64,000 nt of DNA from Aequorivita marisscotiae (lineage in GTDB: Bacteria > Bacteroidota > Bacteroidia > Flavobacteriales > Flavobacteriaceae). The first letter of the stretch is position 1, and every line of letters begins with the position of its first letter. This document shows, piece by piece, positions 1 to 64,000 of the stretch. Made by a program: the position numbers and the translations under genes. The stretch spans positions 434,001-498,000 of the forward strand of contig NZ_CP122379.1 in NCBI RefSeq assembly GCF_029814825.1. The letters are read 5' to 3'. The notes below the pieces were generated by a model, which worked only from the letters and a program-made list of their open reading frames with translations, searched no databases and was not told the DNA's origin.

Positions 1-737
1 ACAACCGTTAGATTTGCCGGGGCGGTAATTTTTACATTGTAGTCTCCATATTCGCAATAAAATTCACCCGCACCCAAATACGGATCTGTGTTCCATCCTA
101 CCACATCGTCAAAAACCGCTACTCTAGGATACCATTGTGCCAAGGCGTAAATAGTGCCATCTTTTACTTCTAATCTGCCCATGCGATCCATACCTTCTAC
201 GGGCACTTTAAATTTGAAATCCATTTTTATCTCAACCTCGCCTCCATTAGCTGCCAAGGGTTTATCCAACCAAAGTTGCATGCGGGTATCCGTAATTATA
301 TATTTTGAAGAAACGCCCGTATCAGTTTTAGCGGAAACGTTAGAGAGGGTATAACCGCCTTCAACATCGCCACTGTATCTACCACCTTGAATTGAAGTGG
401 TTAATGTACCGCGCGAATTTTCGGTAAAGCGATTTTGTTCCAAATAAATCCAAATAAAATCTAAGGTTTCAGGACTATTGTTTGTGTATTGAATGGTAAC
501 ATTTCCCGAAACGGTGTGGTTTTTATCGTCTAAAGTAACATCCAAGTTATAATCTGCTGCATTTTGCCAGTATTCCGGGCCCGGTTTCCCCGAGGCGGTT
601 CTGTAGGCATTGCCCTGTCTGTAGGTAAAATTATTAAAGAGATGTTGGTTGTCTTGATTTACTTCCTGTGCATTCAAAGTGAAAGATACTGTGGAGGAAA
701 GCAGCATGAATAATAGGCTGCCAGCAAAATACTTCAT
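1..737 (-). CDS. M1 family metallopeptidase, N-terminal part (cut by window edge)
   Basis: The reading frame starts at an ATG at 735-737 and runs off the window edge without a stop, so only about 245 N-terminal residues are visible. A Sec signal peptide is clear (MKYFAGSLLFMLLSSTVSF..., cleavage probably near LNAQ). The mature part has the beta-rich features of the M1 N-terminal domain: YNLDVTLDDKNHTVSGN, then YTNNSPETLDFIWIYLEQNR, and later LAQWYPRVAVFDD. The catalytic HExxH site would lie outside the window. Family members are exported aminopeptidases, so a periplasmic or surface role is inferred. It lies 160 bp downstream of the sigma factor gene on the same strand. Confidence 0.85.
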   Translation of the reverse strand, partial: MKYFAGSLLFMLLSSTVSFTLNAQEVNQDNQHLFNNFTYRQGNAYRTASGKPGPEYWQNAADYNLDVTLDDKNHTVSGNVTIQYTNNSPETLDFIWIYLEQNRFTENSRGTLTTSIQGGRYSGDVEGGYTLSNVSAKTDTGVSSKYIITDTRMQLWLDKPLAANGGEVEIKMDFKFKVPVEGMDRMGRLEVKDGTIYALAQWYPRVAVFDDVVGWNTDPYLGAGEFYCEYGDYNVKITAPANLTV

Positions 738-897
738 CGTTGTTCAATTTTAAAAATAATCTGCTAATGTACTAAATACAATTTGAAATAGGGTGTTAAA
801 GTAGATGCTTTAGCGCAACTTCAGATAAAATGAAAGCACGCTCAATTCCACCTTTTTCAGAGCTGATTGTAATTTTAAAATTTCTAAGAAACACAGC

Positions 898-1572
898 TTA
901 TAAATCTTGAATGCGCTTCATAACATTTGCAACCAATACGTCGCATTTATGATTTCCAAACTCAAACACCGAGGGATCGTGGGTGGTTTTAAAGAGTTCT
1001 TCTTTCAATAAATTTTTGGCACGATGCAAACGCACCTTTACATTGCTATCGCTCAGTTTTAAGCAAGCAGCTATTTCAGGATTAGACAATCCTTCTATTT
1101 GATGCAGTATAAATACCACTCTGTATTTTTCTGGAAGTGCATCAACAGCTTTTTCAACCAATATTTTGGTTTCTGTTTTTATAGCTTGCTTTTCTGGATT
1201 CATAGTATTTGTGTCTGGCAGATGAAAAACATTTTCTAAACTTTCGGTTTTTCCATAATTCGTCATTTGCCTTTTTTTCTTTCGAATTATTTGAAGTGCT
1301 TCGTTAATGGCTATTCTAGTGAGCCAGGTAGAAAAGGAAGATTGGTTGTTAAATTGATAAAGTTTTGTGAAAGCTTTTACGTAGGCATCCTGCAAAATAT
1401 CCTGTACATCGTCTTCAGAATAAATATAGCTCCGAACCACCCTAAACAGACGCTGATTATAGCGTCGCATCAAAATTTCAAAAAGTTCTTTTTCGCCTTC
1501 CAACACCCGTTGCACAACGATAGAATCGGTTAATTGGGTATCAGCAGATCTGTTGGTTTGTGTCGCCTTCAT
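898..1572 (-). CDS. ECF-type RNA polymerase sigma factor
   Basis: A sigma-70 family extracytoplasmic-function sigma factor of 224 residues. The sigma2 region carries the typical promoter-melting signature (RRYNQRLFRVVRSYIYSEDD, then VQDILQDAYVKAF). The sigma4 region has a helix-turn-helix near the C-terminus (LPEKYRVVFILHQIEGLSNP, then EIAACLKLSDSNVKVRLHRA). The frame extends eight codons upstream to a TTG, but the ATG at 1570-1572 gives the usual N-terminus (MKATQTNRSAD). No anti-sigma gene follows it; the next minus-strand gene is the M1 peptidase. It is divergent from the DoxX-like gene across a region holding a perfect palindrome. Confidence 0.9.
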   Translation of the reverse strand: MKATQTNRSADTQLTDSIVVQRVLEGEKELFEILMRRYNQRLFRVVRSYIYSEDDVQDILQDAYVKAFTKLYQFNNQSSFSTWLTRIAINEALQIIRKKKRQMTNYGKTESLENVFHLPDTNTMNPEKQAIKTETKILVEKAVDALPEKYRVVFILHQIEGLSNPEIAACLKLSDSNVKVRLHRAKNLLKEELFKTTHDPSVFEFGNHKCDVLVANVMKRIQDL

Positions 1573-1609
1573 AAGTTGTTTTTCTTTTAGATGCAATAAC
1601 CAAGCTTAA

Positions 1610-1626
1610 GTTACAAATTTTGTAAC
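1610..1626. promoter_or_regulatory. Perfect 8-1-8 palindrome in divergent intergenic region (candidate operator)
   Basis: GTTACAAA-T-TTTGTAAC is a perfect inverted repeat with a one-base centre. It lies 38 bp upstream of the sigma factor ATG and about 50 bp upstream of the DoxX-like ATG. This position and symmetry are what a dimeric repressor or activator site would have. There is no T-run or G+C-rich stem, so it is unlikely to be a terminator. The cognate regulator is unknown. Confidence 0.45.
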
Positions 1627-1675
1627 CGTTTTTCGCATAATACATCTAACCGATAGAACTTTAATTCTAAAAACT

Positions 1676-2074
1676 ATGAAAACACTAATAAACAATGCTG
1701 AAATCAGCAAATTACAGACTCTATTAAAATACACTTTTACTATAGTCCCCATTGCCGCTGGCGTGGACAAATTTTTAAATATTCTGACAGATTGGAGCAA
1801 TTATTTGGCACCTTCCATGGTAGATATATTACCCATAAGTGCAACAACTTTTATGATGATTGTTGGGGTTGTTGAAATTGTTGCGGGAATACTTGTTTTC
1901 ACCAAAACCCAACTGGGGGCTTATATAGTTTCTATTTGGCTATTACTAATTGCTTTAAGCTTACTGTTTACCTGGCATCAACCGGATGTTGCGGTACGCG
2001 ATATTGTTATGGCCATTGCCGCTTTTGTCCTGGCAAAATTAAGCGGTTCTGAAACTGTCCCCAAAGCTTCCTAG
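1676..2074 (+). CDS. DoxX-like integral membrane protein
   Basis: A 132-residue protein with about four hydrophobic segments: TLLKYTFTIVPIAAGVDKF, then MIVGVVEIVAGILVF, then YIVSIWLLLIALSLLF, then IVMAIAAFVLAKL. Length and layout fit the DoxX/DoxD-like superfamily of small four-helix membrane proteins. These are often found near redox or stress genes, but their biochemical role is mostly unknown. It is divergently transcribed from the ECF sigma gene and followed by a strong terminator, so it is probably monocistronic. Function beyond the fold is not claimed. Confidence 0.65.
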   Translation: MKTLINNAEISKLQTLLKYTFTIVPIAAGVDKFLNILTDWSNYLAPSMVDILPISATTFMMIVGVVEIVAGILVFTKTQLGAYIVSIWLLLIALSLLFTWHQPDVAVRDIVMAIAAFVLAKLSGSETVPKAS

Positions 2075-2091
2075 TTTCTTTTTTTTATTGT

Positions 2092-2138
2092 AAATCTTCT
2101 CTGTCACTACAATTTGTGATGGGGAAGATTTGTTTTTT
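2092..2138 (+). terminator. Rho-independent terminator after DoxX-like gene
   Basis: The left arm AAATCTTCTC (2092-2101) pairs with GGGAAGATTT (2122-2131), with one G-U. An inner TCAC/GTGA stem closes the loop, and a run of six T follows from 2133. The hairpin lies just downstream of the stop codon of the DoxX-like gene. Confidence 0.8.
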
Positions 2139-2304
2139 AGGCTATATAATTATTTTAAAATTTTAAAAATCAGAGCACAATAATTCAAAAAGTAAATTAA
2201 ATTATCAAAAATTTACAGCAGAAATTAATAGAAATAGTTTCTCATTTTTGGTCGCTAAAAAAAAATAGTTGTAAATTTATAATCCACTTATAACCATTCA
2301 ACTA

Positions 2305-4194
2305 ATGATGAAACCACTATTACTCATAGTAGTATTAGCTTGTGTTTCGTGGAGTAGTCTTCCTCAAACTCCTTCTCAAAACCAAGAAGACACGCTAAAA
2401 AGTTCGTATTTAAATTCGGATGCAGAAAATGTAAGTATTAATGACACGGTTAGCGAGTACAACAATCTTAAAAAAACTATTGAGCGAGCCCAAAAAGATA
2501 AGAATTTTGAAACCCTCGCAAAATCTTACATTAGTTTAGCAAAATGGCATGAAGACAACACGGTATTAGACTCTTCGATTGTTTATTTAAAAAAGTCAAT
2601 TTCAGTTTATGAAAAATTAAAGCTGCCAAACAAGTTGGCAGATACGTATCTTTTACTTGCAACCAATTACAGTGGTACTGCCGAATACGATTTAGGTTCG
2701 CAAGCAGTTTACAAAGCATTGGCGCTGTACGAAAAAGTAAACAACGAGCGCGGAATTGCGCAATGCTACACAAAAATAAGCGACCTACTTTATTATTCAG
2801 ACAGCTATGCCGAAGGCGCAGAATACTGCAAAAGAGCAATTGCAATTCAAACAAAAAACGGTTACGAAGAAGATCTAGCCCTCTCCTACCGGCGATTATC
2901 TGAAAACCAATTGTTTCTGGGCGATTTGGAAAAAAGCCTTGGCAATATGAACCGCGCCATCAATTTGTATAAAAAAATAGGCATTACAGACGCGCCGCTC
3001 TTGGCCTGCTACAACGGTCGCGGAAATATATATAAGTACATGGAACGGTACGACGATGCCATTGCAGACTACAACCGCTGTTATGAAGGCGCAAAAAAAA
3101 TAGGTCTCGTCCGTTATACTATGCCTCCCACAGCAAACATCGGGCACGTTTATATTTTACAAGGAAAATATGCCGAAGCCCTACCTTACAATTTAAGAGC
3201 TATAGAAATTATGAAACGCATAGGTAACACCAAAAACCTATGGGAAAACTATATGCACGTTGCCAATATTTACAGTGAATTGGGCGATTATAAAAACGCT
3301 CTGCAATATCACGAACTATACGAACAAGGCCATACAGAATACCTGAACACCATAATTGCACGACAGGATAGCGAACTACAAGTAAAATACGAAACCGCAC
3401 AAAAAGATATAGAAATTTTAAATCAAGAAGCAAAAATTGCACAACAACGTAAAACACAAATCCTTTACATTGGCGTTGCGGGTTTGTTGGCCATTATACT
3501 TTTCGGGATGTATTTTACCTTAAAGAATATTCGCAAAAAGCGTAGAGCACTTGCTTTGTTGAATAGTGAATTGGATGCCAAGAACAAACAAAACGAATTG
3601 TTGTTAAAAGAAATTCACCATCGCGTAAAAAACAATCTGGAAATGGTAAAGAGTTTAATTGCCCTGCAATCTGCAAAATTAGACGATGGTGCAAGTAAAG
3701 AGGCCATGCTCGCCAGCCAGAACCGCGTGCAAAGTATGGGTATAATTCACCAAAAACTATATCAAGGTGAAAACTTGGGCAGTATTGAAATGAAGGACTA
3801 TTTTATTAATTTAAGCGAAGGCGTTCTAGATACATTTAAGGCAGAGGAAAAAGTGAAAATAGAATGCGCAATGGACCATTTAAATCTAGATGTAGACACG
3901 GCAGTGCCAATAGGATTAATCGTTAACGAGCTTTTAACAAACGCTTTAAAATACGCCTTTCCCGAAGGAACTCAGGGAAAAATAAACATTAGTCTAAGCA
4001 AACAAAACGAAGAGTTATTTCTGAAAGTTTCGGACAATGGCATTGGGAAAACAAAAGGTTCAAAACCCAAAGGCACTGGTTTTGGAACACAATTAATACA
4101 ACTACTTACCCAACAATTAAACGGAACTATAACCGAAGAAAATACCCAAGGAACTACCGTACTCTTTAATTTCAGAAATTTTAAAACCGCTTAA
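2305..4194 (+). CDS. Membrane sensor histidine kinase with TPR sensor region (HisKA_2 type)
   Basis: A 629-residue sensor kinase. An N-terminal signal sequence (MMKPLLLIVVLACVSW) is followed by about 350 residues of helical TPR-like repeats, predicted periplasmic, then a coiled linker and one membrane segment at about residues 386-408. The cytoplasmic part has the HisKA_2 H-box EIHHRVKNNLEMVKSLIALQ (about 436-455) and a HATPase domain with N-box NELLTNALKYAF (about 540), DNGIG (about 576) and the G2-like GTGFGTQL. Its stop overlaps the start of the LytTR regulator gene (TAATG), so the two form a co-translated two-component pair. TPR-sensor kinases paired with LytTR regulators are common in Bacteroidota. 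The second ATG (2308) is an equally possible start. Confidence 0.92.
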   Translation: MMKPLLLIVVLACVSWSSLPQTPSQNQEDTLKSSYLNSDAENVSINDTVSEYNNLKKTIERAQKDKNFETLAKSYISLAKWHEDNTVLDSSIVYLKKSISVYEKLKLPNKLADTYLLLATNYSGTAEYDLGSQAVYKALALYEKVNNERGIAQCYTKISDLLYYSDSYAEGAEYCKRAIAIQTKNGYEEDLALSYRRLSENQLFLGDLEKSLGNMNRAINLYKKIGITDAPLLACYNGRGNIYKYMERYDDAIADYNRCYEGAKKIGLVRYTMPPTANIGHVYILQGKYAEALPYNLRAIEIMKRIGNTKNLWENYMHVANIYSELGDYKNALQYHELYEQGHTEYLNTIIARQDSELQVKYETAQKDIEILNQEAKIAQQRKTQILYIGVAGLLAIILFGMYFTLKNIRKKRRALALLNSELDAKNKQNELLLKEIHHRVKNNLEMVKSLIALQSAKLDDGASKEAMLASQNRVQSMGIIHQKLYQGENLGSIEMKDYFINLSEGVLDTFKAEEKVKIECAMDHLNLDVDTAVPIGLIVNELLTNALKYAFPEGTQGKINISLSKQNEELFLKVSDNGIGKTKGSKPKGTGFGTQLIQLLTQQLNGTITEENTQGTTVLFNFRNFKTA

Positions 4195-4961
4195 TGGATC
4201 CTGTAACCAAGATATTAATTGTAGAAGATGAAATGGTTATTGCCGCTAATATTTCGTTGCAATTAAGCAACCTTGGTTATGAAGTAACGGGCATTTTGCC
4301 GCGAGGGGAAGAAGCGCTTTCGCATATAAATATTGATAGGCCGGATATTGTTTTAATGGACATACAATTAAAAGGTAAAATGGACGGCATAGAAACCGCC
4401 AAAATAATTGAACAGCAATACAACATTCCCATCATATATTTAACTGCAAATACTGATGACGAACATTTTAATCGTGCCAAAACCACCCATCCCTATGCTT
4501 TTATATCAAAGCCATTCAAAAAACTAGATTTACAACGTGCAATTGAATTGACGATTGAAAGAATTAATATAGAAAACACTGCCGATGCAAGTAAAAATAA
4601 CGGTGATAATAATTTGTTTGACGATGGCAGCGCAACCGATTTTATTTTAAACGATCGCATTTTTGTTCGGAACAACGAAAAAATGCTGAAAATTGATATT
4701 AAAGACATTTTTTATATTGAAGCAGATCGCAACTACTGCCGAATTTTTTCGCAAGGAAGAGAATATCTTTTGGTGATGACCTTAAAAGATATAGACGAAA
4801 AACTTCCGCAGAAACATTTTCTTAGAATACACAGATCGTATATTATAAATATTTCACAAATAGACGAAGTAGCCGGCACGCACGTGGTAATTGCAAAAAA
4901 GGCTATTCCTATGAGCAAAGCCATGCGCACGGAGCTTCTTAAAAGGTTGCAGACAATTTAA
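4194..4961 (+). CDS. LytTR-family response regulator
   Basis: A 255-residue response regulator. The receiver domain (about 1-120) has the acidic pair E11/D12, phosphoacceptor D56 in DIVLMDIQL, T84 and K106 in FISKPFKK. After a poorly conserved linker, a LytTR DNA-binding domain occupies about 155-253 (FYIEADRNYCRIFSQGREYL, then KHFLRIHRSYIINISQI). It is translationally coupled to the sensor kinase by a one-base TAATG overlap. The kinase presumably phosphorylates D56, and the LytTR domain then binds direct-repeat promoter sites. Targets are unknown, but the operon starting at 5407 lies downstream across an unusually long non-coding gap. Confidence 0.95.
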   Translation: MDPVTKILIVEDEMVIAANISLQLSNLGYEVTGILPRGEEALSHINIDRPDIVLMDIQLKGKMDGIETAKIIEQQYNIPIIYLTANTDDEHFNRAKTTHPYAFISKPFKKLDLQRAIELTIERINIENTADASKNNGDNNLFDDGSATDFILNDRIFVRNNEKMLKIDIKDIFYIEADRNYCRIFSQGREYLLVMTLKDIDEKLPQKHFLRIHRSYIINISQIDEVAGTHVVIAKKAIPMSKAMRTELLKRLQTI

Positions 4962-5406
4962 AGATTTTAAACTTTTAAATCACGACGTTCAGGCTCACGA
5001 CAGCATACCTGTAAATATTAACTGCCTACTTAAAAGATAAAATCTTAAAAGCCGTGGCTCAAAACCTCGCGATTATAAACTTCCAATTTCGTTAAAATTT
5101 CCTTCGGCAACTAATTTGCCATCTTCGGACAGAAATTGCTATTCTTCGTCCTAAATCATTTTCCATACTTGTTGTATTTCAGTTACTTAGATGCATTCCT
5201 CACGCATGTTTTTAGCAATATTTAATTCTATTTATTATGAAAACAAAAGCGAAATTTCTAAATACCTGTGCCACTCTTTCATATTAATAAGAAGAATTGA
5301 ATTTACTACTTCCAATTTTTTCACGAGAAAATTAGAGTAGCGACTAGAGCAGCCGGGCAGGACGATTTCGGTAACATATAAATCAATAACTTAAAAATAG
5401 AAAATC
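4962..5406. other. 445-bp non-coding gap
   Basis: No convincing gene, RNA or strong hairpin is visible. The sequence is A+T-rich with scattered short stretches, and all frames are broken by stops. It separates the LytTR regulator from the next operon and so probably holds the promoter of the gene at 5407. I could not pick a clear TAnnTTTG box. Confidence 0.5.
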
Positions 5407-5931
5407 ATGAAAAAATCAATTCTTTTAGTACTTGCAGCAGTCCTTTCATTAACCGCTTGTAAACAACAAGAAAAGCGTTACACTCAGCAATCGCCAGAAA
5501 TTGACACCTATAAAAAAGTGATTGAAGCTTATGATAAGCAAGATTGGGAAACAATGGCCAGTCATTACTCAGATACCGCAAAAATTATGAATAATGTAAC
5601 CGAAAAGGAAGCTCAAACTCTGGCAGAATTGGTTGCCAGTGATAAAGAAGACGCCTCCCTCTTTTCGAGTTGGGAGTATGTAGACGGAGAATCTGAATTT
5701 GAAATGGTAGTGACCGACAAGGGCAAAACATATGTAAACTTTTGGGGTTTATGGCAAGGCACACTTGCAGCCAACAATAAAACCTACACCATACCAACAC
5801 ACCTAACCGCTCAGTTTGTAGATGGCAAAATAGTAAAAGAATTTGGCTATTGGGATCTTTCCAAAATCATGCTGGATATGCAAGTCATGCAGCAAGCAGA
5901 AGCAGCTATTGTGAAAGATTCAATCAACTAA
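5407..5931 (+). CDS. Lipoprotein with NTF2/SnoaL-like fold
   Basis: A 174-residue lipoprotein. The signal peptide ends in a lipobox (LSLTAC, Cys at about residue 18), so the mature protein should be lipid-anchored. The rest resembles the SnoaL/NTF2-like superfamily: an initial helix (YKKVIEAYDKQDWETMASHY), then a strand-rich half (YVNFWGLWQGTLAANNKTYT) ending with VDGKIVKEFGYWD. The pattern 'helix, DWE, step count, then FVDGKIVKE' is typical of such small alpha+beta barrels, which can bind ligands or catalyse varied reactions. It is 20 bp upstream of the dehydrogenase gene and so begins a probable operon. Substrate unknown. Confidence 0.7.
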   Translation: MKKSILLVLAAVLSLTACKQQEKRYTQQSPEIDTYKKVIEAYDKQDWETMASHYSDTAKIMNNVTEKEAQTLAELVASDKEDASLFSSWEYVDGESEFEMVVTDKGKTYVNFWGLWQGTLAANNKTYTIPTHLTAQFVDGKIVKEFGYWDLSKIMLDMQVMQQAEAAIVKDSIN

Positions 5932-5951
5932 TAAATTAAATACTTAAAAAG

Positions 5952-6956
5952 ATGATAGTTAACGGCTTCGCTGCCCTCGAGCAGCACAGTAAACTTACCC
6001 CATTCGCTTACAATTTGGAAACATTAGGCCCAGAGGAAGTAGAAATTAAAGTTTTTTATTGTGGTTTATGTCATTCCGATTTAAGTATGATAAACAATGA
6101 CTGGGGAATGACCCAATACCCCTTTGTACCTGGCCATGAAATTGTAGGCGAAGTAATAGCCACAGGCAGTGCGGTAAAAAATGTAAAAGTAGGCGATAAA
6201 GTGGGCCTGGGGTGGCAATCTAAATCGTGTATGAGTTGTAACCAATGCATGGATGGGCACCACCATCTATGCGGCCAAGGCGAAGCCACCATAGTAGGCA
6301 GAAATGGCGGGTTTGCAGACAAAGTACGTAGCCATTGGTCTTGGGCTATACCACTCCCAAATGCTATTGATATGAGCAAAGCAGGACCTTTATTATGTGG
6401 CGGCATCACTGTTTTTAGTCCAATTATATTGGCCGGAGTAAAACCAACAGATACGGTAGGTGTAATAGGTATTGGAGGATTAGGACATTTGGCAATTAAA
6501 TTTTTAAAACACTGGGGATGCCACGTAATAGCCTTTAGCTCAAATCCAAATAAAAAGGACCACATTTTAAAGATGGGAGCGAGCAAAGTAATTAATTCAA
6601 CGCGGCCGGAAGAACTCGAGAGTATTAACGGCAAACTAAATTTTATTCTCAATACCGCGAATGTAAAGTTAGACTGGAATTCGTATTTAACCGCACTGGC
6701 GCCCAAAGGGAAATTCCATACAGTGGGAGCGGTTTTAGAACCTATGGAAATATCGGCTTTCAGTTTAATTCTCGGTGAAAAAACAATAGGTGGAAGCCCA
6801 ATAGGAAGTCCTGCAATAATTAAAACCATGCTTGATTTTTGTGTAAGACATACTATTTATCCGGAGGTAGAGGAATTTCCGATGGAAAAAGTAAATGATG
6901 CCATTGAGCACCTTGAAACTGGCAAAGCTCGCTTTAGAATTGTTTTGAAAAACTAA
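5952..6956 (+). CDS. Zinc-dependent NAD(P) alcohol dehydrogenase (cinnamyl alcohol dehydrogenase-like)
   Basis: A 334-residue medium-chain dehydrogenase. The catalytic zinc ligands are visible as C40 in YCGLCHSD, H62-E63 in PGHEIVGEV and C150. The structural zinc uses C93, C96, C99 and C107. The Rossmann motif GIGGLGHLAIKF starts at residue 174. Overall sequence resembles the CAD/YahK branch, which reduces aldehydes to alcohols with NADPH; the exact substrate is not deducible. It has no signal peptide, unlike most neighbours, so it acts in the cytoplasm. It follows the NTF2-like lipoprotein gene by 20 bp and precedes an NAD-dependent reductase gene. Confidence 0.93.
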   Translation: MIVNGFAALEQHSKLTPFAYNLETLGPEEVEIKVFYCGLCHSDLSMINNDWGMTQYPFVPGHEIVGEVIATGSAVKNVKVGDKVGLGWQSKSCMSCNQCMDGHHHLCGQGEATIVGRNGGFADKVRSHWSWAIPLPNAIDMSKAGPLLCGGITVFSPIILAGVKPTDTVGVIGIGGLGHLAIKFLKHWGCHVIAFSSNPNKKDHILKMGASKVINSTRPEELESINGKLNFILNTANVKLDWNSYLTALAPKGKFHTVGAVLEPMEISAFSLILGEKTIGGSPIGSPAIIKTMLDFCVRHTIYPEVEEFPMEKVNDAIEHLETGKARFRIVLKN

Positions 6957-7034
6957 CAACTTTTTAATCTTAAATCTCATAAAGAATGGAAGCTAAGTTT
7001 CAACATTTTTAGGAGTTTAAAAAATAATCGAATT

Positions 7035-7973
7035 ATGAAAACAGTAGGCATTATAGGTGGTTCAGGATTTATAGGAAGCTATATTACCAAAGAGTTTTTG
7101 GAACAAGGTTACAGTGTAAAAGTGTCTGTAACCGATATTAAAAAAAGTGAAAAGTATCAACATCTTTTTAATTTAAAAAATTCAGATACTCTAAATATCA
7201 GCCCATTAAAGGTTGAAAATTTAAGCGACTTAAAAGATTTTATTAGTGATTGTGAAATTGTTATTCACGGCGGCACCCCGTTTCAGCTCGACGTAAAAGA
7301 TCCGCAATCTGAGCTTTTTGAACCAACAATTAAAGGTACCGAAAACTTTTTGGCAGCCGCCAAGGAAGCACCATCAATTGAAAAAGTAGTTTTTATTGCA
7401 TCTGTGGCAGCGTATAATACCAACTTTCCGTTACCCGCAGGCGGCAAAAAACCGCAGGACACATTTAATGAAAGCGACACCCCATTTATAAGCGAAGAAA
7501 GTCATCCGTATGCACAGGCAAAATATATTGCAAACCAAACGGTTGAAAAATTTATTAACCAACATCCCGATCTATCATTTGAGATTACTTCGGTATCGCC
7601 GGTTGGCGTAATGGGAAAATCACTATCAAACAGAGAAGATTCTACTTCAACCGGATTGCAGTTTCTTATTAAAAATAAAATCGCTCCCAATCCATTTATT
7701 CAGATGCTGTATGACACTGATACCGAGTTTGCCCTAGTAGATGTGGGCGATGTGGCCCAAGCAATTTATAAAGCGGCAACTACAAATGGTTTGCACGGTA
7801 AAAACTACTTATTGAGCAGTGAATCCTACCGCATTAGCGATATGAATTTGATGTTAAACCATCACCCCCCAAAAAATAAGGCGAAGGTTATTTATGATAG
7901 TTCATTAGCAAATAAAGATTTAAAAATAACATTCAAGCCCTTACAAAAAACATTTAACCGGTACTCTCAATAA
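7035..7973 (+). CDS. NAD(P)-dependent epimerase/dehydratase-type reductase (extended SDR)
   Basis: A 312-residue extended short-chain dehydrogenase. The N-terminal dinucleotide motif GGSGFIGSY starts at residue 8, and the active-site tyrosine and lysine are Y159 and K163 in HPYAQAKYIANQ. The segment VVFIASVAAYN supplies the usual Ser/Thr strand. The sequence ISDCEIVIHGGTPFQLDVKD and VSPVGVMGKSLS resemble the dihydroflavonol-4-reductase/cinnamoyl-CoA reductase branch, so carbonyl reduction is inferred. It lies between the alcohol dehydrogenase and a secreted NTF2-like protein, all on one strand. Confidence 0.88.
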   Translation: MKTVGIIGGSGFIGSYITKEFLEQGYSVKVSVTDIKKSEKYQHLFNLKNSDTLNISPLKVENLSDLKDFISDCEIVIHGGTPFQLDVKDPQSELFEPTIKGTENFLAAAKEAPSIEKVVFIASVAAYNTNFPLPAGGKKPQDTFNESDTPFISEESHPYAQAKYIANQTVEKFINQHPDLSFEITSVSPVGVMGKSLSNREDSTSTGLQFLIKNKIAPNPFIQMLYDTDTEFALVDVGDVAQAIYKAATTNGLHGKNYLLSSESYRISDMNLMLNHHPPKNKAKVIYDSSLANKDLKITFKPLQKTFNRYSQ

Positions 7974-8010
7974 CCCAAAAGCGAATAATAACCAAATAAA
8001 TACAAACAAG

Positions 8011-8943
8011 ATGAAAACAAAGATTCTCTCGGTAATGATGCTTATAGCTTTCATTTCCACAGCGCAAAAAAAGAATGGAACTGTGTATATAGAACATCCT
8101 TCCATTGAAATTGTAAACCAATTTGTAAAAGCCTCCGTAGCCGGTGACCGATCAAAAATGGCCAGCTATTTAAGCGAAGACTTTAAAGCCTACAACGGCA
8201 CCACAGACCGGGCAAGCGACAAGGGAATGGATAAAGAGGCATTTCTGAACAATCAAATGGTTTACCACGACAACTTAGATTATTATAGTATTGAACCCTT
8301 TCCCAATTCGTATCCCGACGCCATCGAATACAAAAAAGACAATCCCAATGGTACGGTCTGGGTACAAACTTGGGATCTGATAAAGGGTGTTCATAAAACC
8401 ACAGGCGTTAAAATTGATGCGGCATCGCATAGATTGTACACGGTTAATAAAGACGATAAAATAACCATGCTCATATATTATAAAAATGGTGAAGTAATTG
8501 ACGAAATCCGCTCCAGTTTTTCGGATCGAAAAAACGGTACCATTTACAATCATCACGACTTTATAAACACCACACGTAAAATGATGTATGCTTTAGAAAA
8601 TAAAGATATGGACAAAGTTTACGGTTTTTATGATAAGGACGCTCGATTCGTAGATTCTAGTTCGCCAGAATTCAAGAGTATTTCGCTGGAAGAGCAAAAA
8701 GTCATAGACAAACAAATCATGAACACATTTGATATTGCAAGTATAGATATGGTTGGCTATCCGGACTATTTGCATTATGAAATGGGCGATGCCCACGTAG
8801 TGCAGTCTTGGTGGAATATAAACTTAGTTCGCAAATCAGACAAAAAAACCATTACCGTACCAATACACTATCAAATGTATTTTAATAAAGATGGTAAAAT
8901 AACACAAGAAACTGCTTATTACAATCCAAAACTCTTGGAATAA
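8011..8943 (+). CDS. Secreted protein with two NTF2-like domains
   Basis: A 310-residue exported protein with signal peptide MKTKILSVMMLIAFISTA followed by Gln. Two related segments are visible. One is at about 27-165 (VNQFVKASVAGDRSKMASYL, then FKAYNGTT). The other is at about 185-305 (TRKMMYALENKDMDKVYGFY, then ARFVDSSSPE). Each starts with the long helix and acidic 'D-K-V-YGFY' pattern of NTF2/SnoaL-like folds, and each ends with strands. The tandem arrangement suggests an intramolecular dimer. No catalytic residues can be named. It belongs to the same co-directional run as its neighbours. Confidence 0.7.
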   Translation: MKTKILSVMMLIAFISTAQKKNGTVYIEHPSIEIVNQFVKASVAGDRSKMASYLSEDFKAYNGTTDRASDKGMDKEAFLNNQMVYHDNLDYYSIEPFPNSYPDAIEYKKDNPNGTVWVQTWDLIKGVHKTTGVKIDAASHRLYTVNKDDKITMLIYYKNGEVIDEIRSSFSDRKNGTIYNHHDFINTTRKMMYALENKDMDKVYGFYDKDARFVDSSSPEFKSISLEEQKVIDKQIMNTFDIASIDMVGYPDYLHYEMGDAHVVQSWWNINLVRKSDKKTITVPIHYQMYFNKDGKITQETAYYNPKLLE

Positions 8944-9023
8944 CAAATAAATCTCCCCAATTAATTTATTAAAAATTAATTTATATAAACCAGTTCGCCC
9001 TTGGTGAACCCAAATTAAAAATT

Positions 9024-9797
9024 ATGAGAAAATTACTATTTACAATATTTCTATTACCTCTCTTGGTAATGAGCCAAGAAAGCGCCGAATATGTCGTATT
9101 TGAAAATGATTTGTTAACGCCAAATCCCACGCAGATAAGCCAATTCGAAAAAGGGATTGCCGCCCACAACAAAAAATATCACAACGACGGAGCCCACGGT
9201 GTTCGCGTTTATTGGATTTCCAACGGACCTCGTACCGGAAGCTATATGTGGGTTATGGGCCCATTCCTCTGGAGCTCCATGGACAACGGCCCCGCACAAA
9301 AAGAAGGACATGATGCCGATTGGCGAGACAACGTATCGCCATACCTAATGCCCGGTAGTGGCTTTGAAACTTCGTATTGGAAATTCCATGCAAACCTTTC
9401 GCGCTTCCCAAAAAACTTTACCATAAAGAACATGGCGGTAAATATCTGGGATCTTAAACGCGGCAAATATAAAGAAGCCACAGCATTGGCAAAAAAAGTG
9501 CACGACGTATACGCCGAAAAAGCGCCTAATGAAACCTTTGGTATTTATACCAACGAATTCCCCAGCACAAAAGAAGGACAAGATATGGCGGTTATTTCGT
9601 TTTTTGAAAAGTCGGCCTGGCTTGGCGAAGATCACAGCATTGCCAAAAAATATAACGAAATGAACGGTGCAGGCAGCTGGGACCAATTTCTAAAAGATTG
9701 GATGGAGGTTACTAACGGCGGTGTTACCGAAATTTGGATGTATCGTCCAGATTTAAGCGGTATAAGCGGAGATGTGAAAGCTGCCGCAAGACAATAA
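9024..9797 (+). CDS. Secreted protein of unknown function
   Basis: A 257-residue protein with a signal peptide (MRKLLFTIFLLPLLVMSQ). The mature part is rich in aromatic residues (YWISNGPRTGSYMWVMGP, then FETSYWKFHANL). It has two similar-looking halves, each with a strand pair and a helix, which would fit a dimeric alpha/beta-barrel (ABM/NIPSNAP-like) layout: 'AHNKKYHNDGAHGVRVYWIS' and 'KKVHDVYAEKAPNETFGIYT'. That assignment is only a structural guess. It sits between a tandem NTF2-like protein and a palindromic repeat. No enzymatic motif is recognised. Confidence 0.6.
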   Translation: MRKLLFTIFLLPLLVMSQESAEYVVFENDLLTPNPTQISQFEKGIAAHNKKYHNDGAHGVRVYWISNGPRTGSYMWVMGPFLWSSMDNGPAQKEGHDADWRDNVSPYLMPGSGFETSYWKFHANLSRFPKNFTIKNMAVNIWDLKRGKYKEATALAKKVHDVYAEKAPNETFGIYTNEFPSTKEGQDMAVISFFEKSAWLGEDHSIAKKYNEMNGAGSWDQFLKDWMEVTNGGVTEIWMYRPDLSGISGDVKAAARQ

Positions 9798-9800
9798 AAA

Positions 9801-9861
9801 CTTTGCGCCTCTGTGTCTTTGCGTATAATTTATTGTCTCGCAAAGACGCAAAGTCGCCAAG
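9801..9861. repeat. CTTTGCG-type dispersed palindromic element, copy 1
   Basis: A roughly 61-bp imperfect inverted repeat whose left arm (CTTTGCGCCTCTGTGTCTTT...) is mirrored by CGCAAAGACGCAAAGTCGCC. Related copies occur at 25650-25701 and, as a half-copy, at 34939-34963. It lies in the gap between two co-directional genes and could form a stem-loop in the mRNA. Confidence 0.65.
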
Positions 9862-9877
9862 AAACTAAAAACAATAT

Positions 9878-10213
9878 ATGAAAACTAACGCAACTCCGTG
9901 GAACAAGGCAGAACTGAAAGCGTACATTTTAATGCTTTGTGCAAAAGTAGATAATTTGGAAACCAATGAAGAAATAGCACTTATAAAGACTAAAACTTCA
10001 GAAGAAATATTTGCTAAAATGTACAGCGAATTTCAGAATGATAACGAAGACGAAAGCATTGAAAAAATTGAAGATGCTTTTGAGCATCATCAATATTCTG
10101 AACTGGAACTGTGCGAATTAAAGAATGAAATTCAACAACTCTTTGCGGCAGATCGTAAAATACCTATGTCTGAAAGTAATTTGGGCCGCATTTTGGAGAA
10201 TATTATTTACTAA
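9878..10213 (+). CDS. Conserved-looking small acidic protein, function unknown
   Basis: A 111-residue soluble protein without signal peptide or membrane segment. It is predicted to be almost wholly helical: AELKAYILMLCAKVDNLETN, then EEIALIKTKTSEEIFAKMYS, then an acidic stretch and a C-terminal helical segment. The layout is reminiscent of TerB-like helical bundles, but no diagnostic motif is visible and I do not assign it. The ATG follows the dispersed palindrome by 16 bp, and the RidA-like gene starts 17 bp after its stop, so it is probably co-transcribed. Confidence 0.6.
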   Translation: MKTNATPWNKAELKAYILMLCAKVDNLETNEEIALIKTKTSEEIFAKMYSEFQNDNEDESIEKIEDAFEHHQYSELELCELKNEIQQLFAADRKIPMSESNLGRILENIIY

Positions 10214-10230
10214 TAAATAAAATATCAGCC

Positions 10231-10797
10231 ATGAAAACATCAATTATAAAAATCCTGTTTCTGTTATTTGCAACCTTCGCAATGAAGGCTCAAACAGACC
10301 CGCATAGTACTGCAGATGCCGCAATAACAGGCATAGCTTCAACAGAGATAAACACAACAACTTTTAATGCGAAAAAAACTTCGGTTACAACAAATTCAAA
10401 GGCAAAAGAATCACCCGAATATTTTCACCTACGGCCACAGATTGAAAAAGCATACGGCTATTCACATGCAGTAAAGATTGGCAATACCATAAAAATCTCT
10501 GGTGCCGTGAGTATGGACGATAAAGGCAATCCTACCGCTGTTGGCGATTTAGGGCAACAAATGAAAAACTGCTATTCAGATTTGGAAAAAGTACTAGCGC
10601 ATTTCGGATGCACCTTTGACGATGTGGTTGTAGAAAATGTTTTCACCACTAATATGCCCAAATTTTTAGAATTGTCGGGTTACAGGGCTGAAATCTATAA
10701 AAAGCAATTTCCAACAGGTACTTGGCTTGGCGTAAAGGAATTGGCTATTCCCGAATTTATGATAGAGATAGAATTGGAAGTACATAAACCTCAATAA
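10231..10797 (+). CDS. Exported RidA/YjgF-family protein
   Basis: A 188-residue protein with a signal peptide (MKTSIIKILFLLFATFAMKA) and a 45-residue linker, then a RidA/YER057c/UK114 domain at about 67-187. Family landmarks are YSHAVKIGNTIKISGAVSMD, then QMKNCYSDLEKVLAHFGCTF, then TWLGVKELAIPEFMIEIELE. Canonical RidA deaminases carry an active-site arginine just before the V-x-x-LP motif. Here the equivalent position in FPTGTWLGVKELAIP is not arginine, so imine deaminase activity is doubtful. Export is also unusual for this family. It is 17 bp after the small acidic protein gene and 11 bp before the cupin/SnoaL gene. Confidence 0.85.
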   Translation: MKTSIIKILFLLFATFAMKAQTDPHSTADAAITGIASTEINTTTFNAKKTSVTTNSKAKESPEYFHLRPQIEKAYGYSHAVKIGNTIKISGAVSMDDKGNPTAVGDLGQQMKNCYSDLEKVLAHFGCTFDDVVVENVFTTNMPKFLELSGYRAEIYKKQFPTGTWLGVKELAIPEFMIEIELEVHKPQ

Positions 10798-10808
10798 AAC
10801 ACAACATT

Positions 10809-11666
10809 ATGAAAACTCTTAAAAACTTTACGTTATTAATCACTGCCATTTTTATTACGACGGCTTCTTTTGGTCAAAAAAAATTAGATGCAAATACCTT
10901 CGCCTATAATACGGGAAATCCTGCCGATTGGCCTGCCGAACTGGATGCTGTTATAGCCGCCCCAAAAAACCATAAAATTTTATTGGAAAACGATAAAGTT
11001 AGGGTTTTGGAGGTAACACTACTTCCTGGCGAAAAAGAACCGCTGCACCATCATCAATGGCCAAGTACGCTTTATATAATTAGTGCAGGCGATTTTATAG
11101 ATTATGACAGCGAAGGCAATATGATTCTCGATTCCCGAAAATTCCCGGAACAACCGACTTATCCATTAACCATTTTCAAAAATCCGGAAGCACCACATCA
11201 AGCTGAAAACTTGAGCAAAACAGAGACCATCAAGCTTATTCGCGTTGAGATGAAAAATGGAAATACGGCTCAAAATATAGCCGCTGTGGATGGCCTTTAC
11301 AAAGCCTTTGCAGCTGGCGATATTCCAACCGTCCTCGCCGGTATGGATCCAAAAATAGTTTGGAACGAAGCCGAAAGCAATTCACTTGCAGATGGCAATC
11401 CATACATTGGCCCGGAGGCGGTGTTAAATGGCGTTTTCAAAAGACTTGGAGAGGAGCACGAATATTTCAAATTGGCTGACATACAGCTTCACGGTATGGA
11501 CAATAACCAAGTGCTGGCAACGCTTCGCTACGAGGCCAAAGTAAAGAAAACCGGAAAAACCTATAATGCTCAGGTAGCCCATCTCTGGACGCTTAAGAAT
11601 GGCAAGGTAGTAACCTTTCAGCAGTTTTTGGATACCGAGAAAGTGGCCGAGGCGATGGAAAAATAA
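10809..11666 (+). CDS. Exported cupin / SnoaL-like fusion protein
   Basis: A 285-residue exported protein (signal peptide MKTLKNFTLLITAIFITTAS). The N-terminal half (about 30-140) is cupin-like: VRVLEVTLLPGEKEPLHHHQ contains the histidine cluster, and PHQAENLSKTETIKLIRVEM supplies the second motif. The C-terminal half (about 155-282) is a SnoaL-like domain: LYKAFAAGDIPTVLAGMDPK, then WNEAESN, then HLWTLKNGKVVTFQQFLDT. The fusion of a small metal-binding barrel and an NTF2-like fold is notable. It lies only 11 bp after the RidA-like gene and is probably the last gene of the operon, being followed by a palindromic structure. Confidence 0.8.
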   Translation: MKTLKNFTLLITAIFITTASFGQKKLDANTFAYNTGNPADWPAELDAVIAAPKNHKILLENDKVRVLEVTLLPGEKEPLHHHQWPSTLYIISAGDFIDYDSEGNMILDSRKFPEQPTYPLTIFKNPEAPHQAENLSKTETIKLIRVEMKNGNTAQNIAAVDGLYKAFAAGDIPTVLAGMDPKIVWNEAESNSLADGNPYIGPEAVLNGVFKRLGEEHEYFKLADIQLHGMDNNQVLATLRYEAKVKKTGKTYNAQVAHLWTLKNGKVVTFQQFLDTEKVAEAMEK

Positions 11667-11693
11667 ATTTTTCAAAGACGACGGAGCGGCTGA

Positions 11694-11733
11694 CCTGCCT
11701 GCCCTCCTCCGGCGGGTAAACCGATCAGGCAGG
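11694..11733. repeat. Palindromic element CCTGCCTG...CAGGCAGG
   Basis: Perfect 8-bp inverted arms CCTGCCTG (11694-11701) and CAGGCAGG (11726-11733) flank a G+C-rich loop containing CCTCCTCCGGCGGG. It lies 28 bp after the cupin/SnoaL gene. There is no T-run, so it looks like a dispersed repeat or mRNA-end structure more than a classical terminator. Confidence 0.55.
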
Positions 11734-11852
11734 AAACCGAAAAAAGTAGGCAGTAACAATTTAAATCAAACAAAATTCAGGAAGAAAAGGCAGTTTCCCC
11801 ATGTCACCCATAAAAAAGGAAGATTTTAATCTTTCCATTAAAACCTAGAATC

Positions 11853-13217
11853 ATGGCGAACGAAACTACTATCAGAAAAAAAAGATTGGGCAGGATCTTG
11901 ACCGACAATGCCTTAACCAGGTATATTACCTTTTCGGCACTTTATATTGCCCAGGGAATTCCCGAAGGCATTACCTTTTTTGCAATTCCCGCTTGGTTGG
12001 CCATGAACGGCAAGTCGGCTATGGAAATCGCAGCATATGTGGGGGTTGTTGGGATTCCGTGGAGCTTTAAAATTGTGATTGCGCCTTTGATCGATCGTTT
12101 CACCCTGTTGGCAATGGGCAGAAAAAGACCGTGGGTGATCTTTGGGCAGCTTGGTTTAATCATTAGTTTTTTATGTATCGGGTTGGTTCCCGATCCGTTG
12201 ACCAATCTTTCCGCCTTAATGGTTGCGGGTTTTTTCATCAGTTTTTTTGGCGCATTTCAAGACGTGGCAACCGATGGCATGGCCGTTGATGTAATTCCCG
12301 GGAACGAACAGGCCCGGGCCAATGGCCTTATGTGGGGGGCCAAAACCATTGGCATTTCGGCGTCATTGCTTATGGGCACTTGGCTTATCAATACCTTTGG
12401 TTTCCCTACGGCTATCTCTTCCCTTTCCATTGCGGTGGCAACCATTATGCTTTTCCCGATTTACTTTAAGGAACGGCCGGGCGAAAAGACAATGCCCTGG
12501 ACAGCCGGGGCAGTTTCCCCAGATTCGAAGCAGACACAATTGCGAAGCTGGAAGCACATTTTTAAATGCCTTTACAAGGTTCTTCGGTTAAAATCGAGCT
12601 TGGTATTTGGCCTTGGGGTTTTTGCCGTGGGTTTAATGTTCGGACTTATTGACACGCTGCTGCCTATTTTCAGCATTCAGGAATTGGGGTGGACAAATTC
12701 GTATTTTTCAAATGTATTTTCCATTACAACGGTAATTGGAGGTTTTTTGGGCATGTTCATCGGGGGCTATCTGGTGGACTATTTTGGAAAAATCAAAATG
12801 CTTTCGGTGTATTTATTTTTCTTGACCCTACTTATAGCCGTATTTGCATCCCTGTCCAATCTATGGGGAAATAATTTAATTGTTTACGCCTTTATCCTTT
12901 CCTATTACACACTATACACATTTTTGTGCATTGCGGTGTTCGCATCGGCGATGCACCTTTGCTGGAAAACTGTTGCCGCGACCCAATTTACCCTTTATAT
13001 GGCACTTTCCAATATGGGGCGCGCTGCCGGAGCTGCAATGCTCGGGGTTTTGAAAACAAATTTTACTTGGGAAATCGTCTTTTTCATTATAGCCGCTATG
13101 CCCGTGATTATGATAATCCTTATTCAACTTATAAACTTTAAGAAACACCGGGTTACCGTGGATAGCTTTGTTATTTTGAAACAAACGGTCGTGGCGCCAC
13201 CTGTATTAAAAGATTAA
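11853..13217 (+). CDS. Major facilitator superfamily transporter (AmpG/PAT-like)
   Basis: A 454-residue, 12-segment membrane protein. The N-terminal YIAQGIPEGITFFAIPAWLA and the central FGAFQDVATDGMAVDVIP are hallmarks of the AmpG/PAT branch, which includes muropeptide and acetyl-CoA permeases. The loop MGRKRPWVIFGQ matches the MFS G-x-x-x-R/K-R-P pattern between segments 2 and 3. The true substrate is not deducible, because PAT-like proteins in Bacteroidota are found with many pathways. Codon use is distinctly more G+C-rich than neighbours (for example the 12301-12360 line is about 60% G+C against about 35% in the following gene), which suggests a different origin. It follows a palindrome, 186 bp after the cupin gene. 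Confidence 0.85.
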   Translation: MANETTIRKKRLGRILTDNALTRYITFSALYIAQGIPEGITFFAIPAWLAMNGKSAMEIAAYVGVVGIPWSFKIVIAPLIDRFTLLAMGRKRPWVIFGQLGLIISFLCIGLVPDPLTNLSALMVAGFFISFFGAFQDVATDGMAVDVIPGNEQARANGLMWGAKTIGISASLLMGTWLINTFGFPTAISSLSIAVATIMLFPIYFKERPGEKTMPWTAGAVSPDSKQTQLRSWKHIFKCLYKVLRLKSSLVFGLGVFAVGLMFGLIDTLLPIFSIQELGWTNSYFSNVFSITTVIGGFLGMFIGGYLVDYFGKIKMLSVYLFFLTLLIAVFASLSNLWGNNLIVYAFILSYYTLYTFLCIAVFASAMHLCWKTVAATQFTLYMALSNMGRAAGAAMLGVLKTNFTWEIVFFIIAAMPVIMIILIQLINFKKHRVTVDSFVILKQTVVAPPVLKD

Positions 13218-13298
13218 TAATAAAATGAAAAATCCTTGTCAGTAATCTGTTTCGGGTATTTAAAGCAAATGAAAACAACTAACCTAAAATCAACAATA

Positions 13299-14105
13299 AT
13301 GAAAAATTTCAAGCAAATTTATACTTCAGCTGTCCTACTATTTTTTGCCGGCAATAGTTTTTTAATGGCACAAAATAATACGGGCGATAACGAATTAACC
13401 TTTAAATCGCCCTCTTATATAGCGTCAGCAATATTTAACTGGCCGCAATTAGATGCTGACAGCAAAGGATATAATAATTTAGATTTCTTTCTTACCATAG
13501 AAAAAGAAGCCCCCAATTTCTATTGGGCACAGCAATTCTCTTTTAAAAATGGTAAAACAGGATATATGGGCCTTCAAAATTCGGCTTTGTATAAAGGTGA
13601 GAAAACAAAAATTGCCATTTTCTCGATTTGGGAAGCAAAAACTGTCGAAAGTCCAAATGGTTTTACCGAAGCCTTTGGGCATGAAGGTTTTGGGTATTCT
13701 TGCAGGATAAAATACAACTGGCAGGAAGGACGTAAATACCGCATAAGGGTTTGGGAACTTGGCAAGGCAGAAGCACCAAATAGCGGAACTTGGTGGGGAT
13801 CTTGGGTTATGGATATGGAAACTGGAAAAGAGGAATTTATAGGAAAAATCTTGGTTCCGGATACTTGGGAATGGCTTAATGCTACATCCTACAATTTTAC
13901 TGAATATTGGGGCTCACAAGATGGCAATAGACATCCATGTAGTAGTATTGGGTATACAAAAACCATTTATGATTTTCCAACCATGGCCAACGGAGCTGTA
14001 AAACCTACCAAAGCAATCTTTGAAAGAAATGACGAATGTGCATCACTTACAACAACGGGACAAATTGGGCCAAATACTTATATAGTAGAAGCAGGAAGCC
14101 AATAA
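13299..14105 (+). CDS. Secreted DUF3472-like protein
   Basis: A 268-residue exported protein from the ATG at 13299, giving the signal peptide MKNFKQIYTSAVLLFFAGNS. The reading frame extends 21 codons upstream, but that extension carries no export signal. The mature part is aromatic and strand-rich: FNWPQLDADSKGYNNLDFFL, then NFYWAQQFSFKNGKTGYMGL, then GYSCRIKYNWQEGRKYRIRV. These match the DUF3472 family, whose function is uncharacterised but which resembles carbohydrate-binding/hydrolase accessory folds. It follows the transporter gene and may share its transcript. Function is not assigned. Confidence 0.7.
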   Translation: MKNFKQIYTSAVLLFFAGNSFLMAQNNTGDNELTFKSPSYIASAIFNWPQLDADSKGYNNLDFFLTIEKEAPNFYWAQQFSFKNGKTGYMGLQNSALYKGEKTKIAIFSIWEAKTVESPNGFTEAFGHEGFGYSCRIKYNWQEGRKYRIRVWELGKAEAPNSGTWWGSWVMDMETGKEEFIGKILVPDTWEWLNATSYNFTEYWGSQDGNRHPCSSIGYTKTIYDFPTMANGAVKPTKAIFERNDECASLTTTGQIGPNTYIVEAGSQ

Positions 14106-14302
14106 ATTCTGAAAAGTCATATCAACAATCAATCATCAAGTTACCCAATATCTCCACCAAATTGCAGGTTTTGGAAGTTCCAGAAAAATCCAATCAACTT
14201 AAATAATGTTCAAAATTAATAACTAACGGAATATATTTTGAAGTTGCAAGCAAAACTGCTTTTACTGTATCTTTATAGCCTGAATAAAATCTTCAGAAAA
14301 AT

Positions 14303-14950
14303 ATGGATATAGCACAAATTTTTAAGAACAATCAAACCTGGGTGAGTGAAAAATTAGGCAACGATCCCGACTATTTCAAGAACCTAGCCAACGGGCAAAA
14401 CCCAGATATTCTCTATATAGGTTGTAGCGACAGCCGCGTAACTGCAGAGGAAGTTATGGGGGTAAAACCGGGAGATGTTTTTGTAATGCGGAACATTTCA
14501 AATATGGTTTCCAACTTAGATTTAAGCGCGATGAGCGTTATAGATTATGCCGTTGATGTTCTAAAAGTAAAACATATTGTTATTTGCGGCCATTACGGTT
14601 GTGGCGGGGTTAAAGCTGCTATGCAATCTAAAGATTTGGGGATTTTAAATCCTTGGCTGCGTAATATACGAGATGTGTATCGCCTGCATCGCGATGAGTT
14701 AAATGGTATTGCAGATGAAGAGGAAAAATACAAAAGATTGGTAGAGCTTAACGTACAGGAGCAGTGCGTAAATGTTATAAAAACTGCCGATGTTCAGATT
14801 GGCGTGCGTCAAGGACGTTTAACCGTTCACGGGTGGGTGATGGATATGGCTAGCGGTAAACTGATAGATTTAAAAATAGATTTTGAAAAAGTCCTCGAAG
14901 GAATTATGGAAATTTATCACTTAGATAAAGATGAAATAGAATCTAAATAA
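14303..14950 (+). CDS. Beta-class carbonic anhydrase
   Basis: A 215-residue beta-carbonic anhydrase that interconverts CO2 and bicarbonate. Zinc ligands are C41, H97 and C100, and the D43-R45 dyad is in GCSDSRVTAEEV; the second motif is CGHYGCGGVKAAM. The family length (about 210-220) matches. It has no signal peptide and acts in the cytoplasm. It is separated from the DUF3472 gene by 197 bp with no obvious structure, and is followed at once by a strong terminator, so it is probably a single-gene unit. Confidence 0.96.
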   Translation: MDIAQIFKNNQTWVSEKLGNDPDYFKNLANGQNPDILYIGCSDSRVTAEEVMGVKPGDVFVMRNISNMVSNLDLSAMSVIDYAVDVLKVKHIVICGHYGCGGVKAAMQSKDLGILNPWLRNIRDVYRLHRDELNGIADEEEKYKRLVELNVQEQCVNVIKTADVQIGVRQGRLTVHGWVMDMASGKLIDLKIDFEKVLEGIMEIYHLDKDEIESK

Positions 14951-14954
14951 AAAC

Positions 14955-14987
14955 AGCCGCTTCACCAAAATGGAGCGGCTATTTTTT
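14955..14987 (+). terminator. Rho-independent terminator after carbonic anhydrase
   Basis: AGCCGCT (14955-14961) pairs with AGCGGCT (14974-14980). An inner CCA/TGG extends the stem, and ATTTTTT follows. It lies 5 bp after the stop codon. Confidence 0.88.
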
Positions 14988-15040
14988 CTGCTTAGATTAT
15001 TCAAACAACAATTTAACTTAAGGTTTAAAAAAGTAGTGTT

Positions 15041-15619
15041 TTATCGCTTTAAAACTTTAAAAGTTGACTGCATATCTCCCGAAGTTGCATTTATAAAATA
15101 CATTCCACTCTCTAATTTAGATAGATCAATTTCTGTAATGTTTCCATTGGCAGCCCCTTGTGCAACCAATTTACCCAATACATTGTGAATTTTGTAACTA
15201 TCTAGTTTGTAAAGGGAAGCCACGGTTAACTTATTGGTTACGGGATTGGGATAAAATGAAATATTCATTTTAAATTTTTCTTCAATTGAAGCAATATTAT
15301 CTACCGTAATAGTTCCTTCCATATTTGAATGTACATCGCATTCGTAGTCATTTACACCTATTTCAGTAAAAGTGTACGAAAATTGCGTACCGCTACCCGT
15401 TAGTATTCCACTGTCAAAACTCTCCTGGCTTCCAGAATCGCTTGTTACCGAATGTGGAACCTCGTCTGTCCACGTCCACCGTACAGTATCTCCCGGTTCA
15501 ATGGTGATGCTGGCATCCCCATTCGGAATTCCAACATACCAGTCTAGATCAAAAGTTGTTTGTGCACTAGCCAATGTAGCTATTAGTGCCATTGTAAAAA
15601 ATAGTTTAAATTTTATCAT
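15041..15619 (-). CDS. Cupredoxin with type IX secretion C-terminal sorting domain
   Basis: A 192-residue secreted protein, starting at the ATG at 15617-15619 so that the signal peptide MIKFKLFFTMALIATLASAQ is complete; an upstream in-frame ATG at 15674-15676 would add 19 residues. The mature domain (about 21-108) is plastocyanin-like, with type 1 copper ligands H56 in VPHSVT and C94, H97, M100 in YECDVHSNMEG. The C-terminal part (about 117-192) is a T9SS sorting domain: ISFYPNPVTNKLTV, then GMYFINATSGDMQSTFKVLK. So it should be exported through the type IX system to the cell surface or medium and carry a redox copper site. It lies downstream of the cytochrome/YceI group. Confidence 0.88.
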   Translation of the reverse strand: MIKFKLFFTMALIATLASAQTTFDLDWYVGIPNGDASITIEPGDTVRWTWTDEVPHSVTSDSGSQESFDSGILTGSGTQFSYTFTEIGVNDYECDVHSNMEGTITVDNIASIEEKFKMNISFYPNPVTNKLTVASLYKLDSYKIHNVLGKLVAQGAANGNITEIDLSKLESGMYFINATSGDMQSTFKVLKR

Positions 15620-15699
15620 AATGTTTAATTTTAGGTTAATAAAAAATTTTACTACTTTATGTACTTTAAGTTTCATTTAAAAAAGGAATGAAATATTCT

Positions 15700-16584
15700 T
15701 TAAAAAACACGACTAATATTAAAGCCGAAAAAGAAATTACCATCTACCCAATCACCTTGTCCCTGCACAATAAATCCTTCTTCAAACATGGCTTGAGCAT
15801 TTGTGAAATGCATTTGAAACACGTGACCACCCGTTTCAATATCTACTCCCACCGAAAGTGGATTTCTATAACTGGAATTATCATTTCGGTTTAAATGAAT
15901 TCCATAATCTGCGTTGATACTCACTCGAGTTGAAATTTTATATCGCCCTCCCACACCCAGTGCGAATTGATTGGAATTTTCGTCATAATTCACCGTGGTC
16001 CCATTTGGCAATACCTCACGACTACGCGTTGCTAAATTTTCATGGATATATGTTGGGGCGAGCAATACTGAAAATGATTCACTAAATTTTTTCGACAGCA
16101 ACAATTGCGAAGTGTATGTAAGCCTGTCTTCAAATTCCAGATTTGTATATTGGTCTTTTTCCAACGAGGTATTTACTGTAACCAAATTATAACCTACTAC
16201 GGTCAACGGAAAGCCGTCCCGCTTTTGAGGAATTAAACGGTATTTAATATGCGCTCCATATTTTTGTTGAAAAGAACTTCGTGCAATCCCTACATTCAAC
16301 CAATTAGTAAAACCGTAAATAAATTTTAGTTGGGTGACTGCATTGTCCAATCCAAAAAAATCTTTAATTCCGTTTTTCACTGACCCAAAACGGTGCGCCA
16401 CTACAAAATAGAAATCGTTTTTGTCGGCAAGCTTTGTGGTTTCAAAGTTTACTACTTTTAAACCTTTAAAGGCTGCGGTCACGGTTTTATCTACTTCCAC
16501 TTCGCTTTCTAGATCATCTAATAAGTCATCCTGAGCGAAAAGTCCAAAGGGAAGAAAGCATATTAAGAGTGCTATATTTTTCAT
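15700..16584 (-). CDS. DUF5777 family outer-membrane beta-barrel protein
   Basis: A 294-residue protein with signal peptide MKNIALLICFLPFGLFAQ, then an acidic DDLLDDLESEVEVD segment and alternating strand patterns ending in aromatic FNISRVF, typical of an outer-membrane barrel. The run FYFVVAHRFGSVKNGIKDFF, then LDNAVTQLKFIYGFTNWLNV, is characteristic of DUF5777, a Bacteroidota family of unknown role. Two adjacent ATG codons (16587 and 16584) are possible. It ends the four-gene minus-strand set (cytochrome, YceI, OB-fold, DUF5777), with only 7 bp between it and the OB-fold gene. Confidence 0.78.
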   Translation of the reverse strand: MKNIALLICFLPFGLFAQDDLLDDLESEVEVDKTVTAAFKGLKVVNFETTKLADKNDFYFVVAHRFGSVKNGIKDFFGLDNAVTQLKFIYGFTNWLNVGIARSSFQQKYGAHIKYRLIPQKRDGFPLTVVGYNLVTVNTSLEKDQYTNLEFEDRLTYTSQLLLSKKFSESFSVLLAPTYIHENLATRSREVLPNGTTVNYDENSNQFALGVGGRYKISTRVSINADYGIHLNRNDNSSYRNPLSVGVDIETGGHVFQMHFTNAQAMFEEGFIVQGQGDWVDGNFFFGFNISRVF

Positions 16585-16591
16585 CATGGTT

Positions 16592-16969
16592 CTATTTTAT
16601 CACTGTGCTTTGATCCAGCTTTACAATTTCAAATAACTCGTCATACCCTATACATCTGCCTTTAATTTTCACTTTATCCTTTACGTTAACTTCTGTGCTC
16701 AAGGCGTCAAAACTGGCATAAACGCTTTCATCTAGGGTGATGGCGTTTCCTTCTATGTTGGTTATAACTCCCGTTACGGTTATGGTTTTATTCAGCAGGT
16801 CCTCAGCATTATTTGTTTTAAAACGTTCCAATAAATACGGCGCAGTAATCTCTAGCTGTGAAGTTTCAGTTTTTATATTTCTATGGTCTTGGTATATATA
16901 GTTATAGCCAAAATAGCCTACTATCGCTAGTAGTAAAAGGGCGATTAAAAATATTCTTTGCTTGCTCAT
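16592..16969 (-). CDS. OB-fold (tRNA_anti-like) membrane-anchored protein
   Basis: A 125-residue protein with a single N-terminal membrane segment (RIFLIALLLLAIVGYFGYNY) and a C-terminal OB-fold-like domain: LLNKTITVTGVITNIEGNAI, then KDKVKIKGRCIGYDELFEIV. This matches the tRNA_anti-like family, whose name reflects fold only. The start is the ATG at 16967-16969; an upstream TTG extension overlaps the YceI gene and is not favoured. It lies between YceI and DUF5777 genes and is probably in one operon with them. The role is unknown; the domain would face the periplasm. Confidence 0.75.
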   Translation of the reverse strand: MSKQRIFLIALLLLAIVGYFGYNYIYQDHRNIKTETSQLEITAPYLLERFKTNNAEDLLNKTITVTGVITNIEGNAITLDESVYASFDALSTEVNVKDKVKIKGRCIGYDELFEIVKLDQSTVIK

Positions 16970-16982
16970 CGGTTCTATTTTT

Positions 16983-17531
16983 TTATTGTTTTTGTAGGCT
17001 GAATTCAGCAAAAACGTTTACATCTTCGGCTATTTTATTGCTGACAATCGAAGGGATTTTTATGTTGAAATCTTCCGGTTGCATAACAAATTGGGCCGTT
17101 AGCATAACTGTATCACCGTTTACAGAAATAACAGCGGGCACTTCCATTTCTTTATCGGTTCCGTGCATATTAAATGTGCCTTTAATAGAATAGTCACTCT
17201 TTCCTGAGATTTCAGAAATGTCAAAATCTTGAATAATTCCTTTAAAAGTCGCTTTTGGATATTTTGAAGATTCTATATAATTTTCATTAAAGTGTTCTTC
17301 CATTAAAGCCACTTTAAACCGAAATCCTTTCATTAGTGCGAGAGCCGCAAACTTACCAGTTGACGCATCTAAAACTGCACTCACGTTGGAGTTTGCTGCC
17401 TTTACTTCTTCAAAAGAAGGAACTGACGCTTCAAAATCTATTTGTCCAGTTTTGGTAGTGTATTTTTCTTGCCCTATAGCCGAAACTATAAAAGCGAAAC
17501 AGATAATTGCAAAAGTGATTGTAGTTTTCAT
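16983..17531 (-). CDS. YceI family exported protein
   Basis: A 182-residue exported protein starting at the ATG at 17529-17531 (signal peptide MKTTITFAIICFAFIVSAIG). The YceI lipocalin-like barrel is recognised from YTTKTGQIDFEASVPSFEEV, then KYPKATFKGIIQDFDISEIS, then YSIKGTFNMHGTDKEMEVPA. YceI proteins bind polyisoprenoid or related lipids, and in some bacteria work with periplasmic electron carriers. It lies 5 bp from the cytochrome gene, which supports joint expression. Confidence 0.88.
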   Translation of the reverse strand: MKTTITFAIICFAFIVSAIGQEKYTTKTGQIDFEASVPSFEEVKAANSNVSAVLDASTGKFAALALMKGFRFKVALMEEHFNENYIESSKYPKATFKGIIQDFDISEISGKSDYSIKGTFNMHGTDKEMEVPAVISVNGDTVMLTAQFVMQPEDFNIKIPSIVSNKIAEDVNVFAEFSLQKQ

Positions 17532-17536
17532 AAATT

Positions 17537-17899
17537 TTAATTTTCCAGTAGGCCATCTAGGTTCCACTGCGTTATTAAATCAATTTGTTGTTGTGGCAAG
17601 CGCGGGCCACCCAAGGGCATCAAACCTTGCTCGCCTTCTTCTCTGCTAATACGGTCTATTAAATCGCGATCTTCCACGGCATCTTTTACTTCGGAATAAT
17701 TTGTTAAGGGCATTGGCGCACCGTTTTGTGGTGGATTGCTGTGGCAAACCGTACAATTATTTTGAAATATAAAAGCAACATCTTGATAGGTTACCAGCTC
17801 CCCTTGATTTTCTTCTTGAATCTCTTCAATATCATCATAGGTACTGGCGGTACAGCCAAGCAGTAAAAATGAAATTAAGATTAGAGCCACTGTTTTCAT
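17537..17899 (-). CDS. c-type cytochrome lipoprotein
   Basis: A 120-residue lipoprotein (lipobox LLLGC, Cys16) with a single heme-binding CxxCH, C49-T-V-C52-H53, and a likely distal methionine M94 in GLMPLGG. The region between has the short helix and loop pattern of small cytochrome c domains, with MPLTNYSEVKDAVED as a central segment. Periplasmic, lipid-anchored electron transfer is inferred. It is the first gene of a minus-strand operon with YceI, an OB-fold protein and DUF5777, and the secreted cupredoxin lies at the other end. The spacing of 5 bp to YceI argues for coupled expression. Confidence 0.85.
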   Translation of the reverse strand: MKTVALILISFLLLGCTASTYDDIEEIQEENQGELVTYQDVAFIFQNNCTVCHSNPPQNGAPMPLTNYSEVKDAVEDRDLIDRISREEGEQGLMPLGGPRLPQQQIDLITQWNLDGLLEN

Positions 17900-18022
17900 A
17901 AAGATGTTTTTTAGTTTTTATGTTCAATTTATTTTTCAAAAATGGAGGGCGCCGTAGTAATTGGATGACAAAATCACATCGCAGTTACATATTTATCACC
18001 CGCCAAAAAATTGACTAAAATG

Positions 18023-19528
18023 CTATAGTTTTTCAAAAGTTAAATAATCTGTGCCGCCGTTTCCACCGCTAACATCAAAGAGTTCAACTCTAGTGCTTGT
18101 GTAGGTATCAACATCCCAATCATCATTAAATTCGTCAAAAGGAATTGCAGTTCCAAAATCTAGTATTACATCAAGACCGCTTCCGCTTGTTACGACACTC
18201 CATGTTCCGCTAATGGTATTATTGCTATTTACTGCAAGCACACTGCCATCTGCGTTAAATGTAAGCGCATAGCCGTTGTAATCGTTTGTTTCATCATCGC
18301 CGTCGTCTATGTAGCTTGCTACTAACCATTGGCCATCAATTAAGATATTTGTTAGCTCCGTTGTGTTTCCACCACCGCTGCAACCTTGGTACGGATTTCT
18401 TCCGAAATCGAGATAATCTGTACCGCCGTTTCCGCCGCTAACATCAATTAATTTTATAATTTCAGTGTCAAAACTTAGCACATCCCAATCGTCGTTTAAG
18501 TCGTCAAAAGGATCGTCGCCACCAGCTATTTCGAAGTTTAGAATAAGGTCTATTCCGCTACCACTACTTGTAGCTGTCCAAGTGCCATTAACAGTGTTGT
18601 TAGTACTTGTAGCCGTAACCGTTTCATCTGAATTAAATGTGAATTTATAATCTACATAATCACATGTTTCGTCATCACCATCGTCGTCTAAAAGATTTAC
18701 GTACCAAACACTGGTTGTAAGGTTATCGACAAAATTTGAAGTATTTCCACCCCCGCCGCCACCATTCGGGGTGCGTTCAAAGGTTAGGAAATCTACGCTG
18801 CCGTCGCCGCCGCTAATGTGTTTCAGTTTAATAATATCTTGTGTTGCTTCAATAATGTCCCAATCTTCATCTAATTCATCAAAAGGATCGGTATTACCGA
18901 AAAACAATAATAAATCTGGAGTTGTGCTAGTTGTTAAATTCCAAGTTCCATTCACGGTGTTTGAAGTACTTACCGCTTGAGCCGTGTTATCTGTTGCGAA
19001 GGTAAATTCATAGCCTGCAAAATCACCAGTTTCATCTTCATCGTCGAAAAAATAGGTTACAAACCAGGAATCTGTAGTTAATATAGTTTCAAAATCTGAA
19101 GGAATACCGCCGCCATTGGCAGAACAGTCAGAAATTAATGCTACCAATTCGGCATTGCTATTCACTTCTACAATAGTTCCATCTTGCAACACCACACTAA
19201 TAGGAAACTGCAGCGCGATGTAAGTGCCATTTTCTAGTGAAAGCAATAACGCCAATAATTCCCCATCGTTATTAACCGTTTGTGTACCGGTTTGTTGCTG
19301 GTTAGAATTGTATATGAAAAATGTAACCGGATAAACCAGATCTATACAATCTATTGAAGACGTATTATTAACGTCTGTAGTGCGAAGCAATAAATTGCCT
19401 AATTCAGAATCTACTGCAATTAAATTTGAATCTGGATTTTCGGTAGGTTGTGAGTCGTCTTCGGAGCAGGAGTTGGCCACAATCATTAGAAGACAAATAA
19501 ATACTGATAATTTGATGAATCTAGACAT
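18023..19528 (-). CDS. Repeat lipoprotein A (three about 110-residue repeats)
   Basis: A 501-residue lipoprotein from the ATG at 19526-19528 (MSRFIKLSVFICLLMIVANS, lipobox Cys at 21). After a shared N-terminal module (CIDLVYPVTFFIYNSNQQQT, then TIVEVNSNAELVALISDC) come three repeats starting near residues 150, 271 and 397. Each begins with W(F/Y)V-x(4)-DD-x-D(E)T and contains GYxFTF, then a 'NTVNGTW' turn, then 'DELDEDWDII' and 'DVSGGNGGTDYL'. The repeats are rich in Asp, Gly and Thr and resemble lipocalin-type beta barrels; no catalytic motif is seen. It is a clear paralogue of the neighbouring 586-residue gene and carries the same upstream element. Function unknown. Confidence 0.75.
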   Translation of the reverse strand: MSRFIKLSVFICLLMIVANSCSEDDSQPTENPDSNLIAVDSELGNLLLRTTDVNNTSSIDCIDLVYPVTFFIYNSNQQQTGTQTVNNDGELLALLLSLENGTYIALQFPISVVLQDGTIVEVNSNAELVALISDCSANGGGIPSDFETILTTDSWFVTYFFDDEDETGDFAGYEFTFATDNTAQAVSTSNTVNGTWNLTTSTTPDLLLFFGNTDPFDELDEDWDIIEATQDIIKLKHISGGDGSVDFLTFERTPNGGGGGGNTSNFVDNLTTSVWYVNLLDDDGDDETCDYVDYKFTFNSDETVTATSTNNTVNGTWTATSSGSGIDLILNFEIAGGDDPFDDLNDDWDVLSFDTEIIKLIDVSGGNGGTDYLDFGRNPYQGCSGGGNTTELTNILIDGQWLVASYIDDGDDETNDYNGYALTFNADGSVLAVNSNNTISGTWSVVTSGSGLDVILDFGTAIPFDEFNDDWDVDTYTSTRVELFDVSGGNGGTDYLTFEKL

Positions 19529-19577
19529 TGTAATTTCTTTTTGGGTTTTATATAAGTAAGACAGGCAACGCAATAAA

Positions 19578-19588
19578 AACCCTACCCT
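19578..19588 (-). promoter_or_regulatory. AGGGTAGGGTT element upstream of repeat lipoprotein A
   Basis: On the minus strand the sequence reads TCAATTTAAGGGTAGGGTTT, then TTATT, centred about 55 bp before the ATG. The same arrangement, TCAATTTGCAGGGTAGGGTT followed by A/T-rich sequence, precedes the second paralogue at a similar distance. Conservation between two non-coding regions suggests a functional promoter or leader element. Confidence 0.45.
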
Positions 19589-19635
19589 TAAATTGACTTT
19601 TTTTATAAAAACCCTGAAATCTCAATTTGATTTAT

Positions 19636-19666
19636 AAAAAAAACCATCCAAAAGTGGGATGGTTTT
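19636..19666 (-). terminator. Rho-independent terminator after repeat lipoprotein B
   Basis: Reading on the minus strand, AAAACCATCC pairs with GGATGGTTTT around a short loop and runs into T residues. It lies 30 bp after the stop of the 586-residue lipoprotein gene and before the paralogue's promoter. Confidence 0.85.
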
Positions 19667-19695
19667 ACGGGGAAGCTTAAAACGCTGGGGGAAAA

Positions 19696-21456
19696 TTAAT
19701 TCTGTTTAAATATTAAAGTATCTTCTATTTGCCCTTGACTATTTCTAGTTATAAAAGTTACTGAAGTGGGTGCATATTGCAAAGCTTTATATTCTTGACT
19801 GTCTGCTCCATTTATTGGGCTATCCATATCAAATTCAAAATTGAGTTCTTGGCCAGTTACGGTTACAATCCATATTCCGTAAACGTACTCGGTGCCATTG
19901 GTGGCATAAACGGTTTCGTTGTTGTAAAAGTTGAAATTGTATCCGTTAAATTCTTCCGTTTCATCGTCGCCATCGTTCAAGAATTTTTCAACATACCAAG
20001 TTCCAGATTCAAGAATATCGCGCAGCTCCTGTGGATCGGGACCTCCGCCACCGCCACCGTACGGTTCACGACCAAAAGTAAGGTAGTCTGTACCACCGCC
20101 ACCACTTACGTCGGAAAGTTCAATAATAGTTTGGGTGGCTTCCAGCACATCCCAATCATCGTTCAATTCCTCAAAATCGCCGTTGGTGGTAGTTTCAAAA
20201 TTCAGGATAAAGTCTAAATTACCACTGTCCATTTGGGCAGTCCAATATCCGCTTATTGTATTGTTATTACTAACTGCAGTGGCTGAACCATTTCCGAAGA
20301 AAGTAAATTCATATTCAGTAAAATTTGTAGTGTGGTCAATCCCTTCTTCTTCCAGCAAGTTTATATACCAACTTCCAGTTATTAAATTTTCAATAAAAAG
20401 ATTGAGTTCGGTATTTGTGCCGCCGGTATTTGGTTCGCGACCAAAGGTTAGGTAATCTGTACTACCATCGCCATCGCTGATGTGTTTCAGTTTAATACTA
20501 TTTGCGTTGGCTTCAATTATTTCCCAATCTTCATCAAGCTCATCGAGCGGGGAATTTGTTCCAAAGAAAAGATCAAATTTTAAATCTTCTACCAGTGCCC
20601 AGGTTCCATTCACCACCACGCCTGATTTTACACTCTGCGCCGTGCCATCTAATGCAAAAGTGAACGCGTATCCGGCATAGTTATCCGTTTCATCGTAATC
20701 GTCAAAAAAGTAATCTACATACCAGGTACCCGTTGTTAAATCTTCTTCAAATTGCGAAATATCAATGGGGTCGTCGTTGGTATTTGCCACACATTCTAAA
20801 ATTAATGTCTGCAGCTCTTCGTTGCTATTTACTTCTACTACTGGCCCCTCTTCTAAAATCGTCGACACAGGATAATCGAAACTTATAAAATCATCTGAGC
20901 CCAAATTATACAGATAATTGAAAAGTTCCCAATCATTCCCAATTGCAACGGTTCCTGTTCGTTGTTGCGCCGAATTATAGGTGAAAAATGAAACTGGATA
21001 AACAATATCCAAACAGCCTATTTCGGTATTGGTAAGATCGCACGTAGCGGCAAGGGCATCCAATTCGGCTTGATTGGTTATTGTTACTTGGGTATAATCA
21101 AACAATTCCAACGAAATTGGATATAATATTTCTAAGGTATCGGTATCGTTCGGAAACAGATTAAAAATCTCCTTAATTAAATTTATATCCTCAGGAGTGT
21201 TTACCGTTACTTGCTGTCCGTTAGCTATTACAGTTACGGGTAAAATTACTGACGCGCAGCTATTTCCGTCTATTATATCGTCATACGCGCCTGGACTTTG
21301 GGACGTTCGCAACAACAAACCCGTCAAAGGAGAATTTGCGGTTATGGTTTCTTCCTCGGTTTCATCAATATGCTCCTCTTCTTCTTTCTGACAAGAAAAA
21401 AGTGATACACTTAATAGAACCAAAAAAATAAAACGGAAGAAGTATGATTTTTTCAA
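19696..21456 (-). CDS. Repeat lipoprotein B (paralogue of A, three repeats)
   Basis: A 586-residue lipoprotein. The first codon is TTG (an in-frame TAA lies 6 nt upstream), giving MKKSYFFRFIFLVLLSVSLF with lipobox LFSC and then an acidic linker. Two YPV/YPI modules (SVILPVTVIANGQQVTV and CLDIVYPVSFFTYNSAQQRT) precede three repeats starting near residues 240, 362 and 482. Each has a WYV...DD, GY-FxF, 'V(V/I)xG-W', 'LDEDWEII' and 'SDGDGSTDYLTFGREP' pattern; the last repeat is degenerate. It diverges from the FecI-type sigma gene across about 100 bp. It is probably surface-exposed. Function unknown. Confidence 0.75.
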   Translation of the reverse strand: MKKSYFFRFIFLVLLSVSLFSCQKEEEEHIDETEEETITANSPLTGLLLRTSQSPGAYDDIIDGNSCASVILPVTVIANGQQVTVNTPEDINLIKEIFNLFPNDTDTLEILYPISLELFDYTQVTITNQAELDALAATCDLTNTEIGCLDIVYPVSFFTYNSAQQRTGTVAIGNDWELFNYLYNLGSDDFISFDYPVSTILEEGPVVEVNSNEELQTLILECVANTNDDPIDISQFEEDLTTGTWYVDYFFDDYDETDNYAGYAFTFALDGTAQSVKSGVVVNGTWALVEDLKFDLFFGTNSPLDELDEDWEIIEANANSIKLKHISDGDGSTDYLTFGREPNTGGTNTELNLFIENLITGSWYINLLEEEGIDHTTNFTEYEFTFFGNGSATAVSNNNTISGYWTAQMDSGNLDFILNFETTTNGDFEELNDDWDVLEATQTIIELSDVSGGGGTDYLTFGREPYGGGGGGPDPQELRDILESGTWYVEKFLNDGDDETEEFNGYNFNFYNNETVYATNGTEYVYGIWIVTVTGQELNFEFDMDSPINGADSQEYKALQYAPTSVTFITRNSQGQIEDTLIFKQN

Positions 21457-21500
21457 ATTTTAAACCTTTATGCTACAGTTATAACAAATTAATAAAAATT

Positions 21501-21511
21501 AACCCTACCCT
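21501..21511 (-). promoter_or_regulatory. AGGGTAGGGTT element upstream of repeat lipoprotein B
   Basis: The core AGGGTAGGGTT with its flanking TCAATTT is shared with the element before paralogue A. It sits about 45 bp upstream of the TTG start in the divergent region with the sigma factor. A partial GTAGGGTAACGG motif also occurs at 22078-22089 just before fecR. Confidence 0.45.
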
Positions 21512-21532
21512 GCAAATTGAATAACTTTTAAA

Positions 21533-21540
21533 TATATTTG
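21533..21540 (+). promoter_or_regulatory. TAnnTTTG-type -7 box upstream of FecI-like sigma gene
   Basis: TATATTTG lies 19 bp before the sigma factor ATG and matches the Bacteroidota -7 consensus. No well-spaced -33 TTG is obvious, so the call is tentative. Confidence 0.45.
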
Positions 21541-21559
21541 AAAATTAGCAATCCCCTTT

Positions 21560-22069
21560 ATGAAACAACCCGAAAACGTCTGTAACGAAAATACATTTGC
21601 CCAGTTGTATGAGGCGCACGGAAAACCGGTTTGGCGGTTTATATATTTTAAATGTGGCGACACAGCGCAAGCCGACGATTTGGTGCAGGAAGCGTTTATA
21701 AAACTGTGGCAAAACTGTGCGAAAGTCACTAAAGAAAAAGCAAAATCGTTTTTATACACCGTTTGTAACAATGCTTTTTTAAATGAAGTAGCGCATAAAA
21801 AAGTAGTTTTAAAACACGCTAAACGGCAGCCTGATAAAACCAATTATCAGTCTCCAGAATTTGTAATGGAGGAAAATGAATTTCACGAAAAACTGAAAAA
21901 CTCTATTGAAAATCTTACCGAAGCACAACGCACCGCTTTTTTATTAAATAGAATAGAAGGTAAAAAATATGCCGAAATAGCCGAAATGCTTAACATTTCG
22001 GTAAAAGCTGTAGAAAAGAGAATGAGCCAAGCGCTGGCTATTCTTAGAAAGGAAATAGGAAATGTTTAA
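21560..22069 (+). CDS. FecI-type ECF sigma factor
   Basis: A 169-residue ECF sigma factor. The sigma2 region reads ENTFAQLYEAHGKPVWRFIY, then DTAQADDLVQEAFIKLWQNC. The sigma4 region reads LTEAQRTAFLLNRIEGKKYA, then EIAEMLNISVKAVEKRMSQA, which is the FecI/RpoE HTH. It is followed 40 bp later by a FecR-like anti-sigma and a TonB-dependent receptor, which is the standard cell-surface signalling arrangement. The receptor would signal through FecR to release this sigma factor when its ligand is bound. Confidence 0.95.
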   Translation: MKQPENVCNENTFAQLYEAHGKPVWRFIYFKCGDTAQADDLVQEAFIKLWQNCAKVTKEKAKSFLYTVCNNAFLNEVAHKKVVLKHAKRQPDKTNYQSPEFVMEENEFHEKLKNSIENLTEAQRTAFLLNRIEGKKYAEIAEMLNISVKAVEKRMSQALAILRKEIGNV

Positions 22070-22109
22070 AATTAAAAGTAGGGTAACGGTTGGCTGAACT
22101 GTTTCACTT

Positions 22110-23036
22110 ATGAATACAATAAAAATGGACAAAGATTACATTTTACATAAATGGCTAAATAATGAAGCCACGCCCGAAGAACTGGAGCAATTAAAAGCAG
22201 ACCCCAAATATGCTTCGTATTTAAAGATTGCAGATGCTAGTTCAGGTTTTGAGGTTGCCGATATGAATTCCGAAGCAAATTTTAAAGCTATTTCAAATAA
22301 AACAAAACCTGTTCGCCAGTTACAAAAACCGAATGTTTTTTCAGTGGTTTGGAAAGTGGCTGCGGTATTCGCATTATTGCTTGCGGGATATTATTACACT
22401 ACAACCCTCGATACTTCAATTAAAACTGAAGTTGCACAAACCGAAACCTTTTCGCTGCCCGATGGGTCTGAAGTAGCTTTAAATTCGGGTTCAAAAATTA
22501 CGTATAACAAAAAAAATTGGGACGATTCCCGCGAACTTTCTTTAGATGGCGAAGCGTATTTTAAAGTAACTAAAGGAAATAAATTCAGTGTAAAAACTGC
22601 AGAAGGAATTGTAAGCGTGTTGGGCACACAATTTAATGTTGCTGCACGCGACGGACTCTTTACCGTAACGTGTTACGAAGGCTTAGTAAGCGTCGCCTTT
22701 AACAATAGTTTGATAAAACTTCCCGCTGGGAAAAAAATAGAAATAATAAATGGCAAATTAGTTGCCAACGAAGTCACTGATAACCAATCCCCACTGTGGC
22801 TTCAACAAGAAAGTAGTTTTAACAATGTACCGCTACAAAGGGTTATAAATGCTTTGGAAAGACAATATGTGGTGAAAATAAATTTAAAAAACGTAAATTT
22901 AGAAAAAAGATTTACGGGCACATTTACCCATAAAAATCTTGAACTTGCATTAAAATCAATTTGTGAGCCCCTGCAATTGACGTATAAAATAAATAAAAAC
23001 GGAGCAGTAACCATTGATGCCAAACATAGCAAGTAG
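22110..23036 (+). CDS. FecR-family anti-sigma factor / regulator
   Basis: A 308-residue single-pass membrane protein. The N-terminal cytoplasmic part (MDKDYILHKWLNNEATPEEL) would bind the sigma factor, and the membrane segment is VWKVAAVFALLLAGYYY at about residues 75-92. The periplasmic FecR domain follows (TFSLPDGSEVALNSGSKITY, then GEAYFKVTKGNKFSVKTAEG, then VSVLGTQFNVAARD), and a DUF4974 C-terminal region is seen in VPLQRVINALERQYVVKINL. The ATG at 22125 is an alternative start. Its 3' end overlaps the TonB receptor start by 20 bp, so the two are translationally coupled. Confidence 0.93.
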   Translation: MNTIKMDKDYILHKWLNNEATPEELEQLKADPKYASYLKIADASSGFEVADMNSEANFKAISNKTKPVRQLQKPNVFSVVWKVAAVFALLLAGYYYTTTLDTSIKTEVAQTETFSLPDGSEVALNSGSKITYNKKNWDDSRELSLDGEAYFKVTKGNKFSVKTAEGIVSVLGTQFNVAARDGLFTVTCYEGLVSVAFNNSLIKLPAGKKIEIINGKLVANEVTDNQSPLWLQQESSFNNVPLQRVINALERQYVVKINLKNVNLEKRFTGTFTHKNLELALKSICEPLQLTYKINKNGAVTIDAKHSK

Positions 23037-25578
23037 CTACAGAGTTTTTGTTTTCTTTTTGGTGTTCTGTGTTTTTGGCGCAAAAGCCATAGCACAGGAA
23101 ACCGAAGCCACTACACTTTTAACCTATTTAGAAACGTTAGAAAAAAAACACAATGTGCGTTTTTCGTACGTTCGCGAAGAAATTGAAGGAATAAAACTGA
23201 AAAAACCTACCGAAAATTTAGCATCAATAGAAAGTGAACTTTTATACCTTCGGGAAAACACGCCATTTCATTATAACCGCATTAACGAGCGGTACATTAC
23301 AATAACCAAAAAAGAAAATACTGGGCTTCTCTGCGGTAGAATAATCGACTTTGAAACTCAGTTGCCATTGGTTGGAGCCACTGTTATTTCAAATGATAAT
23401 TCTTTTAAAACAATTACCAATGCCGAAGGTTTTTTTTATGTTCCACTTCAAAATAAAAACACAGCCTTTACTGTTACTTTTGTTGGCTATTCGCCTCTTA
23501 CAAGCAGCACAGCTACACTTTCAACAGATTGTGTCGCACTGTTGATGCTCCCCTCCGTTTCAACGCTTGAACCCGTGGTTATTCAAAATATATTTACCAA
23601 AGGAATCGATAAAAATACAGATGGTTCAATCCTTCTTTCAACGGCACATTTTGGCTTATTGCCTGGGCAAATAGAAAACGATGTTTTACAAATTGCACAA
23701 GCCCTTCCGGGAGTTGAAAGTGTGGATGAAACCATTTCAAATATCAACATTCGCGGTGGGATGCACGATGAAAACTTGCTGCTTTGGGACGATATAAAAA
23801 TGTACCAAAGCGGGCATTTCTTCGGACTTATTTCAGCGTTTAACCCAGATCTTACCAAAAGGGTAACACTGTATAAAAACGGCACCAACATTCGTTATGG
23901 CGAAGGGGTTTCGGGTGTGCTAGATATGCGTTCACAAAATACAGTTTCATCAAAAACCGAAGCGGGAATCGGCTTCAATTTAATAAACGGAAGCGGATTT
24001 TTGGATATTCCAATTTCTGAAAAAGCAAGCCTTCAAGTTGCGGGAAGAAAATCCATAAGCGAAGTTTGGGAATCGCCAATTTATAAAAATTACACCCAAC
24101 GAATTTTTCAAGATAGCGAAATAAACAAGGCTGAAAGCACCCAAAACAACATAGGTATTAGCACAGATGAAGATTTTAGTTTTTACGATTTCGGCACCAA
24201 ATTGCTGTGGGATTTTTCAGAAAAAGATAAAATTCGTTTTAACTTTTTAACCATCGATAATTCACTCGATTTTACTGAAACTTTAGCAATAAACTCGCAG
24301 TCTAAAACCAGTAAATTAGACCAACGCAGCTTGCTTGGCGGCGTTTCTTGGAATCGCTCGTGGAACGATAAATTTGAAACCACGATTTTAAGTTACGGCA
24401 CCTATTATTTACTGGACGCAATTAACCGCGATATTTTTACTACTCAGGAACAAATTCAAAGAAACGAAGTCTTGGAAACAGGCGTTAAACTTGACGCGAA
24501 CATGCTACTTTCTGAAAATCTAAAACTTCAAACTGGCTATCACTTTTCGGAAGTTGGCATTGCAAATACGCAAGATGTTAACCTGCCACGCTTTCGTAAT
24601 TACGAAAAAGATGTATTGCGAACACACACACTTTTCGCTGGAATAAATTACCATTCAAAAAACCGAAAGACCTTTGTGGTTGCGGGTTTACGGGGGAATT
24701 ATTTCGATAAATTTGAAGAAATTTTAATCGAACCTCGATTTAGCTTACATCAAAAATTCTTAAACGGTTTCGCTATTGAAGTTTTGGGTGAGTTTAAAAG
24801 CCAAAGCGCAACGCAAAGAGTCGATTTTGAAAGCGATTTTCTGGGCATCGAAAAAAGACGCTGGATTTTAGCCGACGAAGAAAACACGCCAATTTTAAAA
24901 AGCAAACAAGCTTCGGCAGGATTGGTTTACAGCAGGAATGGACTATTTTTAAATGCTGAAGGATTTTATAAAGTCGTGGAAGATATAAACAGTGCGAACC
25001 AAGGATTTCAAAATCAATTTCGATTTACAAAAGCAATTGGAAATTACACGGTGAAAGGCGCCGAATTTATAATCAATAAAAAATCGAAAACATTTAGTGC
25101 GTGGGCAAGTTATGTGTTCAGTAAAAACGATTATGAATTTATAACGCTCGTACCACCAACCTTCCCGAATAATTTAGATATGCAGCATGCCGCAACGCTA
25201 GCGGGAAGCTATTCGTGGGATGCTTTAAAAATTGCATTGGGATTAAATTGGCACAGCGGAAAACCTTACACCACTCCCCTAAAAGATGCTGAAACCACAA
25301 CCGACGGCGGTTTAACCACAATCCAATACAACCCTCCTAATAATGAGCGACTGCCAAATTATTTTAGAACAGATTTCTCTGCAGAGTATCTCTGGAAATT
25401 ATCGCCAACCATTGATGCGAAAATTAACATTGCGCTTTTAAACATTCTGAATGCCGAAAATACTGTAAACATTCGGTATGCGATAATTCGAGATGAAAAC
25501 AACGAAGTTTCAGTAAATAAAGTAGAAGAAATTTCCTTGGGAATTACGCCCAACTTTTCGTTTCAGGTTTTGTTTTAA
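23017..25578 (+). CDS. TonB-dependent receptor with STN signalling domain (FecA-like)
   Basis: An 853-residue outer-membrane receptor. The ATG at 23017 is favoured over an immediately preceding TTG. After a signal peptide (YRVFVFFLVFCVFGAKAIA) there is an STN-like domain (about 30-95, ETLEKKHNVRFSYVREEIEG). Then comes a carboxypeptidase-regulatory-like domain (about 110-180, GRIIDFETQLPLVGATVISN), a Plug (about 200-310, IAQALPGVESVDETISNINI, then RGGMHDENLLLWDDIKMY) and a 22-strand-type barrel ending in FSFQVLF. There is no SusD partner, so it is not a classical polysaccharide-utilisation receptor; substrate unknown. It is the third gene of the FecI-FecR set. Confidence 0.93.
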   Translation: MPNIASSYRVFVFFLVFCVFGAKAIAQETEATTLLTYLETLEKKHNVRFSYVREEIEGIKLKKPTENLASIESELLYLRENTPFHYNRINERYITITKKENTGLLCGRIIDFETQLPLVGATVISNDNSFKTITNAEGFFYVPLQNKNTAFTVTFVGYSPLTSSTATLSTDCVALLMLPSVSTLEPVVIQNIFTKGIDKNTDGSILLSTAHFGLLPGQIENDVLQIAQALPGVESVDETISNINIRGGMHDENLLLWDDIKMYQSGHFFGLISAFNPDLTKRVTLYKNGTNIRYGEGVSGVLDMRSQNTVSSKTEAGIGFNLINGSGFLDIPISEKASLQVAGRKSISEVWESPIYKNYTQRIFQDSEINKAESTQNNIGISTDEDFSFYDFGTKLLWDFSEKDKIRFNFLTIDNSLDFTETLAINSQSKTSKLDQRSLLGGVSWNRSWNDKFETTILSYGTYYLLDAINRDIFTTQEQIQRNEVLETGVKLDANMLLSENLKLQTGYHFSEVGIANTQDVNLPRFRNYEKDVLRTHTLFAGINYHSKNRKTFVVAGLRGNYFDKFEEILIEPRFSLHQKFLNGFAIEVLGEFKSQSATQRVDFESDFLGIEKRRWILADEENTPILKSKQASAGLVYSRNGLFLNAEGFYKVVEDINSANQGFQNQFRFTKAIGNYTVKGAEFIINKKSKTFSAWASYVFSKNDYEFITLVPPTFPNNLDMQHAATLAGSYSWDALKIALGLNWHSGKPYTTPLKDAETTTDGGLTTIQYNPPNNERLPNYFRTDFSAEYLWKLSPTIDAKINIALLNILNAENTVNIRYAIIRDENNEVSVNKVEEISLGITPNFSFQVLF

Positions 25579-25580
25579 GA

Positions 25581-25634
25581 AGTGGTGAGTGGTGAGTGGT
25601 GAGTGGTGAGTGGTGAGTGGTGAGTGGTGAGTGG
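25581..25634. repeat. Heptanucleotide tandem repeat (AGTGGTG)n
   Basis: Seven exact copies of AGTGGTG (25581-25629) are followed by a partial copy. The array starts three bases after the TonB receptor stop codon and directly precedes a CTTTGCG-type palindrome. Copy number is probably variable. Confidence 0.9.
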
Positions 25635-25649
25635 GAAAAAAACATAAAA

Positions 25650-25701
25650 CTCTGCGCCTTTGCGTGCAAAATTTCTCTCGCAAAGGCGCCAAGTCGTAAA
25701 G
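25650..25701. repeat. CTTTGCG-type dispersed palindromic element, copy 2
   Basis: CTCTGCGCCTTTGCGTG is followed after a short A+T-rich loop by CGCAAAGGCGCCAAGTCG. It is the same family as the element at 9801-9861. It lies between convergent genes (TonB receptor and argS) and may act as a terminator-like structure. Confidence 0.65.
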
Positions 25702-25708
25702 AAAAAAT

Positions 25709-27496
25709 CTACATTCGCTCCGGAACCTCGATTCCTAACAGTGCGAAAGCACTTTTTATAACCTCAGCAACCGCTGCCGAAAGCTGTACTCGGAAAGCCT
25801 TTTCTGTTTTATTATCCGTTGCCAAGATTGGTACGTTTTGGTAAAAGCTGTTGAATTCTTTAACCAAATCATACGTATAATTTGCAATCAAAGCTGGACT
25901 GTAATTAGCTGCTGCCAACTGAATAGTTTCAGGGTATTGTTGAATAATCTTTAAAAGTTCTTTTTCCTTTGGATGCATTTTGATTCCTTCACCGAAAGAG
26001 GTTTCGACTGCGCTCAACCTGACATCATCAGCTTTTCGGAGAATTGACTGAATCCGTGCATAAGTATATTGAATAAAAGGACCTGTGTTTCCTTGAAAAT
26101 CTACGCTTTCTTCTGGGTTAAAAAGAATCCGTTTTTTTGGATCAACTTTTAATATATAATATTTTAAAGCTCCTAAGCCAATCATTCGGTAAAGTGCTTC
26201 TTTTTCTTCTTCCGAAAAATCATCAATCTTTCCAAGTTCTTCCGAAATGGTTCTTGCCGTATTGGTCATTTGAGCAATTAAATCATCGGCATCTACCACG
26301 GTTCCTTCGCGGCTTTTCATTTTGCCCGAAGGAAGATCCACCATTCCGTAACTTAAGTGAAATAGGTTTTCAGCCCAAGAATAACCAAGTTTTTTCAGGA
26401 TTAAAAACAAGACCTTAAAGTGGTAATCCTGTTCGTTTCCAACGGTGTAAATCATACCGCCAACATCGGGATGATCTTTTACGCGCTGCACGGCGGTACC
26501 AAGATCCTGCGTCATATAAACTGCAGTGCCATCACTGCGCAAAACCAGCTTTTCGTCTAGGCCTTCTTCGGTTAAATCGCACCAAACCGAGCCATCGTCT
26601 TTCATAAAGAAAACATCGTTTTTTATGCCTTCTTCAATAATATCCTTTCCTAAAAGGTAGGTGTCGCTTTCGTAATAATAAAAGTCAAAATTTACACCGA
26701 TAGACTTATAAGTTTCCTCAAAACCGCTATAAACCCAGCCGTTCATTTTGTTCCAAAGCGCTACGGTTTGTTCATCGCCGGCTTCCCATTTGCGAAGCAT
26801 TTCTTGGGCTTCAAGAATAAGTGGCGCTTGCGCTTTTGCTTCTTCTTCGGTTTTACCTTCAGCTTTTAAAGTTTCGATTTGCTTTTTATATTCCTGATCG
26901 AATTTTACGTAATAATTACCAACGAGCTTATCGCCTTTTAAATCGGCATCGGCAGGGGTTTCGCCATTTCCAAACTTTTTCCAAGCGAGCATACTTTTAC
27001 AAATATGTATGCCCCGGTCGTTTATAATTTGGGTTTTATACACTTTTTTACCCGCAGCCTTTTCAATTTCAGAAACTGAATAACCCAGCAACACATTTCG
27101 AACGTGCCCTAAATGAAGTGGTTTATTAGTGTTTGGCGAAGAGTACTCAACCATTAAAGCTTCTTTTCCCTGCGGCACTTTTCCGAAGGAAGAAAAATCC
27201 GCAACGGAACTGAAAAAGTTTAAGTAATACGCATCGCTTAAAACAATGTTTAAAAAACCTTGAACCACATTAAATTTTTCAATTTCTGTAACGTTTTCAA
27301 CCAAATAGTTTCCAATGGCTTCACCAATTTGCACTGGATTTCCTTTTACCACCCGCAACATAGGGAACACAACAGCAGTAATATCGCCCTCAAAATCTTT
27401 GCGCGTAGGTTGCAATTCTACCGATTCAAGTTTAGCGCCGTACAGTTTTTCTACCGCTGTTTTAATTTGATTGTCTAACGTTTGTTGAAGTGTCAT
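25709..27496 (-). CDS. argS: Arginyl-tRNA synthetase
   Basis: A 595-residue class I aminoacyl-tRNA synthetase that charges tRNA-Arg with arginine. The N-terminal arginyl-specific domain (about 1-85) is followed by the HIGH-equivalent HLGH at 128-131 (PNTNKPLHLGHVRN) and a KMSKS-like GKMKSREGTVVDADDL. The C-terminal anticodon-binding helical domain ends in AFRVQLSAAVAEVIKSAFAL, then LGIEVPERM. The length matches bacterial ArgS. The promoter must lie in 27497-27745, shared divergently with the marC gene. Confidence 0.97.
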   Translation of the reverse strand: MTLQQTLDNQIKTAVEKLYGAKLESVELQPTRKDFEGDITAVVFPMLRVVKGNPVQIGEAIGNYLVENVTEIEKFNVVQGFLNIVLSDAYYLNFFSSVADFSSFGKVPQGKEALMVEYSSPNTNKPLHLGHVRNVLLGYSVSEIEKAAGKKVYKTQIINDRGIHICKSMLAWKKFGNGETPADADLKGDKLVGNYYVKFDQEYKKQIETLKAEGKTEEEAKAQAPLILEAQEMLRKWEAGDEQTVALWNKMNGWVYSGFEETYKSIGVNFDFYYYESDTYLLGKDIIEEGIKNDVFFMKDDGSVWCDLTEEGLDEKLVLRSDGTAVYMTQDLGTAVQRVKDHPDVGGMIYTVGNEQDYHFKVLFLILKKLGYSWAENLFHLSYGMVDLPSGKMKSREGTVVDADDLIAQMTNTARTISEELGKIDDFSEEEKEALYRMIGLGALKYYILKVDPKKRILFNPEESVDFQGNTGPFIQYTYARIQSILRKADDVRLSAVETSFGEGIKMHPKEKELLKIIQQYPETIQLAAANYSPALIANYTYDLVKEFNSFYQNVPILATDNKTEKAFRVQLSAAVAEVIKSAFALLGIEVPERM

Positions 27497-27745
27497 TACT
27501 ATAGTTTTTTAATATGGCGAATTGGGTTGTCCAGGTTTCAGAAATTTTGGCAAAGATACACGTTTTTAAATTTGAAGGATTTAGGAATGGGTGAACTTTA
27601 TACGAAAAAAATATAGTGCAAATCGCAGCTAATTATTTTGAAAACATCGTAAAATCATCACATTTTCAACAACTGCATTTAAACTTTTGATAACATAATG
27701 GTAATCTCAAAATTGAAAAACCGCGCTTCCTTTGTTTAAAAAACT

Positions 27746-28378
27746 ATGGATATATTTTTATACGTATTTGCGGCACTTTTTTCAGTAATAAACCCTTTGG
27801 GGACGGTGCCTGTTTTTGTAGGATTAACGAGTGATGAAAATCCTGAGGAACGAAACAAAACTTCACTTTTAACCACCGTTAATGTTGCTGTTATTTTAAT
27901 AATTTCCTTTTTTGCAGGAACTTATTTGCTGGATTTCTTCGGAATAAGTTTAAATGCATTGCGTATTGCAGGTGGAATGATAATAGTTACTTCGGGCTTT
28001 GCGCTGCTCACGGGAACTTTTTCAAAACACAAGGGAATGAAAAACAAGCGGGTGCGAAAAGATTTAGACAAACGAGAAAAATTTTCATTAACACCGCTAG
28101 CAATTCCAATGCTCGCAGGCCCTGGATCAATTTCACTATTAATTACTTTTAATCAGAAATACCAAGCAACCAACGAAATTGTATTTGTAATTTTAGCCGT
28201 ATTAGCGGTTGGTTTAGCCACTTTTCTAATTTTGCGAAGCTCTCATTATATCAGTAAGTTTTTAGGTGCTTCCGGTATTAATGCAATTTCCAGAATTGTT
28301 GGGTTTATTGTAATAGCAATAGGTATAGAATATATTAGCGCCGCCGTTATTTCTATCTTAAAAACGATACATATTTAA
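27746..28378 (+). CDS. MarC family integral membrane protein
   Basis: A 210-residue protein with about six membrane segments. Family landmarks are FAALFSVINPLGTVPVFVGL at the N-terminus, LRIAGGMIIVTSGFALLTG in the middle, and LAIPMLAGPGSISLLITFNQ. MarC proteins were once linked to multidrug resistance, but their transport role is not established. Its 3' end overlaps by 4 bp with the convergent small membrane protein gene. The upstream region to argS (249 bp) has no clear promoter box. Confidence 0.92.
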   Translation: MDIFLYVFAALFSVINPLGTVPVFVGLTSDENPEERNKTSLLTTVNVAVILIISFFAGTYLLDFFGISLNALRIAGGMIIVTSGFALLTGTFSKHKGMKNKRVRKDLDKREKFSLTPLAIPMLAGPGSISLLITFNQKYQATNEIVFVILAVLAVGLATFLILRSSHYISKFLGASGINAISRIVGFIVIAIGIEYISAAVISILKTIHI

Positions 28379-28581
28379 TTCCGATTTTTAAGCAATGCGC
28401 CCGCCACCAAAGCCAAAACCCCAATGCCGATCATCCCTAAAGTTTGATTTGTTAATCCCTCTTTGGCATTGACTTCCAAAGGACCAATATCCAGTACTTG
28501 CTGCGGCACGAATGCATTGTAAAGTCCAAATACAATTAAAACAATTCCTACTATTAGCAAGACAACTTTTAAGATTTTCAT
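28375..28581 (-). CDS. Small two-helix membrane protein
   Basis: A 68-residue protein with two hydrophobic segments (VVLLIVGIVLIVFGLYNAF and MIGIGVLALVAGALL) joined by a short loop. The layout resembles small DUF3185/DUF-type envelope proteins, but no family is assigned. The ATG is followed by a normal N-terminus (MKILKVV). It converges with marC (4-bp overlap) and is divergent from the SDR gene at 28708. Function unknown. Confidence 0.65.
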   Translation of the reverse strand: MKILKVVLLIVGIVLIVFGLYNAFVPQQVLDIGPLEVNAKEGLTNQTLGMIGIGVLALVAGALLKNRN

Positions 28582-28707
28582 CGAATTAAAATTTTACTGG
28601 TTGAAGTTTTAAAGATACCGCTTTGAAAAATATAGCAGGCTATTTGTTAACGGGTTTTTAACTGATGTTTAATTATATTACTTTATCTTTAAACAAATTA
28701 TAAAGTA

Positions 28708-30150
28708 TTGAAAATTTTACTCACTGGCGCCAATGGCTATATTGGCATGCGATTGTTACCCGAACTACTTGAAAACGGACACGAAGTGGTATGTGCAGTT
28801 CGCGATAAAAATAGATTGCCCTTAGACCCTAAAACCACCGAGCGAATAAGCGTGGTTGAAGTAGATTTTGCCGAAGAGGTACAAACCGATTCCTTCCCAA
28901 CAGACATAGATGCGGCTTATTATTTAATACATTCTATGAGCGGCTCCACCACAAATTTTGACGAAATGGAAGCCCGTTCGGCCGAAAATTTCAACAAATA
29001 CATGGCGGTAACGTCGGTTAAACAGGTAATTTATTTAAGCGGAATTGTAAATCAGGAAGAATTATCAAAACATCTTTCTTCCCGAAAAAAGGTTGAAGAA
29101 ATTTTATACAAGGGCAACTATAATCTTACGGTGCTTCGAGCGGGAATTGTAGTAGGTAGCGGCAGTTCTTCTTTTGAAATAATAAGAGATTTATGCGAAA
29201 AATTACCAATAATGATTGCGCCCAAGTGGTTAAAAACAAAAATCCAGCCCATTGCAATTCGCGATGTGATTGCCTTCCTGTATGGGGTTTTAAATAACGA
29301 AAAATGCTATAATGAATCGTTTGATGTTGGCGGACCCGATGTTTTAACATACCGGGAAATGTTAGAAAAATATTCTAAAATTCGCGGATTAAAACTTTGG
29401 ATTATTCCCGTACCCGTTATGTCGCCACGACTATCATCGTATTGGCTTTATTTTGTTACCTCTACTTCATATAAACTTGCTGTAAACCTTGTAGATAGTA
29501 TGAAGATGGAAGTTGTTACCCGAGACAATAAACTTCAAAAAATATTGAATATTCAACCAATTTCATACGAAGAAGCAATTAAAAATGCATTTATAAAAAT
29601 TGAACAAAATTTGGTTATCTCTAGTTGGAAAGATTCGTTGACCGCCGGGAGGATTTCGAATTTAAAGGAATACATTCAAGTGCCAAAATACGGCTGTTTA
29701 AAAGATGAACAAATTATTAAAGTAACTGATCCGGAAAACGCTTTAAATAATATTTGGGCAATTGGGGGAACCCAAGGATGGTATTATGCTAATTCGCTTT
29801 GGAGAATACGTGGTTTTATCGACAAACTTTTTGGGGGAGTGGGTTTACGGCGTGGCAGAACGCATCCCGATAAAATTTACACTGGTGATGTTTTAGATTT
29901 TTGGCGCGTATTGTATGCCGATAGAGAAAACAAACGTTTGCTCCTTTTTGCCGAAATGAAGCTCCCGGGAGAAGCCTGGTTAGAATTCTGCATTAACGAA
30001 GAAAACAACCTAATACAAACCGCCACTTTTAGACCCAAAGGTTTGTGGGGCCGCCTATATTGGTATTTAATGCTGCCCTTCCACTATTTTATTTTTGGGG
30101 GAATGATAAAAAATATCGCAAAAGGAAATTACGTTTCTAAACCAGATTAA
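28708..30150 (+). CDS. SDR-family oxidoreductase with DUF2867 domain
   Basis: A 480-residue protein whose first codon is TTG; the frame has a TAA 18 nt upstream and no ATG before it, and KILLTGANGYIGMRL is a perfect Rossmann start. The N-terminal half (about 1-290) is an NAD(P)-binding epimerase-like domain. The C-terminal part (about 325-478) resembles DUF2867 (SLWRIRGFIDKLFGGVGLRR, then DVLDFWRVLYADRENKRLLL, then MKLPGEAWLEF). The combination is common in Bacteroidota and cyanobacteria and its substrate is unknown. Its 3' end overlaps the convergent ctlX stop by 4 bp. Confidence 0.85.
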   Translation: MKILLTGANGYIGMRLLPELLENGHEVVCAVRDKNRLPLDPKTTERISVVEVDFAEEVQTDSFPTDIDAAYYLIHSMSGSTTNFDEMEARSAENFNKYMAVTSVKQVIYLSGIVNQEELSKHLSSRKKVEEILYKGNYNLTVLRAGIVVGSGSSSFEIIRDLCEKLPIMIAPKWLKTKIQPIAIRDVIAFLYGVLNNEKCYNESFDVGGPDVLTYREMLEKYSKIRGLKLWIIPVPVMSPRLSSYWLYFVTSTSYKLAVNLVDSMKMEVVTRDNKLQKILNIQPISYEEAIKNAFIKIEQNLVISSWKDSLTAGRISNLKEYIQVPKYGCLKDEQIIKVTDPENALNNIWAIGGTQGWYYANSLWRIRGFIDKLFGGVGLRRGRTHPDKIYTGDVLDFWRVLYADRENKRLLLFAEMKLPGEAWLEFCINEENNLIQTATFRPKGLWGRLYWYLMLPFHYFIFGGMIKNIAKGNYVSKPD

Positions 30151-31079
30151 GCTTTTGGCAAAAACACTTCGGCCATCATACAACGGGCGCTTCCGCCGCC
30201 GCAGGTTTCAATGGTTGTAAGGTCGCTGCTTAGTATTTGGCAGTGTTTTTCAATAGTAGTTATTTGCTGTTTGGTTAAACTATTGTGAGCAGCAGAACTC
30301 ATTACCAAATACTTTTTGTCCTTTCCCTGAACTTGAAGCATATTGCCTGCAAAATGGTGCATTTGAGCTTCGGTAATTGGAATAATCTCTTTTCCGTCCT
30401 TTTTTAAATGCTTTACTACATTTTTCTTTTCAACAGCATCGTCAATACTGTCCAAACAAATAACGCAGAATTTTTCTGCCAAACACATCATTACATTCGT
30501 GTGATAAATTGGCACACGATTTCCATCAACAGTTTGGTTCGCGGTAAATATTACAGGGAAATATTCAAAATCTTCACAAAACTCAATAAGCAGCTCCTCA
30601 TCGGCGCGTGCGGAAAGTGCGCAATAAGCTTTATGGTTTACGCGGTCCAGCAATAAACTTCCCGTGCCTTCCAGAAACAGGCCTTCATCTTCGGCAGATG
30701 TATAATCGTAGATAGTGTTGATTTTAAAACCTTCATCTTCCAATCGGATTAAAATTTCTTCGCGTCTTTCTCGCCTACGGTTTTCGGCAAACATTGGATA
30801 CAAACCTATATCGCCATTTTCGTGAAAACTAATCCAATTATTCGGAAAAATTGAATCTGGCGTATCCATACGTAAATCGTCATTTTCAACAATAACTTGC
30901 ACACCTACCGCTCGCAGTTTTTCAACAAAAGCATCAAATTCCTTCTGAGCTTTGGTATTTATTTCAGCATTTTTGAGCGCTATGTCTTCTTGAAAAAAAT
31001 TATTCACCGCCGTTTGCTCATTCATACGAAAAGCTACCGGGCGTATCATTACGATTGTATCTGTTATTTGTCTTGCCAA
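30147..31079 (-). CDS. ctlX: Citrulline utilization hydrolase-like amidinotransferase
   Basis: A 310-residue protein of the arginine deiminase/amidinotransferase fold. The N-terminus ITDTIVMIRPVAFRMNEQTA is typical of the CtlX family, which acts on citrulline or related guanidino compounds. The catalytic cysteine is in TCGGGSARCMMAEVFLP near the C-terminus, and the active-site histidine is probably in AQMHHFAGNMLQV. The start is TTG at 31077-31079; an in-frame TAA lies 27 nt upstream, and the next ATG would remove part of the conserved N-terminus. It converges with the SDR gene by a 4-bp overlap. Confidence 0.88.
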   Translation of the reverse strand: MARQITDTIVMIRPVAFRMNEQTAVNNFFQEDIALKNAEINTKAQKEFDAFVEKLRAVGVQVIVENDDLRMDTPDSIFPNNWISFHENGDIGLYPMFAENRRRERREEILIRLEDEGFKINTIYDYTSAEDEGLFLEGTGSLLLDRVNHKAYCALSARADEELLIEFCEDFEYFPVIFTANQTVDGNRVPIYHTNVMMCLAEKFCVICLDSIDDAVEKKNVVKHLKKDGKEIIPITEAQMHHFAGNMLQVQGKDKKYLVMSSAAHNSLTKQQITTIEKHCQILSSDLTTIETCGGGSARCMMAEVFLPKA

Positions 31080-31257
31080 TTCATGAAATTTTAGGCTGCA
31101 AATTTACAGGAATTTCTTTCTGAAAAAATGCTTTAAACAGGAATATTAATTTTGATTTTTACAATTGAATTATTTTAAACCGAAATAGAAAAGATTAGTA
31201 CAGATTTCTTGCACGATACCTCCGTTTCTGATCTATTTATAGAGAGAGAAATTTAAT

Positions 31258-31635
31258 TTAGGCACTTAAAAAATGATCGTCGTTATTTAAGAAATTGCTG
31301 TATTTTAAAAGAAGTGTTTTATAATACTTGTCTTGAAGCTGCCCACTTTTAAGGCATCCTGCGAGGGTTTCCTCTAAACTGGTATAAGAGAGTGTGTCTG
31401 CCACGGCATCTTTCATATTAAATAACCGAACAGGACTTGTAGTTAACGGTTTGGAATTCCAAATGGAAATTAATTTTTTGCCATAATCAACTGTCACCCT
31501 TACCGCACCAAACGAAAACAATAACAACTCTTTGTGCAATTCCTGAAATTCAGAGTTTGGGCAAAGCTCGTCCATACAACTTATTGCCACGAGCCGCCGC
31601 ATTTCCTTTTGTACAAATTGTGAGTTAGTATCCAT
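31258..31635 (-). CDS. Hypothetical protein (unrecognised)
   Basis: A 125-residue soluble protein, starting at the ATG at 31633-31635. It is helical and contains VQKEMRRLVAISCMDELCPN at the N-terminus and VADTLSYTSLEETLAGCLKS, then DKYYKTLLLKYSNFL, at the C-terminus. No family motif is recognised, and there is no signal peptide. It is the downstream-most of three minus-strand genes after the two rhodaneses, but is 121 bp away from them, so operon membership is uncertain. Confidence 0.55.
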   Translation of the reverse strand: MDTNSQFVQKEMRRLVAISCMDELCPNSEFQELHKELLLFSFGAVRVTVDYGKKLISIWNSKPLTTSPVRLFNMKDAVADTLSYTSLEETLAGCLKSGQLQDKYYKTLLLKYSNFLNNDDHFLSA

Positions 31636-31756
31636 TTCCAAAATTAGTTATCTTGAAGATACTTAATTTTGGCGTTTGATTGTTCTTTGAAGTTGCACTT
31701 TAGCGTGAGTTTAACTCACAAAGCAGGGCATCGTTAAATAAATTAAGAATTGGTTT

Positions 31757-32155
31757 TTAATTCGCTTCTTGAAGTCCTTGGCTGTCCCAATTTAAAAATC
31801 CACCTTCCATATCGTAGATTTCCTTAAAACCCATTTCTTTCATAATCTGGGCTGCCCGGGCACTTCTTTTTCCGCTTCGGCAGTATAGATAAACAGGTTC
31901 GTCTTTGTCTAACTTGGCTACTTTTTCCTTAAAATCATCGTCAGTAACACAAATATTTTGCGCTGTTTCTAAGTGATCTTCGCCATATTCCTCCTTGGTA
32001 CGCACATCTATCAATTGCAAATTTTTGCTATTGCTAACTGCATCATATACTTCTTGAGGCGATATTACTTCAATACCATTTTGCGTATTGTTGTCTTTGC
32101 AAGCTGTGGTAAAAAGAAGCATCGCTAATCCAAAAACAAAAATTATCTTTTTCAT
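31757..32155 (-). CDS. Rhodanese-like lipoprotein
   Basis: A 132-residue lipoprotein (MKKIIFVFGLAMLLFTTACK, Cys19) with one rhodanese domain. The catalytic loop is YCRSGKRSARAAQIM (Cys near residue 90), and the CH2-A-like LQLIDVRTKEEYGEDHLETA is present. Rhodaneses transfer sulfane sulfur. A lipid-anchored, periplasmic sulfurtransferase role is inferred. Only 13 bp separates it from the soluble rhodanese gene upstream, so they are probably co-transcribed. Confidence 0.85.
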   Translation of the reverse strand: MKKIIFVFGLAMLLFTTACKDNNTQNGIEVISPQEVYDAVSNSKNLQLIDVRTKEEYGEDHLETAQNICVTDDDFKEKVAKLDKDEPVYLYCRSGKRSARAAQIMKEMGFKEIYDMEGGFLNWDSQGLQEAN

Positions 32156-32168
32156 AATATACTCAGAT

Positions 32169-32480
32169 TTAATTATTTATTTCACCATTCCACTCCATAA
32201 TTCCGCCCTTGAGATTATAGGCATTTTTTACGCCAACAGAATTCAGCAACATACAAGCTTGTCCGCTTCTACCACCCGAACGGCAGTAAACGTAGTAGCT
32301 TTTGTTGGGGTCTAATTCTTTAATCTTTTTTATAAATTCAGCACTATTATGAATATCCAATTGCAATGCCCCCGGAATGTAACCTTCCTCAAATTCGGCA
32401 TCGGTACGCACATCCAAAATTACTGCGTTTTCGTCATTTTCGCACTGCTCGCACCATTGTTCTTGAGTTAAATCTGCCAT
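32169..32480 (-). CDS. Single-domain rhodanese
   Basis: A 103-residue soluble rhodanese. It has NAVILDVRTDAEFEEGYIPG, then the active-site YCRSGGRSGQACMLL and the closing NLKGGIMEWNGEI. The cysteine loop CRSGGRS is intact. With no signal peptide it acts in the cytoplasm. It precedes the lipoprotein rhodanese by 13 bp. The 5' end is close to the trp leader on the opposite strand, so their promoters share a divergent region of about 117 bp. Confidence 0.9.
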   Translation of the reverse strand: MADLTQEQWCEQCENDENAVILDVRTDAEFEEGYIPGALQLDIHNSAEFIKKIKELDPNKSYYVYCRSGGRSGQACMLLNSVGVKNAYNLKGGIMEWNGEINN

Positions 32481-32552
32481 ATTTTAAATTTTTTAGCAAA
32501 AATAAGGAATCAAATATGAAGCGAAACTTAATTTCAAAAAATTATTATCATA

Positions 32553-32586
32553 TTGTGAAATTTCAAGAAAAACCTTTTTATATTTG
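32553..32586 (+). promoter_or_regulatory. Putative trp operon promoter
   Basis: TATATTTG (32579-32586) matches the Bacteroidota -7 consensus TAnnTTTG. A TTG at 32553-32555 could be the -33 box, although the 23-bp spacing is longer than ideal. The predicted start site lies only a few bases before the leader peptide ATG, so the leader would be almost leaderless. Confidence 0.5.
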
Positions 32587-32597
32587 AACCCGAAACA

Positions 32598-32654
32598 ATG
32601 AACACATTTACACAAAATATTTGGTGGTGGAAAAACTTACGGCAAATCTCGTGA
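32598..32654 (+). CDS. trpL: trp operon leader peptide with three consecutive Trp codons
   Basis: An ATG at 32598-32600 opens an 18-codon reading frame ending in TGA at 32652-32654: MNTFTQNIWWWKNLRQIS. The three tandem TGG codons (32622-32630) are very unlikely by chance in such a short frame. It lies between the trp promoter box and a strong terminator just before trpE, which is the layout of ribosome-mediated transcription attenuation. When charged tRNA-Trp is scarce, a ribosome would stall at the WWW run and prevent the terminator from forming. It is too short for most gene finders. Confidence 0.85.
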   Translation: MNTFTQNIWWWKNLRQIS

Positions 32655-32683
32655 GCGGAACACCTATGGTATAAAAATATACG

Positions 32684-32715
32684 AAAAGGCTTGTCAATCA
32701 CGACAAGCCTTTTTT
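32684..32715 (+). terminator. trp attenuator terminator hairpin
   Basis: AAAAGGCTTGTC (32684-32695) pairs perfectly with GACAAGCCTTTT (32702-32713), a 12-bp stem with a 6-base loop AATCAC, ending in a T-run to 32715. It lies 30 nt after the leader peptide stop and 45 nt before trpE. No convincing antiterminator could be found by eye; the best is a short GGCAA (32641-32645) against TTGTC in the left arm. Confidence 0.88.
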
Positions 32716-32760
32716 CATGCCCGCAACAGCCGACAATTCTCAAAATATAGTATTCTAAAA

Positions 32761-34224
32761 ATGAAATATAACTTAAAAACACATTCAAAAAAACTATTGG
32801 CAGACACCCTCACGCCGGTTTCGGTGTATTTACGGTTACGCGATAAATTCCCGAACAGCCTACTTTTGGAAAGTAGCGATTACCACGCCAACGACAATAG
32901 TTTTAGCTATATCTGTTTCAATCCAATCGCATCAATTAAAGTTGAAAATGAAACCATAACACAAAAATTTCCGGATGGAAAATCAACCTGCATAGCTGTC
33001 TCCCCCATGGGGGGAGATGCCCAACGGGCAGAGGGAGACAAGGGGGACCGAGGGGATACTGTTCCAAAAATTTTAGACGAATTTGCCTCCTCTTTTTCAA
33101 TAAAATATGTTGAGCCTTCCCCTCTTCGAGGGGATCGAGGGGGAGCTGGTCTTTTCGGCTTTATGGCCTTTGATGCCGTACGCTATTTTGAGGATATTTC
33201 GCTTTCAAAAAAAGAAGAAAATCTCGGAATGCCAGATCTGTATTACGCCGTTTACCAAAACATCATTGCGATAAACCATTTTAATAACGAAGCCTACATT
33301 TTTGCACATTGTTACAATTCCGAAAATAACATTGCGCAGATTGAACAGATTTTAAAGTCGAAGAATTTTGCCGAGTTTCCTTTTAAAAGAAATGGTCCGC
33401 GAAGTACAAATCTAAACGATGAAGATTTTAAAGATTTAGTGCGAAAATGTAAGGAGCATTGCCAACGCGGCGATGTATTTCAAATTGTGCCCAGCAAACG
33501 TTTTTCGCAGCAATTTACAGGTGATGAATTCAATGTTTACAGAGCTTTGCGAAGTGTAAACCCTTCCCCCTATCTTTTTTATTTCGACTACGGAAATTTT
33601 AAAATCTTTGGAAGTTCGCCCGAAGCACAATTGGTCGTAAAAGGAAATACAGCAGAAATTCATCCAATCGCAGGCACCTTCAAACGCACTGGGAACGATG
33701 AGCAGGATGCCGAGCTCGCCAAAAAACTTTCTGAGGACAAAAAGGAAAACAGCGAACACGTAATGCTCGTAGATCTGGCGCGAAACGATTTAAGCCGGCA
33801 CGGTAGCGATGTTAACGTAGAAACCTACAGAGAGGTTCAATTTTTTTCGCACGTTATTCATTTGGTCAGCAAAGTTACGGCAACAAAAAATCCTGAAACT
33901 TCAACTATGCAGATTGTTGCAGACACTTTTCCAGCAGGAACTTTAAGCGGCGCCCCCAAACACAAAGCCCTGCAATTGCTGGAAAAATACGAAAACAGAA
34001 GTCGCGAATTTTACGGCGGCGCTATCGGTTTTATGGACTTTAGCGGTAATTTTAACCACGCAATAATCATCCGTTCCTTTGTGAGCAAAAACCATACATT
34101 GCATTATCAAGCGGGCGCTGGTGTAGTTTCAGAAAGCAATGAAGAAAATGAATTACAGGAAGTTTATAATAAACTCGGTGCTTTAACGAAAGCCCTTGAA
34201 TTAGCAGAGAAAATAGCCCCCTAA
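32761..34224 (+). CDS. trpE: Anthranilate synthase component I (with palindrome-encoded insertions)
   Basis: A 487-residue TrpE that converts chorismate to anthranilate using ammonia delivered by TrpG. The C-terminal chorismate-binding domain is well conserved (RGDVFQIVPSKRFSQQF, then EIHPIAGTFKRTGNDE, then PAGTLSGAPKHKALQLL, then RSREFYGGAIGF). The N-terminal part contains two odd Gly/Asp/Arg-rich stretches. One is at residues 80-99 (VSPMGGDAQRAEGDKGDRGD), encoded by a cruciform-like repeat. The other is at about 120-128 (SPLRGDRGG), encoded by a CCCCTC-TTC-GAGGGG hairpin. Both look like in-frame insertions of short palindromic elements into a surface loop. Its stop codon also lies in a related palindrome. 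Confidence 0.95.
   Translation: MKYNLKTHSKKLLADTLTPVSVYLRLRDKFPNSLLLESSDYHANDNSFSYICFNPIASIKVENETITQKFPDGKSTCIAVSPMGGDAQRAEGDKGDRGDTVPKILDEFASSFSIKYVEPSPLRGDRGGAGLFGFMAFDAVRYFEDISLSKKEENLGMPDLYYAVYQNIIAINHFNNEAYIFAHCYNSENNIAQIEQILKSKNFAEFPFKRNGPRSTNLNDEDFKDLVRKCKEHCQRGDVFQIVPSKRFSQQFTGDEFNVYRALRSVNPSPYLFYFDYGNFKIFGSSPEAQLVVKGNTAEIHPIAGTFKRTGNDEQDAELAKKLSEDKKENSEHVMLVDLARNDLSRHGSDVNVETYREVQFFSHVIHLVSKVTATKNPETSTMQIVADTFPAGTLSGAPKHKALQLLEKYENRSREFYGGAIGFMDFSGNFNHAIIIRSFVSKNHTLHYQAGAGVVSESNEENELQEVYNKLGALTKALELAEKIAP
32998..33039. repeat. Cruciform-type palindromic element translated inside trpE
   Basis: Outer arms GTCTCCC (32998-33004) and GGGAGAC (33033-33039) enclose two small hairpins, CCCCATGGGG and TGCCCAACGGGCA. 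The element is in frame and encodes residues 80-93, continuing into a G-rich tail (AGGGGGACCGAGGGGA). It resembles dispersed palindromes found between genes, here inside a coding region. Confidence 0.75.
33119..33146. repeat. CCCCTC-TTC-GAGGGG palindrome translated inside trpE
   Basis: CCCCTC (33119-33124), loop TTC, then GAGGGG (33128-33133), followed by a G-rich tail GAGGGGGAG. It encodes the PLRGDRGGA segment. The same hairpin-plus-G-tail design recurs at 34295-34327, and in reverse orientation at 34212-34236. Confidence 0.65.
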
Positions 34225-34236
34225 CCCCCGAAGGGG
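34212..34236. repeat. Palindromic element spanning the trpE stop codon
   Basis: The sequence after the last trpE codons reads CCCCCTAACCCCCGAAGGGG. The stop codon TAA is embedded in it, and CCCC-GAA-GGGG (34226-34236) forms a small hairpin. It is the reverse orientation of the hairpin-plus-G-tail element seen in trpE and before trpG. Confidence 0.6.
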
Positions 34237-34294
34237 AAATTTAAACCCAATATAAATGAAAAGTAAAATGTTAAATAAAAAACCAAAACAAGCT

Positions 34295-34327
34295 CCCTTT
34301 CCCTTTGGGGAAGGGCTGGGGATGGGG
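34295..34327. repeat. Palindromic element directly before trpG start
   Basis: CCCTTTCCC (34295-34303), loop TTT, GGGGAAGGG (34307-34315; one G-U), then CTGGGGATGGGG abutting the trpG ATG. The G-rich tail lies where a ribosome-binding site would be and may act as one. Confidence 0.65.
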
Positions 34328-34894
34328 ATGAAAATATTAGTAATAGACAATTATGACAGTTTTGTTTACAATCTCGTCCATTATTTAGAAGAATTGGATT
34401 GCGAGGTTACTGTAAAACGAAACGATAAATTCACTTTGGAAGAAGTTGAAAATTACGATAAAATTTTGCTTTCCCCCGGTCCGGGTATTCCGGATGAAGC
34501 AGGTTTACTGAAGGAAGTGATTCAAAAATACGCAACCTCAAAACCAATTTTCGGCGTGTGTTTGGGGCAACAAGCAATCGGGGAAGTGTTCGGCGGGAAA
34601 TTGGAAAACTTGAGCCAAGTTTTTCACGGTGTTGCAACAAAAGCAACAATAATTTCAGAAAACGAACCGCTTTTTAAGGGAATTGAAAAAGATTTTGAAA
34701 TAGGTCGTTACCACAGTTGGGTGGTTTCCAAAGAAGATTTTCCGGAGGTTTTGGAAATTACCTCCGTAGATGAAAACGGACAGATAATGTCGCTCAGACA
34801 TAAATTTTACAACGTATGCGGCGTGCAATTTCATCCCGAAAGTGTATTGACACCAATGGGAAAAATGATCGTTAAAAATTGGGTAGAAAGCTGA
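34328..34894 (+). CDS. trpG: Anthranilate synthase component II (glutamine amidotransferase)
   Basis: A 188-residue class I glutamine amidotransferase supplying ammonia to TrpE. The start is the ATG at 34328 (MKILVIDNYDSFVYN), which is the standard N-terminus. A frame extending upstream to 34256 would add 24 residues encoded by a palindrome and is rejected. The catalytic cysteine is C78 in FGVCLGQQAIGE, and the His/Glu pair is in VQFHPESVLTPMG. The length (about 190) matches the family. It follows trpE by about 100 bp that consists largely of repeats. Confidence 0.95.
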   Translation: MKILVIDNYDSFVYNLVHYLEELDCEVTVKRNDKFTLEEVENYDKILLSPGPGIPDEAGLLKEVIQKYATSKPIFGVCLGQQAIGEVFGGKLENLSQVFHGVATKATIISENEPLFKGIEKDFEIGRYHSWVVSKEDFPEVLEITSVDENGQIMSLRHKFYNVCGVQFHPESVLTPMGKMIVKNWVES

Positions 34895-34900
34895 AAAAGT

Positions 34901-34930
34901 AGTGTTCAGTGTTCAGTAGTAGTATTCAGT
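34901..34930. repeat. Degenerate heptanucleotide repeat in trpG-trpD gap
   Basis: AGTGTTC occurs twice in tandem, followed by AGTAGT and AGTATTC. It is short and imperfect, but has the same 7-bp period as arrays at 25581, 35971 and 37554. Confidence 0.5.
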
Positions 34931-34938
34931 AAAAACTT

Positions 34939-34963
34939 GGTGCCTTTGCGCCTTTGCGAGGAA
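34939..34963. repeat. CTTTGCG-type half element before trpD
   Basis: TGGTGCCTTTGCGCCTTTGCGAGG is a half-copy of the dispersed CTTTGCG palindrome and ends 5 bp before the trpD ATG, so its GAGG could serve as ribosome-binding site. Confidence 0.55.
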
Positions 34964-34967
34964 AAAA

Positions 34968-35963
34968 ATGAAACAAATTCTAGACAGATTAATAAACCAC
35001 GAGCAACTTTCAAAAGAAGAAGCGCGTACTGTGTTGGTAAACATTTCCGAAGGAAAATACAACCAAAGTCAAATTGCCGCATTTTTGACAGTATATATGA
35101 TGCGAAACGTGAGTTTGGAAGAATTGGAAGGATTCCGCGATGCGTTATTAGACCTGTGTTTGGCGGTAGATTTTAGCGAATACAACACTATAGATTTGTG
35201 CGGCACGGGCGGCGATGGAAAGAATACTTTTAATATTTCAACTTTGGCATCGTTTGTTACGGCGGGCGCTGGAATAAAAGTCGCCAAGCATGGCAATTAC
35301 GGAGTTTCTTCCGTAAGCGGCAGTAGCAATGTGATGGAAGCATTGGGAATAAGATTCAGTAATAATAGAGACTTTTTAAAACGAAGTTTGGACGAGGCCG
35401 GAATTTGTGTTTTGCACGCTCCCCTCTTTCACCCTGCAATGAAAAATGTAGCGCCAATTAGAAGGGAATTGGGTGTAAAAACCTTTTTCAATATGCTCGG
35501 ACCAATGGTAAATCCTGCATTTCCAAACAATCAATTGGTGGGGGTTTTCAATTTGGAATTGGCGCGGATGTACGGGTATCTCTATCAAAAAAGTGAAAAA
35601 AAATTCGCAGTGCTGAACGCAACGGACGGTTATGATGAAATTTCACTTACGGGCCCCGTAAAGGTTATTTCGAAAAATTCAGAAAACATGTTGAATGCCG
35701 AGGAATTTGGCGTGAAAAAAATTCGCGAATCTGAAATATTCGGTGGTGAAACGGTAAAAGCTTCCGCCGAAATATTTTTGGATATTTTAAACGGAAAAGG
35801 CTCCGAAGCACAAAATAACGTGGTTTGCGCAAATGCTGGAATGGCCATTTCAGTAGTTGAAGATTGCACTGTTAAAGAAGGTTTTGAAAAAGCGACGGAA
35901 TCTTTACAAGCTAGAAAAGCATTGCAATCATTTAAAAAATTACAACAACTATCGGAAAGATGA
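34968..35963 (+). CDS. trpD: Anthranilate phosphoribosyltransferase
   Basis: A 331-residue enzyme that transfers phosphoribose from PRPP to anthranilate. The N-terminal helical domain (LINHEQLSKEEARTVLVNIS) precedes the glycine-rich PRPP loop DLCGTGGDGKNTFNISTLAS at about residues 75-94. Further motifs are KHGNYGVSSVSGSSNVMEAL and HPAMKNVAPIRRELGVKTFF. The length fits the family (about 330-345). It is third in the trpEGDCFBA order. The RBS region is a repeat element. Confidence 0.96.
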   Translation: MKQILDRLINHEQLSKEEARTVLVNISEGKYNQSQIAAFLTVYMMRNVSLEELEGFRDALLDLCLAVDFSEYNTIDLCGTGGDGKNTFNISTLASFVTAGAGIKVAKHGNYGVSSVSGSSNVMEALGIRFSNNRDFLKRSLDEAGICVLHAPLFHPAMKNVAPIRRELGVKTFFNMLGPMVNPAFPNNQLVGVFNLELARMYGYLYQKSEKKFAVLNATDGYDEISLTGPVKVISKNSENMLNAEEFGVKKIRESEIFGGETVKASAEIFLDILNGKGSEAQNNVVCANAGMAISVVEDCTVKEGFEKATESLQARKALQSFKKLQQLSER

Positions 35964-35970
35964 ATTGGGA

Positions 35971-36096
35971 GTGACGAGTTACGAGCGACGAGCGACGAGT
36001 TACGAGCGACGAGTTACGAGTGACGAGCGACGAATCACGAATTAACGATTAACGATTAACGATTAACGATTAACGATTAACGATTAACGATTAACG
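35971..36096. repeat. 18-unit heptanucleotide array between trpD and trpC
   Basis: The array is exactly 126 bp (18 x 7). Ten units of the form G(T/C)(G/T)ACGA with variants (35971-36040) are followed by eight perfect units of ATTAACG (36041-36096), and then by AAAA and the trpC ATG. The first block is degenerate and the second is homogeneous, which suggests that the ATTAACG part expanded recently. It has no spacer structure and is not a CRISPR. Confidence 0.9.
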
Positions 36097-36100
36097 AAAA

Positions 36101-36883
36101 ATGAACATTTTAAATACCATAACTGCTTATAAACGCAAGGAAGTTTCCGCAAAAAAAGAAGCTATTCCTACAAGATTATTGGAGAAATTTCCACTTTTCG
36201 CCAAAGAAACAAAATCATTAGCAGAGGCGTTACGCAATTCTACAACCGGAATTATTGCAGAGCACAAACGCCGCTCGCCCAGTAAATCTGTCATTAACGA
36301 CAAGGTACTGTTGCCCGAAGTAGTTTTAGGTTATGAAAATGCTGGGGCTAAAGGAGTTTCAGTTTTAACCGATTCTAACTTTTTTGGTGGCTCATTAGAT
36401 GATCTTTTGGTAGCCGAAAAAACGATTTCCATCCCAATACTACGGAAAGAATTCATCATTGACCCCTATCAAATTTACGAATCGAAAGCATACGGCGCAG
36501 ATGCCATTTTATTAATTGCGGCGTGTCTTTCGGCAGAAGAATTAAAACAGTTTTCGCATTTGGCAAAAAGTTTAAAACTCGATGTATTATTAGAAGTCCA
36601 TAATCTGGAGGAACTTCAAAAATCAATGTTGCCAAATGTAGATATGATTGGCGTTAACAATAGAAATTTAAAAAATTTTAAGGTAAGTATAGATATCAGC
36701 AAAAAGCTTTCCAAAGAAATTCCGAATGATTTTGTGAAAATTTCCGAAAGCGGAATTAGCGATGTGGAAACTATAAAAGAATTGAGAACCTTTGGTTACG
36801 AAGGGTTTTTAATTGGTGAAAATTTTATGAAGACGGAAAATCCCGGAGAAACCGCAAAACAATTTATTGAAAAACTGAGATGA
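36101..36883 (+). CDS. trpC: Indole-3-glycerol phosphate synthase
   Basis: A 260-residue TIM-barrel enzyme that forms indole-3-glycerol phosphate. Catalytic motifs are present: IIAEHKRRSPSKS (family E-x-K-x-x-S-P-S), VSVLTDSNFFGGSLDDLLVA, PILRKEFIIDPYQIYESKAY and IGVNNRNLKNF. The phosphate-binding SESGISDVETIKELRTFGYE near the C-terminus is intact. The start ATG at 36101 is four bases after a heptanucleotide array. It overlaps trpF by 4 bp (ATGA). Confidence 0.96.
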   Translation: MNILNTITAYKRKEVSAKKEAIPTRLLEKFPLFAKETKSLAEALRNSTTGIIAEHKRRSPSKSVINDKVLLPEVVLGYENAGAKGVSVLTDSNFFGGSLDDLLVAEKTISIPILRKEFIIDPYQIYESKAYGADAILLIAACLSAEELKQFSHLAKSLKLDVLLEVHNLEELQKSMLPNVDMIGVNNRNLKNFKVSIDISKKLSKEIPNDFVKISESGISDVETIKELRTFGYEGFLIGENFMKTENPGETAKQFIEKLR

Positions 36884-37521
36884 AGCCATTGCTAAAAATT
36901 TGTGGAATGAAACACAACATCGCCGAAGTTGCCAAACTTCAGCCAGATTATTTGGGTTTTATTTTTTATGAAAAGAGTCCGCGGTATTTTGATGGTGAAG
37001 AAATTCCACAGCTTCCCGAAGGCGTTAAAAAGGTTGGCGTTTTCGTGGATGCTACAATAGATGAAATTCTCACAACTTTTGAAAAATACAATTTGGATGT
37101 TATTCAACTTCATGGCAATGAAACAAAGGAATTTGTGCTAACCCTAAATATGTATTTGCGGTTAAAGTTTTGGGATGGATATGAAGTTTGGAAAGTCTTT
37201 CCCGTTGACGATTCTTTCGATTTTTCCGATACACGTGATTTTGTAAAAAAAGTAGATGCTTTTTTATTCGATACAAAAGGTCATAATCACGGTGGCAATG
37301 GAAAAACTTTTAATTGGGAGATTTTGAAAAATTACAAATATAAAACACCCTTCATTTTAAGTGGCGGCATAGGTTTGGAAGAAATTGAAAATTTAAAAAA
37401 ACTATTAAAAACAAACCTGCCAATTTATGCGATTGACGTAAATAGCAAATTTGAAATCGAGCCAGGAATGAAGGACGTTTCAACTTTAAAGAAGTTCATG
37501 GACGTTTTAAACCACGACTGA
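36880..37521 (+). CDS. trpF: Phosphoribosylanthranilate isomerase
   Basis: A 213-residue TIM-barrel isomerase. The N-terminal LKICGMKHNIAEVAKLQPDY has the catalytic cysteine, LDVIQLHGNE is the central motif, and the C-terminal PFILSGGIGLEEIENLKKLL, then YAIDVNSKFEIEPGMKD, is the phosphate-binding end with the catalytic Asp in AIDVNS. It overlaps trpC by the ATGA junction, so the two are coupled. This order (trpC and trpF as separate genes) is common in Bacteroidota. Confidence 0.95.
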   Translation: MKPLLKICGMKHNIAEVAKLQPDYLGFIFYEKSPRYFDGEEIPQLPEGVKKVGVFVDATIDEILTTFEKYNLDVIQLHGNETKEFVLTLNMYLRLKFWDGYEVWKVFPVDDSFDFSDTRDFVKKVDAFLFDTKGHNHGGNGKTFNWEILKNYKYKTPFILSGGIGLEEIENLKKLLKTNLPIYAIDVNSKFEIEPGMKDVSTLKKFMDVLNHD

Positions 37522-37553
37522 GGAAACCACGAACTACGACTAAAAAAAGCGAT

Positions 37554-37580
37554 GAATACTGAATATTGAATACTGAAAAT
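37554..37580. repeat. Heptanucleotide repeat before trpB
   Basis: GAATACT-GAATATT-GAATACT-GAAAAT, period 7, lies immediately upstream of the trpB ATG at 37581. It is three full units plus a partial, and is the fourth heptad array in the window. Confidence 0.6.
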
Positions 37581-38762
37581 ATGAATTATAATGTAAACGA
37601 AAAAGGCTATTACGGGGAGTTTGGTGGAGCGTATATTCCCGAAATGCTGTATCCAAATGTGGAGGAATTACGACAAAAGTATTTAAAGGTAATGGGTGAG
37701 GAATCCTTTCAAAAAGAATTCCACCAATTGCTGAAAGACTACGTGGGGCGCCCTACACCGTTGTATTTTGCAAAGCGGCTTTCAGAAAAATACAACACAA
37801 AAATCTATTTAAAACGCGAAGATCTCTGCCACACGGGAGCGCACAAAGTAAACAACACTATTGGCCAGATTTTGATGGCAAAACGATTGGGCAAAACCCG
37901 GATTATTGCCGAAACCGGCGCCGGGCAGCACGGCGTTGCGACCGCAACAGTTTGTGCTTTAATGGGCTTGGAATGTATTGTTTTTATGGGTGAAATCGAT
38001 ATAAAACGTCAAGCGCCAAACGTGGCCCGTATGAAAATGCTGGGCGCAAAAGTTGTACCAGCCACAAGTGGAAGCAAAACTTTGAAAGACGCCACCAATG
38101 AAGCAATTCGAGATTGGATCAACAATCCGGTTAATACACATTATATTATAGGTAGTGTTGTTGGCCCGCACCCATATCCTGATATGGTAGCCCGTTTTCA
38201 AAGTGTGATTTCAGAGGAAATAAAAACTCAACTCAACGAAAAAGAAAGCCGTGAAAACCCAGATTTTGTAGTGGCTTGTGTGGGTGGTGGCAGTAATGCC
38301 GCAGGAGCATTTTATCATTATTTAAACAAACCTGAAGTAGGAATCATCGCTGTAGAAGCAGCCGGAAAAGGAATTGATAGTGGCGAAAGCGCGGCAACTT
38401 CAGCTTTGGGAAAAGTGGGGATTATCCACGGGAGCAAAACGCTTTTAATGCAAACACCGGACGGACAAATTACAGAGCCATACTCTATCTCGGCTGGTTT
38501 GGACTATCCCGGTGTAGGCCCCATGCACGCCCATCTTTTTGCTAGCGGCCGCGGCGAGTTTATTTCCATAACAGATAACAAAGCGATGGAGGCCGGAATG
38601 GAACTTTGCAAATTGGAAGGCATTATTCCCGCCATTGAAAGTAGTCATGCATTGGCAATTTTTGAAACCCGAAAATTTAAAAAAGACGAAGTGGTTGTCG
38701 TGAATTTAAGCGGCCGTGGCGATAAGGATTTGGATACTTACATTAAGCATTTTGATTTATAA
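37581..38762 (+). CDS. trpB: Tryptophan synthase beta subunit
   Basis: A 393-residue PLP enzyme that condenses indole with serine. The start is the ATG at 37581 ([20 protein letters not shown]); a five-codon extension begins with TTG within a heptad array and is not favoured. The PLP-binding lysine is K89 in [14 protein letters not shown], the glycine loop is [18 protein letters not shown], and the C-terminal serine is in [16 protein letters not shown]. It follows trpF by about 60 bp. It works as a complex with TrpA. Confidence 0.97.
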
Positions 38763-38878
38763 AACCGTTGTCCGGTGGAGCGCAATTGAGACCCACTTTT
38801 GTGCAAATGGACATTTAGTTCTCGACTTTAATTTATACTCAGCAGGTCGAAGGACTCGAACAGACAAAAAATAATAAT

Positions 38879-39646
38879 ATGAACAGAATTCAACAAAAAC
38901 TTTCAGAGAACAAAAAACTACTTTCTATTTACTTCACCGCAGGTTATCCAAAATTGGATGACACGGTTGAAATAATACAAGAATTGGAAAAATCCAGCGT
39001 AGATTTTATTGAAATCGGATTACCTTTCAGCGACCCTTTGGCCGACGGACCCACCATTCAAGTGAGTTCGCAGCTTGCATTAAAAAATGGAATGACCACC
39101 CAAGTGCTTTTTCAGCAACTGAAGGACATTCGCAAAACAGTTACAATTCCATTAATTATTATGGGGTATTTTAATCCCCTGCTTCAATTTGGCGTTGAAA
39201 ATTTCTGTAAAAAATGTGCCGAAATCGGTATTGACGGCTTAATTCTGCCCGATTTACCTTTGGCAGAATATCAAGAACACTATGCCGAAATCTTCAAAAA
39301 ACATGGGCTTTTGAACATATTTTTAATCACACCCCAAACTTCCGAAGCGCGTATTAAACAAATAGATGCCGCTTCCGAAGGTTTTATTTATATGGTGAGC
39401 AGCGCCAGCGTTACGGGCAATTCTTCCGGTTTTGGAGCTGCGCAGGAAAATTATTTTAAAAGAATTGAATTACTACAACTTAAAAATCCACAGATTGTAG
39501 GATTCGGAATAAACAATTCAGAAACGTTTCAGCAGGCTACAAAATATTCAAGAGGAGCAATTATTGGCAGTGCCTTTATAAAAATGCTGTCCGAAAAAGG
39601 ATTGGAAGGCATCTCTAACTTTGTAGGTTCAATTAGAGAGGTTTAA
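38879..39646 (+). CDS. trpA: Tryptophan synthase alpha subunit
   Basis: A 255-residue TIM-barrel subunit that cleaves indole-3-glycerol phosphate. Motifs are YFTAGYPKLDDTVEIIQELE, then IEIGLPFSDPLADGPTIQVS with the catalytic Glu, then LPDLPLAEYQEHY with the catalytic Asp, and FIYMVSSASVTGNSSGFGAA. The last gene of the trp operon. A 116-bp gap from trpB carries no obvious structure, so read-through is likely, although a secondary promoter cannot be excluded. No clear terminator follows trpA before the small gene at 39728. Confidence 0.96.
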   Translation: MNRIQQKLSENKKLLSIYFTAGYPKLDDTVEIIQELEKSSVDFIEIGLPFSDPLADGPTIQVSSQLALKNGMTTQVLFQQLKDIRKTVTIPLIIMGYFNPLLQFGVENFCKKCAEIGIDGLILPDLPLAEYQEHYAEIFKKHGLLNIFLITPQTSEARIKQIDAASEGFIYMVSSASVTGNSSGFGAAQENYFKRIELLQLKNPQIVGFGINNSETFQQATKYSRGAIIGSAFIKMLSEKGLEGISNFVGSIREV

Positions 39647-39727
39647 CCAATTTTTAGCAAGCATTTAGCACATTTTATGATATATAATCTGTAGTTTGGT
39701 AATCTATTTAAATTAAAAGACAAGATT

Positions 39728-39856
39728 ATGGAAAAGAAATTTGAAAGAAAGACAGAACAAAAAAATCCTACTAACCCTACAGGTAACACGAATCAAAAGA
39801 CCAATAAATTTGATATTGACGAGAAAACCATTAAAAAGCAACAAAATAAAAAATAA
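39728..39856 (+). CDS. Small hydrophilic ORF (42 residues), unrecognised
   Basis: The ATG at 39728 begins a 42-codon frame ending TAA: MEKKFERKTEQKNPTNPTGN followed by a Lys/Asn-rich tail ending KKQQNKK. It is highly charged with no hydrophobic segment. It lies 40 bp upstream of the Thx ribosomal protein gene and may be co-transcribed. Codon use is consistent with the genome, but the length makes the call uncertain. Confidence 0.45.
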   Translation: MEKKFERKTEQKNPTNPTGNTNQKTNKFDIDEKTIKKQQNKK

Positions 39857-39896
39857 CGGATTTCCTTTCTAAAGGAAGTGCATTAAAAACTTTATA

Positions 39897-40028
39897 ATGG
39901 GAAAAGGCGATAAAAAAACAAAACGCGGAAAGATTAATATAGGCTCGCATGGAAAATTGCGTCCAAAACGCAAAAAATTCAATGTTAGACCAATGCCTAC
40001 AGAGGATGCGCAAAAAAAAGAAACTTAA
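39897..40028 (+). CDS. 30S ribosomal protein THX
   Basis: The ATG at 39897 gives a 43-residue very basic protein, MGKGDKKTKRGKINIGSHGK followed by LRPKRKKFNVRPMPTEDAQK. The N-terminal MGKGDKKTKRGK and glycine/basic centre match ribosomal protein Thx (S31-like), which is short and frequently missed by gene finders. It is followed by a good terminator at 40060. The upstream frame has no other start, and the gene is separate from trpA. Confidence 0.85.
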   Translation: MGKGDKKTKRGKINIGSHGKLRPKRKKFNVRPMPTEDAQKKET

Positions 40029-40059
40029 AATAAATTGATTTTCGTTTTAAGTTGAATTG

Positions 40060-40108
40060 AAAAGATTTTTGAGAACAGAGTTTAGTTCTTAAAAATCTTT
40101 TCTTTTTT
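40060..40108 (+). terminator. Terminator after THX gene
   Basis: AAAAGATTTTTGAGAAC (40060-40076) pairs with GTTCTTAAAAATCTTTT (40085-40101) with one G-T pair. The left arm is A-rich and the right side runs into TCTTTTTT. Confidence 0.75.
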
Positions 40109-40139
40109 AATTGATTCCAGCGAAGACACATCGAAATAC

Positions 40140-40147
40140 TATCTTTG
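40140..40147 (+). promoter_or_regulatory. TAnnTTTG -7 box upstream of HMG-CoA reductase
   Basis: TATCTTTG lies 22 bp before the ATG at 40170 and matches the Bacteroidota -7 consensus. The nearest TTG upstream (40111-40113) is 26 bp away, longer than ideal. Confidence 0.45.
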
Positions 40148-40169
40148 CAACTTAATTATACCTATTTAA

Positions 40170-41483
40170 ATGAAGCAACCCGTTTCTGGATTTTCAAAGA
40201 AAACCAAAGCCGAAAAAATTGATTGGCTCGCAAGTAATTATCTGCAAGACAATCCTTCGGCCATTGATATTTTAAAAAAATATTGGAACGAAGATGCACA
40301 ACTGCAGCAACTTCACGACGATTTTATTGAAAATACACTCTCCAATTACTATTTACCTTTTGGCATTGCGCCCAATTTTTTAATCAATCAAAAATTATAC
40401 GCTTTACCCATGGTTACCGAAGAAAGTTCGGTAGTGGCTGCCGCCAGTAATGCTGCCAAATTTTGGTTGGAACGCGGCGGATTTGAGGCAGAAGTAATTT
40501 CAACAGAAAAAAATGGGCAAATTCACTTTAACTTCTTTGGAAACGAAAAGGATATTGAAGCATTTTTTGAAGTAGTAAAACCAAAACTTCGCAATAGCAT
40601 TCAATCTATCGAAAAGAATATGAAGGCCCGTGGCGGAGGGCTTTTAGAGCTTTCACTGGTAGATAAATCGCACATTTTAGAAGGGTATTTTCACATACAC
40701 GCTACATTTGAAACACTTGACGCCATGGGCGCCAATTTTATAAATAGCTGCTTGGAACAAATGGCCACTGTTTTTGAAGAAGAAGCCAAAAGTTTTGAAA
40801 AATTTCAAAAAGAAAAAATGTATCCAGAAGTAGTTATGAGTATTCTCTCTAACTATGTTCCCGAATGTTTGGTTCGAGCCCAAGTGAGCTGCAGAGTTGA
40901 CGAACTTACTCTAAAACATCACGACGGAAAACAGTTTGCCGAAAAATTTGTTCGCGCCATTGAAATCGCAAAAACCGAAACCCGACGGGCCGTTACGCAC
41001 AATAAAGGAATAATGAACGGCGTGGACGCAGTAGTTTTAGCTACTGGAAACGATTTTCGGGCCGTGGAGGCCGGTGTGCACGCGTATGCCGCCCGAAATA
41101 GCTATTACGGAAGTTTAACTCACGCAAAAATAGAAGATGGCATTTTCACTTTTTGGATAGAATTACCGCTAGCAGTGGGCACCGTTGGGGGTTTAACATC
41201 GCTTCATCCTTTAACAAAACTTGCTTTTGAAATCCTTCAAAAACCCGATGCAAAGGAATTGATGAAAATTATTGCAGTGGCAGGACTCGCCCAAAACTTC
41301 GCCGCGATACGTTCGTTGGTTACCACGGGAATTCAAAAAGGACATATGAAAATGCATTTGATGAATATTTTAAATCAACTGCACGCCACAAAGGCGGAAA
41401 AGAAAGTAGCCATGGAATTTTTTATTGCTAATCCTGTTTCGCATAGTGCGGTGGTAGATTTTTTGGAAAAGCTGAGAAGTTGA
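40170..41483 (+). CDS. Hydroxymethylglutaryl-CoA reductase (class II, degradative-type fold)
   Basis: A 437-residue HMG-CoA reductase of the class II type. Its hallmarks are YYLPFGIAPNFLINQKLYAL, then VTEESSVVAAASNAAKFW, then GVDAVVLATGNDFRAVEAGV, then LTSLHPLTKLAFEILQKPD. In Bacteroidota this enzyme converts HMG-CoA to mevalonate or the reverse. Together with the GHMP kinase downstream it points to the mevalonate pathway, although a toxin-antitoxin pair lies between. The start ATG at 40170 gives the usual N-terminus. Confidence 0.93.
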   Translation: MKQPVSGFSKKTKAEKIDWLASNYLQDNPSAIDILKKYWNEDAQLQQLHDDFIENTLSNYYLPFGIAPNFLINQKLYALPMVTEESSVVAAASNAAKFWLERGGFEAEVISTEKNGQIHFNFFGNEKDIEAFFEVVKPKLRNSIQSIEKNMKARGGGLLELSLVDKSHILEGYFHIHATFETLDAMGANFINSCLEQMATVFEEEAKSFEKFQKEKMYPEVVMSILSNYVPECLVRAQVSCRVDELTLKHHDGKQFAEKFVRAIEIAKTETRRAVTHNKGIMNGVDAVVLATGNDFRAVEAGVHAYAARNSYYGSLTHAKIEDGIFTFWIELPLAVGTVGGLTSLHPLTKLAFEILQKPDAKELMKIIAVAGLAQNFAAIRSLVTTGIQKGHMKMHLMNILNQLHATKAEKKVAMEFFIANPVSHSAVVDFLEKLRS

Positions 41484-41534
41484 TGCCTTTGTTTGTTTGA
41501 ATTTAATTTGAAAAAATGTTGTAATTTTATAAGC

Positions 41535-41774
41535 ATGGATGTTAAGGCAAAAAAATTGGATTTGATTGAGTGGCTGTTACACCTTAAAGATGAAGCAACT
41601 ATCGAAAAAATGTGTAAACTAAAAGAAAGTATTGATGGAGATTGGTATGATGAACTCCCCGACACAGCAAAAGCGTCCATCGAAAAAGGCAGACAAGATT
41701 ATAAGGAAGGAAAAATCTTTACTTCGCAAGAGGTTAATCAACGTATAAAAAACAAATTTCCTTTTTTGAAATGA
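41535..41774 (+). CDS. Antitoxin-like protein (toxin-antitoxin module)
   Basis: A 79-residue protein starting at the ATG at 41535 (MDVKAKKLDLIEWLLHLKDE); the reading frame extends upstream but with no conserved start. It is mostly helical with a charged C-terminus (QEVNQRIKNKFPFLK), and its end overlaps the ParE-like toxin gene by 4 bp (ATGA). It resembles short addiction-module antitoxins that bind ParE/RelE toxins. It lies between the HMG-CoA reductase and GHMP kinase genes. Confidence 0.75.
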   Translation: MDVKAKKLDLIEWLLHLKDEATIEKMCKLKESIDGDWYDELPDTAKASIEKGRQDYKEGKIFTSQEVNQRIKNKFPFLK

Positions 41775-42061
41775 ATTTAATTTGGACCGAAAATGCAGAA
41801 GAAACCTTTTACGAAATCCTACTGTACATTTCTACCGAATTTTCAGAACGCAACGCCCAAAAATTTTATGATGAATCCCATAAAATGCTGGAGAGAATAG
41901 CTTTGGAACCTTATTTATTTAGTGTGTCTGAAAAGAAATCTATCAGAAAAGCGGTAATACATAAATATACTACATTATTTTACTTCGTAGATACTGAGAC
42001 AGATACCATCTATTTGTTTTCTTTTTTTGACACACGTCAAAATCCAAATAAAAAACCATAG
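41771..42061 (+). CDS. RelE/ParE-type toxin
   Basis: A 96-residue protein of the RelE/ParE superfamily: MNLIWTENAEETFYEILLYI, then SERNAQKFYDESHKMLERIA, then SIRKAVIHKYTTLFYFVDTE. The conserved RKAVI-x-KYT and the closing strand YLFSFFDTRQNP are diagnostic. Toxin target (ribosome or gyrase) is not deducible. It is translationally coupled to the antitoxin by ATGA. The TTG start of the GHMP kinase follows 11 bp later, so the module is inserted in a mevalonate-type operon. Confidence 0.85.
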   Translation: MNLIWTENAEETFYEILLYISTEFSERNAQKFYDESHKMLERIALEPYLFSVSEKKSIRKAVIHKYTTLFYFVDTETDTIYLFSFFDTRQNPNKKP

Positions 42062-42072
42062 AAATTAAACTT

Positions 42073-42975
42073 TTGAAAAAAACATTCCAAAGCAACGGAA
42101 AATTATTGCTCACGGGCGAATATGTGGTTCTCGATGGCGCAACGGCTTTGGCCATACCTACAAAATACGGGCAATCTTTAGAAGTTGAAGTTTCAGAAAG
42201 AAAAGGAGTCCATTGGCAAAGTTTTACTGAAAAAGGAGCTGTTTGGTTTGAAGGTTTTTTCGATGTAAAAAATTTTGAAACCCAAGATGCAGAAAGTGAA
42301 ACCGCAAGTACCTTGGCAAAAATACTTCGTGAAGCACGAAATCTAAATCCTGATTTTCTTTTAAAATCTGAAGGAATTACAGTCAAAACCAAATTGGATT
42401 TTCCCCGAAATTGGGGTTTGGGCACTTCTTCAACCCTTATAAATAACATTGCACAATGGGCAAATGTGAACCCTTTTAAACTTTTAAAAAACAGCTTCGG
42501 CGGAAGTGGTTACGACATTGCCGCCGCACAAAGTGACGCCCCTATTTTATATGAATTGGAGAATGAAAATCCTAAATTTAAAACAATTCAACTTTCTTGG
42601 GATTTTAAAGATGCACTGTTTTTTGTGCATTTAAATCAAAAACAAGACAGTAAAGAAGGCATTTCACACTATAGAAATACTAGAGTTGACCGAAATACAA
42701 TTCAGCAAATTTCGGAAATAAGCAATACGTTATTAACCTGCCCTTCCCTTTCAGACTTTGAAGATTTAATGAATGCCCACGAGGGAATTATTTCAGAAAT
42801 TATAAAACTGCCCACAATTAAAGAGCACCTTTTTAATGATTATCCGCACACGATAAAGAGCTTGGGCGCTTGGGGCGGCGATTTTGTTTTGGTAACTGGA
42901 AGAGAAAAGGATATGGGTTATTTTAGAAAAAAGGGGTTTGATGTTATTCTTCCTTTTGAAGAAATGATTCTCTAA
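42073..42975 (+). CDS. GYDIA-family GHMP kinase
   Basis: A 300-residue GHMP-superfamily kinase. The start is TTG at 42073-42075, giving KKTFQSNGKLLLTGEYVVLD, the usual GHMP N-terminus. The phosphate-binding loop is NWGLGTSSTLINNIAQWA, and the GYDIA signature is in GGSGYDIAAAQSDAPILYEL. The C-terminal motif LGAWGGDFVLVTG is intact. It probably acts in isoprenoid synthesis (mevalonate or phosphomevalonate phosphorylation), given the nearby HMG-CoA reductase. The exact step is not known. Confidence 0.9.
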   Translation: MKKTFQSNGKLLLTGEYVVLDGATALAIPTKYGQSLEVEVSERKGVHWQSFTEKGAVWFEGFFDVKNFETQDAESETASTLAKILREARNLNPDFLLKSEGITVKTKLDFPRNWGLGTSSTLINNIAQWANVNPFKLLKNSFGGSGYDIAAAQSDAPILYELENENPKFKTIQLSWDFKDALFFVHLNQKQDSKEGISHYRNTRVDRNTIQQISEISNTLLTCPSLSDFEDLMNAHEGIISEIIKLPTIKEHLFNDYPHTIKSLGAWGGDFVLVTGREKDMGYFRKKGFDVILPFEEMIL

Positions 42976-43032
42976 ACAACTGAGTACAAACGCGATTTAA
43001 AAAAACTCGAAATAAAAGTTTGGGTTTTTAAA

Positions 43033-43289
43033 TGGTGCCACCAACCCCGAAGTCTCGAGGGAACTAGAAACAAATCTTAAAATCAAAAAATCCCCAAACA
43101 AACCGTCTGGGGATTATGTGGTGCCTCCAACCCCGAAGCCTCGGGGGAACTAGAAACACAACGTAAAAACAAAAAATCCCCAAACAGACCGTCTGGGGAT
43201 TATGTGGTGCCTCCAACCCCGAAGCCTCGGGGGAACTAGAAACACATCTTAAAACAAAAAATCCCCAAACAAACCGTCTGGGGATTATG
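43033..43289. repeat. Three tandem 85-86 bp repeats copying tRNA-Phe 3' end plus terminator
   Basis: Units are 43033-43118 (86 bp), 43119-43204 (86 bp) and 43205-43289 (85 bp), adjoining the tRNA-Phe 3' end. Each starts with TGGTGCC(T/A)CCAA, which is the tRNA 3' terminus read on the + strand. Then comes a perfect hairpin CCCCGA-AGCC-TCGGGG (slightly altered in the first), then GAACTAGAAACA, which echoes the tRNA T-arm GAACTAGGGACA. Each ends with AAAAAATCCCCAAACA-ACCGTCTGGGGATTATG, the terminator. So a tRNA-end-plus-terminator module has been amplified, with most of the tRNA body missing. It is not a CRISPR. Confidence 0.9.
43255..43286 (-). terminator. Terminator downstream of tRNA-Phe (repeated three times)
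   Basis: On the minus strand, ATCCCCA pairs with TGGGGAT around a GACGGTTTGTT loop and runs into TTTTTT. Equivalent copies occur in the other two tandem units, so transcripts from the tRNA promoter meet three successive terminators. Confidence 0.8.
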
Positions 43290-43362
<73 letters not shown>

Positions 43363-43375
43363 ATTATTGAGACGG

Positions 43376-43404
43376 CAAATATAAAGCTATTTTCGTTTTT
43401 GCAA
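43376..43404 (-). promoter_or_regulatory. Promoter of tRNA-Phe (TTG-N18-TATATTTG)
   Basis: On the minus strand TTG (43404-43402) and TATATTTG (43383-43376) are separated by 18 bp, a near-ideal Bacteroidota promoter. The -7 box ends 13 bp before the tRNA 5' end. Confidence 0.7.
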
Positions 43405-43507
43405 AACATTATTTAAAAAAATAAATAAGAATTACACTTTCAATTTAATAGAGCCTTAACAATTTCTTCACAATGTGAGTTGTACTTTTATGGCCATATT
43501 TTAAAAA

Positions 43508-44236
43508 ATGAATCTTGTAATTGATGTTGGTAATACCTTAGTAAAGCTTGGAGTGTTTGATTCTGACAGCCTTAAACACAAAAAGAGTTGTATAAAACCA
43601 GACTTTTTACCCACGCTCGAAGAAATTTATGAAAGTTTCCCCGCAATAAAACGCAGTATTGTTTCTTCGGTTTCTAATCTTTCAGAACATCAACTTTCAA
43701 AATTGAAACAGCTTTACAAAGTTTTAATTTTAAATCACGAAACCGAGGTTCCTTTTAAAAATAGTTATACCACACCGCAAACCTTGGGTATAGACCGAAT
43801 TGCACTAGTGAGTGCCGCGGCGCATAAGCACAAAGAAAAAAATGTACTAATTATTGATGCGGGAACTTGCATAACGTACGATTTTTTAAATGACAAAAAC
43901 GAATATCTCGGAGGGGCTATTTCACCTGGAATTACAATGCGTTATAAGTCGCTACATACGTTCACGGCAAAATTACCGTTATTGGAAGCAACTAGTACTA
44001 AATTAATAACGGGAAATAGCACGGTGAGCGCCATTCACTCCGGTGTGGTAAACGGAATGCTGTTTGAAATAGATGGATTTATTACTGCCTACAAAGAAAA
44101 TTATGAGAATTTAACAGTTATTTTAACAGGAGGAGACGCACATTTTTTGCGTGATAGCATAAAAAATGACATCTTTGCCAACTCAAATTTTTTAATGGAG
44201 GGCTTGAACCACATTTTAGAATATAACAATCATTGA
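43508..44236 (+). CDS. coaX: Type III pantothenate kinase
   Basis: A 242-residue kinase that phosphorylates pantothenate in CoA synthesis. Motifs of the CoaX family are NLVIDVGNTLVKLGVFD at the N-terminus, TPQTLGIDRIALVSAAAHKH in the middle, VLIIDAGTCITYDFLNDKNE and GGAISPGITMRYKSLHTFTA. The length (about 240-260) is standard. The stop overlaps the next ATG by TGATG, so the following outer-membrane gene is coupled. The operon continues into envelope genes including lptC. Confidence 0.95.
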   Translation: MNLVIDVGNTLVKLGVFDSDSLKHKKSCIKPDFLPTLEEIYESFPAIKRSIVSSVSNLSEHQLSKLKQLYKVLILNHETEVPFKNSYTTPQTLGIDRIALVSAAAHKHKEKNVLIIDAGTCITYDFLNDKNEYLGGAISPGITMRYKSLHTFTAKLPLLEATSTKLITGNSTVSAIHSGVVNGMLFEIDGFITAYKENYENLTVILTGGDAHFLRDSIKNDIFANSNFLMEGLNHILEYNNH

Positions 44237-45474
44237 TGTTTAGACAAATAATAGTCGGTTTATTTATACTTGTTTCAGGTGTAATTGTGGCCCAGGAAGG
44301 AACCACTTCTCCATATTCTTATTATGGTATCGGAACCTTGAAATTTCGCGGAACTTCAGAGAGCAGATCCATGGGTGGTTTGGGGATTTTTTCAGATAGT
44401 ATTCACGTTAATCTTCAAAATCCGGCTTCGTACGCAGGTTTGCGCTTGGTTAACTTTTCAGTTGGTGGAAGTCATAAAGTTTCTACTCAGAAAAACAACG
44501 ATAACAGCCAGAATACCTCTACTACCACTTTAGATTATATTTCAATGGGTATCCCGATGGGAAAGGTCGGGATGGGCTTTGGTGTTATTCCTTATACTTC
44601 AGTAGGCTATGATTTTTATTCTGATGTAGCCGACGGACGCACAGAATACTCCGGAACCGGCGGATTAAATAAAGCTTACCTTTCATTAGGCTATCAAATA
44701 ATTCCGGAATTGAGCCTTGGTGTTGATGCAAATTATAATTTCGGTAAAATTGAAAATACAGCCATAACCCAAAAAAATGATGTTCAGTATGGCACTCGTA
44801 GTTTTAACCGTTCAGATATTTTAGGGTTCAGTTTTAATTTTGGCGTTCTGTATAAAAAAATGATTACTGAAAGCTTAGAGTTAACGGGCTCGGCAACTTA
44901 TACCCCCGGCACTAGTTTTACATCGGAAAATTACAGAAGGATCGCCTCTGTTTCAATTACTCCAGTGGGAATATTTACGGTAGATGAGCGGGAGCTAACC
45001 GTTGCCGACACCGATTTTACCTTTCCATCGCAATTTAGTATTGGAGCTGGAATAGGAAAACCCAAACATTGGGCATTGGGTGCTGAATATACTAACCAGA
45101 AAACTAGTAATTTTACAAACCGCTCATTTAACATAGACAACGTAACCTACCAAGACGCATCTAAATTTCGTTTGGGAGGCTATTATATTCCAAATTACAA
45201 TTCATTTGGAAACTACTTTCAGCGAGTGGTTTATCGCGCCGGAGCACGTTACGAGCAAACCGGCTTAAAGGTAAATGGGCAAGACATTAACGAGTTTGGC
45301 ATATCTTTTGGAGTTGGTTTACCTGTTGGACGACTATTCTCTAATGTAAATCTAGGATTTGAAGTTGGAAAACGCGGAACCACAGATAATGGCTTAATTC
45401 AGGAAAACTTCTTTAATACCTTTTTAAGCTTCTCATTAAATGACCGATGGTTCGAAAAAAGACTATATGATTAA
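44236..45474 (+). CDS. Predicted outer-membrane beta-barrel protein
   Basis: A 412-residue protein starting at the ATG at 44236 (MFRQIIVGLFILVSGVIVAQ signal peptide). It is strand-rich throughout, with an N-terminal TSPYSYYGIGTLKFRGTSES, then RSMGGLGIFSDSIHVNLQNP, then SYAGLRLVNFSVGGS, and ends in a C-terminal aromatic NDRWFEKRLYD. It resembles the FadL/PorV-like barrels of Bacteroidota, but no exact family is assigned. It lies between coaX and a TPR protein within a conserved envelope-biogenesis neighbourhood. Confidence 0.75.
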   Translation: MFRQIIVGLFILVSGVIVAQEGTTSPYSYYGIGTLKFRGTSESRSMGGLGIFSDSIHVNLQNPASYAGLRLVNFSVGGSHKVSTQKNNDNSQNTSTTTLDYISMGIPMGKVGMGFGVIPYTSVGYDFYSDVADGRTEYSGTGGLNKAYLSLGYQIIPELSLGVDANYNFGKIENTAITQKNDVQYGTRSFNRSDILGFSFNFGVLYKKMITESLELTGSATYTPGTSFTSENYRRIASVSITPVGIFTVDERELTVADTDFTFPSQFSIGAGIGKPKHWALGAEYTNQKTSNFTNRSFNIDNVTYQDASKFRLGGYYIPNYNSFGNYFQRVVYRAGARYEQTGLKVNGQDINEFGISFGVGLPVGRLFSNVNLGFEVGKRGTTDNGLIQENFFNTFLSFSLNDRWFEKRLYD

Positions 45475-45493
45475 TACCAATAACTTAAATACC

Positions 45494-46858
45494 ATGAAAA
45501 CAAAATTCCTTTTATTATTCTCAATTGCACTACTCACTTTTTCTGGATCATCTTTTGCCCAGGCTCCTGACGATTGTGCAATTTCGTTATCCTATTTCAC
45601 CGAACCTGCCAAAATAAAAAACTATGAGGCTGCGCTTCCACATTACGAAAAACTAATAAAAGAATGTCCAGACTACAATCTTGCCATCTACCAATATGGC
45701 GTTAAAATGTTTGAATATTTTGTTGAAGAAAAAGGAGACAAAAGCAAAGTAACCGATTTAATCCAAGCATATAAATTGAGATTGGAGAATTTTCCGGAAA
45801 AAACGAAAGAAGGAGATGTACTTTCTACTATAGCGCAAATAAAATACGATTACGGTATTGGCTCCAAGCTCGAGCAATTTAACGCATTTGACGAAGCGTT
45901 TAAAAAACACCCTGAAGATTTCACCAGCGGAAAAAGTCTTTATACCTATTTCTCATTAGCGGTAGAACTTTATAACAACGGTGAGAAAACACTTCAGGAA
46001 ATTTTTAATCTATACGACGTAGTAATAGATAAAATAGATGCTGAAAAAAACAACCTTGCTTCAAAATTCACTATTTTAATGAATAAAGAGGAAGCAGGCA
46101 ACACCCTTACCAGCAAAGAAAAACGTGCAAAAGACGTTTACGAAAACAACTTGGGTGTATATACTACTGTTGAAAGCAGTGTTAATGGCACATTGGGTCA
46201 ATTAGCAGATTGTAAAAATCTAGTTCCGTTTTACGAAAAAGATTTTGAAGAAAAAAAGAACGATATAGACTGGTTAAAATCTGCAAGTAACAGATTGGAT
46301 GCCAAGGAATGTGAAACGCCATTGTCTAACAAGTTAGCAGTGCGTCTTCACGAATTGGAGCCAAGTTCTACTTCTGCTTATTTATTAGGAAAGCAAGCCG
46401 AAGCTGAAGGGAAAGCATCTAAAGCTTTAGAATACTTTAACCAAGCAGCTGATCTTGAAAAAGACAATTCAAAAAAATACAGAATTTATTATAGTATCGC
46501 AGAAAACTACCGCAAAAAAGGAAGTTATGGTACTGCAAGAAATTATTACAACAAGATGTTAGAGGTAAAACCATCTGCGGGTATTGCTTACTATAAAATA
46601 GGCGCTATGTACGCAGATAGCGCAAACAACTGCGGAAACACAGTTTTCGAAAAAAGAGCTATGTACTGGTTAGCAGCAGACATGATGGATAAAGCAGCTC
46701 GTGTAGATGGTTCTGTTGCAGGAAATGCTAGAGCAGCGGCATCGTCATACAGAGGGCGCGCCCCACAACCAAGCGATATTTTCTCTGAAGGTATGGCCGG
46801 AAAAACAGTTAAATTTAATTGTTGGGTTGGTGGAAGCGTAAAAGTTCCTAACTTATAG
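45494..46858 (+). CDS. Exported TPR protein
   Basis: A 454-residue exported protein starting at the ATG at 45494, which gives the signal peptide MKTKFLLLFSIALLTFSGSS; the frame begins further upstream inside the previous gene's end and is not used. It contains several TPR-like helical repeats (YEAALPHYEKLIKECPDYNL, then KASKALEYFNQAADLEKDNS, then KKYRIYYSIAENYRKKGSYG). It is likely periplasmic or outer-membrane-associated. It lies directly before lptC and is probably in one operon with coaX. Specific role unknown. Confidence 0.8.
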   Translation: MKTKFLLLFSIALLTFSGSSFAQAPDDCAISLSYFTEPAKIKNYEAALPHYEKLIKECPDYNLAIYQYGVKMFEYFVEEKGDKSKVTDLIQAYKLRLENFPEKTKEGDVLSTIAQIKYDYGIGSKLEQFNAFDEAFKKHPEDFTSGKSLYTYFSLAVELYNNGEKTLQEIFNLYDVVIDKIDAEKNNLASKFTILMNKEEAGNTLTSKEKRAKDVYENNLGVYTTVESSVNGTLGQLADCKNLVPFYEKDFEEKKNDIDWLKSASNRLDAKECETPLSNKLAVRLHELEPSSTSAYLLGKQAEAEGKASKALEYFNQAADLEKDNSKKYRIYYSIAENYRKKGSYGTARNYYNKMLEVKPSAGIAYYKIGAMYADSANNCGNTVFEKRAMYWLAADMMDKAARVDGSVAGNARAAASSYRGRAPQPSDIFSEGMAGKTVKFNCWVGGSVKVPNL

Positions 46859-46860
46859 GA

Positions 46861-47439
46861 ATGTACACCCCACTAAATATGTTTAAAAGCGTGATAGCCT
46901 TGGTATTGGCTATCACGTTTTTTGCATGTGAAAGCAATTACCAAAACGTAAAAAAACTGAGCCTTTCAGACGGCGCTCCCGTGGCCGAAGGCAAAAACGT
47001 AAATTTTAAATATACCGATTCGGGAAAACTGGTTACCAATCTTTTAGCTGAAAAGTTACTGGATTTTTCAAATTTAGAGTTCCCGTATAAAGAATTTCCC
47101 AACGGAATTGAAGTTAGATTTTGGGACGACGATGGCAAAAAAAATATTGTAACAGCAGATTATGCCATTCAGTTTGACGAAACGGGCCTGGTAGATTTAC
47201 GCCAGAATGTAGTAGTTGTTACCGCAGACAGCGTAGTGTTAAAAGCGAACCAACTTTACTGGGACCAAAAAAACAAATGGGTTTTTACCGATAAACCCTA
47301 TCAAATAAAATTTAAGGATGGTTCGTACAATGAGGGCGCGGTTGGGTTTGACAGCAGTGAAGATTTTACTACCTTTCTATCCCGAAAGAACCAAGGAGTA
47401 CAATTAGTAGATAAAAATAAAACTATAGATGGTAAATAA
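46861..47439 (+). CDS. lptC: LPS export ABC transporter periplasmic protein LptC
   Basis: A 192-residue protein. The hydrophobic N-terminus (MFKSVIALVLAITFFACESN from residue 7) looks like a lipoprotein or anchor. The body has the LptC jellyroll pattern: FPYKEFPNGIEVRFWDDDGK, then DYAIQFDETGLVDLRQNVVV, then LKANQLYWDQKNKWVFTD. LptC carries LPS from the inner-membrane transporter to LptA. The start could be 46861 or the ATG at 46879. It is two bases after the TPR gene stop and overlaps the next small gene by 11 bp. Confidence 0.85.
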   Translation: MYTPLNMFKSVIALVLAITFFACESNYQNVKKLSLSDGAPVAEGKNVNFKYTDSGKLVTNLLAEKLLDFSNLEFPYKEFPNGIEVRFWDDDGKKNIVTADYAIQFDETGLVDLRQNVVVVTADSVVLKANQLYWDQKNKWVFTDKPYQIKFKDGSYNEGAVGFDSSEDFTTFLSRKNQGVQLVDKNKTIDGK

Positions 47440-47626
47440 AGTATATCGTTTTTTTGAATACGCATATTTAATAATTGCGGCATTTTTTCTTTATGAAACA
47501 ATAAACAACTGGAACACCCAGCCCAATAGAGCATATTTATTTTTATTCTTCGTTGTGCTAGCAATTTTTATGTTTTTTTTCAAACGAAATTTCAGAAAGA
47601 AAATGGAAGAACGAAATAAAAAATAA
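47429..47626 (+). CDS. Small two-helix membrane protein
   Basis: A 65-residue protein with two hydrophobic segments (YAYLIIAAFFLYETI and YLFLFFVVLAIFMFFF) and a basic C-terminus (KRNFRKKMEERNKK). It starts 11 bp inside lptC, so it is co-transcribed and coupled. The same small gene follows lptC in related genomes in my recollection, but I cannot name a function. Confidence 0.7.
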   Translation: MVNKVYRFFEYAYLIIAAFFLYETINNWNTQPNRAYLFLFFVVLAIFMFFFKRNFRKKMEERNKK

Positions 47627-47704
47627 TGCAGCAATTTAAGTTTATAGGTTCAGAAACCAAATCGTAACCCTGTATTCAAAATTAAAAAAACCACAACCTA
47701 AAAA

Positions 47705-48958
47705 TTGGATTACAGTATTTTAATTATACTCACCATGCTCATTCTCTCCGCCTTTTTCTCGGGCATGGAGATTGCCTACGTTTCTTCCAACAAAATCCAT
47801 ATAGAAATTGAGAAAAAACAGAACACCTTTTTAGCGGGTATTCTAAAAAAAATAACCCGACGCCCGTCAAAATTTATTGCTACAATGTTGGTTGGTAATA
47901 ACATTGCGCTGGTTGTTTATGGTTTTTTTATGGGCGATTTGTTAATGCAGTATATTCCACTGGCTGGCTTCGGAGGGCTCTTTGTGCAAACCATAATTTC
48001 TACTCTTATTATTTTAATGACCGCAGAGTTTTTGCCTAAAGTGTTCTTTCAAATTTACGCCAATAGTTTGGTTAAAATTTTTGCGTTACCGGCCTACTTT
48101 TTTTATGTACTCTTCTCGTTAATTTCTGAATTTGTAATTTGGATTTCAGACCTAGTACTGAAATTAATTTTTAAATCTGAAGGCGATACGGTACAACTCA
48201 CCTTCAGCAAATTAGAATTGGGCAATTACATTTCGGAACAAATGGATATTGCCGAAACCAAAGACGAAATGGATTCGGAAATACAAATTTTCCAAAACGC
48301 TTTAGATTTTTCCGAAGTAAAATCGCGCGAAGCCATGATTCCGCGAACAGAAATTGTAGCAGTAGATATTAACACCACTCCTAAGGAACTCGCCAAAATT
48401 TTTACCGAAACCGGCCTTTCAAAAATAATAGTTTACAAAGACAATATAGACGATATTTTAGGCTATGTGCATTCCTTTGAACTCTTTAATAAGCCGGCCA
48501 ACATTAAAAAAGTTTTAATGCCAGTTGTTTTTGTCCCCGAAACTATGCTCATTAAAGACGTGCTCGGCATCCTGAGTAAAAAAAGAAAGAGTATTGCCGT
48601 GGTTATAGATGAATATGGCGGAACCAGCGGCATTATTACCGTAGAAGATATTATTGAAGAACTCTTTGGCGATATAGAAGACGAGCACGACAGTATAGCC
48701 CTGATTGAAGAAGAAATTGGCAACGGACATTATAAATTTTCTGCGCGTTTAGAGGTAGATTACATAAATGAAAATTACAACCTTAACCTAGAAGAAAGCG
48801 AAAATTATGAAACTTTGGGCGGTTTAATTGTTAACTACACCGAAGAAATTCCCGACCAAGGTGAAACCGTGGAAATTGACGATTATATATTTACAATTCT
48901 AGAAGTTTCCAGTACAAAAATTGAACTCGTAGAAGTAAAAAACAACGCGGACGATTAG
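47705..48958 (+). CDS. CNNM/CorC-type (hemolysin family) membrane protein
   Basis: A 417-residue protein starting with TTG at 47705 (DYSILIILTMLILSAFFSGM, then EIAYVSSNKIHIEIEKK). The N-terminal DUF21/CNNM domain has four membrane segments (about 1-170). Two CBS domains follow (about 200-330, IPRTEIVAVDINTTPKELAK, then IAVVIDEYGGTSGIITVEDI), and the C-terminal CorC_HlyC domain is at about 340-415 (ARLEVDYINENYNLNLEESE). These proteins are involved in metal (Mg/Co) handling; in flavobacteria some are gliding-associated. Exact role unknown. Confidence 0.9.
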   Translation: MDYSILIILTMLILSAFFSGMEIAYVSSNKIHIEIEKKQNTFLAGILKKITRRPSKFIATMLVGNNIALVVYGFFMGDLLMQYIPLAGFGGLFVQTIISTLIILMTAEFLPKVFFQIYANSLVKIFALPAYFFYVLFSLISEFVIWISDLVLKLIFKSEGDTVQLTFSKLELGNYISEQMDIAETKDEMDSEIQIFQNALDFSEVKSREAMIPRTEIVAVDINTTPKELAKIFTETGLSKIIVYKDNIDDILGYVHSFELFNKPANIKKVLMPVVFVPETMLIKDVLGILSKKRKSIAVVIDEYGGTSGIITVEDIIEELFGDIEDEHDSIALIEEEIGNGHYKFSARLEVDYINENYNLNLEESENYETLGGLIVNYTEEIPDQGETVEIDDYIFTILEVSSTKIELVEVKNNADD

Positions 48959-49154
48959 AATTTGAATTATTCCACACTTTTTTTCATATACTTTTTTATT
49001 AATGAGAGGAAAATGGTATTTTCGCCCCCTAAATAACCGAAAAAAAAATACATCCTCAAAATCCTTGACAACAACAAGAAATAAGAGGAACTCACAACCA
49101 AATCCTTCATTTTCGAAAGATTGAGAATGAAGAAATATAAATTACTGAAATCAA

Positions 49155-51266
49155 ATGGCAATCTTAAACAGTATTAGAAAAAGAGGGATATTCCTTATCC
49201 TTATTATTGCATTGGCACTTTTCGCCTTTATTTTAAGCGATGTTTTAACCAAAGGCGGAGGCACAAAAGTTCAGGATACAATTGCCACCATAAATGGCAC
49301 AGACGTTTCCAGACAGAGTTTTATGGAACAAGTGGAAGCTACACAGCGAAACATGGGGCCAAATTCCAATGCCACACAAGCCGTTAATATGGTTTGGGAG
49401 CGTGAACTTCGTCGTGTAATTCAGGAAGAACAGTATGAAAAAGCAGGACTTTCGGTTGAAAAAGCACAATTAGACGATGCACTTAAAACAACCTTGGCAA
49501 ACAACCAAACCTTTTTAAATGAAGCTGGACAGGTTGATGATGGCAAAATTCAAGAATACATTGCAAGCATTAAGGCATCTTCACCAGCTATGTATAAACA
49601 ATGGCTCGATTTTGAAAAAAATACCGAAAATAGCATACTTCAGCGTACCTACTACAATTTGGTTAAAGGTGGCTTACGAACTACCGTTATTGAAGGTGAG
49701 CAAGAATACCATTTTCAAAACGACAATTTAAACATTAACTACGTTATGATTCCTTACAGCAAAATTGCTGACGAGGATGTAACCGTTTCTGATGACGAAA
49801 TAAAGAAATATGTAGCCACGCATCCAAATGATTACGAAGTAGAAGCACAAGCAGATATTCAATATGTATTTTTTTCTGAGCAACCTTCGGAAGAAGATAT
49901 TGCCGAAGCTAAAATGCAAACAGCCCAATTACTTAACAACAAAGTAGAATATAACCAAAACACTAAAATTAACGACACTATCGCTGGTTTTAGAAATACC
50001 AAAAATTACGAAGAATTTGTAAATGCAAATTCCGATGTTCCGTTTTTTGACCGTTGGATGTTTAAAAATGAACTTCCACAAACGGTTGCAGATACATTGA
50101 TTAACTTAAACGAAGGCGATTTTTACGGTCCTTTTAAAGTTGATAATACATTCTACCTTTCAAAGGTTTTAGAGACCAAAAAAATGCCCGATTCAGCAGC
50201 GTCTAAACACATCTTAATTCGCTATGTAGGTACTATGCGCGCTCCCGAAACAATTACAAGAACTAAAGAGGAAGCACGTAAATTGGCAGATAGCATATTA
50301 AGCGTAGTTAAAAAAGACAAATCTAAATTCGCAGATCTAGCCAACGAATTATCAGACGATGGGTCCAGTCAAAACGGCGGCGACTTAGGCAGTTCTACTC
50401 CAGGCCGAATGGTACCACCTTTTGATAAATTTATTTTCAACAACCCAACGGGAACAATCGGGTTGGTAGAAACAGATTTCGGTTTTCATATTGTGGAGGT
50501 TGGCGAACAATCTGAACCTAAAAAAGCTATTAAACTCGCAACTGTTGTAAAAGCCATTGAACCGTCTGACAATACAATTAACGACGTATTTTCCAATGCC
50601 TCAAAATTTGAGGTGGCTTTAAAAGACGGCGACTTTTCAGAATTGGCAAAAGCTCAAAATCTAGAAGTAAAACCCGTTAACAATCTTGCTAAAATGGAAG
50701 GCAATATTCCCGGACTGGGAGCAAACCGCAGTATTGTAAATTGGGCTTTTGAAGAAGATACCAAAGTTGGAGACTACAAGCGTTTTAGCGTATCAGACGG
50801 CTATGTAATTGCACAGCTTACCCGTAAAAATGAAAAAGGTTTAATGAGCGTTGCACAAGCTACCGCCACTGTTAAGCCTATTTTATTAAAGGAGAAAAAA
50901 GCCGAAAAAATACGCAATTCGGTTACCGGCAATACGCTCGAGGAAGTTGCCAAAAACCAAAGTGTAAGTGTGCAAACAGCAACTGGTATTACTATGGCCA
51001 ATCCATTAATTGGAGCCAATAGCGAGCCTAAAGTTGTGGGTACTGCTTTCGGCACTAAACCAGGCGAAACCACCGGGTTAATTAATGGTAACACTGGCGT
51101 TTATATGGTAAAAACTACCGCTTTTAATCCTGCTCCAAAACTAGAGTCGTATGTAAACTATGCGAACCAACTAAGTTCTAAAGCAGTTCCAGCGGCACAA
51201 AGCGCCGTTTATAACGCACTAAAAAAGAAAGCCGAGATTGAAGATAATCGCGCAACTTTCTATTAA
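49155..51266 (+). CDS. Membrane-anchored peptidyl-prolyl isomerase (SurA/PpiD-like)
   Basis: A 703-residue chaperone with an N-terminal anchor (GIFLILIIALALFAFILSDV) and a SurA_N-type region, then a parvulin domain at about 345-450 (AASKHILIRYVGTMRAPETI, then NELSDDGSSQNGGDLGSSTP, then IGLVETDFGFHIVEVGEQSE). The C-terminal half is a second chaperone-like region without obvious catalytic residues. It would fold periplasmic proteins. It is preceded by about 196 bp and followed by a strong terminator. Confidence 0.93.
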   Translation: MAILNSIRKRGIFLILIIALALFAFILSDVLTKGGGTKVQDTIATINGTDVSRQSFMEQVEATQRNMGPNSNATQAVNMVWERELRRVIQEEQYEKAGLSVEKAQLDDALKTTLANNQTFLNEAGQVDDGKIQEYIASIKASSPAMYKQWLDFEKNTENSILQRTYYNLVKGGLRTTVIEGEQEYHFQNDNLNINYVMIPYSKIADEDVTVSDDEIKKYVATHPNDYEVEAQADIQYVFFSEQPSEEDIAEAKMQTAQLLNNKVEYNQNTKINDTIAGFRNTKNYEEFVNANSDVPFFDRWMFKNELPQTVADTLINLNEGDFYGPFKVDNTFYLSKVLETKKMPDSAASKHILIRYVGTMRAPETITRTKEEARKLADSILSVVKKDKSKFADLANELSDDGSSQNGGDLGSSTPGRMVPPFDKFIFNNPTGTIGLVETDFGFHIVEVGEQSEPKKAIKLATVVKAIEPSDNTINDVFSNASKFEVALKDGDFSELAKAQNLEVKPVNNLAKMEGNIPGLGANRSIVNWAFEEDTKVGDYKRFSVSDGYVIAQLTRKNEKGLMSVAQATATVKPILLKEKKAEKIRNSVTGNTLEEVAKNQSVSVQTATGITMANPLIGANSEPKVVGTAFGTKPGETTGLINGNTGVYMVKTTAFNPAPKLESYVNYANQLSSKAVPAAQSAVYNALKKKAEIEDNRATFY

Positions 51267-51286
51267 TAGTAAATAGATAAACTTAT

Positions 51287-51326
51287 AAAAGCCCTGTTGC
51301 ACATTTTGCAACAGGGCTTTTTCTTT
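51287..51326 (+). terminator. Rho-independent terminator after the isomerase
   Basis: AAAAGCCCTGTTGC (51287-51300) pairs perfectly with GCAACAGGGCTTTT (51308-51321), a 14-bp stem with a 7-base loop, and a T-rich tail to 51326. Confidence 0.93.
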
Positions 51327-51400
51327 AAAACTGAAGATGGAATGCTTCGGTTAATCAAAAATATCCATTATTTTTAAGCACTTTTACCAAAAATCACAAA

Positions 51401-52306
51401 ATGGATAATTCAGAAATTATAGCAGCCATAGAGGAAAAATACCGCGCTCTGGGCGAAAATCCCCAAACCTACTTAAACGGTCTTTTACAAGCCAAACCCA
51501 TTAATTATTGGGATTATATTCAAGTAGACACGCTTTTGTCACTTCAAAAAACGCGAACCGATTTTAAGGACGAAGAAATATTCGTGATGTACCATCAAGT
51601 TACCGAACTCACCCTAAAAATGATGGTTCACGAAATAAAACAACTTTCAGAAGGTGAGAATCTTTCAGAAGAAACTTGGATTACAAAGCTAGACCGCTTA
51701 AAGCGCTACACTCGTATGCTTATCACTTCATTCGACATTATGAAGGACGGCATGAGCTATGACGATTATAATATTTTTCGCGCAACCCTTACTCCTGCCA
51801 GCGGCTTTCAGAGCGCGCAATTTCGCGTGTTAGAAATATATTGCACCAAGCTAGAAAACCTTATAAATAGTCAAGGTAGAGAGCGCATGCCCGACAATCC
51901 ATCAATTGATGATTATTTTGAAAACATTTATTGGAAAGACGCAGGTTTAAACCGAAAAACCGGTAAAATGACCTTAACGCTACGACAGTTTATTGAAAAA
52001 TACGAAGCCGATTTTAAGGTCTTAGCCAAAAATACTATGGGGAAAACGCTCGAGGAACGCGTAGCACAAATGCCCAATCCTTCAGACGAACTAAAAGATA
52101 AATTAAAACAATTTGATCATTTTTATAATGTAGCCTGGCCCATTGTTCATTTAGATACAGCAAATCATTATTTAAACAGCAAAGGCGAAACTAAAGCCGC
52201 GACGGGAGGCTCTGATTGGCAAAAGTACCTCCACCCCAAATATCAGCAGCGCAAATTTTTTCCAGAATTATGGTCGGCTGAAGAAGTTGCAAATTGGGGC
52301 GAATAA
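51401..52306 (+). CDS. Tryptophan 2,3-dioxygenase family protein
   Basis: A 301-residue protein of the heme dioxygenase fold. The region DEEIFVMYHQVTELTLKMMV, then HEIKQL, and ATLTPASGFQSAQFRVLEIY are characteristic of TDO. A family member would open the indole ring of tryptophan to form N-formylkynurenine. No other kynurenine pathway genes are visible here, so it may instead be a divergent family member. It lies within 12 kb of the complete trp synthesis operon. Confidence 0.85.
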   Translation: MDNSEIIAAIEEKYRALGENPQTYLNGLLQAKPINYWDYIQVDTLLSLQKTRTDFKDEEIFVMYHQVTELTLKMMVHEIKQLSEGENLSEETWITKLDRLKRYTRMLITSFDIMKDGMSYDDYNIFRATLTPASGFQSAQFRVLEIYCTKLENLINSQGRERMPDNPSIDDYFENIYWKDAGLNRKTGKMTLTLRQFIEKYEADFKVLAKNTMGKTLEERVAQMPNPSDELKDKLKQFDHFYNVAWPIVHLDTANHYLNSKGETKAATGGSDWQKYLHPKYQQRKFFPELWSAEEVANWGE

Positions 52307-52335
52307 GCAAAAACAGTGCGACAAGAATTTTACTG

Positions 52336-52683
52336 ATGGACATAAAAACCAAACGCATTTATGAAGATGCCAACAAAACTGATGGCTTTAGGGTTTTAGT
52401 AGATAGAATCTGGCCACGTGGCGTGAGTAAAGAAGATGCAAACCTAAACGAATGGATGAAGGAAATAGCCCCTTCAAAAGAGCTTCGGAAATGGTTTGAT
52501 CACAAAGAAGAACGCTTTGATGAATTCTCCAAAAAGTACAAAAGTGAATTGAAAAAAAAGGATGACCTTGTGCAGCAATTAATAGCGAAGGCAAATGATA
52601 AACGCATCACCCTTCTCTATGGAGCCAAAGACGAAAAAAATAACCAAGCCATTGTGTTAAAGGAATATCTCGAAAACCAATAA
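52336..52683 (+). CDS. DUF488 family protein
   Basis: A 115-residue protein from the ATG at 52336 (MDIKTKRIYEDANKTDGFRV). The motif VDRIWPRGVSKEDANLNEWM is diagnostic of DUF488, a small family with unknown function. An upstream extension of 14 codons overlaps the TDO 3' end and is not favoured. It has no signal peptide. It is 29 bp after the TDO-family gene, so it may be co-transcribed. Confidence 0.85.
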   Translation: MDIKTKRIYEDANKTDGFRVLVDRIWPRGVSKEDANLNEWMKEIAPSKELRKWFDHKEERFDEFSKKYKSELKKKDDLVQQLIAKANDKRITLLYGAKDEKNNQAIVLKEYLENQ

Positions 52684-52745
52684 ATTCTTCCCTTTTAAAC
52701 CTTTTCAGTATTTTTAATGGCTGAAACCAATTTTTTAATTTTAGC

Positions 52746-53498
52746 ATGAAATATTTTGTTGCGCTTTTAATTATCAGCTTTTCTATTACTGCAAAATCTC
52801 AAATTCTCAATGCCGAATCACTTCGAAAAGTAACCGACACTTCTGGTTTTTCGGGCTCAGTAAGTCTTGGATTTTCACTTAAACGCAATGTAAATGATTA
52901 TTTCGCTTTTAGCAGTAGCACCCATCTTCAGTATAAAATGAATAAACATTTAGTACTGCTGAAAAACGATATAGAACTAAAAAATATTGAAGGCAATAAA
53001 TTTGAGAATGCAGGAATAACACATCTTCGTTATAACTATAAATTTCACCCTCGCATTGCCTGGGAAGTTTTTGCACAAGCTCAGTACAACAAGGTTTCGA
53101 AAATAGATTTTAGAGGCTTGTTGGGAATGGGCCCGCGCTTTAAATTAACTACTTCTGAGGATTATAAATTCTATTTTGGCACACAACTAATGTATGAAGT
53201 TGAGGAGCTAAACGACGGTTTTACCGCAATTCAGCGCGGATTTAGAAGCACTTCCTATCTTTCTTTCAGCTTATACCCTACCGAAACTGTGACTATTGTT
53301 AGCACTACCTATTATCAACCCCGAATAAGTGATTTTGGCGATTACCGTATTTCAAATCAGAGCTCATTGCTTGTAGATCTTTTTAAAAATTTTGCCTTTA
53401 AAACTACGTACACCTTTATTTATGACGAAACCCCAGCGGTTGGAATTCCAAATTCCCAATACAATTTGGAAAGCGGTTTTGTTTATTCTTTCGATTAA
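52746..53498 (+). CDS. DUF481 family outer-membrane protein
   Basis: A 250-residue protein with signal peptide MKYFVALLIISFSITAKS. The mature part is strand-rich and shows the DUF481 pattern: GFSGSVSLGFSLKRNVNDYF, then AGITHLRYNYKFHPRIAWEV, then FAQAQYNKVSKIDFRGLLGM, ending in a typical barrel C-terminus SGFVYSFD. The role is unknown (salt-stress-type porin in some bacteria). It starts 62 bp after the DUF488 gene. Confidence 0.8.
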   Translation: MKYFVALLIISFSITAKSQILNAESLRKVTDTSGFSGSVSLGFSLKRNVNDYFAFSSSTHLQYKMNKHLVLLKNDIELKNIEGNKFENAGITHLRYNYKFHPRIAWEVFAQAQYNKVSKIDFRGLLGMGPRFKLTTSEDYKFYFGTQLMYEVEELNDGFTAIQRGFRSTSYLSFSLYPTETVTIVSTTYYQPRISDFGDYRISNQSSLLVDLFKNFAFKTTYTFIYDETPAVGIPNSQYNLESGFVYSFD

Positions 53499-53608
53499 AT
53501 TGTTAAACTTTAGTAAGGATAGGACTTTTTAAAAGACTACTTCGCTATATTTACCTCAATTCGCAAACCGAATTGCTTCAATTTACGTATCTATAACCAA
53601 ACTTCATT

Positions 53609-53947
53609 ATGGCCAACAACAATTATTACGACCCCGCAGATCTTAAAAAATTTGGAAAAATCTCAGAATGGAGCAAGGAGCTCGGCGACAAATTTTTTGA
53701 GTATTACGGAAAAGTTTTTGAAGAAGGTGCGCTTACTGCACGCGAAAAATCGCTAATCGCACTTGCCGTTGCCCATACCGAAATGTGCCCGTATTGCATT
53801 GATGCATATTCACAAGATGGATTGCAGCGCGGCATCACTAAGGAAGAAATGATGGAGGCCGTACACGTGGGAGCCGCTATTAAAAGCGGTGCCACCTTGG
53901 TACACGGCGTAATGATGATGAACAAGGTGAACAAGTTAGAAATGTAG
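53609..53947 (+). CDS. Carboxymuconolactone-decarboxylase-like peroxidase (arsenosugar-associated)
   Basis: A 112-residue CMD-family protein. The core TEMCPYCIDAYSQDGLQRGI contains a CxxC (CPYC) and downstream His/Asp-type residues seen in AhpD-like peroxidase/reductase members, and KSGATLVHGVMMMNKV completes the domain. In flavobacteria a closely similar CMD protein is a frequent neighbour of ArsS, and the ArsS gene starts about 90 bp downstream here. Its role in arsenosugar synthesis is not proven; a thiol redox role is inferred from the CxxC. Confidence 0.85.
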   Translation: MANNNYYDPADLKKFGKISEWSKELGDKFFEYYGKVFEEGALTAREKSLIALAVAHTEMCPYCIDAYSQDGLQRGITKEEMMEAVHVGAAIKSGATLVHGVMMMNKVNKLEM

Positions 53948-54037
53948 CGCCGCAGAACAATGTGCCACCGTCGGTAAAAAGCAATGTTTTACAATTTGCG
54001 TTTTAGAACAGTATTTCGAATATTTTAAAATGATTAC

Positions 54038-55114
54038 ATGCCCAATATTAAAAAGAAAAAGCAACAATCCCTTCATAAACGCGATAGCGAATTTGCAATT
54101 GCAAATAAACAACTCGAAAAACTTTCTAACGGCATTTTTGCCAATGGTGAGCTACCTACTTTTTCCGAAAAAATAAAAGAAACAGACCAGTTTCCCTTAC
54201 GACCTTCAAAACTGGAGATTCTTCAAATTAATGTTGGTTATATGTGCAATCAGGTTTGCGAACATTGCCACGTAGATGCAGGCCCCGATCGCAAAGAAAT
54301 AATGACGCGCGAAACCATGTTGCAGTGTTTGGAAGTAATTAAAAATACTGGCGCGCATACCTTAGATCTTACCGGCGGCGCCCCGGAAATGAATCCAGAT
54401 TTTCGCTGGTTTGTTGAAGAAGCGAGCAAAGCTGGCATTCAGGATTTTATAGTGCGAAGCAATCTAACAATTATTCGCGCCAACAAAAAATACCACGATT
54501 TGCCCGAATTCTTTAAAAAACACGATGTACACGTAGTGAGTAGCATGCCGCATTGGACGCGTGGCAAAACCGACAAACAAAGAGGCGAGGGTGTTTTTGA
54601 CCAATCTATTAAAGCTTTGCAGGAACTAAATGCCGTTGGTTACGGTATGCCAAACAGCAACCTGCGATTAGATTTGGTTTACAATCCGAGCGGCGCCTTT
54701 TTACCAGGCGATCAAACAAGTATGGAAAAAGATTTTAAAAAAGCATTACTCGAAGATTTTGGGATATATTTTCACAACCTTTTTGCCATTACAAATTTAC
54801 CTATTTCGCGATTTTTGGATTATTTAATCGCTTCTGAAAATTACGAAGATTATATGTATTCCTTAGTGGAAGCCTACAATCCTGCGGCTGTAAAAAACGT
54901 AATGTGCCGCAATACCATTTCCATTAGTTGGGACGGATATTTATACGATTGCGATTTCAATCAAATGTTGGAACTAAAGGTAGCTAGCCAAATCCAGCAT
55001 ATTTCAGAATATAATGAAGATATTTTAAACAACAGAAAAATAATTGTGTCACAACACTGCTACGGTTGTACTGCAGGGGCAGGAAGTAGCTGCCAGGGCG
55101 TGGTTACAAATTAA
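54038..55114 (+). CDS. arsS: Arsenosugar biosynthesis radical SAM protein ArsS
   Basis: A 358-residue radical SAM enzyme. The [4Fe-4S] motif is C70-x3-C74-x2-C77 in YMCNQVCEHCHVDAGPD. Other segments are LDLTGGAPEMNPDFRWFVEE and, near the C-terminus, ISWDGYLYDCDFNQMLELKV and QHCYGCTAGAGSSCQGVV, both characteristic of this family. ArsS is thought to act on a dimethylarsinous precursor with SAM to attach the deoxyadenosyl group. Some relatives use selenocysteine at the C-terminus; here it is cysteine. It lies among two arsenosugar-type glycosyltransferases. Confidence 0.93.
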   Translation: MPNIKKKKQQSLHKRDSEFAIANKQLEKLSNGIFANGELPTFSEKIKETDQFPLRPSKLEILQINVGYMCNQVCEHCHVDAGPDRKEIMTRETMLQCLEVIKNTGAHTLDLTGGAPEMNPDFRWFVEEASKAGIQDFIVRSNLTIIRANKKYHDLPEFFKKHDVHVVSSMPHWTRGKTDKQRGEGVFDQSIKALQELNAVGYGMPNSNLRLDLVYNPSGAFLPGDQTSMEKDFKKALLEDFGIYFHNLFAITNLPISRFLDYLIASENYEDYMYSLVEAYNPAAVKNVMCRNTISISWDGYLYDCDFNQMLELKVASQIQHISEYNEDILNNRKIIVSQHCYGCTAGAGSSCQGVVTN

Positions 55115-55165
55115 ATTCAGTACAGACTTTCACCTTTATAAAATCAGTTGGATCGTTATCATTCC

Positions 55166-55666
55166 ATGAAAAAATTTCTACCATTTTTATTGCTTGTTTT
55201 TGTCTTTGGCTTATCCTTCGCCCAAAAACCGCTTGACGAACTTTTAGATCAATACAATTCACAGAGTATTTCCTATATTTCCGTGGAAGAACTGCGTATG
55301 TTACAATTGAATGATACCGTTCTAATTCTTGACGCGCGCGAGCCAGAAGAATTTCAGACAAGCCATATAAACACATCAATACACGTGGGTTTCAACAATT
55401 TTTCTATGGAAGAAAAACAGCTTCAAAAGCTCGATAAAAACCTTCCAGTAGTAGTTTATTGCTCGGTGGGAATTCGTTCCGAAAAAATTGGCGAAAAATT
55501 AAAAAAAGCTGGTTTTACTAATATTAAAAACCTCTACGGCGGTATCTTTGCATGGAAAAATAAAGGCTATCCAGTGGTAGATTCCACTGGCAATGAAACT
55601 GAAAACGTACACGCTTTTTCCAAGCATTGGAGTAAGTATCTGCACGGCGGCAACCCGATGTACTAA
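55166..55666 (+). CDS. Exported rhodanese-like protein
   Basis: A 166-residue protein from the ATG at 55166 with a signal peptide (MKKFLPFLLLVFVFGLSFAQ). The rhodanese domain reads TVLILDAREPEEFQTSHINT, then the active-site loop VVYCSVGIRSEKIGEKLKKA, then NLYGGIFAWKNKGYPVVD. The catalytic cysteine is in YCSVGIRS. It is a periplasmic sulfurtransferase candidate, and is inserted between ArsS and the first glycosyltransferase, so it may serve arsenosugar metabolism. Confidence 0.88.
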   Translation: MKKFLPFLLLVFVFGLSFAQKPLDELLDQYNSQSISYISVEELRMLQLNDTVLILDAREPEEFQTSHINTSIHVGFNNFSMEEKQLQKLDKNLPVVVYCSVGIRSEKIGEKLKKAGFTNIKNLYGGIFAWKNKGYPVVDSTGNETENVHAFSKHWSKYLHGGNPMY

Positions 55667-55697
55667 GTTCTGCTAGCCTTAAAAATAGTATAATACC

Positions 55698-56390
55698 ATG
55701 GCTTTATTAACCTCTAAAAATACAAAAAGCGACAACGAAATGGCGCGTAATTTTTACTTTCCATCTTCAAAAAAAGCATTAATTATATTTACCCGAAACC
55801 CGGAATTGGGCAAGGTAAAAACCCGATTGGCTAAATCTGTAGGTGATGAAAATGCCTTAAATATTTACAAGTTTCTCTTAAAACACACCGTAGAAATTAC
55901 AAAAAATATTAACGCAGATAAATATATTTTTTATTCCGAAAACATTCATCGAGACGATATTTGGGATCCGGAAATTTTCAGAAAAAAGCTGCAATCCGGA
56001 AGTAATTTAGGTGAAAAAATGAACAATGCATTTTCAGAATTATTTGAAATGGGCTACGGAAACATTCTGATTGTAGGAAGCGATATTTATGATTTAAGCC
56101 AAAAAGACATTGAAAACGCCTTCGAAGTTTTACAAAAAAACCAGTTGGTAATTGGTCCGGCGGAAGATGGTGGCTATTATTTACTGGGAATGAAAGAATT
56201 GCATTCAAAAATATTTCAAAATAAAAATTGGGGTACAAGTTCCGTTTTGGAAGAAACCTTAATCGATTTAAGAAATGAAAAAGTGGTGCTTTTGGAAGAG
56301 CGAAACGACATTGATTATTACGAAGATATTAAGGAACTAGATGCTTTTCAACAATTTTTACCTCCTCATTTAGACAAAAACTTTTTATAA
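55698..56390 (+). CDS. TIGR04282-type arsenosugar glycosyltransferase
   Basis: A 230-residue protein that resembles the TIGR04282 family linked to arsenosugar clusters. The N-terminal nucleotide-sugar-binding motif is ALIIFTRNPELGKVKTRLAK, with the DxD-like GNILIVGSDIYDLSQKDIEN and VIGPAEDGGYYLLGM. The ATG at 55740 (MARNFYFPSSKKALIIFTRN) may be the true start, as the first 14 residues look extraneous. It is followed within 2 bp by the nucleoside phosphorylase gene. Donor sugar and acceptor are not known. Confidence 0.85.
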   Translation: MALLTSKNTKSDNEMARNFYFPSSKKALIIFTRNPELGKVKTRLAKSVGDENALNIYKFLLKHTVEITKNINADKYIFYSENIHRDDIWDPEIFRKKLQSGSNLGEKMNNAFSELFEMGYGNILIVGSDIYDLSQKDIENAFEVLQKNQLVIGPAEDGGYYLLGMKELHSKIFQNKNWGTSSVLEETLIDLRNEKVVLLEERNDIDYYEDIKELDAFQQFLPPHLDKNFL

Positions 56391-56392
56391 AT

Positions 56393-57211
56393 ATGACAGC
56401 TTTAAAATATATTGAAGAAGCAGCAGCATACCTTCAGCAGCGAGGTATTGAAAAACCCGAAATAGGAATAATTCTCGGCACTGGCCTTGGAAAAATTATT
56501 GACAACGTAACTGTTGAAGTTGAAGTTAGCTATAATCACATTCCAAATTTTCCCACTGCAACCGTAGAATTTCACAAAGGAAAATTAATTTACGGCACGC
56601 TTGAAGGTAAAAAGGTATTGCTAATGCAGGGGCGTTTTCACATTTACGAGGGGTATTCGCTTACAGACGTAACCTTCCCGGTTCGCGTTATGCACCTTTT
56701 GGGCATTAAACATTTGCTGGTGAGCAATGCCTCGGGCGCGATAAATCTCGATTTCAAAAAAGGTGAAATTATGCTTATTGACGATCATATTAATTTGCAG
56801 GGCAATTCGCCGCTAGCCTTTCGTGGAGTTGAAAAAATGGGCGAACGTTTTGTAGATATGAGTGCACCCTACAATGCTGCCATGAACGAAAAACTGGAGC
56901 AGATCGCTTCCGAAAAAAATATAAAACTACACAAAGGCGTGTATGCCAGCGTCGTTGGACCGCAACTGGAAACTCGCGCCGAATACCGCTATTTAAAGAT
57001 TATTGGTGCCGATGCCGTGGGAATGAGCACCGTACCGGAGGTTATCGTTGCCAACCACTTAGGATTACCAGTTTCGGCCGTTTCAATCTTAACAGATGAA
57101 TGTAATCCAGACAGTCTTAAACCCGTTGACATTGAAGAAATAATTGCAATGGCCGCCAAAGCAGAGCCCGATATGATTACCCTCTTTACTGAGCTAATTA
57201 AGCAATTGTAA
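56393..57211 (+). CDS. Purine nucleoside phosphorylase
   Basis: A 272-residue trimeric-type PNP that splits purine nucleosides with phosphate. Motifs are IGIILGTGLGKIIDNVTVEV, then MQGRFHIYEGYSLTDVTFPV, then VSNASGAINLDFKKGEIMLI, then VVGPQLETRAEYRYLKIIGA, then DAVGMSTVPEVIVANHLGLP. It could remove adenine from 5'-deoxy-5'-dimethylarsinoyl-adenosine made by ArsS, which would give a reason for its position. It lies two bases after the glycosyltransferase gene stop. Confidence 0.93.
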   Translation: MTALKYIEEAAAYLQQRGIEKPEIGIILGTGLGKIIDNVTVEVEVSYNHIPNFPTATVEFHKGKLIYGTLEGKKVLLMQGRFHIYEGYSLTDVTFPVRVMHLLGIKHLLVSNASGAINLDFKKGEIMLIDDHINLQGNSPLAFRGVEKMGERFVDMSAPYNAAMNEKLEQIASEKNIKLHKGVYASVVGPQLETRAEYRYLKIIGADAVGMSTVPEVIVANHLGLPVSAVSILTDECNPDSLKPVDIEEIIAMAAKAEPDMITLFTELIKQL

Positions 57212-57242
57212 ATTATTTCAATACGGCACGACTAAAGAAATC

Positions 57243-58139
57243 TTGGAAAAATACTTCGAAATATTTAAAAACTCCTACCACGGATACTTTAACTATCTGT
57301 GGCGGGAAATAACGTATTTCCATTGGGAAAACTATTTCTATGGATTGATTCTGGTTTCTTTATTGGTCTGGGTTTTGGAGCTGCTCTTTCCATGGAGGAA
57401 GCAACAAAAGGTGTTTCGAAAAGACTTTTGGTTAGATACTTTTTATATGTTCTTCAATTTTTTTCTGTTGAATTTAATTGTACTAATCTTCCTTTCCAAC
57501 GCAACGGCCGAACTTTTTAACGACTTGTTATCGGTCGTGGGATTAAAGCTTTCAAGTTTTCAGCTTTTAGATTTAGACGCCCTGCCCTTTGGCATCGGAC
57601 TTTTAATATTCTTTTTAATTACGGATTTTGTGCAGTGGAACACGCATCGTTTACTCCACTACTCTCCTTTTCTGTGGAATTTTCACAAGTTGCACCACTC
57701 TGTTAAGGAAATGGGGTTTGCGGCACATCTGCGCTATCATTGGATGGAACCAGTGGTGTATAAATCCTTACTGTACATTCCGTTGGCAATTATTGGCGGT
57801 TTTAATGTGGAATCTGTTGCCATTGTGCATTTTTCGGCACTTGCAATCGGTCATCTAAACCATGCCAATTTGGGCTGGGATTACGGCTTTTTAAAATATA
57901 TTTTCAACAATCCTAAAATGCACATTTGGCACCACGCTAAAGTTTTGCCAAAACACGCCCAATACGGTGTTAATTTCGGGATTAGTTTAAGTCTTTGGGA
58001 TTATCTTTTTAAAACGAACCATATTCCGCACGACGGTCGCGACATTGAGCTGGGCTTTGATGGAGATGAAAAATTTCCTTCCGGTTTTATTTCACAGGAA
58101 TTATATCCTATAAAAACCAAAAGGCGAACTAATTCGTAA
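57243..58139 (+). CDS. Sterol desaturase/fatty acid hydroxylase-family membrane protein
   Basis: A 298-residue membrane protein, first codon TTG at 57243. The histidine clusters typical of the fatty-acid-hydroxylase fold are THRLLHYSPFLWNFHKLHHS, then HLNHANLGWDYGF, and MHIWHHAKVLPKHAQY. About five hydrophobic segments are present. It is a predicted non-heme di-iron oxygenase; the substrate may be a lipid, possibly an arsenolipid or carotenoid, but this is not deducible. It follows the PNP gene by about 30 bp. Confidence 0.88.
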   Translation: MEKYFEIFKNSYHGYFNYLWREITYFHWENYFYGLILVSLLVWVLELLFPWRKQQKVFRKDFWLDTFYMFFNFFLLNLIVLIFLSNATAELFNDLLSVVGLKLSSFQLLDLDALPFGIGLLIFFLITDFVQWNTHRLLHYSPFLWNFHKLHHSVKEMGFAAHLRYHWMEPVVYKSLLYIPLAIIGGFNVESVAIVHFSALAIGHLNHANLGWDYGFLKYIFNNPKMHIWHHAKVLPKHAQYGVNFGISLSLWDYLFKTNHIPHDGRDIELGFDGDEKFPSGFISQELYPIKTKRRTNS

Positions 58140-58167
58140 TTATTTTAAATCCTGAAAACTGTTATAA

Positions 58168-58968
58168 ATGAAAACGATCTTCAATCTCGCCACCTTATTA
58201 TTTTTAGTATGCTCACTCCAAAGTTGCAATCTGCTATCGGCCGCGGGTATTAGTAGCCAAGGACAACCTACAAAGAAAGTACAATCCAATCTCACCTCAA
58301 CCACAGCAAATTCTGCCGTAAATATTGATCATTCGCAATGGGACAAATTGCTGAAAAAACATGTAAACAGCGACGGAATGGTAGATTATAAAGCGTTTAA
58401 AAAAGACGAAGCCAAACTGGATGGATATTTAAAAATGCTTTCGGAAAAAAATCCAACCAACAACTGGAGCGTTCAGGAATTGCTCGCTTTTTACATAAAC
58501 CTTTACAATGCAGCTACGGTAAAATTGATCGTGGAAAATTACCCACTAAAAAGCATAAAAGATATTGATGGCGCTTGGACCAAAGGACGTGTGGCAGTGG
58601 GCGATAAAATGCTTTCGCTCGGCGGAATTGAAAACGGAATACTTCGGAAAATGAACGAACCACGCATTCATTTCGCTATAAATTGTGCTTCTATTTCCTG
58701 CCCAAAACTTTTAGACGAAGCTTATACCGCCGCAAAAATTAACGAGCAATTGGACCGCGCGACAAACGAATTTATCAATAGCGACAAGAACGATATTTCT
58801 GCGAGCAACCCAAAGGTTTCCTCAATTTTTGATTGGTATGCAAAAGATTATAAAGTAAACGGCAAACAGGATGTAATAGCATTTATTAATCAATATTCTA
58901 ATACAAAAATAAATGCAAACGCTACTTTAAGCTATAAAAACTATGATTGGAACCTAAACGATCAGTAG
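58168..58968 (+). CDS. DUF547 lipoprotein
   Basis: A 266-residue lipoprotein (MKTIFNLATLLFLVCSLQSC, lipobox Cys20). The DUF547 core is LLAFYINLYNAATVKLIVEN, then YPLKSIKDIDGAWTKGRVAV, then RIHFAINCASISCPKLLDEA, with the cysteine pair in NCASISCP. DUF547 is a widespread family with unknown function, often annotated with arsenosugar glycosyltransferases in flavobacteria. It lies between the sterol desaturase and the second glycosyltransferase. Confidence 0.9.
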   Translation: MKTIFNLATLLFLVCSLQSCNLLSAAGISSQGQPTKKVQSNLTSTTANSAVNIDHSQWDKLLKKHVNSDGMVDYKAFKKDEAKLDGYLKMLSEKNPTNNWSVQELLAFYINLYNAATVKLIVENYPLKSIKDIDGAWTKGRVAVGDKMLSLGGIENGILRKMNEPRIHFAINCASISCPKLLDEAYTAAKINEQLDRATNEFINSDKNDISASNPKVSSIFDWYAKDYKVNGKQDVIAFINQYSNTKINANATLSYKNYDWNLNDQ

Positions 58969-59001
58969 TAGGCGAATCATTTAAAAATTTTAAATCTCAA
59001 C

Positions 59002-59775
59002 ATGCTTTCAATCATCATCCCCGTTTTAAACGAAGCCGAAATCATAACCGAGTTGCTTCAAAAACTGCCCGCCCGACTTTCGGGAAAATATCGGGCCGAT
59101 ATAATATTTGTAGATGGCGGAAGCACAGACGGCACACAGTCATTAATCAATACCTATGTAACGAAAACGGTACAGCCCCAAAGTATTTATAGCATTCGCC
59201 TACTTTCTTCCGAAAAAGGTCGCGCAAAACAGATGAACGAAGGAGCAAAACACGCTCTAAGTGAAATACTGTACTTTTTGCACGCCGATTCATTTCCACC
59301 TAAAAAATTTGATAAATATATTGTTGCCGAAGTAAACAAAGGCAATCCGGCTGGCTGTTTCCGGTTAAAATTTGACAGTAATCATTGGTGGTTGCAATTG
59401 GCAGGCTGGTTAACGCGGTTTAACTGGAAAGCTTGTCGCGGCGGTGACCAAAGCCAATTTATCACCAAACAGCTTTTTAATTCTATCGGTGGTTTTGATG
59501 AAGATTATATAATTTACGAAGACAATATTTTAATAGGACAACTTTACAAACGAAAAAAGTTTGTAGTAATACCTAAAAAACTAACGACCTCCGCACGACT
59601 TTACAGGCAAAAAGGGGTTTGGAACTTACAGTATCATTTTTGGGCAATCTATGTAAAACGCGGGGTTGGCGCAGATGCCGACGAATTATATCAGTACTAT
59701 TTGAAGCATATCAAGCAAGTGAATTCAACGGAAATTTCAGAAGAAAAATTTTCCAATCAAATTGTTGAAAATTAA
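59002..59775 (+). CDS. TIGR04283-type arsenosugar glycosyltransferase
   Basis: A 257-residue family 2 glycosyltransferase. The N-terminal MLSIIIPVLNEAEIITELLQ and DIIFVDGGSTDGTQSLINTY are GT2 hallmarks; YFLHADSFPPKKF has the metal-binding H/D, and RGGDQSQFITKQLFNSIGGF follows. The overall pattern matches TIGR04283, the second arsenosugar-linked glycosyltransferase family. It lies 33 bp after the DUF547 gene and ends the tight co-directional run from 53609. Confidence 0.88.
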   Translation: MLSIIIPVLNEAEIITELLQKLPARLSGKYRADIIFVDGGSTDGTQSLINTYVTKTVQPQSIYSIRLLSSEKGRAKQMNEGAKHALSEILYFLHADSFPPKKFDKYIVAEVNKGNPAGCFRLKFDSNHWWLQLAGWLTRFNWKACRGGDQSQFITKQLFNSIGGFDEDYIIYEDNILIGQLYKRKKFVVIPKKLTTSARLYRQKGVWNLQYHFWAIYVKRGVGADADELYQYYLKHIKQVNSTEISEEKFSNQIVEN

Positions 59776-59862
59776 ACAGATTTAAAATCTTTCAATTTTC
59801 AAAGAGGTTTCTTTCCAAAATTTTTAGGATATTGTACAGAAAAACAAACAAAAAACATAGCT

Positions 59863-60297
59863 ATGAACATTTTTGAAGCCATTAGAAAAGACCACGATAA
59901 ACAACGCGAACTTTGCCGTTTGGTAACCTCCACTTCGGGCGATTCAAAAGGAAGGAAGGAAATGTGGGAAAAACTGAAGCACGAGTTAAAAATTCACGCT
60001 GATGCAGAGGAACGCACCTTTTATTCACCATTAATCCACAACGATATGATGCAGGAACACGCCCGCCACGGGATAGCCGAACATCACGAAATGGATGAAC
60101 TCATGGAAAAAGTAGATGAGACCGATATGGATTCGCCAGCTTGGTTAGTGTACGCCAAACAATTGTGCGAAAAAGTTGAGCATCATTTGGAGGATGAGGA
60201 GCACAGTTTTTTTCAATTGGCAGGCAAGGTTTTCACCGAAGCACAAAAAACCGCAATCGCCAAAGATTATTTAAAACAAATGGAGGAAAACAGGTAA
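59863..60297 (+). CDS. Hemerythrin domain-containing protein
   Basis: A 144-residue four-helix protein. Iron-ligand candidates are H12 (IRKDHDKQREL), the HADAEERTFYSPL helix, HHEMDELM, and HHLEDEEHSFF. The pattern H...HxxxE...HxxxD is that of hemerythrin-like di-iron proteins, which bind O2 or sense redox state. It lies 87 bp after the second glycosyltransferase and could be independently expressed. Role with arsenosugars unproven. Confidence 0.9.
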   Translation: MNIFEAIRKDHDKQRELCRLVTSTSGDSKGRKEMWEKLKHELKIHADAEERTFYSPLIHNDMMQEHARHGIAEHHEMDELMEKVDETDMDSPAWLVYAKQLCEKVEHHLEDEEHSFFQLAGKVFTEAQKTAIAKDYLKQMEENR

Positions 60298-60314
60298 CTG
60301 TTTAAAATAGTTAC
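60294..60314. terminator. Weak hairpin between convergent genes
   Basis: GTAACT (60294-60299) pairs with AGTTAC (60309-60314), followed by TCTTTA. It lies at the junction of the hemerythrin gene and the convergent GH113-like gene. The stem is short, so it may be a weak bidirectional terminator. Confidence 0.35.
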
Positions 60315-60317
60315 TCT

Positions 60318-61364
60318 TTATGGTCCATAATATTTTGCAATAATTTTCTGTGCTGGTTTATTTTGTGGCGTAAACTGAGTGTTCCTTGCACCTCCAACTT
60401 TATCGTTGGCAATAAACCATTTCCACAAAAAACCACCGGCGAACCACTGTTCATTCCAAACGCTTTTATACAGTCCTTCAAGTAAATTTGCCTGTGCTTT
60501 TAAATTTATGGAAGTCATTTCCCGATCGCTTCTCCAAGGCTCCTTCCCGCTTAAATCAACGCTTCGGTAACCGTATTCCGTAAAGAGAATTTTTTTATTT
60601 TCCTTATCCGAAATGGTTTGCAATTCTGTTTTCCATCGGCCCCAGCCTATTTTGGTTTCCTCTACTGTTGGCGTTTTTTGGTCTGAAATAGGGAAATACG
60701 CATTTACGCCAATATAGTCCAACGCATCCCAAAATGGAACTTGTTTGTACTCATCCCAATTGGCGGCATAGGTCACTTTTCCGTTGAAAATAGTTTTTAC
60801 TTCAGCAATCAATTCGCGCCAAAATGCTGGGCGGTGTTCAATAAATTTTTCCAATTCGGTTCCTACACAGAAGATTTCAATATTTTCAGTTTCGGCAACT
60901 TTTGCAAAATCCAGAATGAAATTTTTATAGGTTTCTTCAAGTTGAAGCCAATCTGCTTCCGAAGCCATTTCAACATAGCCCGTAAATTCGCCGTTCCAAA
61001 CCCAGATTTGAGGTTTCAACATTACCCTTATTCCGTTTTGATGAAGCATGTTAACATATTGCGCTACCCCTTCGTACGTTTCGCCAAACCATTGCCGCTT
61101 TTGATTGTATATAATTTCGGGATGATTCAAACCTTTTATAAAGCCAAAAGGCATCACCGTTACATAATTGGGATGGACCGTTTGTAACGCAACAATGTGC
61201 CTCGCCGAAAGTGAATCGGCAGCAGCCACAAAGCTCACGCCGTTAATTTTTGTAGATGCATTTTCAATAGTAGGTAAATCTAAAGAAGCATCCTTCTTTT
61301 GTGCACAGCCAGCACAAAAGAATATTATAAAAATGCAGCAAACAAAACGGTTAATAGGCTTCAT
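60318..61364 (-). CDS. GH113-like glycoside hydrolase lipoprotein
   Basis: A 348-residue lipoprotein (MKPINRFVCCIFIIFFCAGC, lipobox Cys20). It has a TIM-barrel hydrolase pattern: RVMLKPQIWVWNGEF, then EIFCVGTELEKFIEHRP, whose Glu is the likely acid/base, and KKILFTEYGYRSVDLSGKEP, whose Glu is the likely nucleophile. This matches glycoside hydrolase family 113 (beta-mannanase type) by layout. It is the only minus-strand gene within the last 20 kb other than the tRNA, and separates the hemerythrin gene from the oxidoreductase gene. Confidence 0.8.
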   Translation of the reverse strand: MKPINRFVCCIFIIFFCAGCAQKKDASLDLPTIENASTKINGVSFVAAADSLSARHIVALQTVHPNYVTVMPFGFIKGLNHPEIIYNQKRQWFGETYEGVAQYVNMLHQNGIRVMLKPQIWVWNGEFTGYVEMASEADWLQLEETYKNFILDFAKVAETENIEIFCVGTELEKFIEHRPAFWRELIAEVKTIFNGKVTYAANWDEYKQVPFWDALDYIGVNAYFPISDQKTPTVEETKIGWGRWKTELQTISDKENKKILFTEYGYRSVDLSGKEPWRSDREMTSINLKAQANLLEGLYKSVWNEQWFAGGFLWKWFIANDKVGGARNTQFTPQNKPAQKIIAKYYGP

Positions 61365-61492
61365 AATAAAAGTTGAAGTTGAAATTACTGTTTTATTTCA
61401 GAATTTTTGTAAAAATTAATAACTGTTTTAAATCAGCCCCACATGTAATTGCGTAAATTTATAAACGACTGAAGAAAACAAGCATCAAAAGT

Positions 61493-62800
61493 ATGGAGCA
61501 CATTGTTATTATAGGCAACGGTATTGCGGGCATTACCGCAGCGCGACACATCAGGAAACTTTCAAATAAAAAAATTACCATCATTTCTGCTGAAACCGAT
61601 CATTTTTTCTCCCGCACTGCTTTGATGTACGTTTATATGGGCCATATGCGGTGGCGCGATATAGAACCCTACGAATCTTGGTTTTGGGAAAAAAACAGAC
61701 TGGAACTCAAAAATGCTTACGTTGAAACGGTAGATACCAACAACCAAACGCTTTATTTTAAAGGTGGCGGCAGTATAATTTACGATAAGCTAATAATTGC
61801 CTCTGGCTCCGTAACAAACACGTTTGGATGGGATGGACTGGAACTTAATGGCGTACAAGGTCTGGTGTCAAAACAGGATTTGGAAAAGCTAGAAACTAAT
61901 GCTCCCAACAATAAAGAATGTCCGCGTGCTGTAATAATTGGCGGTGGTTTAATAGGCGTTGAAATGGCCGAAATGCTCCGCACTCGCGATATTGAAGTTA
62001 CGATGCTTGTTCGCGAAGATGGTTTTTGGGCCAATGTGCTTCCAAAACAAGATGCCGAAATGATTTCTCGACACATTATTTCGCACGGTGTAGATCTTCG
62101 GCATAACACCGAATTGGATAAAATTCTAGATGATGGCAAAGGTAATGTGCGCGCCGTTTTAACTAAAAATGGCGAGGAAATTCCCTGTAGTGTTGTTGGA
62201 ATTACCACCGGGGTAAAACCACAAATTTCATTTCTAAAAAACTCAAAAATTGAAACCGATAGAGGTATTTTGGTAAACCGTTTACTAGAAACAAATATTC
62301 AAAATGTATACGCAATTGGCGACTGTGCCCAACAACGGGAGCCCATCGGCAATCGCCCACCCGTAGAGGCGGTTTGGTACACCGGCCGAATGATGGGTGA
62401 GGCTTTGGCGCAGACTATAAGCGGAAAACCTTTTGAGTACAATCCTGGCAATTGGTTTAACAGCGCTAAATTTTTTGATATTGAATACCAAACGTACGGC
62501 TGGGTTTTTTCGGAAGAACGAAAAAAGGAATACGAAGTTCAATTTCATTGGAAATGCGCAAGCGACCTTCGTTGTATAACTATTTCATACCATAAAAATT
62601 CCAATGAATTTCTGGGTATAAATACGTTCGGAATACGGATGAGACAGGAAGTTTTTGATACTTGGCTCAACGAAAAAAGAAGTGTGGATTATGTAATCGA
62701 AAATTTAAAGCAAGCCAACTTCGACCCAGAATTTTATAAAAAATATGAAAACGAGATTTTGAGAGAATTCTTGTCATTAAATAAAACAGCAGTTTCCTAA
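61493..62800 (+). CDS. FAD/NAD(P)-dependent oxidoreductase
   Basis: A 435-residue pyridine nucleotide-disulfide-type oxidoreductase. The FAD-binding IVIIGNGIAGITAARHIRKL begins at residue 3, the NAD(P)-binding RAVIIGGGLIGVEMAEMLRT is at about 140, and NVYAIGDCAQQREPIGNRPP is the second FAD motif. No redox-active CxxC is seen. It has similarity to nitrite reductase-like and ferredoxin reductase branches, and the neighbouring Fe-S membrane protein suggests they work together. Electron partners are not known. Confidence 0.9.
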   Translation: MEHIVIIGNGIAGITAARHIRKLSNKKITIISAETDHFFSRTALMYVYMGHMRWRDIEPYESWFWEKNRLELKNAYVETVDTNNQTLYFKGGGSIIYDKLIIASGSVTNTFGWDGLELNGVQGLVSKQDLEKLETNAPNNKECPRAVIIGGGLIGVEMAEMLRTRDIEVTMLVREDGFWANVLPKQDAEMISRHIISHGVDLRHNTELDKILDDGKGNVRAVLTKNGEEIPCSVVGITTGVKPQISFLKNSKIETDRGILVNRLLETNIQNVYAIGDCAQQREPIGNRPPVEAVWYTGRMMGEALAQTISGKPFEYNPGNWFNSAKFFDIEYQTYGWVFSEERKKEYEVQFHWKCASDLRCITISYHKNSNEFLGINTFGIRMRQEVFDTWLNEKRSVDYVIENLKQANFDPEFYKKYENEILREFLSLNKTAVS

Positions 62801-62802
62801 AA

Positions 62803-62831
62803 ACCTCACAGGTCTGGGAGACCTGTGAGGT
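62803..62831. repeat. Perfect 13-bp palindrome ACCTCACAGGTCT-GGG-AGACCTGTGAGGT
   Basis: The inverted arms (62803-62815 and 62819-62831) are perfect around a GGG loop. No T-run follows, and it lies in the gap between two co-directional genes, 16 bp before the downstream ATG. It looks like a dispersed palindromic repeat rather than a terminator. Confidence 0.7.
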
Positions 62832-62846
62832 CTAATTCCAAATAAT

Positions 62847-64000
62847 ATGAGTACAGTACAAAGAAATATGTCGCTTACGGGCGAACCGCCAAAAACCATA
62901 AACACGCAACAAAAGTTGGCTTCCGCCATAGGTTTAATTGGTTTGACCATACTCTTTTTGGCACTATTAAATGTAAGTTTTCCCAATAGAGCAATTTGGC
63001 TTACCACATCACTATTAATGATTGGCGGAGGAACCGTTTGGTTCTCTAATGCAGCGTATTTAAACAAACACGAAGGAATTAAAAACGACGGTGTCTATTT
63101 TAAATCGCTTACCTCTAAAGGGTTTTGGGCGTGGATTTTAGGCATAGCACTCACCTTATTTTATGTTTTGCTGTATTGGTTTCCACAATATTTGGGATTG
63201 GCTCAAAATGGTGATAATACAGGGCTCGTAGCACTTTTTGATCCGCTTAGCGAGGTTTTAAACGGTGGTCCCGCAAGCCAATGGTTTGTTTATGGCACCC
63301 TTTATACACTAGCTATTTTGGCATTTGGAATAAAATTTATTTTAAAATATCGCCACAATAAATACGAGAAATTACGCACCTATTCGGTCATGTTTTTTCA
63401 ATTGGGTTTTGCGTTTCTTATTCCCGAGCTTATGTCCAGATTAAATAATGACACTTTCTCGCTGCCCTATTACGACCTTAAAAATATCTGGCCGCTTAAC
63501 TATTATAATTTCGAGCAGTACCGTGTAGATCAGTTTATTTCGGCCGGTGATATTGGCTTGGCTTTGTTGATTTTTGGAATCGTTTCAATTTTTATAATCA
63601 CCCCAATTTTAACTTATAAGTACGGCAAGCGCTGGTACTGTAGTTGGGTGTGCGGTTGTGGCGGACTCGCCGAAACGGCTGGCGATCCATTTAGGCATTT
63701 GAGCGACAAACGGCAGATAGCCTGGAAGGTGGAACGTTGGGTAATACACAGTGTGTTGGTTTTTGTAGTGTTAATGACAACGGCAGTAGTGCACAGCTAT
63801 TTGGGCGACGACAGCACAAAATATTGGTTAACAAAAGATGTATTTCTACTCTCCGTGGCAGTAATTTTAACGGCAGTTGTCGTAGGTACTTGGATTTTTA
63901 AAAGAGAAGAATTGCAAAAAGATGCGCGTTATGGGGCAATTGGTTATTTCGTGATTATTATTTCGTTGATCGGGTTTCACTTTTTTTCAGGAAAGACTTT
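62847..64000 (+). CDS. 4Fe-4S membrane protein (NapH/polyferredoxin-like), truncated by window end
   Basis: The ATG at 62847 opens a frame that runs off the window at 64000 without a stop (about 384 residues visible). It has several membrane segments (ASAIGLIGLTILFLALLNVS, then FWAWILGIALTLFYVLLYW, then AVILTAVVVGTWIF). A cysteine cluster, WYCSWVCGCGGLAETAGDP, is at about residue 265 and fits the NapH/Fer4_5-type Fe-S membrane domain. More Fe-S motifs may be outside the window. It follows the oxidoreductase by 46 bp, so an electron-transfer pair is plausible. Confidence 0.8.
   Translation, partial: MSTVQRNMSLTGEPPKTINTQQKLASAIGLIGLTILFLALLNVSFPNRAIWLTTSLLMIGGGTVWFSNAAYLNKHEGIKNDGVYFKSLTSKGFWAWILGIALTLFYVLLYWFPQYLGLAQNGDNTGLVALFDPLSEVLNGGPASQWFVYGTLYTLAILAFGIKFILKYRHNKYEKLRTYSVMFFQLGFAFLIPELMSRLNNDTFSLPYYDLKNIWPLNYYNFEQYRVDQFISAGDIGLALLIFGIVSIFIITPILTYKYGKRWYCSWVCGCGGLAETAGDPFRHLSDKRQIAWKVERWVIHSVLVFVVLMTTAVVHSYLGDDSTKYWLTKDVFLLSVAVILTAVVVGTWIFKREELQKDARYGAIGYFVIIISLIGFHFFSGKT

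Follow-up and report, generated by a model that had tools for sequence, protein, structure and literature searches.

How does the trp operon of Aequorivita marisscotiae escape the terminator that precedes its first gene? A sequence-only reading of the 64,000-nt stretch of DNA analysed here (the window) had described an 18-codon frame with three tandem Trp codons, a perfect 12-bp hairpin with a T-run and, 45 nt farther on, trpE, and had proposed that tRNA-Trp charging regulates the operon through ribosome stalling. Direct reading of the sequence bore out the frame, which opens with an ATG at 32598 and closes with a UGA codon at 32652-32654, as well as the hairpin, which begins 29 nt after the leader stop and consists of 12 perfect pairs between AAAAGGCTTGTC (32684-32695) and GACAAGCCTTTT (32702-32713) around the loop AATCAC (32696-32701), with a T-run at 32710-32715. 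The trpE start (32761) lies 45 nt past this T-run, as described, and NCBIfam matches support the assignment of a trp operon (Table 1), TrpE and TrpF reaching no listed NCBIfam model at its curated cut-off; TrpE of the window is closest to that of Aequorivita todarodis (88% over the best segment). A pattern scan reported the terminator hairpin on the minus strand only, probably because its rule wants the T-run to follow the stem and much of the run here lies inside the stem. Divergently from the trp leader, two adjacent ORFs (31757-32480, minus strand) match rhodanese-type sulfurtransferase families, none above the curated cut-off.

Table 1. Elements of the trp leader and operon in the window, in order of position.
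Feature	Position	Strand	Evidence
Rfam RF01692 (Bacteroid-trp) match, stopping at the end of the terminator 5′ arm	32578..32695	+	covariance model
TATATTTG, which fits the Bacteroidota -7 promoter consensus TAnnTTTG	32579..32586	+	sequence; relatives
Leader peptide ORF MNTFTQNIWWWKNLRQIS, 18 codons	32598..32654	+	read directly; recurrence in relatives
Three tandem Trp codons UGGUGGUGG	32622..32630	+	sequence; fold; relatives
Region 1, CUUACGG (putative anti-antiterminator), partner UCGUGAG 32649-32655	32636..32642	+	folds, Rfam alignment
Region 2, UCGUGA (predicted antiterminator 5′ strand), includes the leader stop codon	32649..32654	+	comparative pairing test, covariation
Small hairpin GUAUA/UAUAC in the spacer separating region 2 from the terminator	32669..32682	+	fold; relatives
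Intrinsic terminator, 12-bp stem, loop AAUCAC, U-run	32684..32715	+	sequence, fold, alignment A1
Predicted antiterminator 3′ strand UCACGA, last four loop bases and first two of the terminator 3′ arm	32698..32703	+	comparative
trpE-G-D-C-F-B-A, presumed regulated operon	32761..39646	+	NCBIfam matches, ORFs

The trp attenuator itself is already catalogued and is not new, because the Rfam family RF01692 covers it as a tryptophan peptide leader. The match in the window scored 54.3 bits against a gathering threshold of 49, was the only one found in the whole genome, and coincides with a tandem-Trp leader ORF upstream of trp genes. The consensus hairpin of the family, which pairs the Trp-codon region with the stop-codon region, was recovered in the minimum-energy fold, and the Rfam alignment marks many non-standard pairs in it. 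Within the window the Rfam threshold was reached by RF01692 and a tRNA only, and neither of these two matches was a T-box; RF02503 and RF02986 surfaced at a relaxed threshold only, below their gathering scores. Matches to RF01692 were found in 157 of 199 genomes sampled from the family (E up to 0.001) and in 51 of 392 sampled from the phylum (E up to 0.01), both being counts obtained with stricter filters that lose weak matches. Bacteroid-trp appears in a table of the original report (Weinberg et al. 2010, PMC2864571), where it is classed as a Bacteroidetes candidate RNA with a cis-regulatory role. The accessible text of a paper on F. psychrophilum notes the same element upstream of trp (PMC6414381), and that of a transcriptome study of this species mentions ‘strong clues’ of attenuation by leader peptides ahead of amino-acid operons (PMC9723704). 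Described in 2010, the family still has an Rfam model that cannot show how termination is prevented; it stops with the terminator 5′ arm and is therefore blind to a partner located in the loop or the 3′ arm.

The analysis rests on 235 sequences, namely the window and 234 other loci, of which L002-L081 were fetched by TrpE and L082-L235 (154 loci) as RF01692 matches, so that only the former test recurrence. A leader followed by a terminator was found in 76 of these 80 loci chosen by TrpE similarity alone, the misses being three loci at contig ends (L006, L021, L029) and one excluded by the ORF rule (L040); the alignment of regions upstream of trpE that the sequence-only reading had called for thus reveals conserved WW/WWW leader frames and terminators. 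Over the whole set, a Trp-run leader and then a terminator were found in 231 of 235, one wrong pick (L146) included. The 231 were reduced to 221 unique sequences, then to 138 by dereplication at 88% and to 137 by removal of L146; the Trp run is WWW in 132 of them and WW in 5. Alignment A1 comprises 132 sequences, that is the 137 minus L144, L148, L152, L153 and L155, which come from outside the family and are without the apex motif pairing described below; these five were retained in the 137-sequence pairing test. In five loci a single-domain GIY-YIG protein of 94-98 aa (PF01541, 5/5 above cut-off) is encoded between the trp attenuator and trpE, at about 1177-1462 in L052, L053 and L075 and about 1138-1435 in L060 and L070; these loci belong to Flagellimonas/Muricauda and Salegentibacter.

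Two matching words emerged when the loci were listed: a near-constant (G)UCGUGA about 27 nt past the first UGG and, where the terminator loop ends, the reverse complement UCACGA(C). Of the 137 sequences, 118 have UCGUGA or UCGUAA 26-28 nt downstream of the start of the first UGG. The predicted antiterminator of the window is accordingly a helix between region 2 and the terminator apex, made of the loop and the start of the 3′ arm. We compared, free of any alignment, the best pairing between the apex (the loop with its flanks) and the stretch that follows the Trp codons with that of 100 dinucleotide shuffles of this stretch per sequence, shuffles which ignore relatedness. The longest helix with the apex averaged 7.0 bp against 4.7 bp in shuffled sequences (mean z -3.1, n = 137) and the mean duplex energy was -10.0 against -4.8 (n = 137); 95 of the 137 had at most 5% of shuffles as long, and 119 had a z below -2. 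The helix of the window itself has 6 pairs only. When the terminator 5′ arm was taken as the partner in the same test, as in the E. coli 2:3 topology, the mean z was +0.09. By helix length three of the 137 passed at 5% (L022, L025 and L144), five had a z below -2 (L025, L144, L148, L152 and L232), and the window had a z of +0.4. The classical 5′-arm antiterminator was thus rejected, its complementarity over the 137 dereplicated sequences being on average no better than chance.

These values bear on the reading of the locus as a plain E. coli-type attenuator, with an antiterminator on the 5′ arm and an apex complementarity that would be incidental. Such a reading is unlikely: the leader, its codons, the terminator and the 1:2 hairpin do resemble those of E. 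coli, and the predicted stalled fold of the window also pairs CCU with AGG of the 5′ arm, but the 5′ arm scores at chance across the 137 sequences, whereas a comparable test detects it in 20 of 28 his leaders (see below), and the apex pairing covaries. The motif pairing is absent from five of the 137 sequences, all from outside the family (L144, L148, L152, L153 and L155), and three of these (L144, L148 and L152) favour the 5′ arm with z from -3.1 to -4.3 and look classical. The sequence-only reading had seen no convincing antiterminator and had warned that the alternative fold may differ from that of E. coli. The comparison agrees with the warning: a candidate antiterminator can be proposed, with the apex as its partner, and the alternative fold does seem to differ from that of E. 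coli. The fold of 32590-32760 that the reading had recommended is more stable than expected (-35.9 kcal/mol versus -25.5 kcal/mol for shuffled sequences, z -2.78, equalled by 2 of 200 shuffles), and the predicted partner of region 2 is the apex instead of the 5′ arm at 32684-32695 named in that check.

Alignment A1 allowed us to follow the predicted pairing column by column. Cells of the antiterminator are 92.3% paired, versus 5.8 to 56.3% in slid registers (n = 132), and the central pair (columns 36-113) is G-C in 123 sequences, A-U in 8, G-U in 1 and broken in none. The A-U pairs occur in three Dokdonia (L030, L031 and L048), in L206, in L219 and in three sequences from other families (L112, L118 and L143). 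From their labels, we took Dokdonia, L206, L219 and two other families as lineages; when TrpE was compared over a short stretch, L219 did not fall beside Dokdonia. Two neighbouring pairs are changed at once in L206, which has GUCGCAA with UUGCGAC. Columns 38 and 111, adjacent to the pairing, show an association of A with T (odds 13, p 5e-8), uncorrected for relatedness. By comparison, the terminator stem is paired in 99.7% of cells, with both sides changed in 7 of 11 pairs, and the spacer hairpin in 78.7% (four pairs tested). Region 1 and region 2 are paired in 68.6% of cells in the register of the window, slid controls reaching similar covariation values; the 1:2 hairpin, taken here from the folds, thus lacks firm support from the columns, and by eye clades seem to use different registers. 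RNAalifold returned only the terminator from A1, as expected for mutually exclusive folds.

How deep the helix reaches into the stem separates a terminator-excluding structure from a contact between region 2 and the loop only, a kissing or pseudoknot interaction that would leave the terminator intact and perhaps stabilise it or cause a pause. The outermost pair (31-118), which lies deepest in the stem, holds in 77 of 132 sequences only, and at least four paired bases lie in the loop in 120 of 137, as a kissing contact would have it. On the other hand, the stem-using pairs near the loop hold in 130 (33-116) and 126 (32-117) of 132, and the best apex helix takes at least two terminator-stem bases in 133 of 137 sequences, a count made without shuffle control, so that this helix excludes the complete terminator beyond mere loop contact. 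Furthermore, L142, L150 and L204 have lost the UC that precedes the motif, and there the helix instead reaches into the other arm. We thus regard a contact confined to the loop as quite improbable. Still less probable is a coincidence of two words conserved for separate reasons, the loop because it forms a stable UNAC-like tetraloop or binds a factor, region 2 because of the 1:2 hairpin or the stop codon. The loop is exactly UCAC in 12 of 137 sequences, which resembles a known class of tetraloops, and region 2 does also pair with region 1 in folds; most loops, however, are longer, with variable bases before UCAC, and both words change together in Dokdonia (UAA/UUAC), in L206 (GCAA/UUGC) and in L219, and differ together in two other families. 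Nor does the stop codon explain the motif, since a looser pattern finds it as the in-frame stop in 87 of 137 sequences but in another frame or after the stop in 43 (and not at all in 7).

Taken together, the sequence comparisons indicate that the locus is likely to be a ribosome-mediated transcription attenuator of the Bacteroid-trp family in which region 2 captures the terminator apex as an antiterminator. Ribosome-mediated Trp attenuation, as the earlier reading had proposed, is the best-supported reading given the conserved leader, terminator and position, the RF01692 match and the published F. psychrophilum clues; stalling upon poor charging, the order of folding and the response to tryptophan are what we infer from them. 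An intrinsic terminator does lie between the leader and the first gene, and the antiterminator that excludes it is a prediction. When tRNA-Trp is charged, the ribosome would reach the stop codon inside region 2 and cover UCGUGA, so that the terminator would fold and transcription would stop. When charged tRNA-Trp is short, the ribosome would stall on the Trp codons and mask region 1, leaving region 2 free to pair with UCACGA as the loop and the first bases of the 3′ arm leave the polymerase; the hairpin could then not nucleate, because its apex would be paired before the rest of the 3′ arm exists, and with the terminator blocked trpEGDCFBA would be transcribed. If the leader is not translated, region 1 would sequester region 2, with help from pairing of the Trp codons with CACC, and the terminator would form by default.

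Folding calculations are consistent with each of these states. The fold without a ribosome pairs CUUACGG with UCGUGAG and GGUG (32626-32629) with CACC (32661-32664). A ribosome covers about 15 nt past its P site. With boundaries set by this footprint, the RNA that would be free beyond a stalled ribosome, up to the apex, folds into a UCGUGA-UCACGA helix enclosing the GUAUA/UAUAC hairpin, and leaving out the stop-codon region gives the terminator; by the same footprint, a ribosome with the first Trp codon in its A site would not quite cover region 1. As the transcript of the window grows, the antiterminator is computed to be the more stable fold up to about 4 nt short of the finished stem, and for at least as long in eight other hand-picked sequences. 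The finished stem then beats it in the window (-21.1 versus -17.1 kcal/mol) and in six others of these nine sequences (the exceptions being L219 and L073), and because the antiterminator loses to the finished stem, antitermination would have to be kinetic.

We extended the comparison to two other families of the class, where 74 of 123 and 50 of 151 genomes have RF01692 matches, 124 in all. Of the new loci we read the best 57; by rule, four gave no terminator, and the remaining 53 were used, with mononucleotide shuffles. UCGUAAG has CUURCGR opposite it in 31 of the 53, four more have UCGUGAG with a comparable word, and a further four have CGUAAGG opposite CUUUACG; in the remaining 14 the helices are shorter, bulged or broken, and L283, L297 and L302 have changed or inverted terminator loops. 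The mean z was -1.28 for the apex, with 11 of 53 below -2, and -0.11 for the 5′ arm. Alignment A2, made of 72 rows of which 19 are hand-picked A1 rows including known variants, is 94.5% paired against at most 51.9% in slid registers; as 16 of its 18 rows with a G-C central pair are hand-picked, it mainly shows the difference between families. The loops of L283 and L302 look inverted relative to close relatives (AAGT for ACTT and AGT for ACT, respectively), with the apex pairing broken or shortened. In a third family of the class, L148, L149, L152 and L154 retain UCGUAA after the Trp codons, and the adjacent GGCARCC is able to pair with the 5′ arm of the terminator, L148 and L152 being the two that went through the pairing test; the class thus seems to hold both topologies.

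The his leaders of the Flavobacteriaceae offer a comparison within one family. A His-run leader and a terminator were found in 28 of 30 hisG loci, these being the 30 best-scoring loci among 50 genomes with a match, used as fetched without dereplication and with mononucleotide shuffles. Here it is the 5′ arm that finds its complement, typically UCARGCG, in the stretch between the His codons and the terminator (mean z -2.3, 20 of 28 below -2), and the apex has a mean z of -0.45 (1 of 28 below -2). The pairing test does not, therefore, favour the apex as such, since on average his leaders score for the 5′ arm, and the trp and his operons of one family appear, by complementarity, to use different topologies. 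The his leader of the genome of the window (L236) is an exception, with a z of -0.3 for the 5′ arm and -1.4 for the apex. On balance, we lean toward viewing this ‘apex capture’ as a distinct topology of Bacteroidia trp operons, in which the strand released by the stalled ribosome, usually with the leader stop codon, would seize the loop and the apical 3′ arm and block nucleation kinetically, his operons of the same family being mostly of the classical 5′-arm type. Two leaders of this genome besides that of trp were also read. The reverse complement of L236, near 2.817 Mb and upstream of hisG, holds an HHHH leader, MNNSFLHHHHISLHALAR, and a terminator, with a TAGATTTG box seen by eye just upstream. 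The reverse complement of L237, near 1.61 Mb, holds tandem Ile-run leader ORFs, MYNSIIISSIIIAGVISHTVEE and MNSYNNTIIISIIICSPP (196-264 and 351-407), each followed by a terminator-like hairpin, a possible double attenuator; they lie upstream of an ORF order resembling ilvE-ilvD-ilvB, in which a family search found only IlvD. By eye, GUGAGAGA after the second Ile leader could pair with the 5′ apex and loop of its terminator.

The earlier reading had judged the 5′ UTR to be very short, and the leader start indeed lies close to a promoter box in most relatives. The TATATTTG box of the window is 19 nt from the leader ATG. If transcription starts about 5 nt past the -7 box, as we assume, the 5′ UTR would be about 6 nt long. 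Among the 137 sequences, 128 have a TAnnTTTG box no more than 60 nt from the leader start and 119 no more than 28 nt from it, the median distance being 19 nt, against an expectation of 2% in mononucleotide shuffles. The leader start, which our scripts assign as the nearest ATG, is ATG in 134 sequences and GTG in 3. The distance from box to start is exactly 13 nt in 29 of the 137, so that, with a start about 5 nt after the box, the transcript would be nearly leaderless. In the parts of the F. psychrophilum transcriptome study available to us, the median UTR is 24 nt, leaderless transcripts make up 5.5% of the mRNAs examined, and Shine-Dalgarno signals are not expected in Bacteroidota (PMC9723704). 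Such short UTRs, possibly absent in some relatives, make these leaders naturally suited to the study of initiation that does without Shine-Dalgarno signals.

Our comparative data suggest a known family with an unusual antiterminator topology. The locus shares with RF01692 a Trp-codon leader before trp genes, UGG codons in the 5′ strand and UCgUaA in the 3′ strand of a hairpin, and the terminator 5′ arm at the 3′ end of the model, which does not contain the terminator loop, the 3′ arm or the antiterminator proposed here. The trp leader of F. psychrophilum is the same element and has been read as attenuation, the accessible text of both papers describing no antiterminator (PMC6414381, PMC9723704). 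We did not find an apex-type pairing described in the accessible parts of the open-access literature searched, which gave one loose precedent for terminator-loop antiterminators, the fhsA motif. In that motif a terminator stem-loop is likewise proposed, speculatively, to pair with the preceding hairpin, which would block the terminator; it differs as a riboswitch candidate for which the text available mentions no leader peptide (PMC11109978). If the apex pairing is right, the natural G-C to A-U swap offers a direct test of it; antiterminators could then form without recourse to the 5′ arm of the terminator, and a search rule that asks for a complement to that arm would overlook attenuators of this kind. 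The E. coli trp attenuator has a leader peptide with Trp codons, 1:2 and 3:4 hairpins and a stop codon near region 2. The Aequorivita leader shares the regulatory Trp codons, the 1:2 and 3:4 hairpins and the position of the stop codon; it differs in having a very short 5′ UTR, as judged from the promoter box, in that no Shine-Dalgarno signal is expected, and in that the 3′ strand of the antiterminator, which in E. coli is the 5′ arm, would here be the terminator apex, that is the loop and the start of the 3′ arm.
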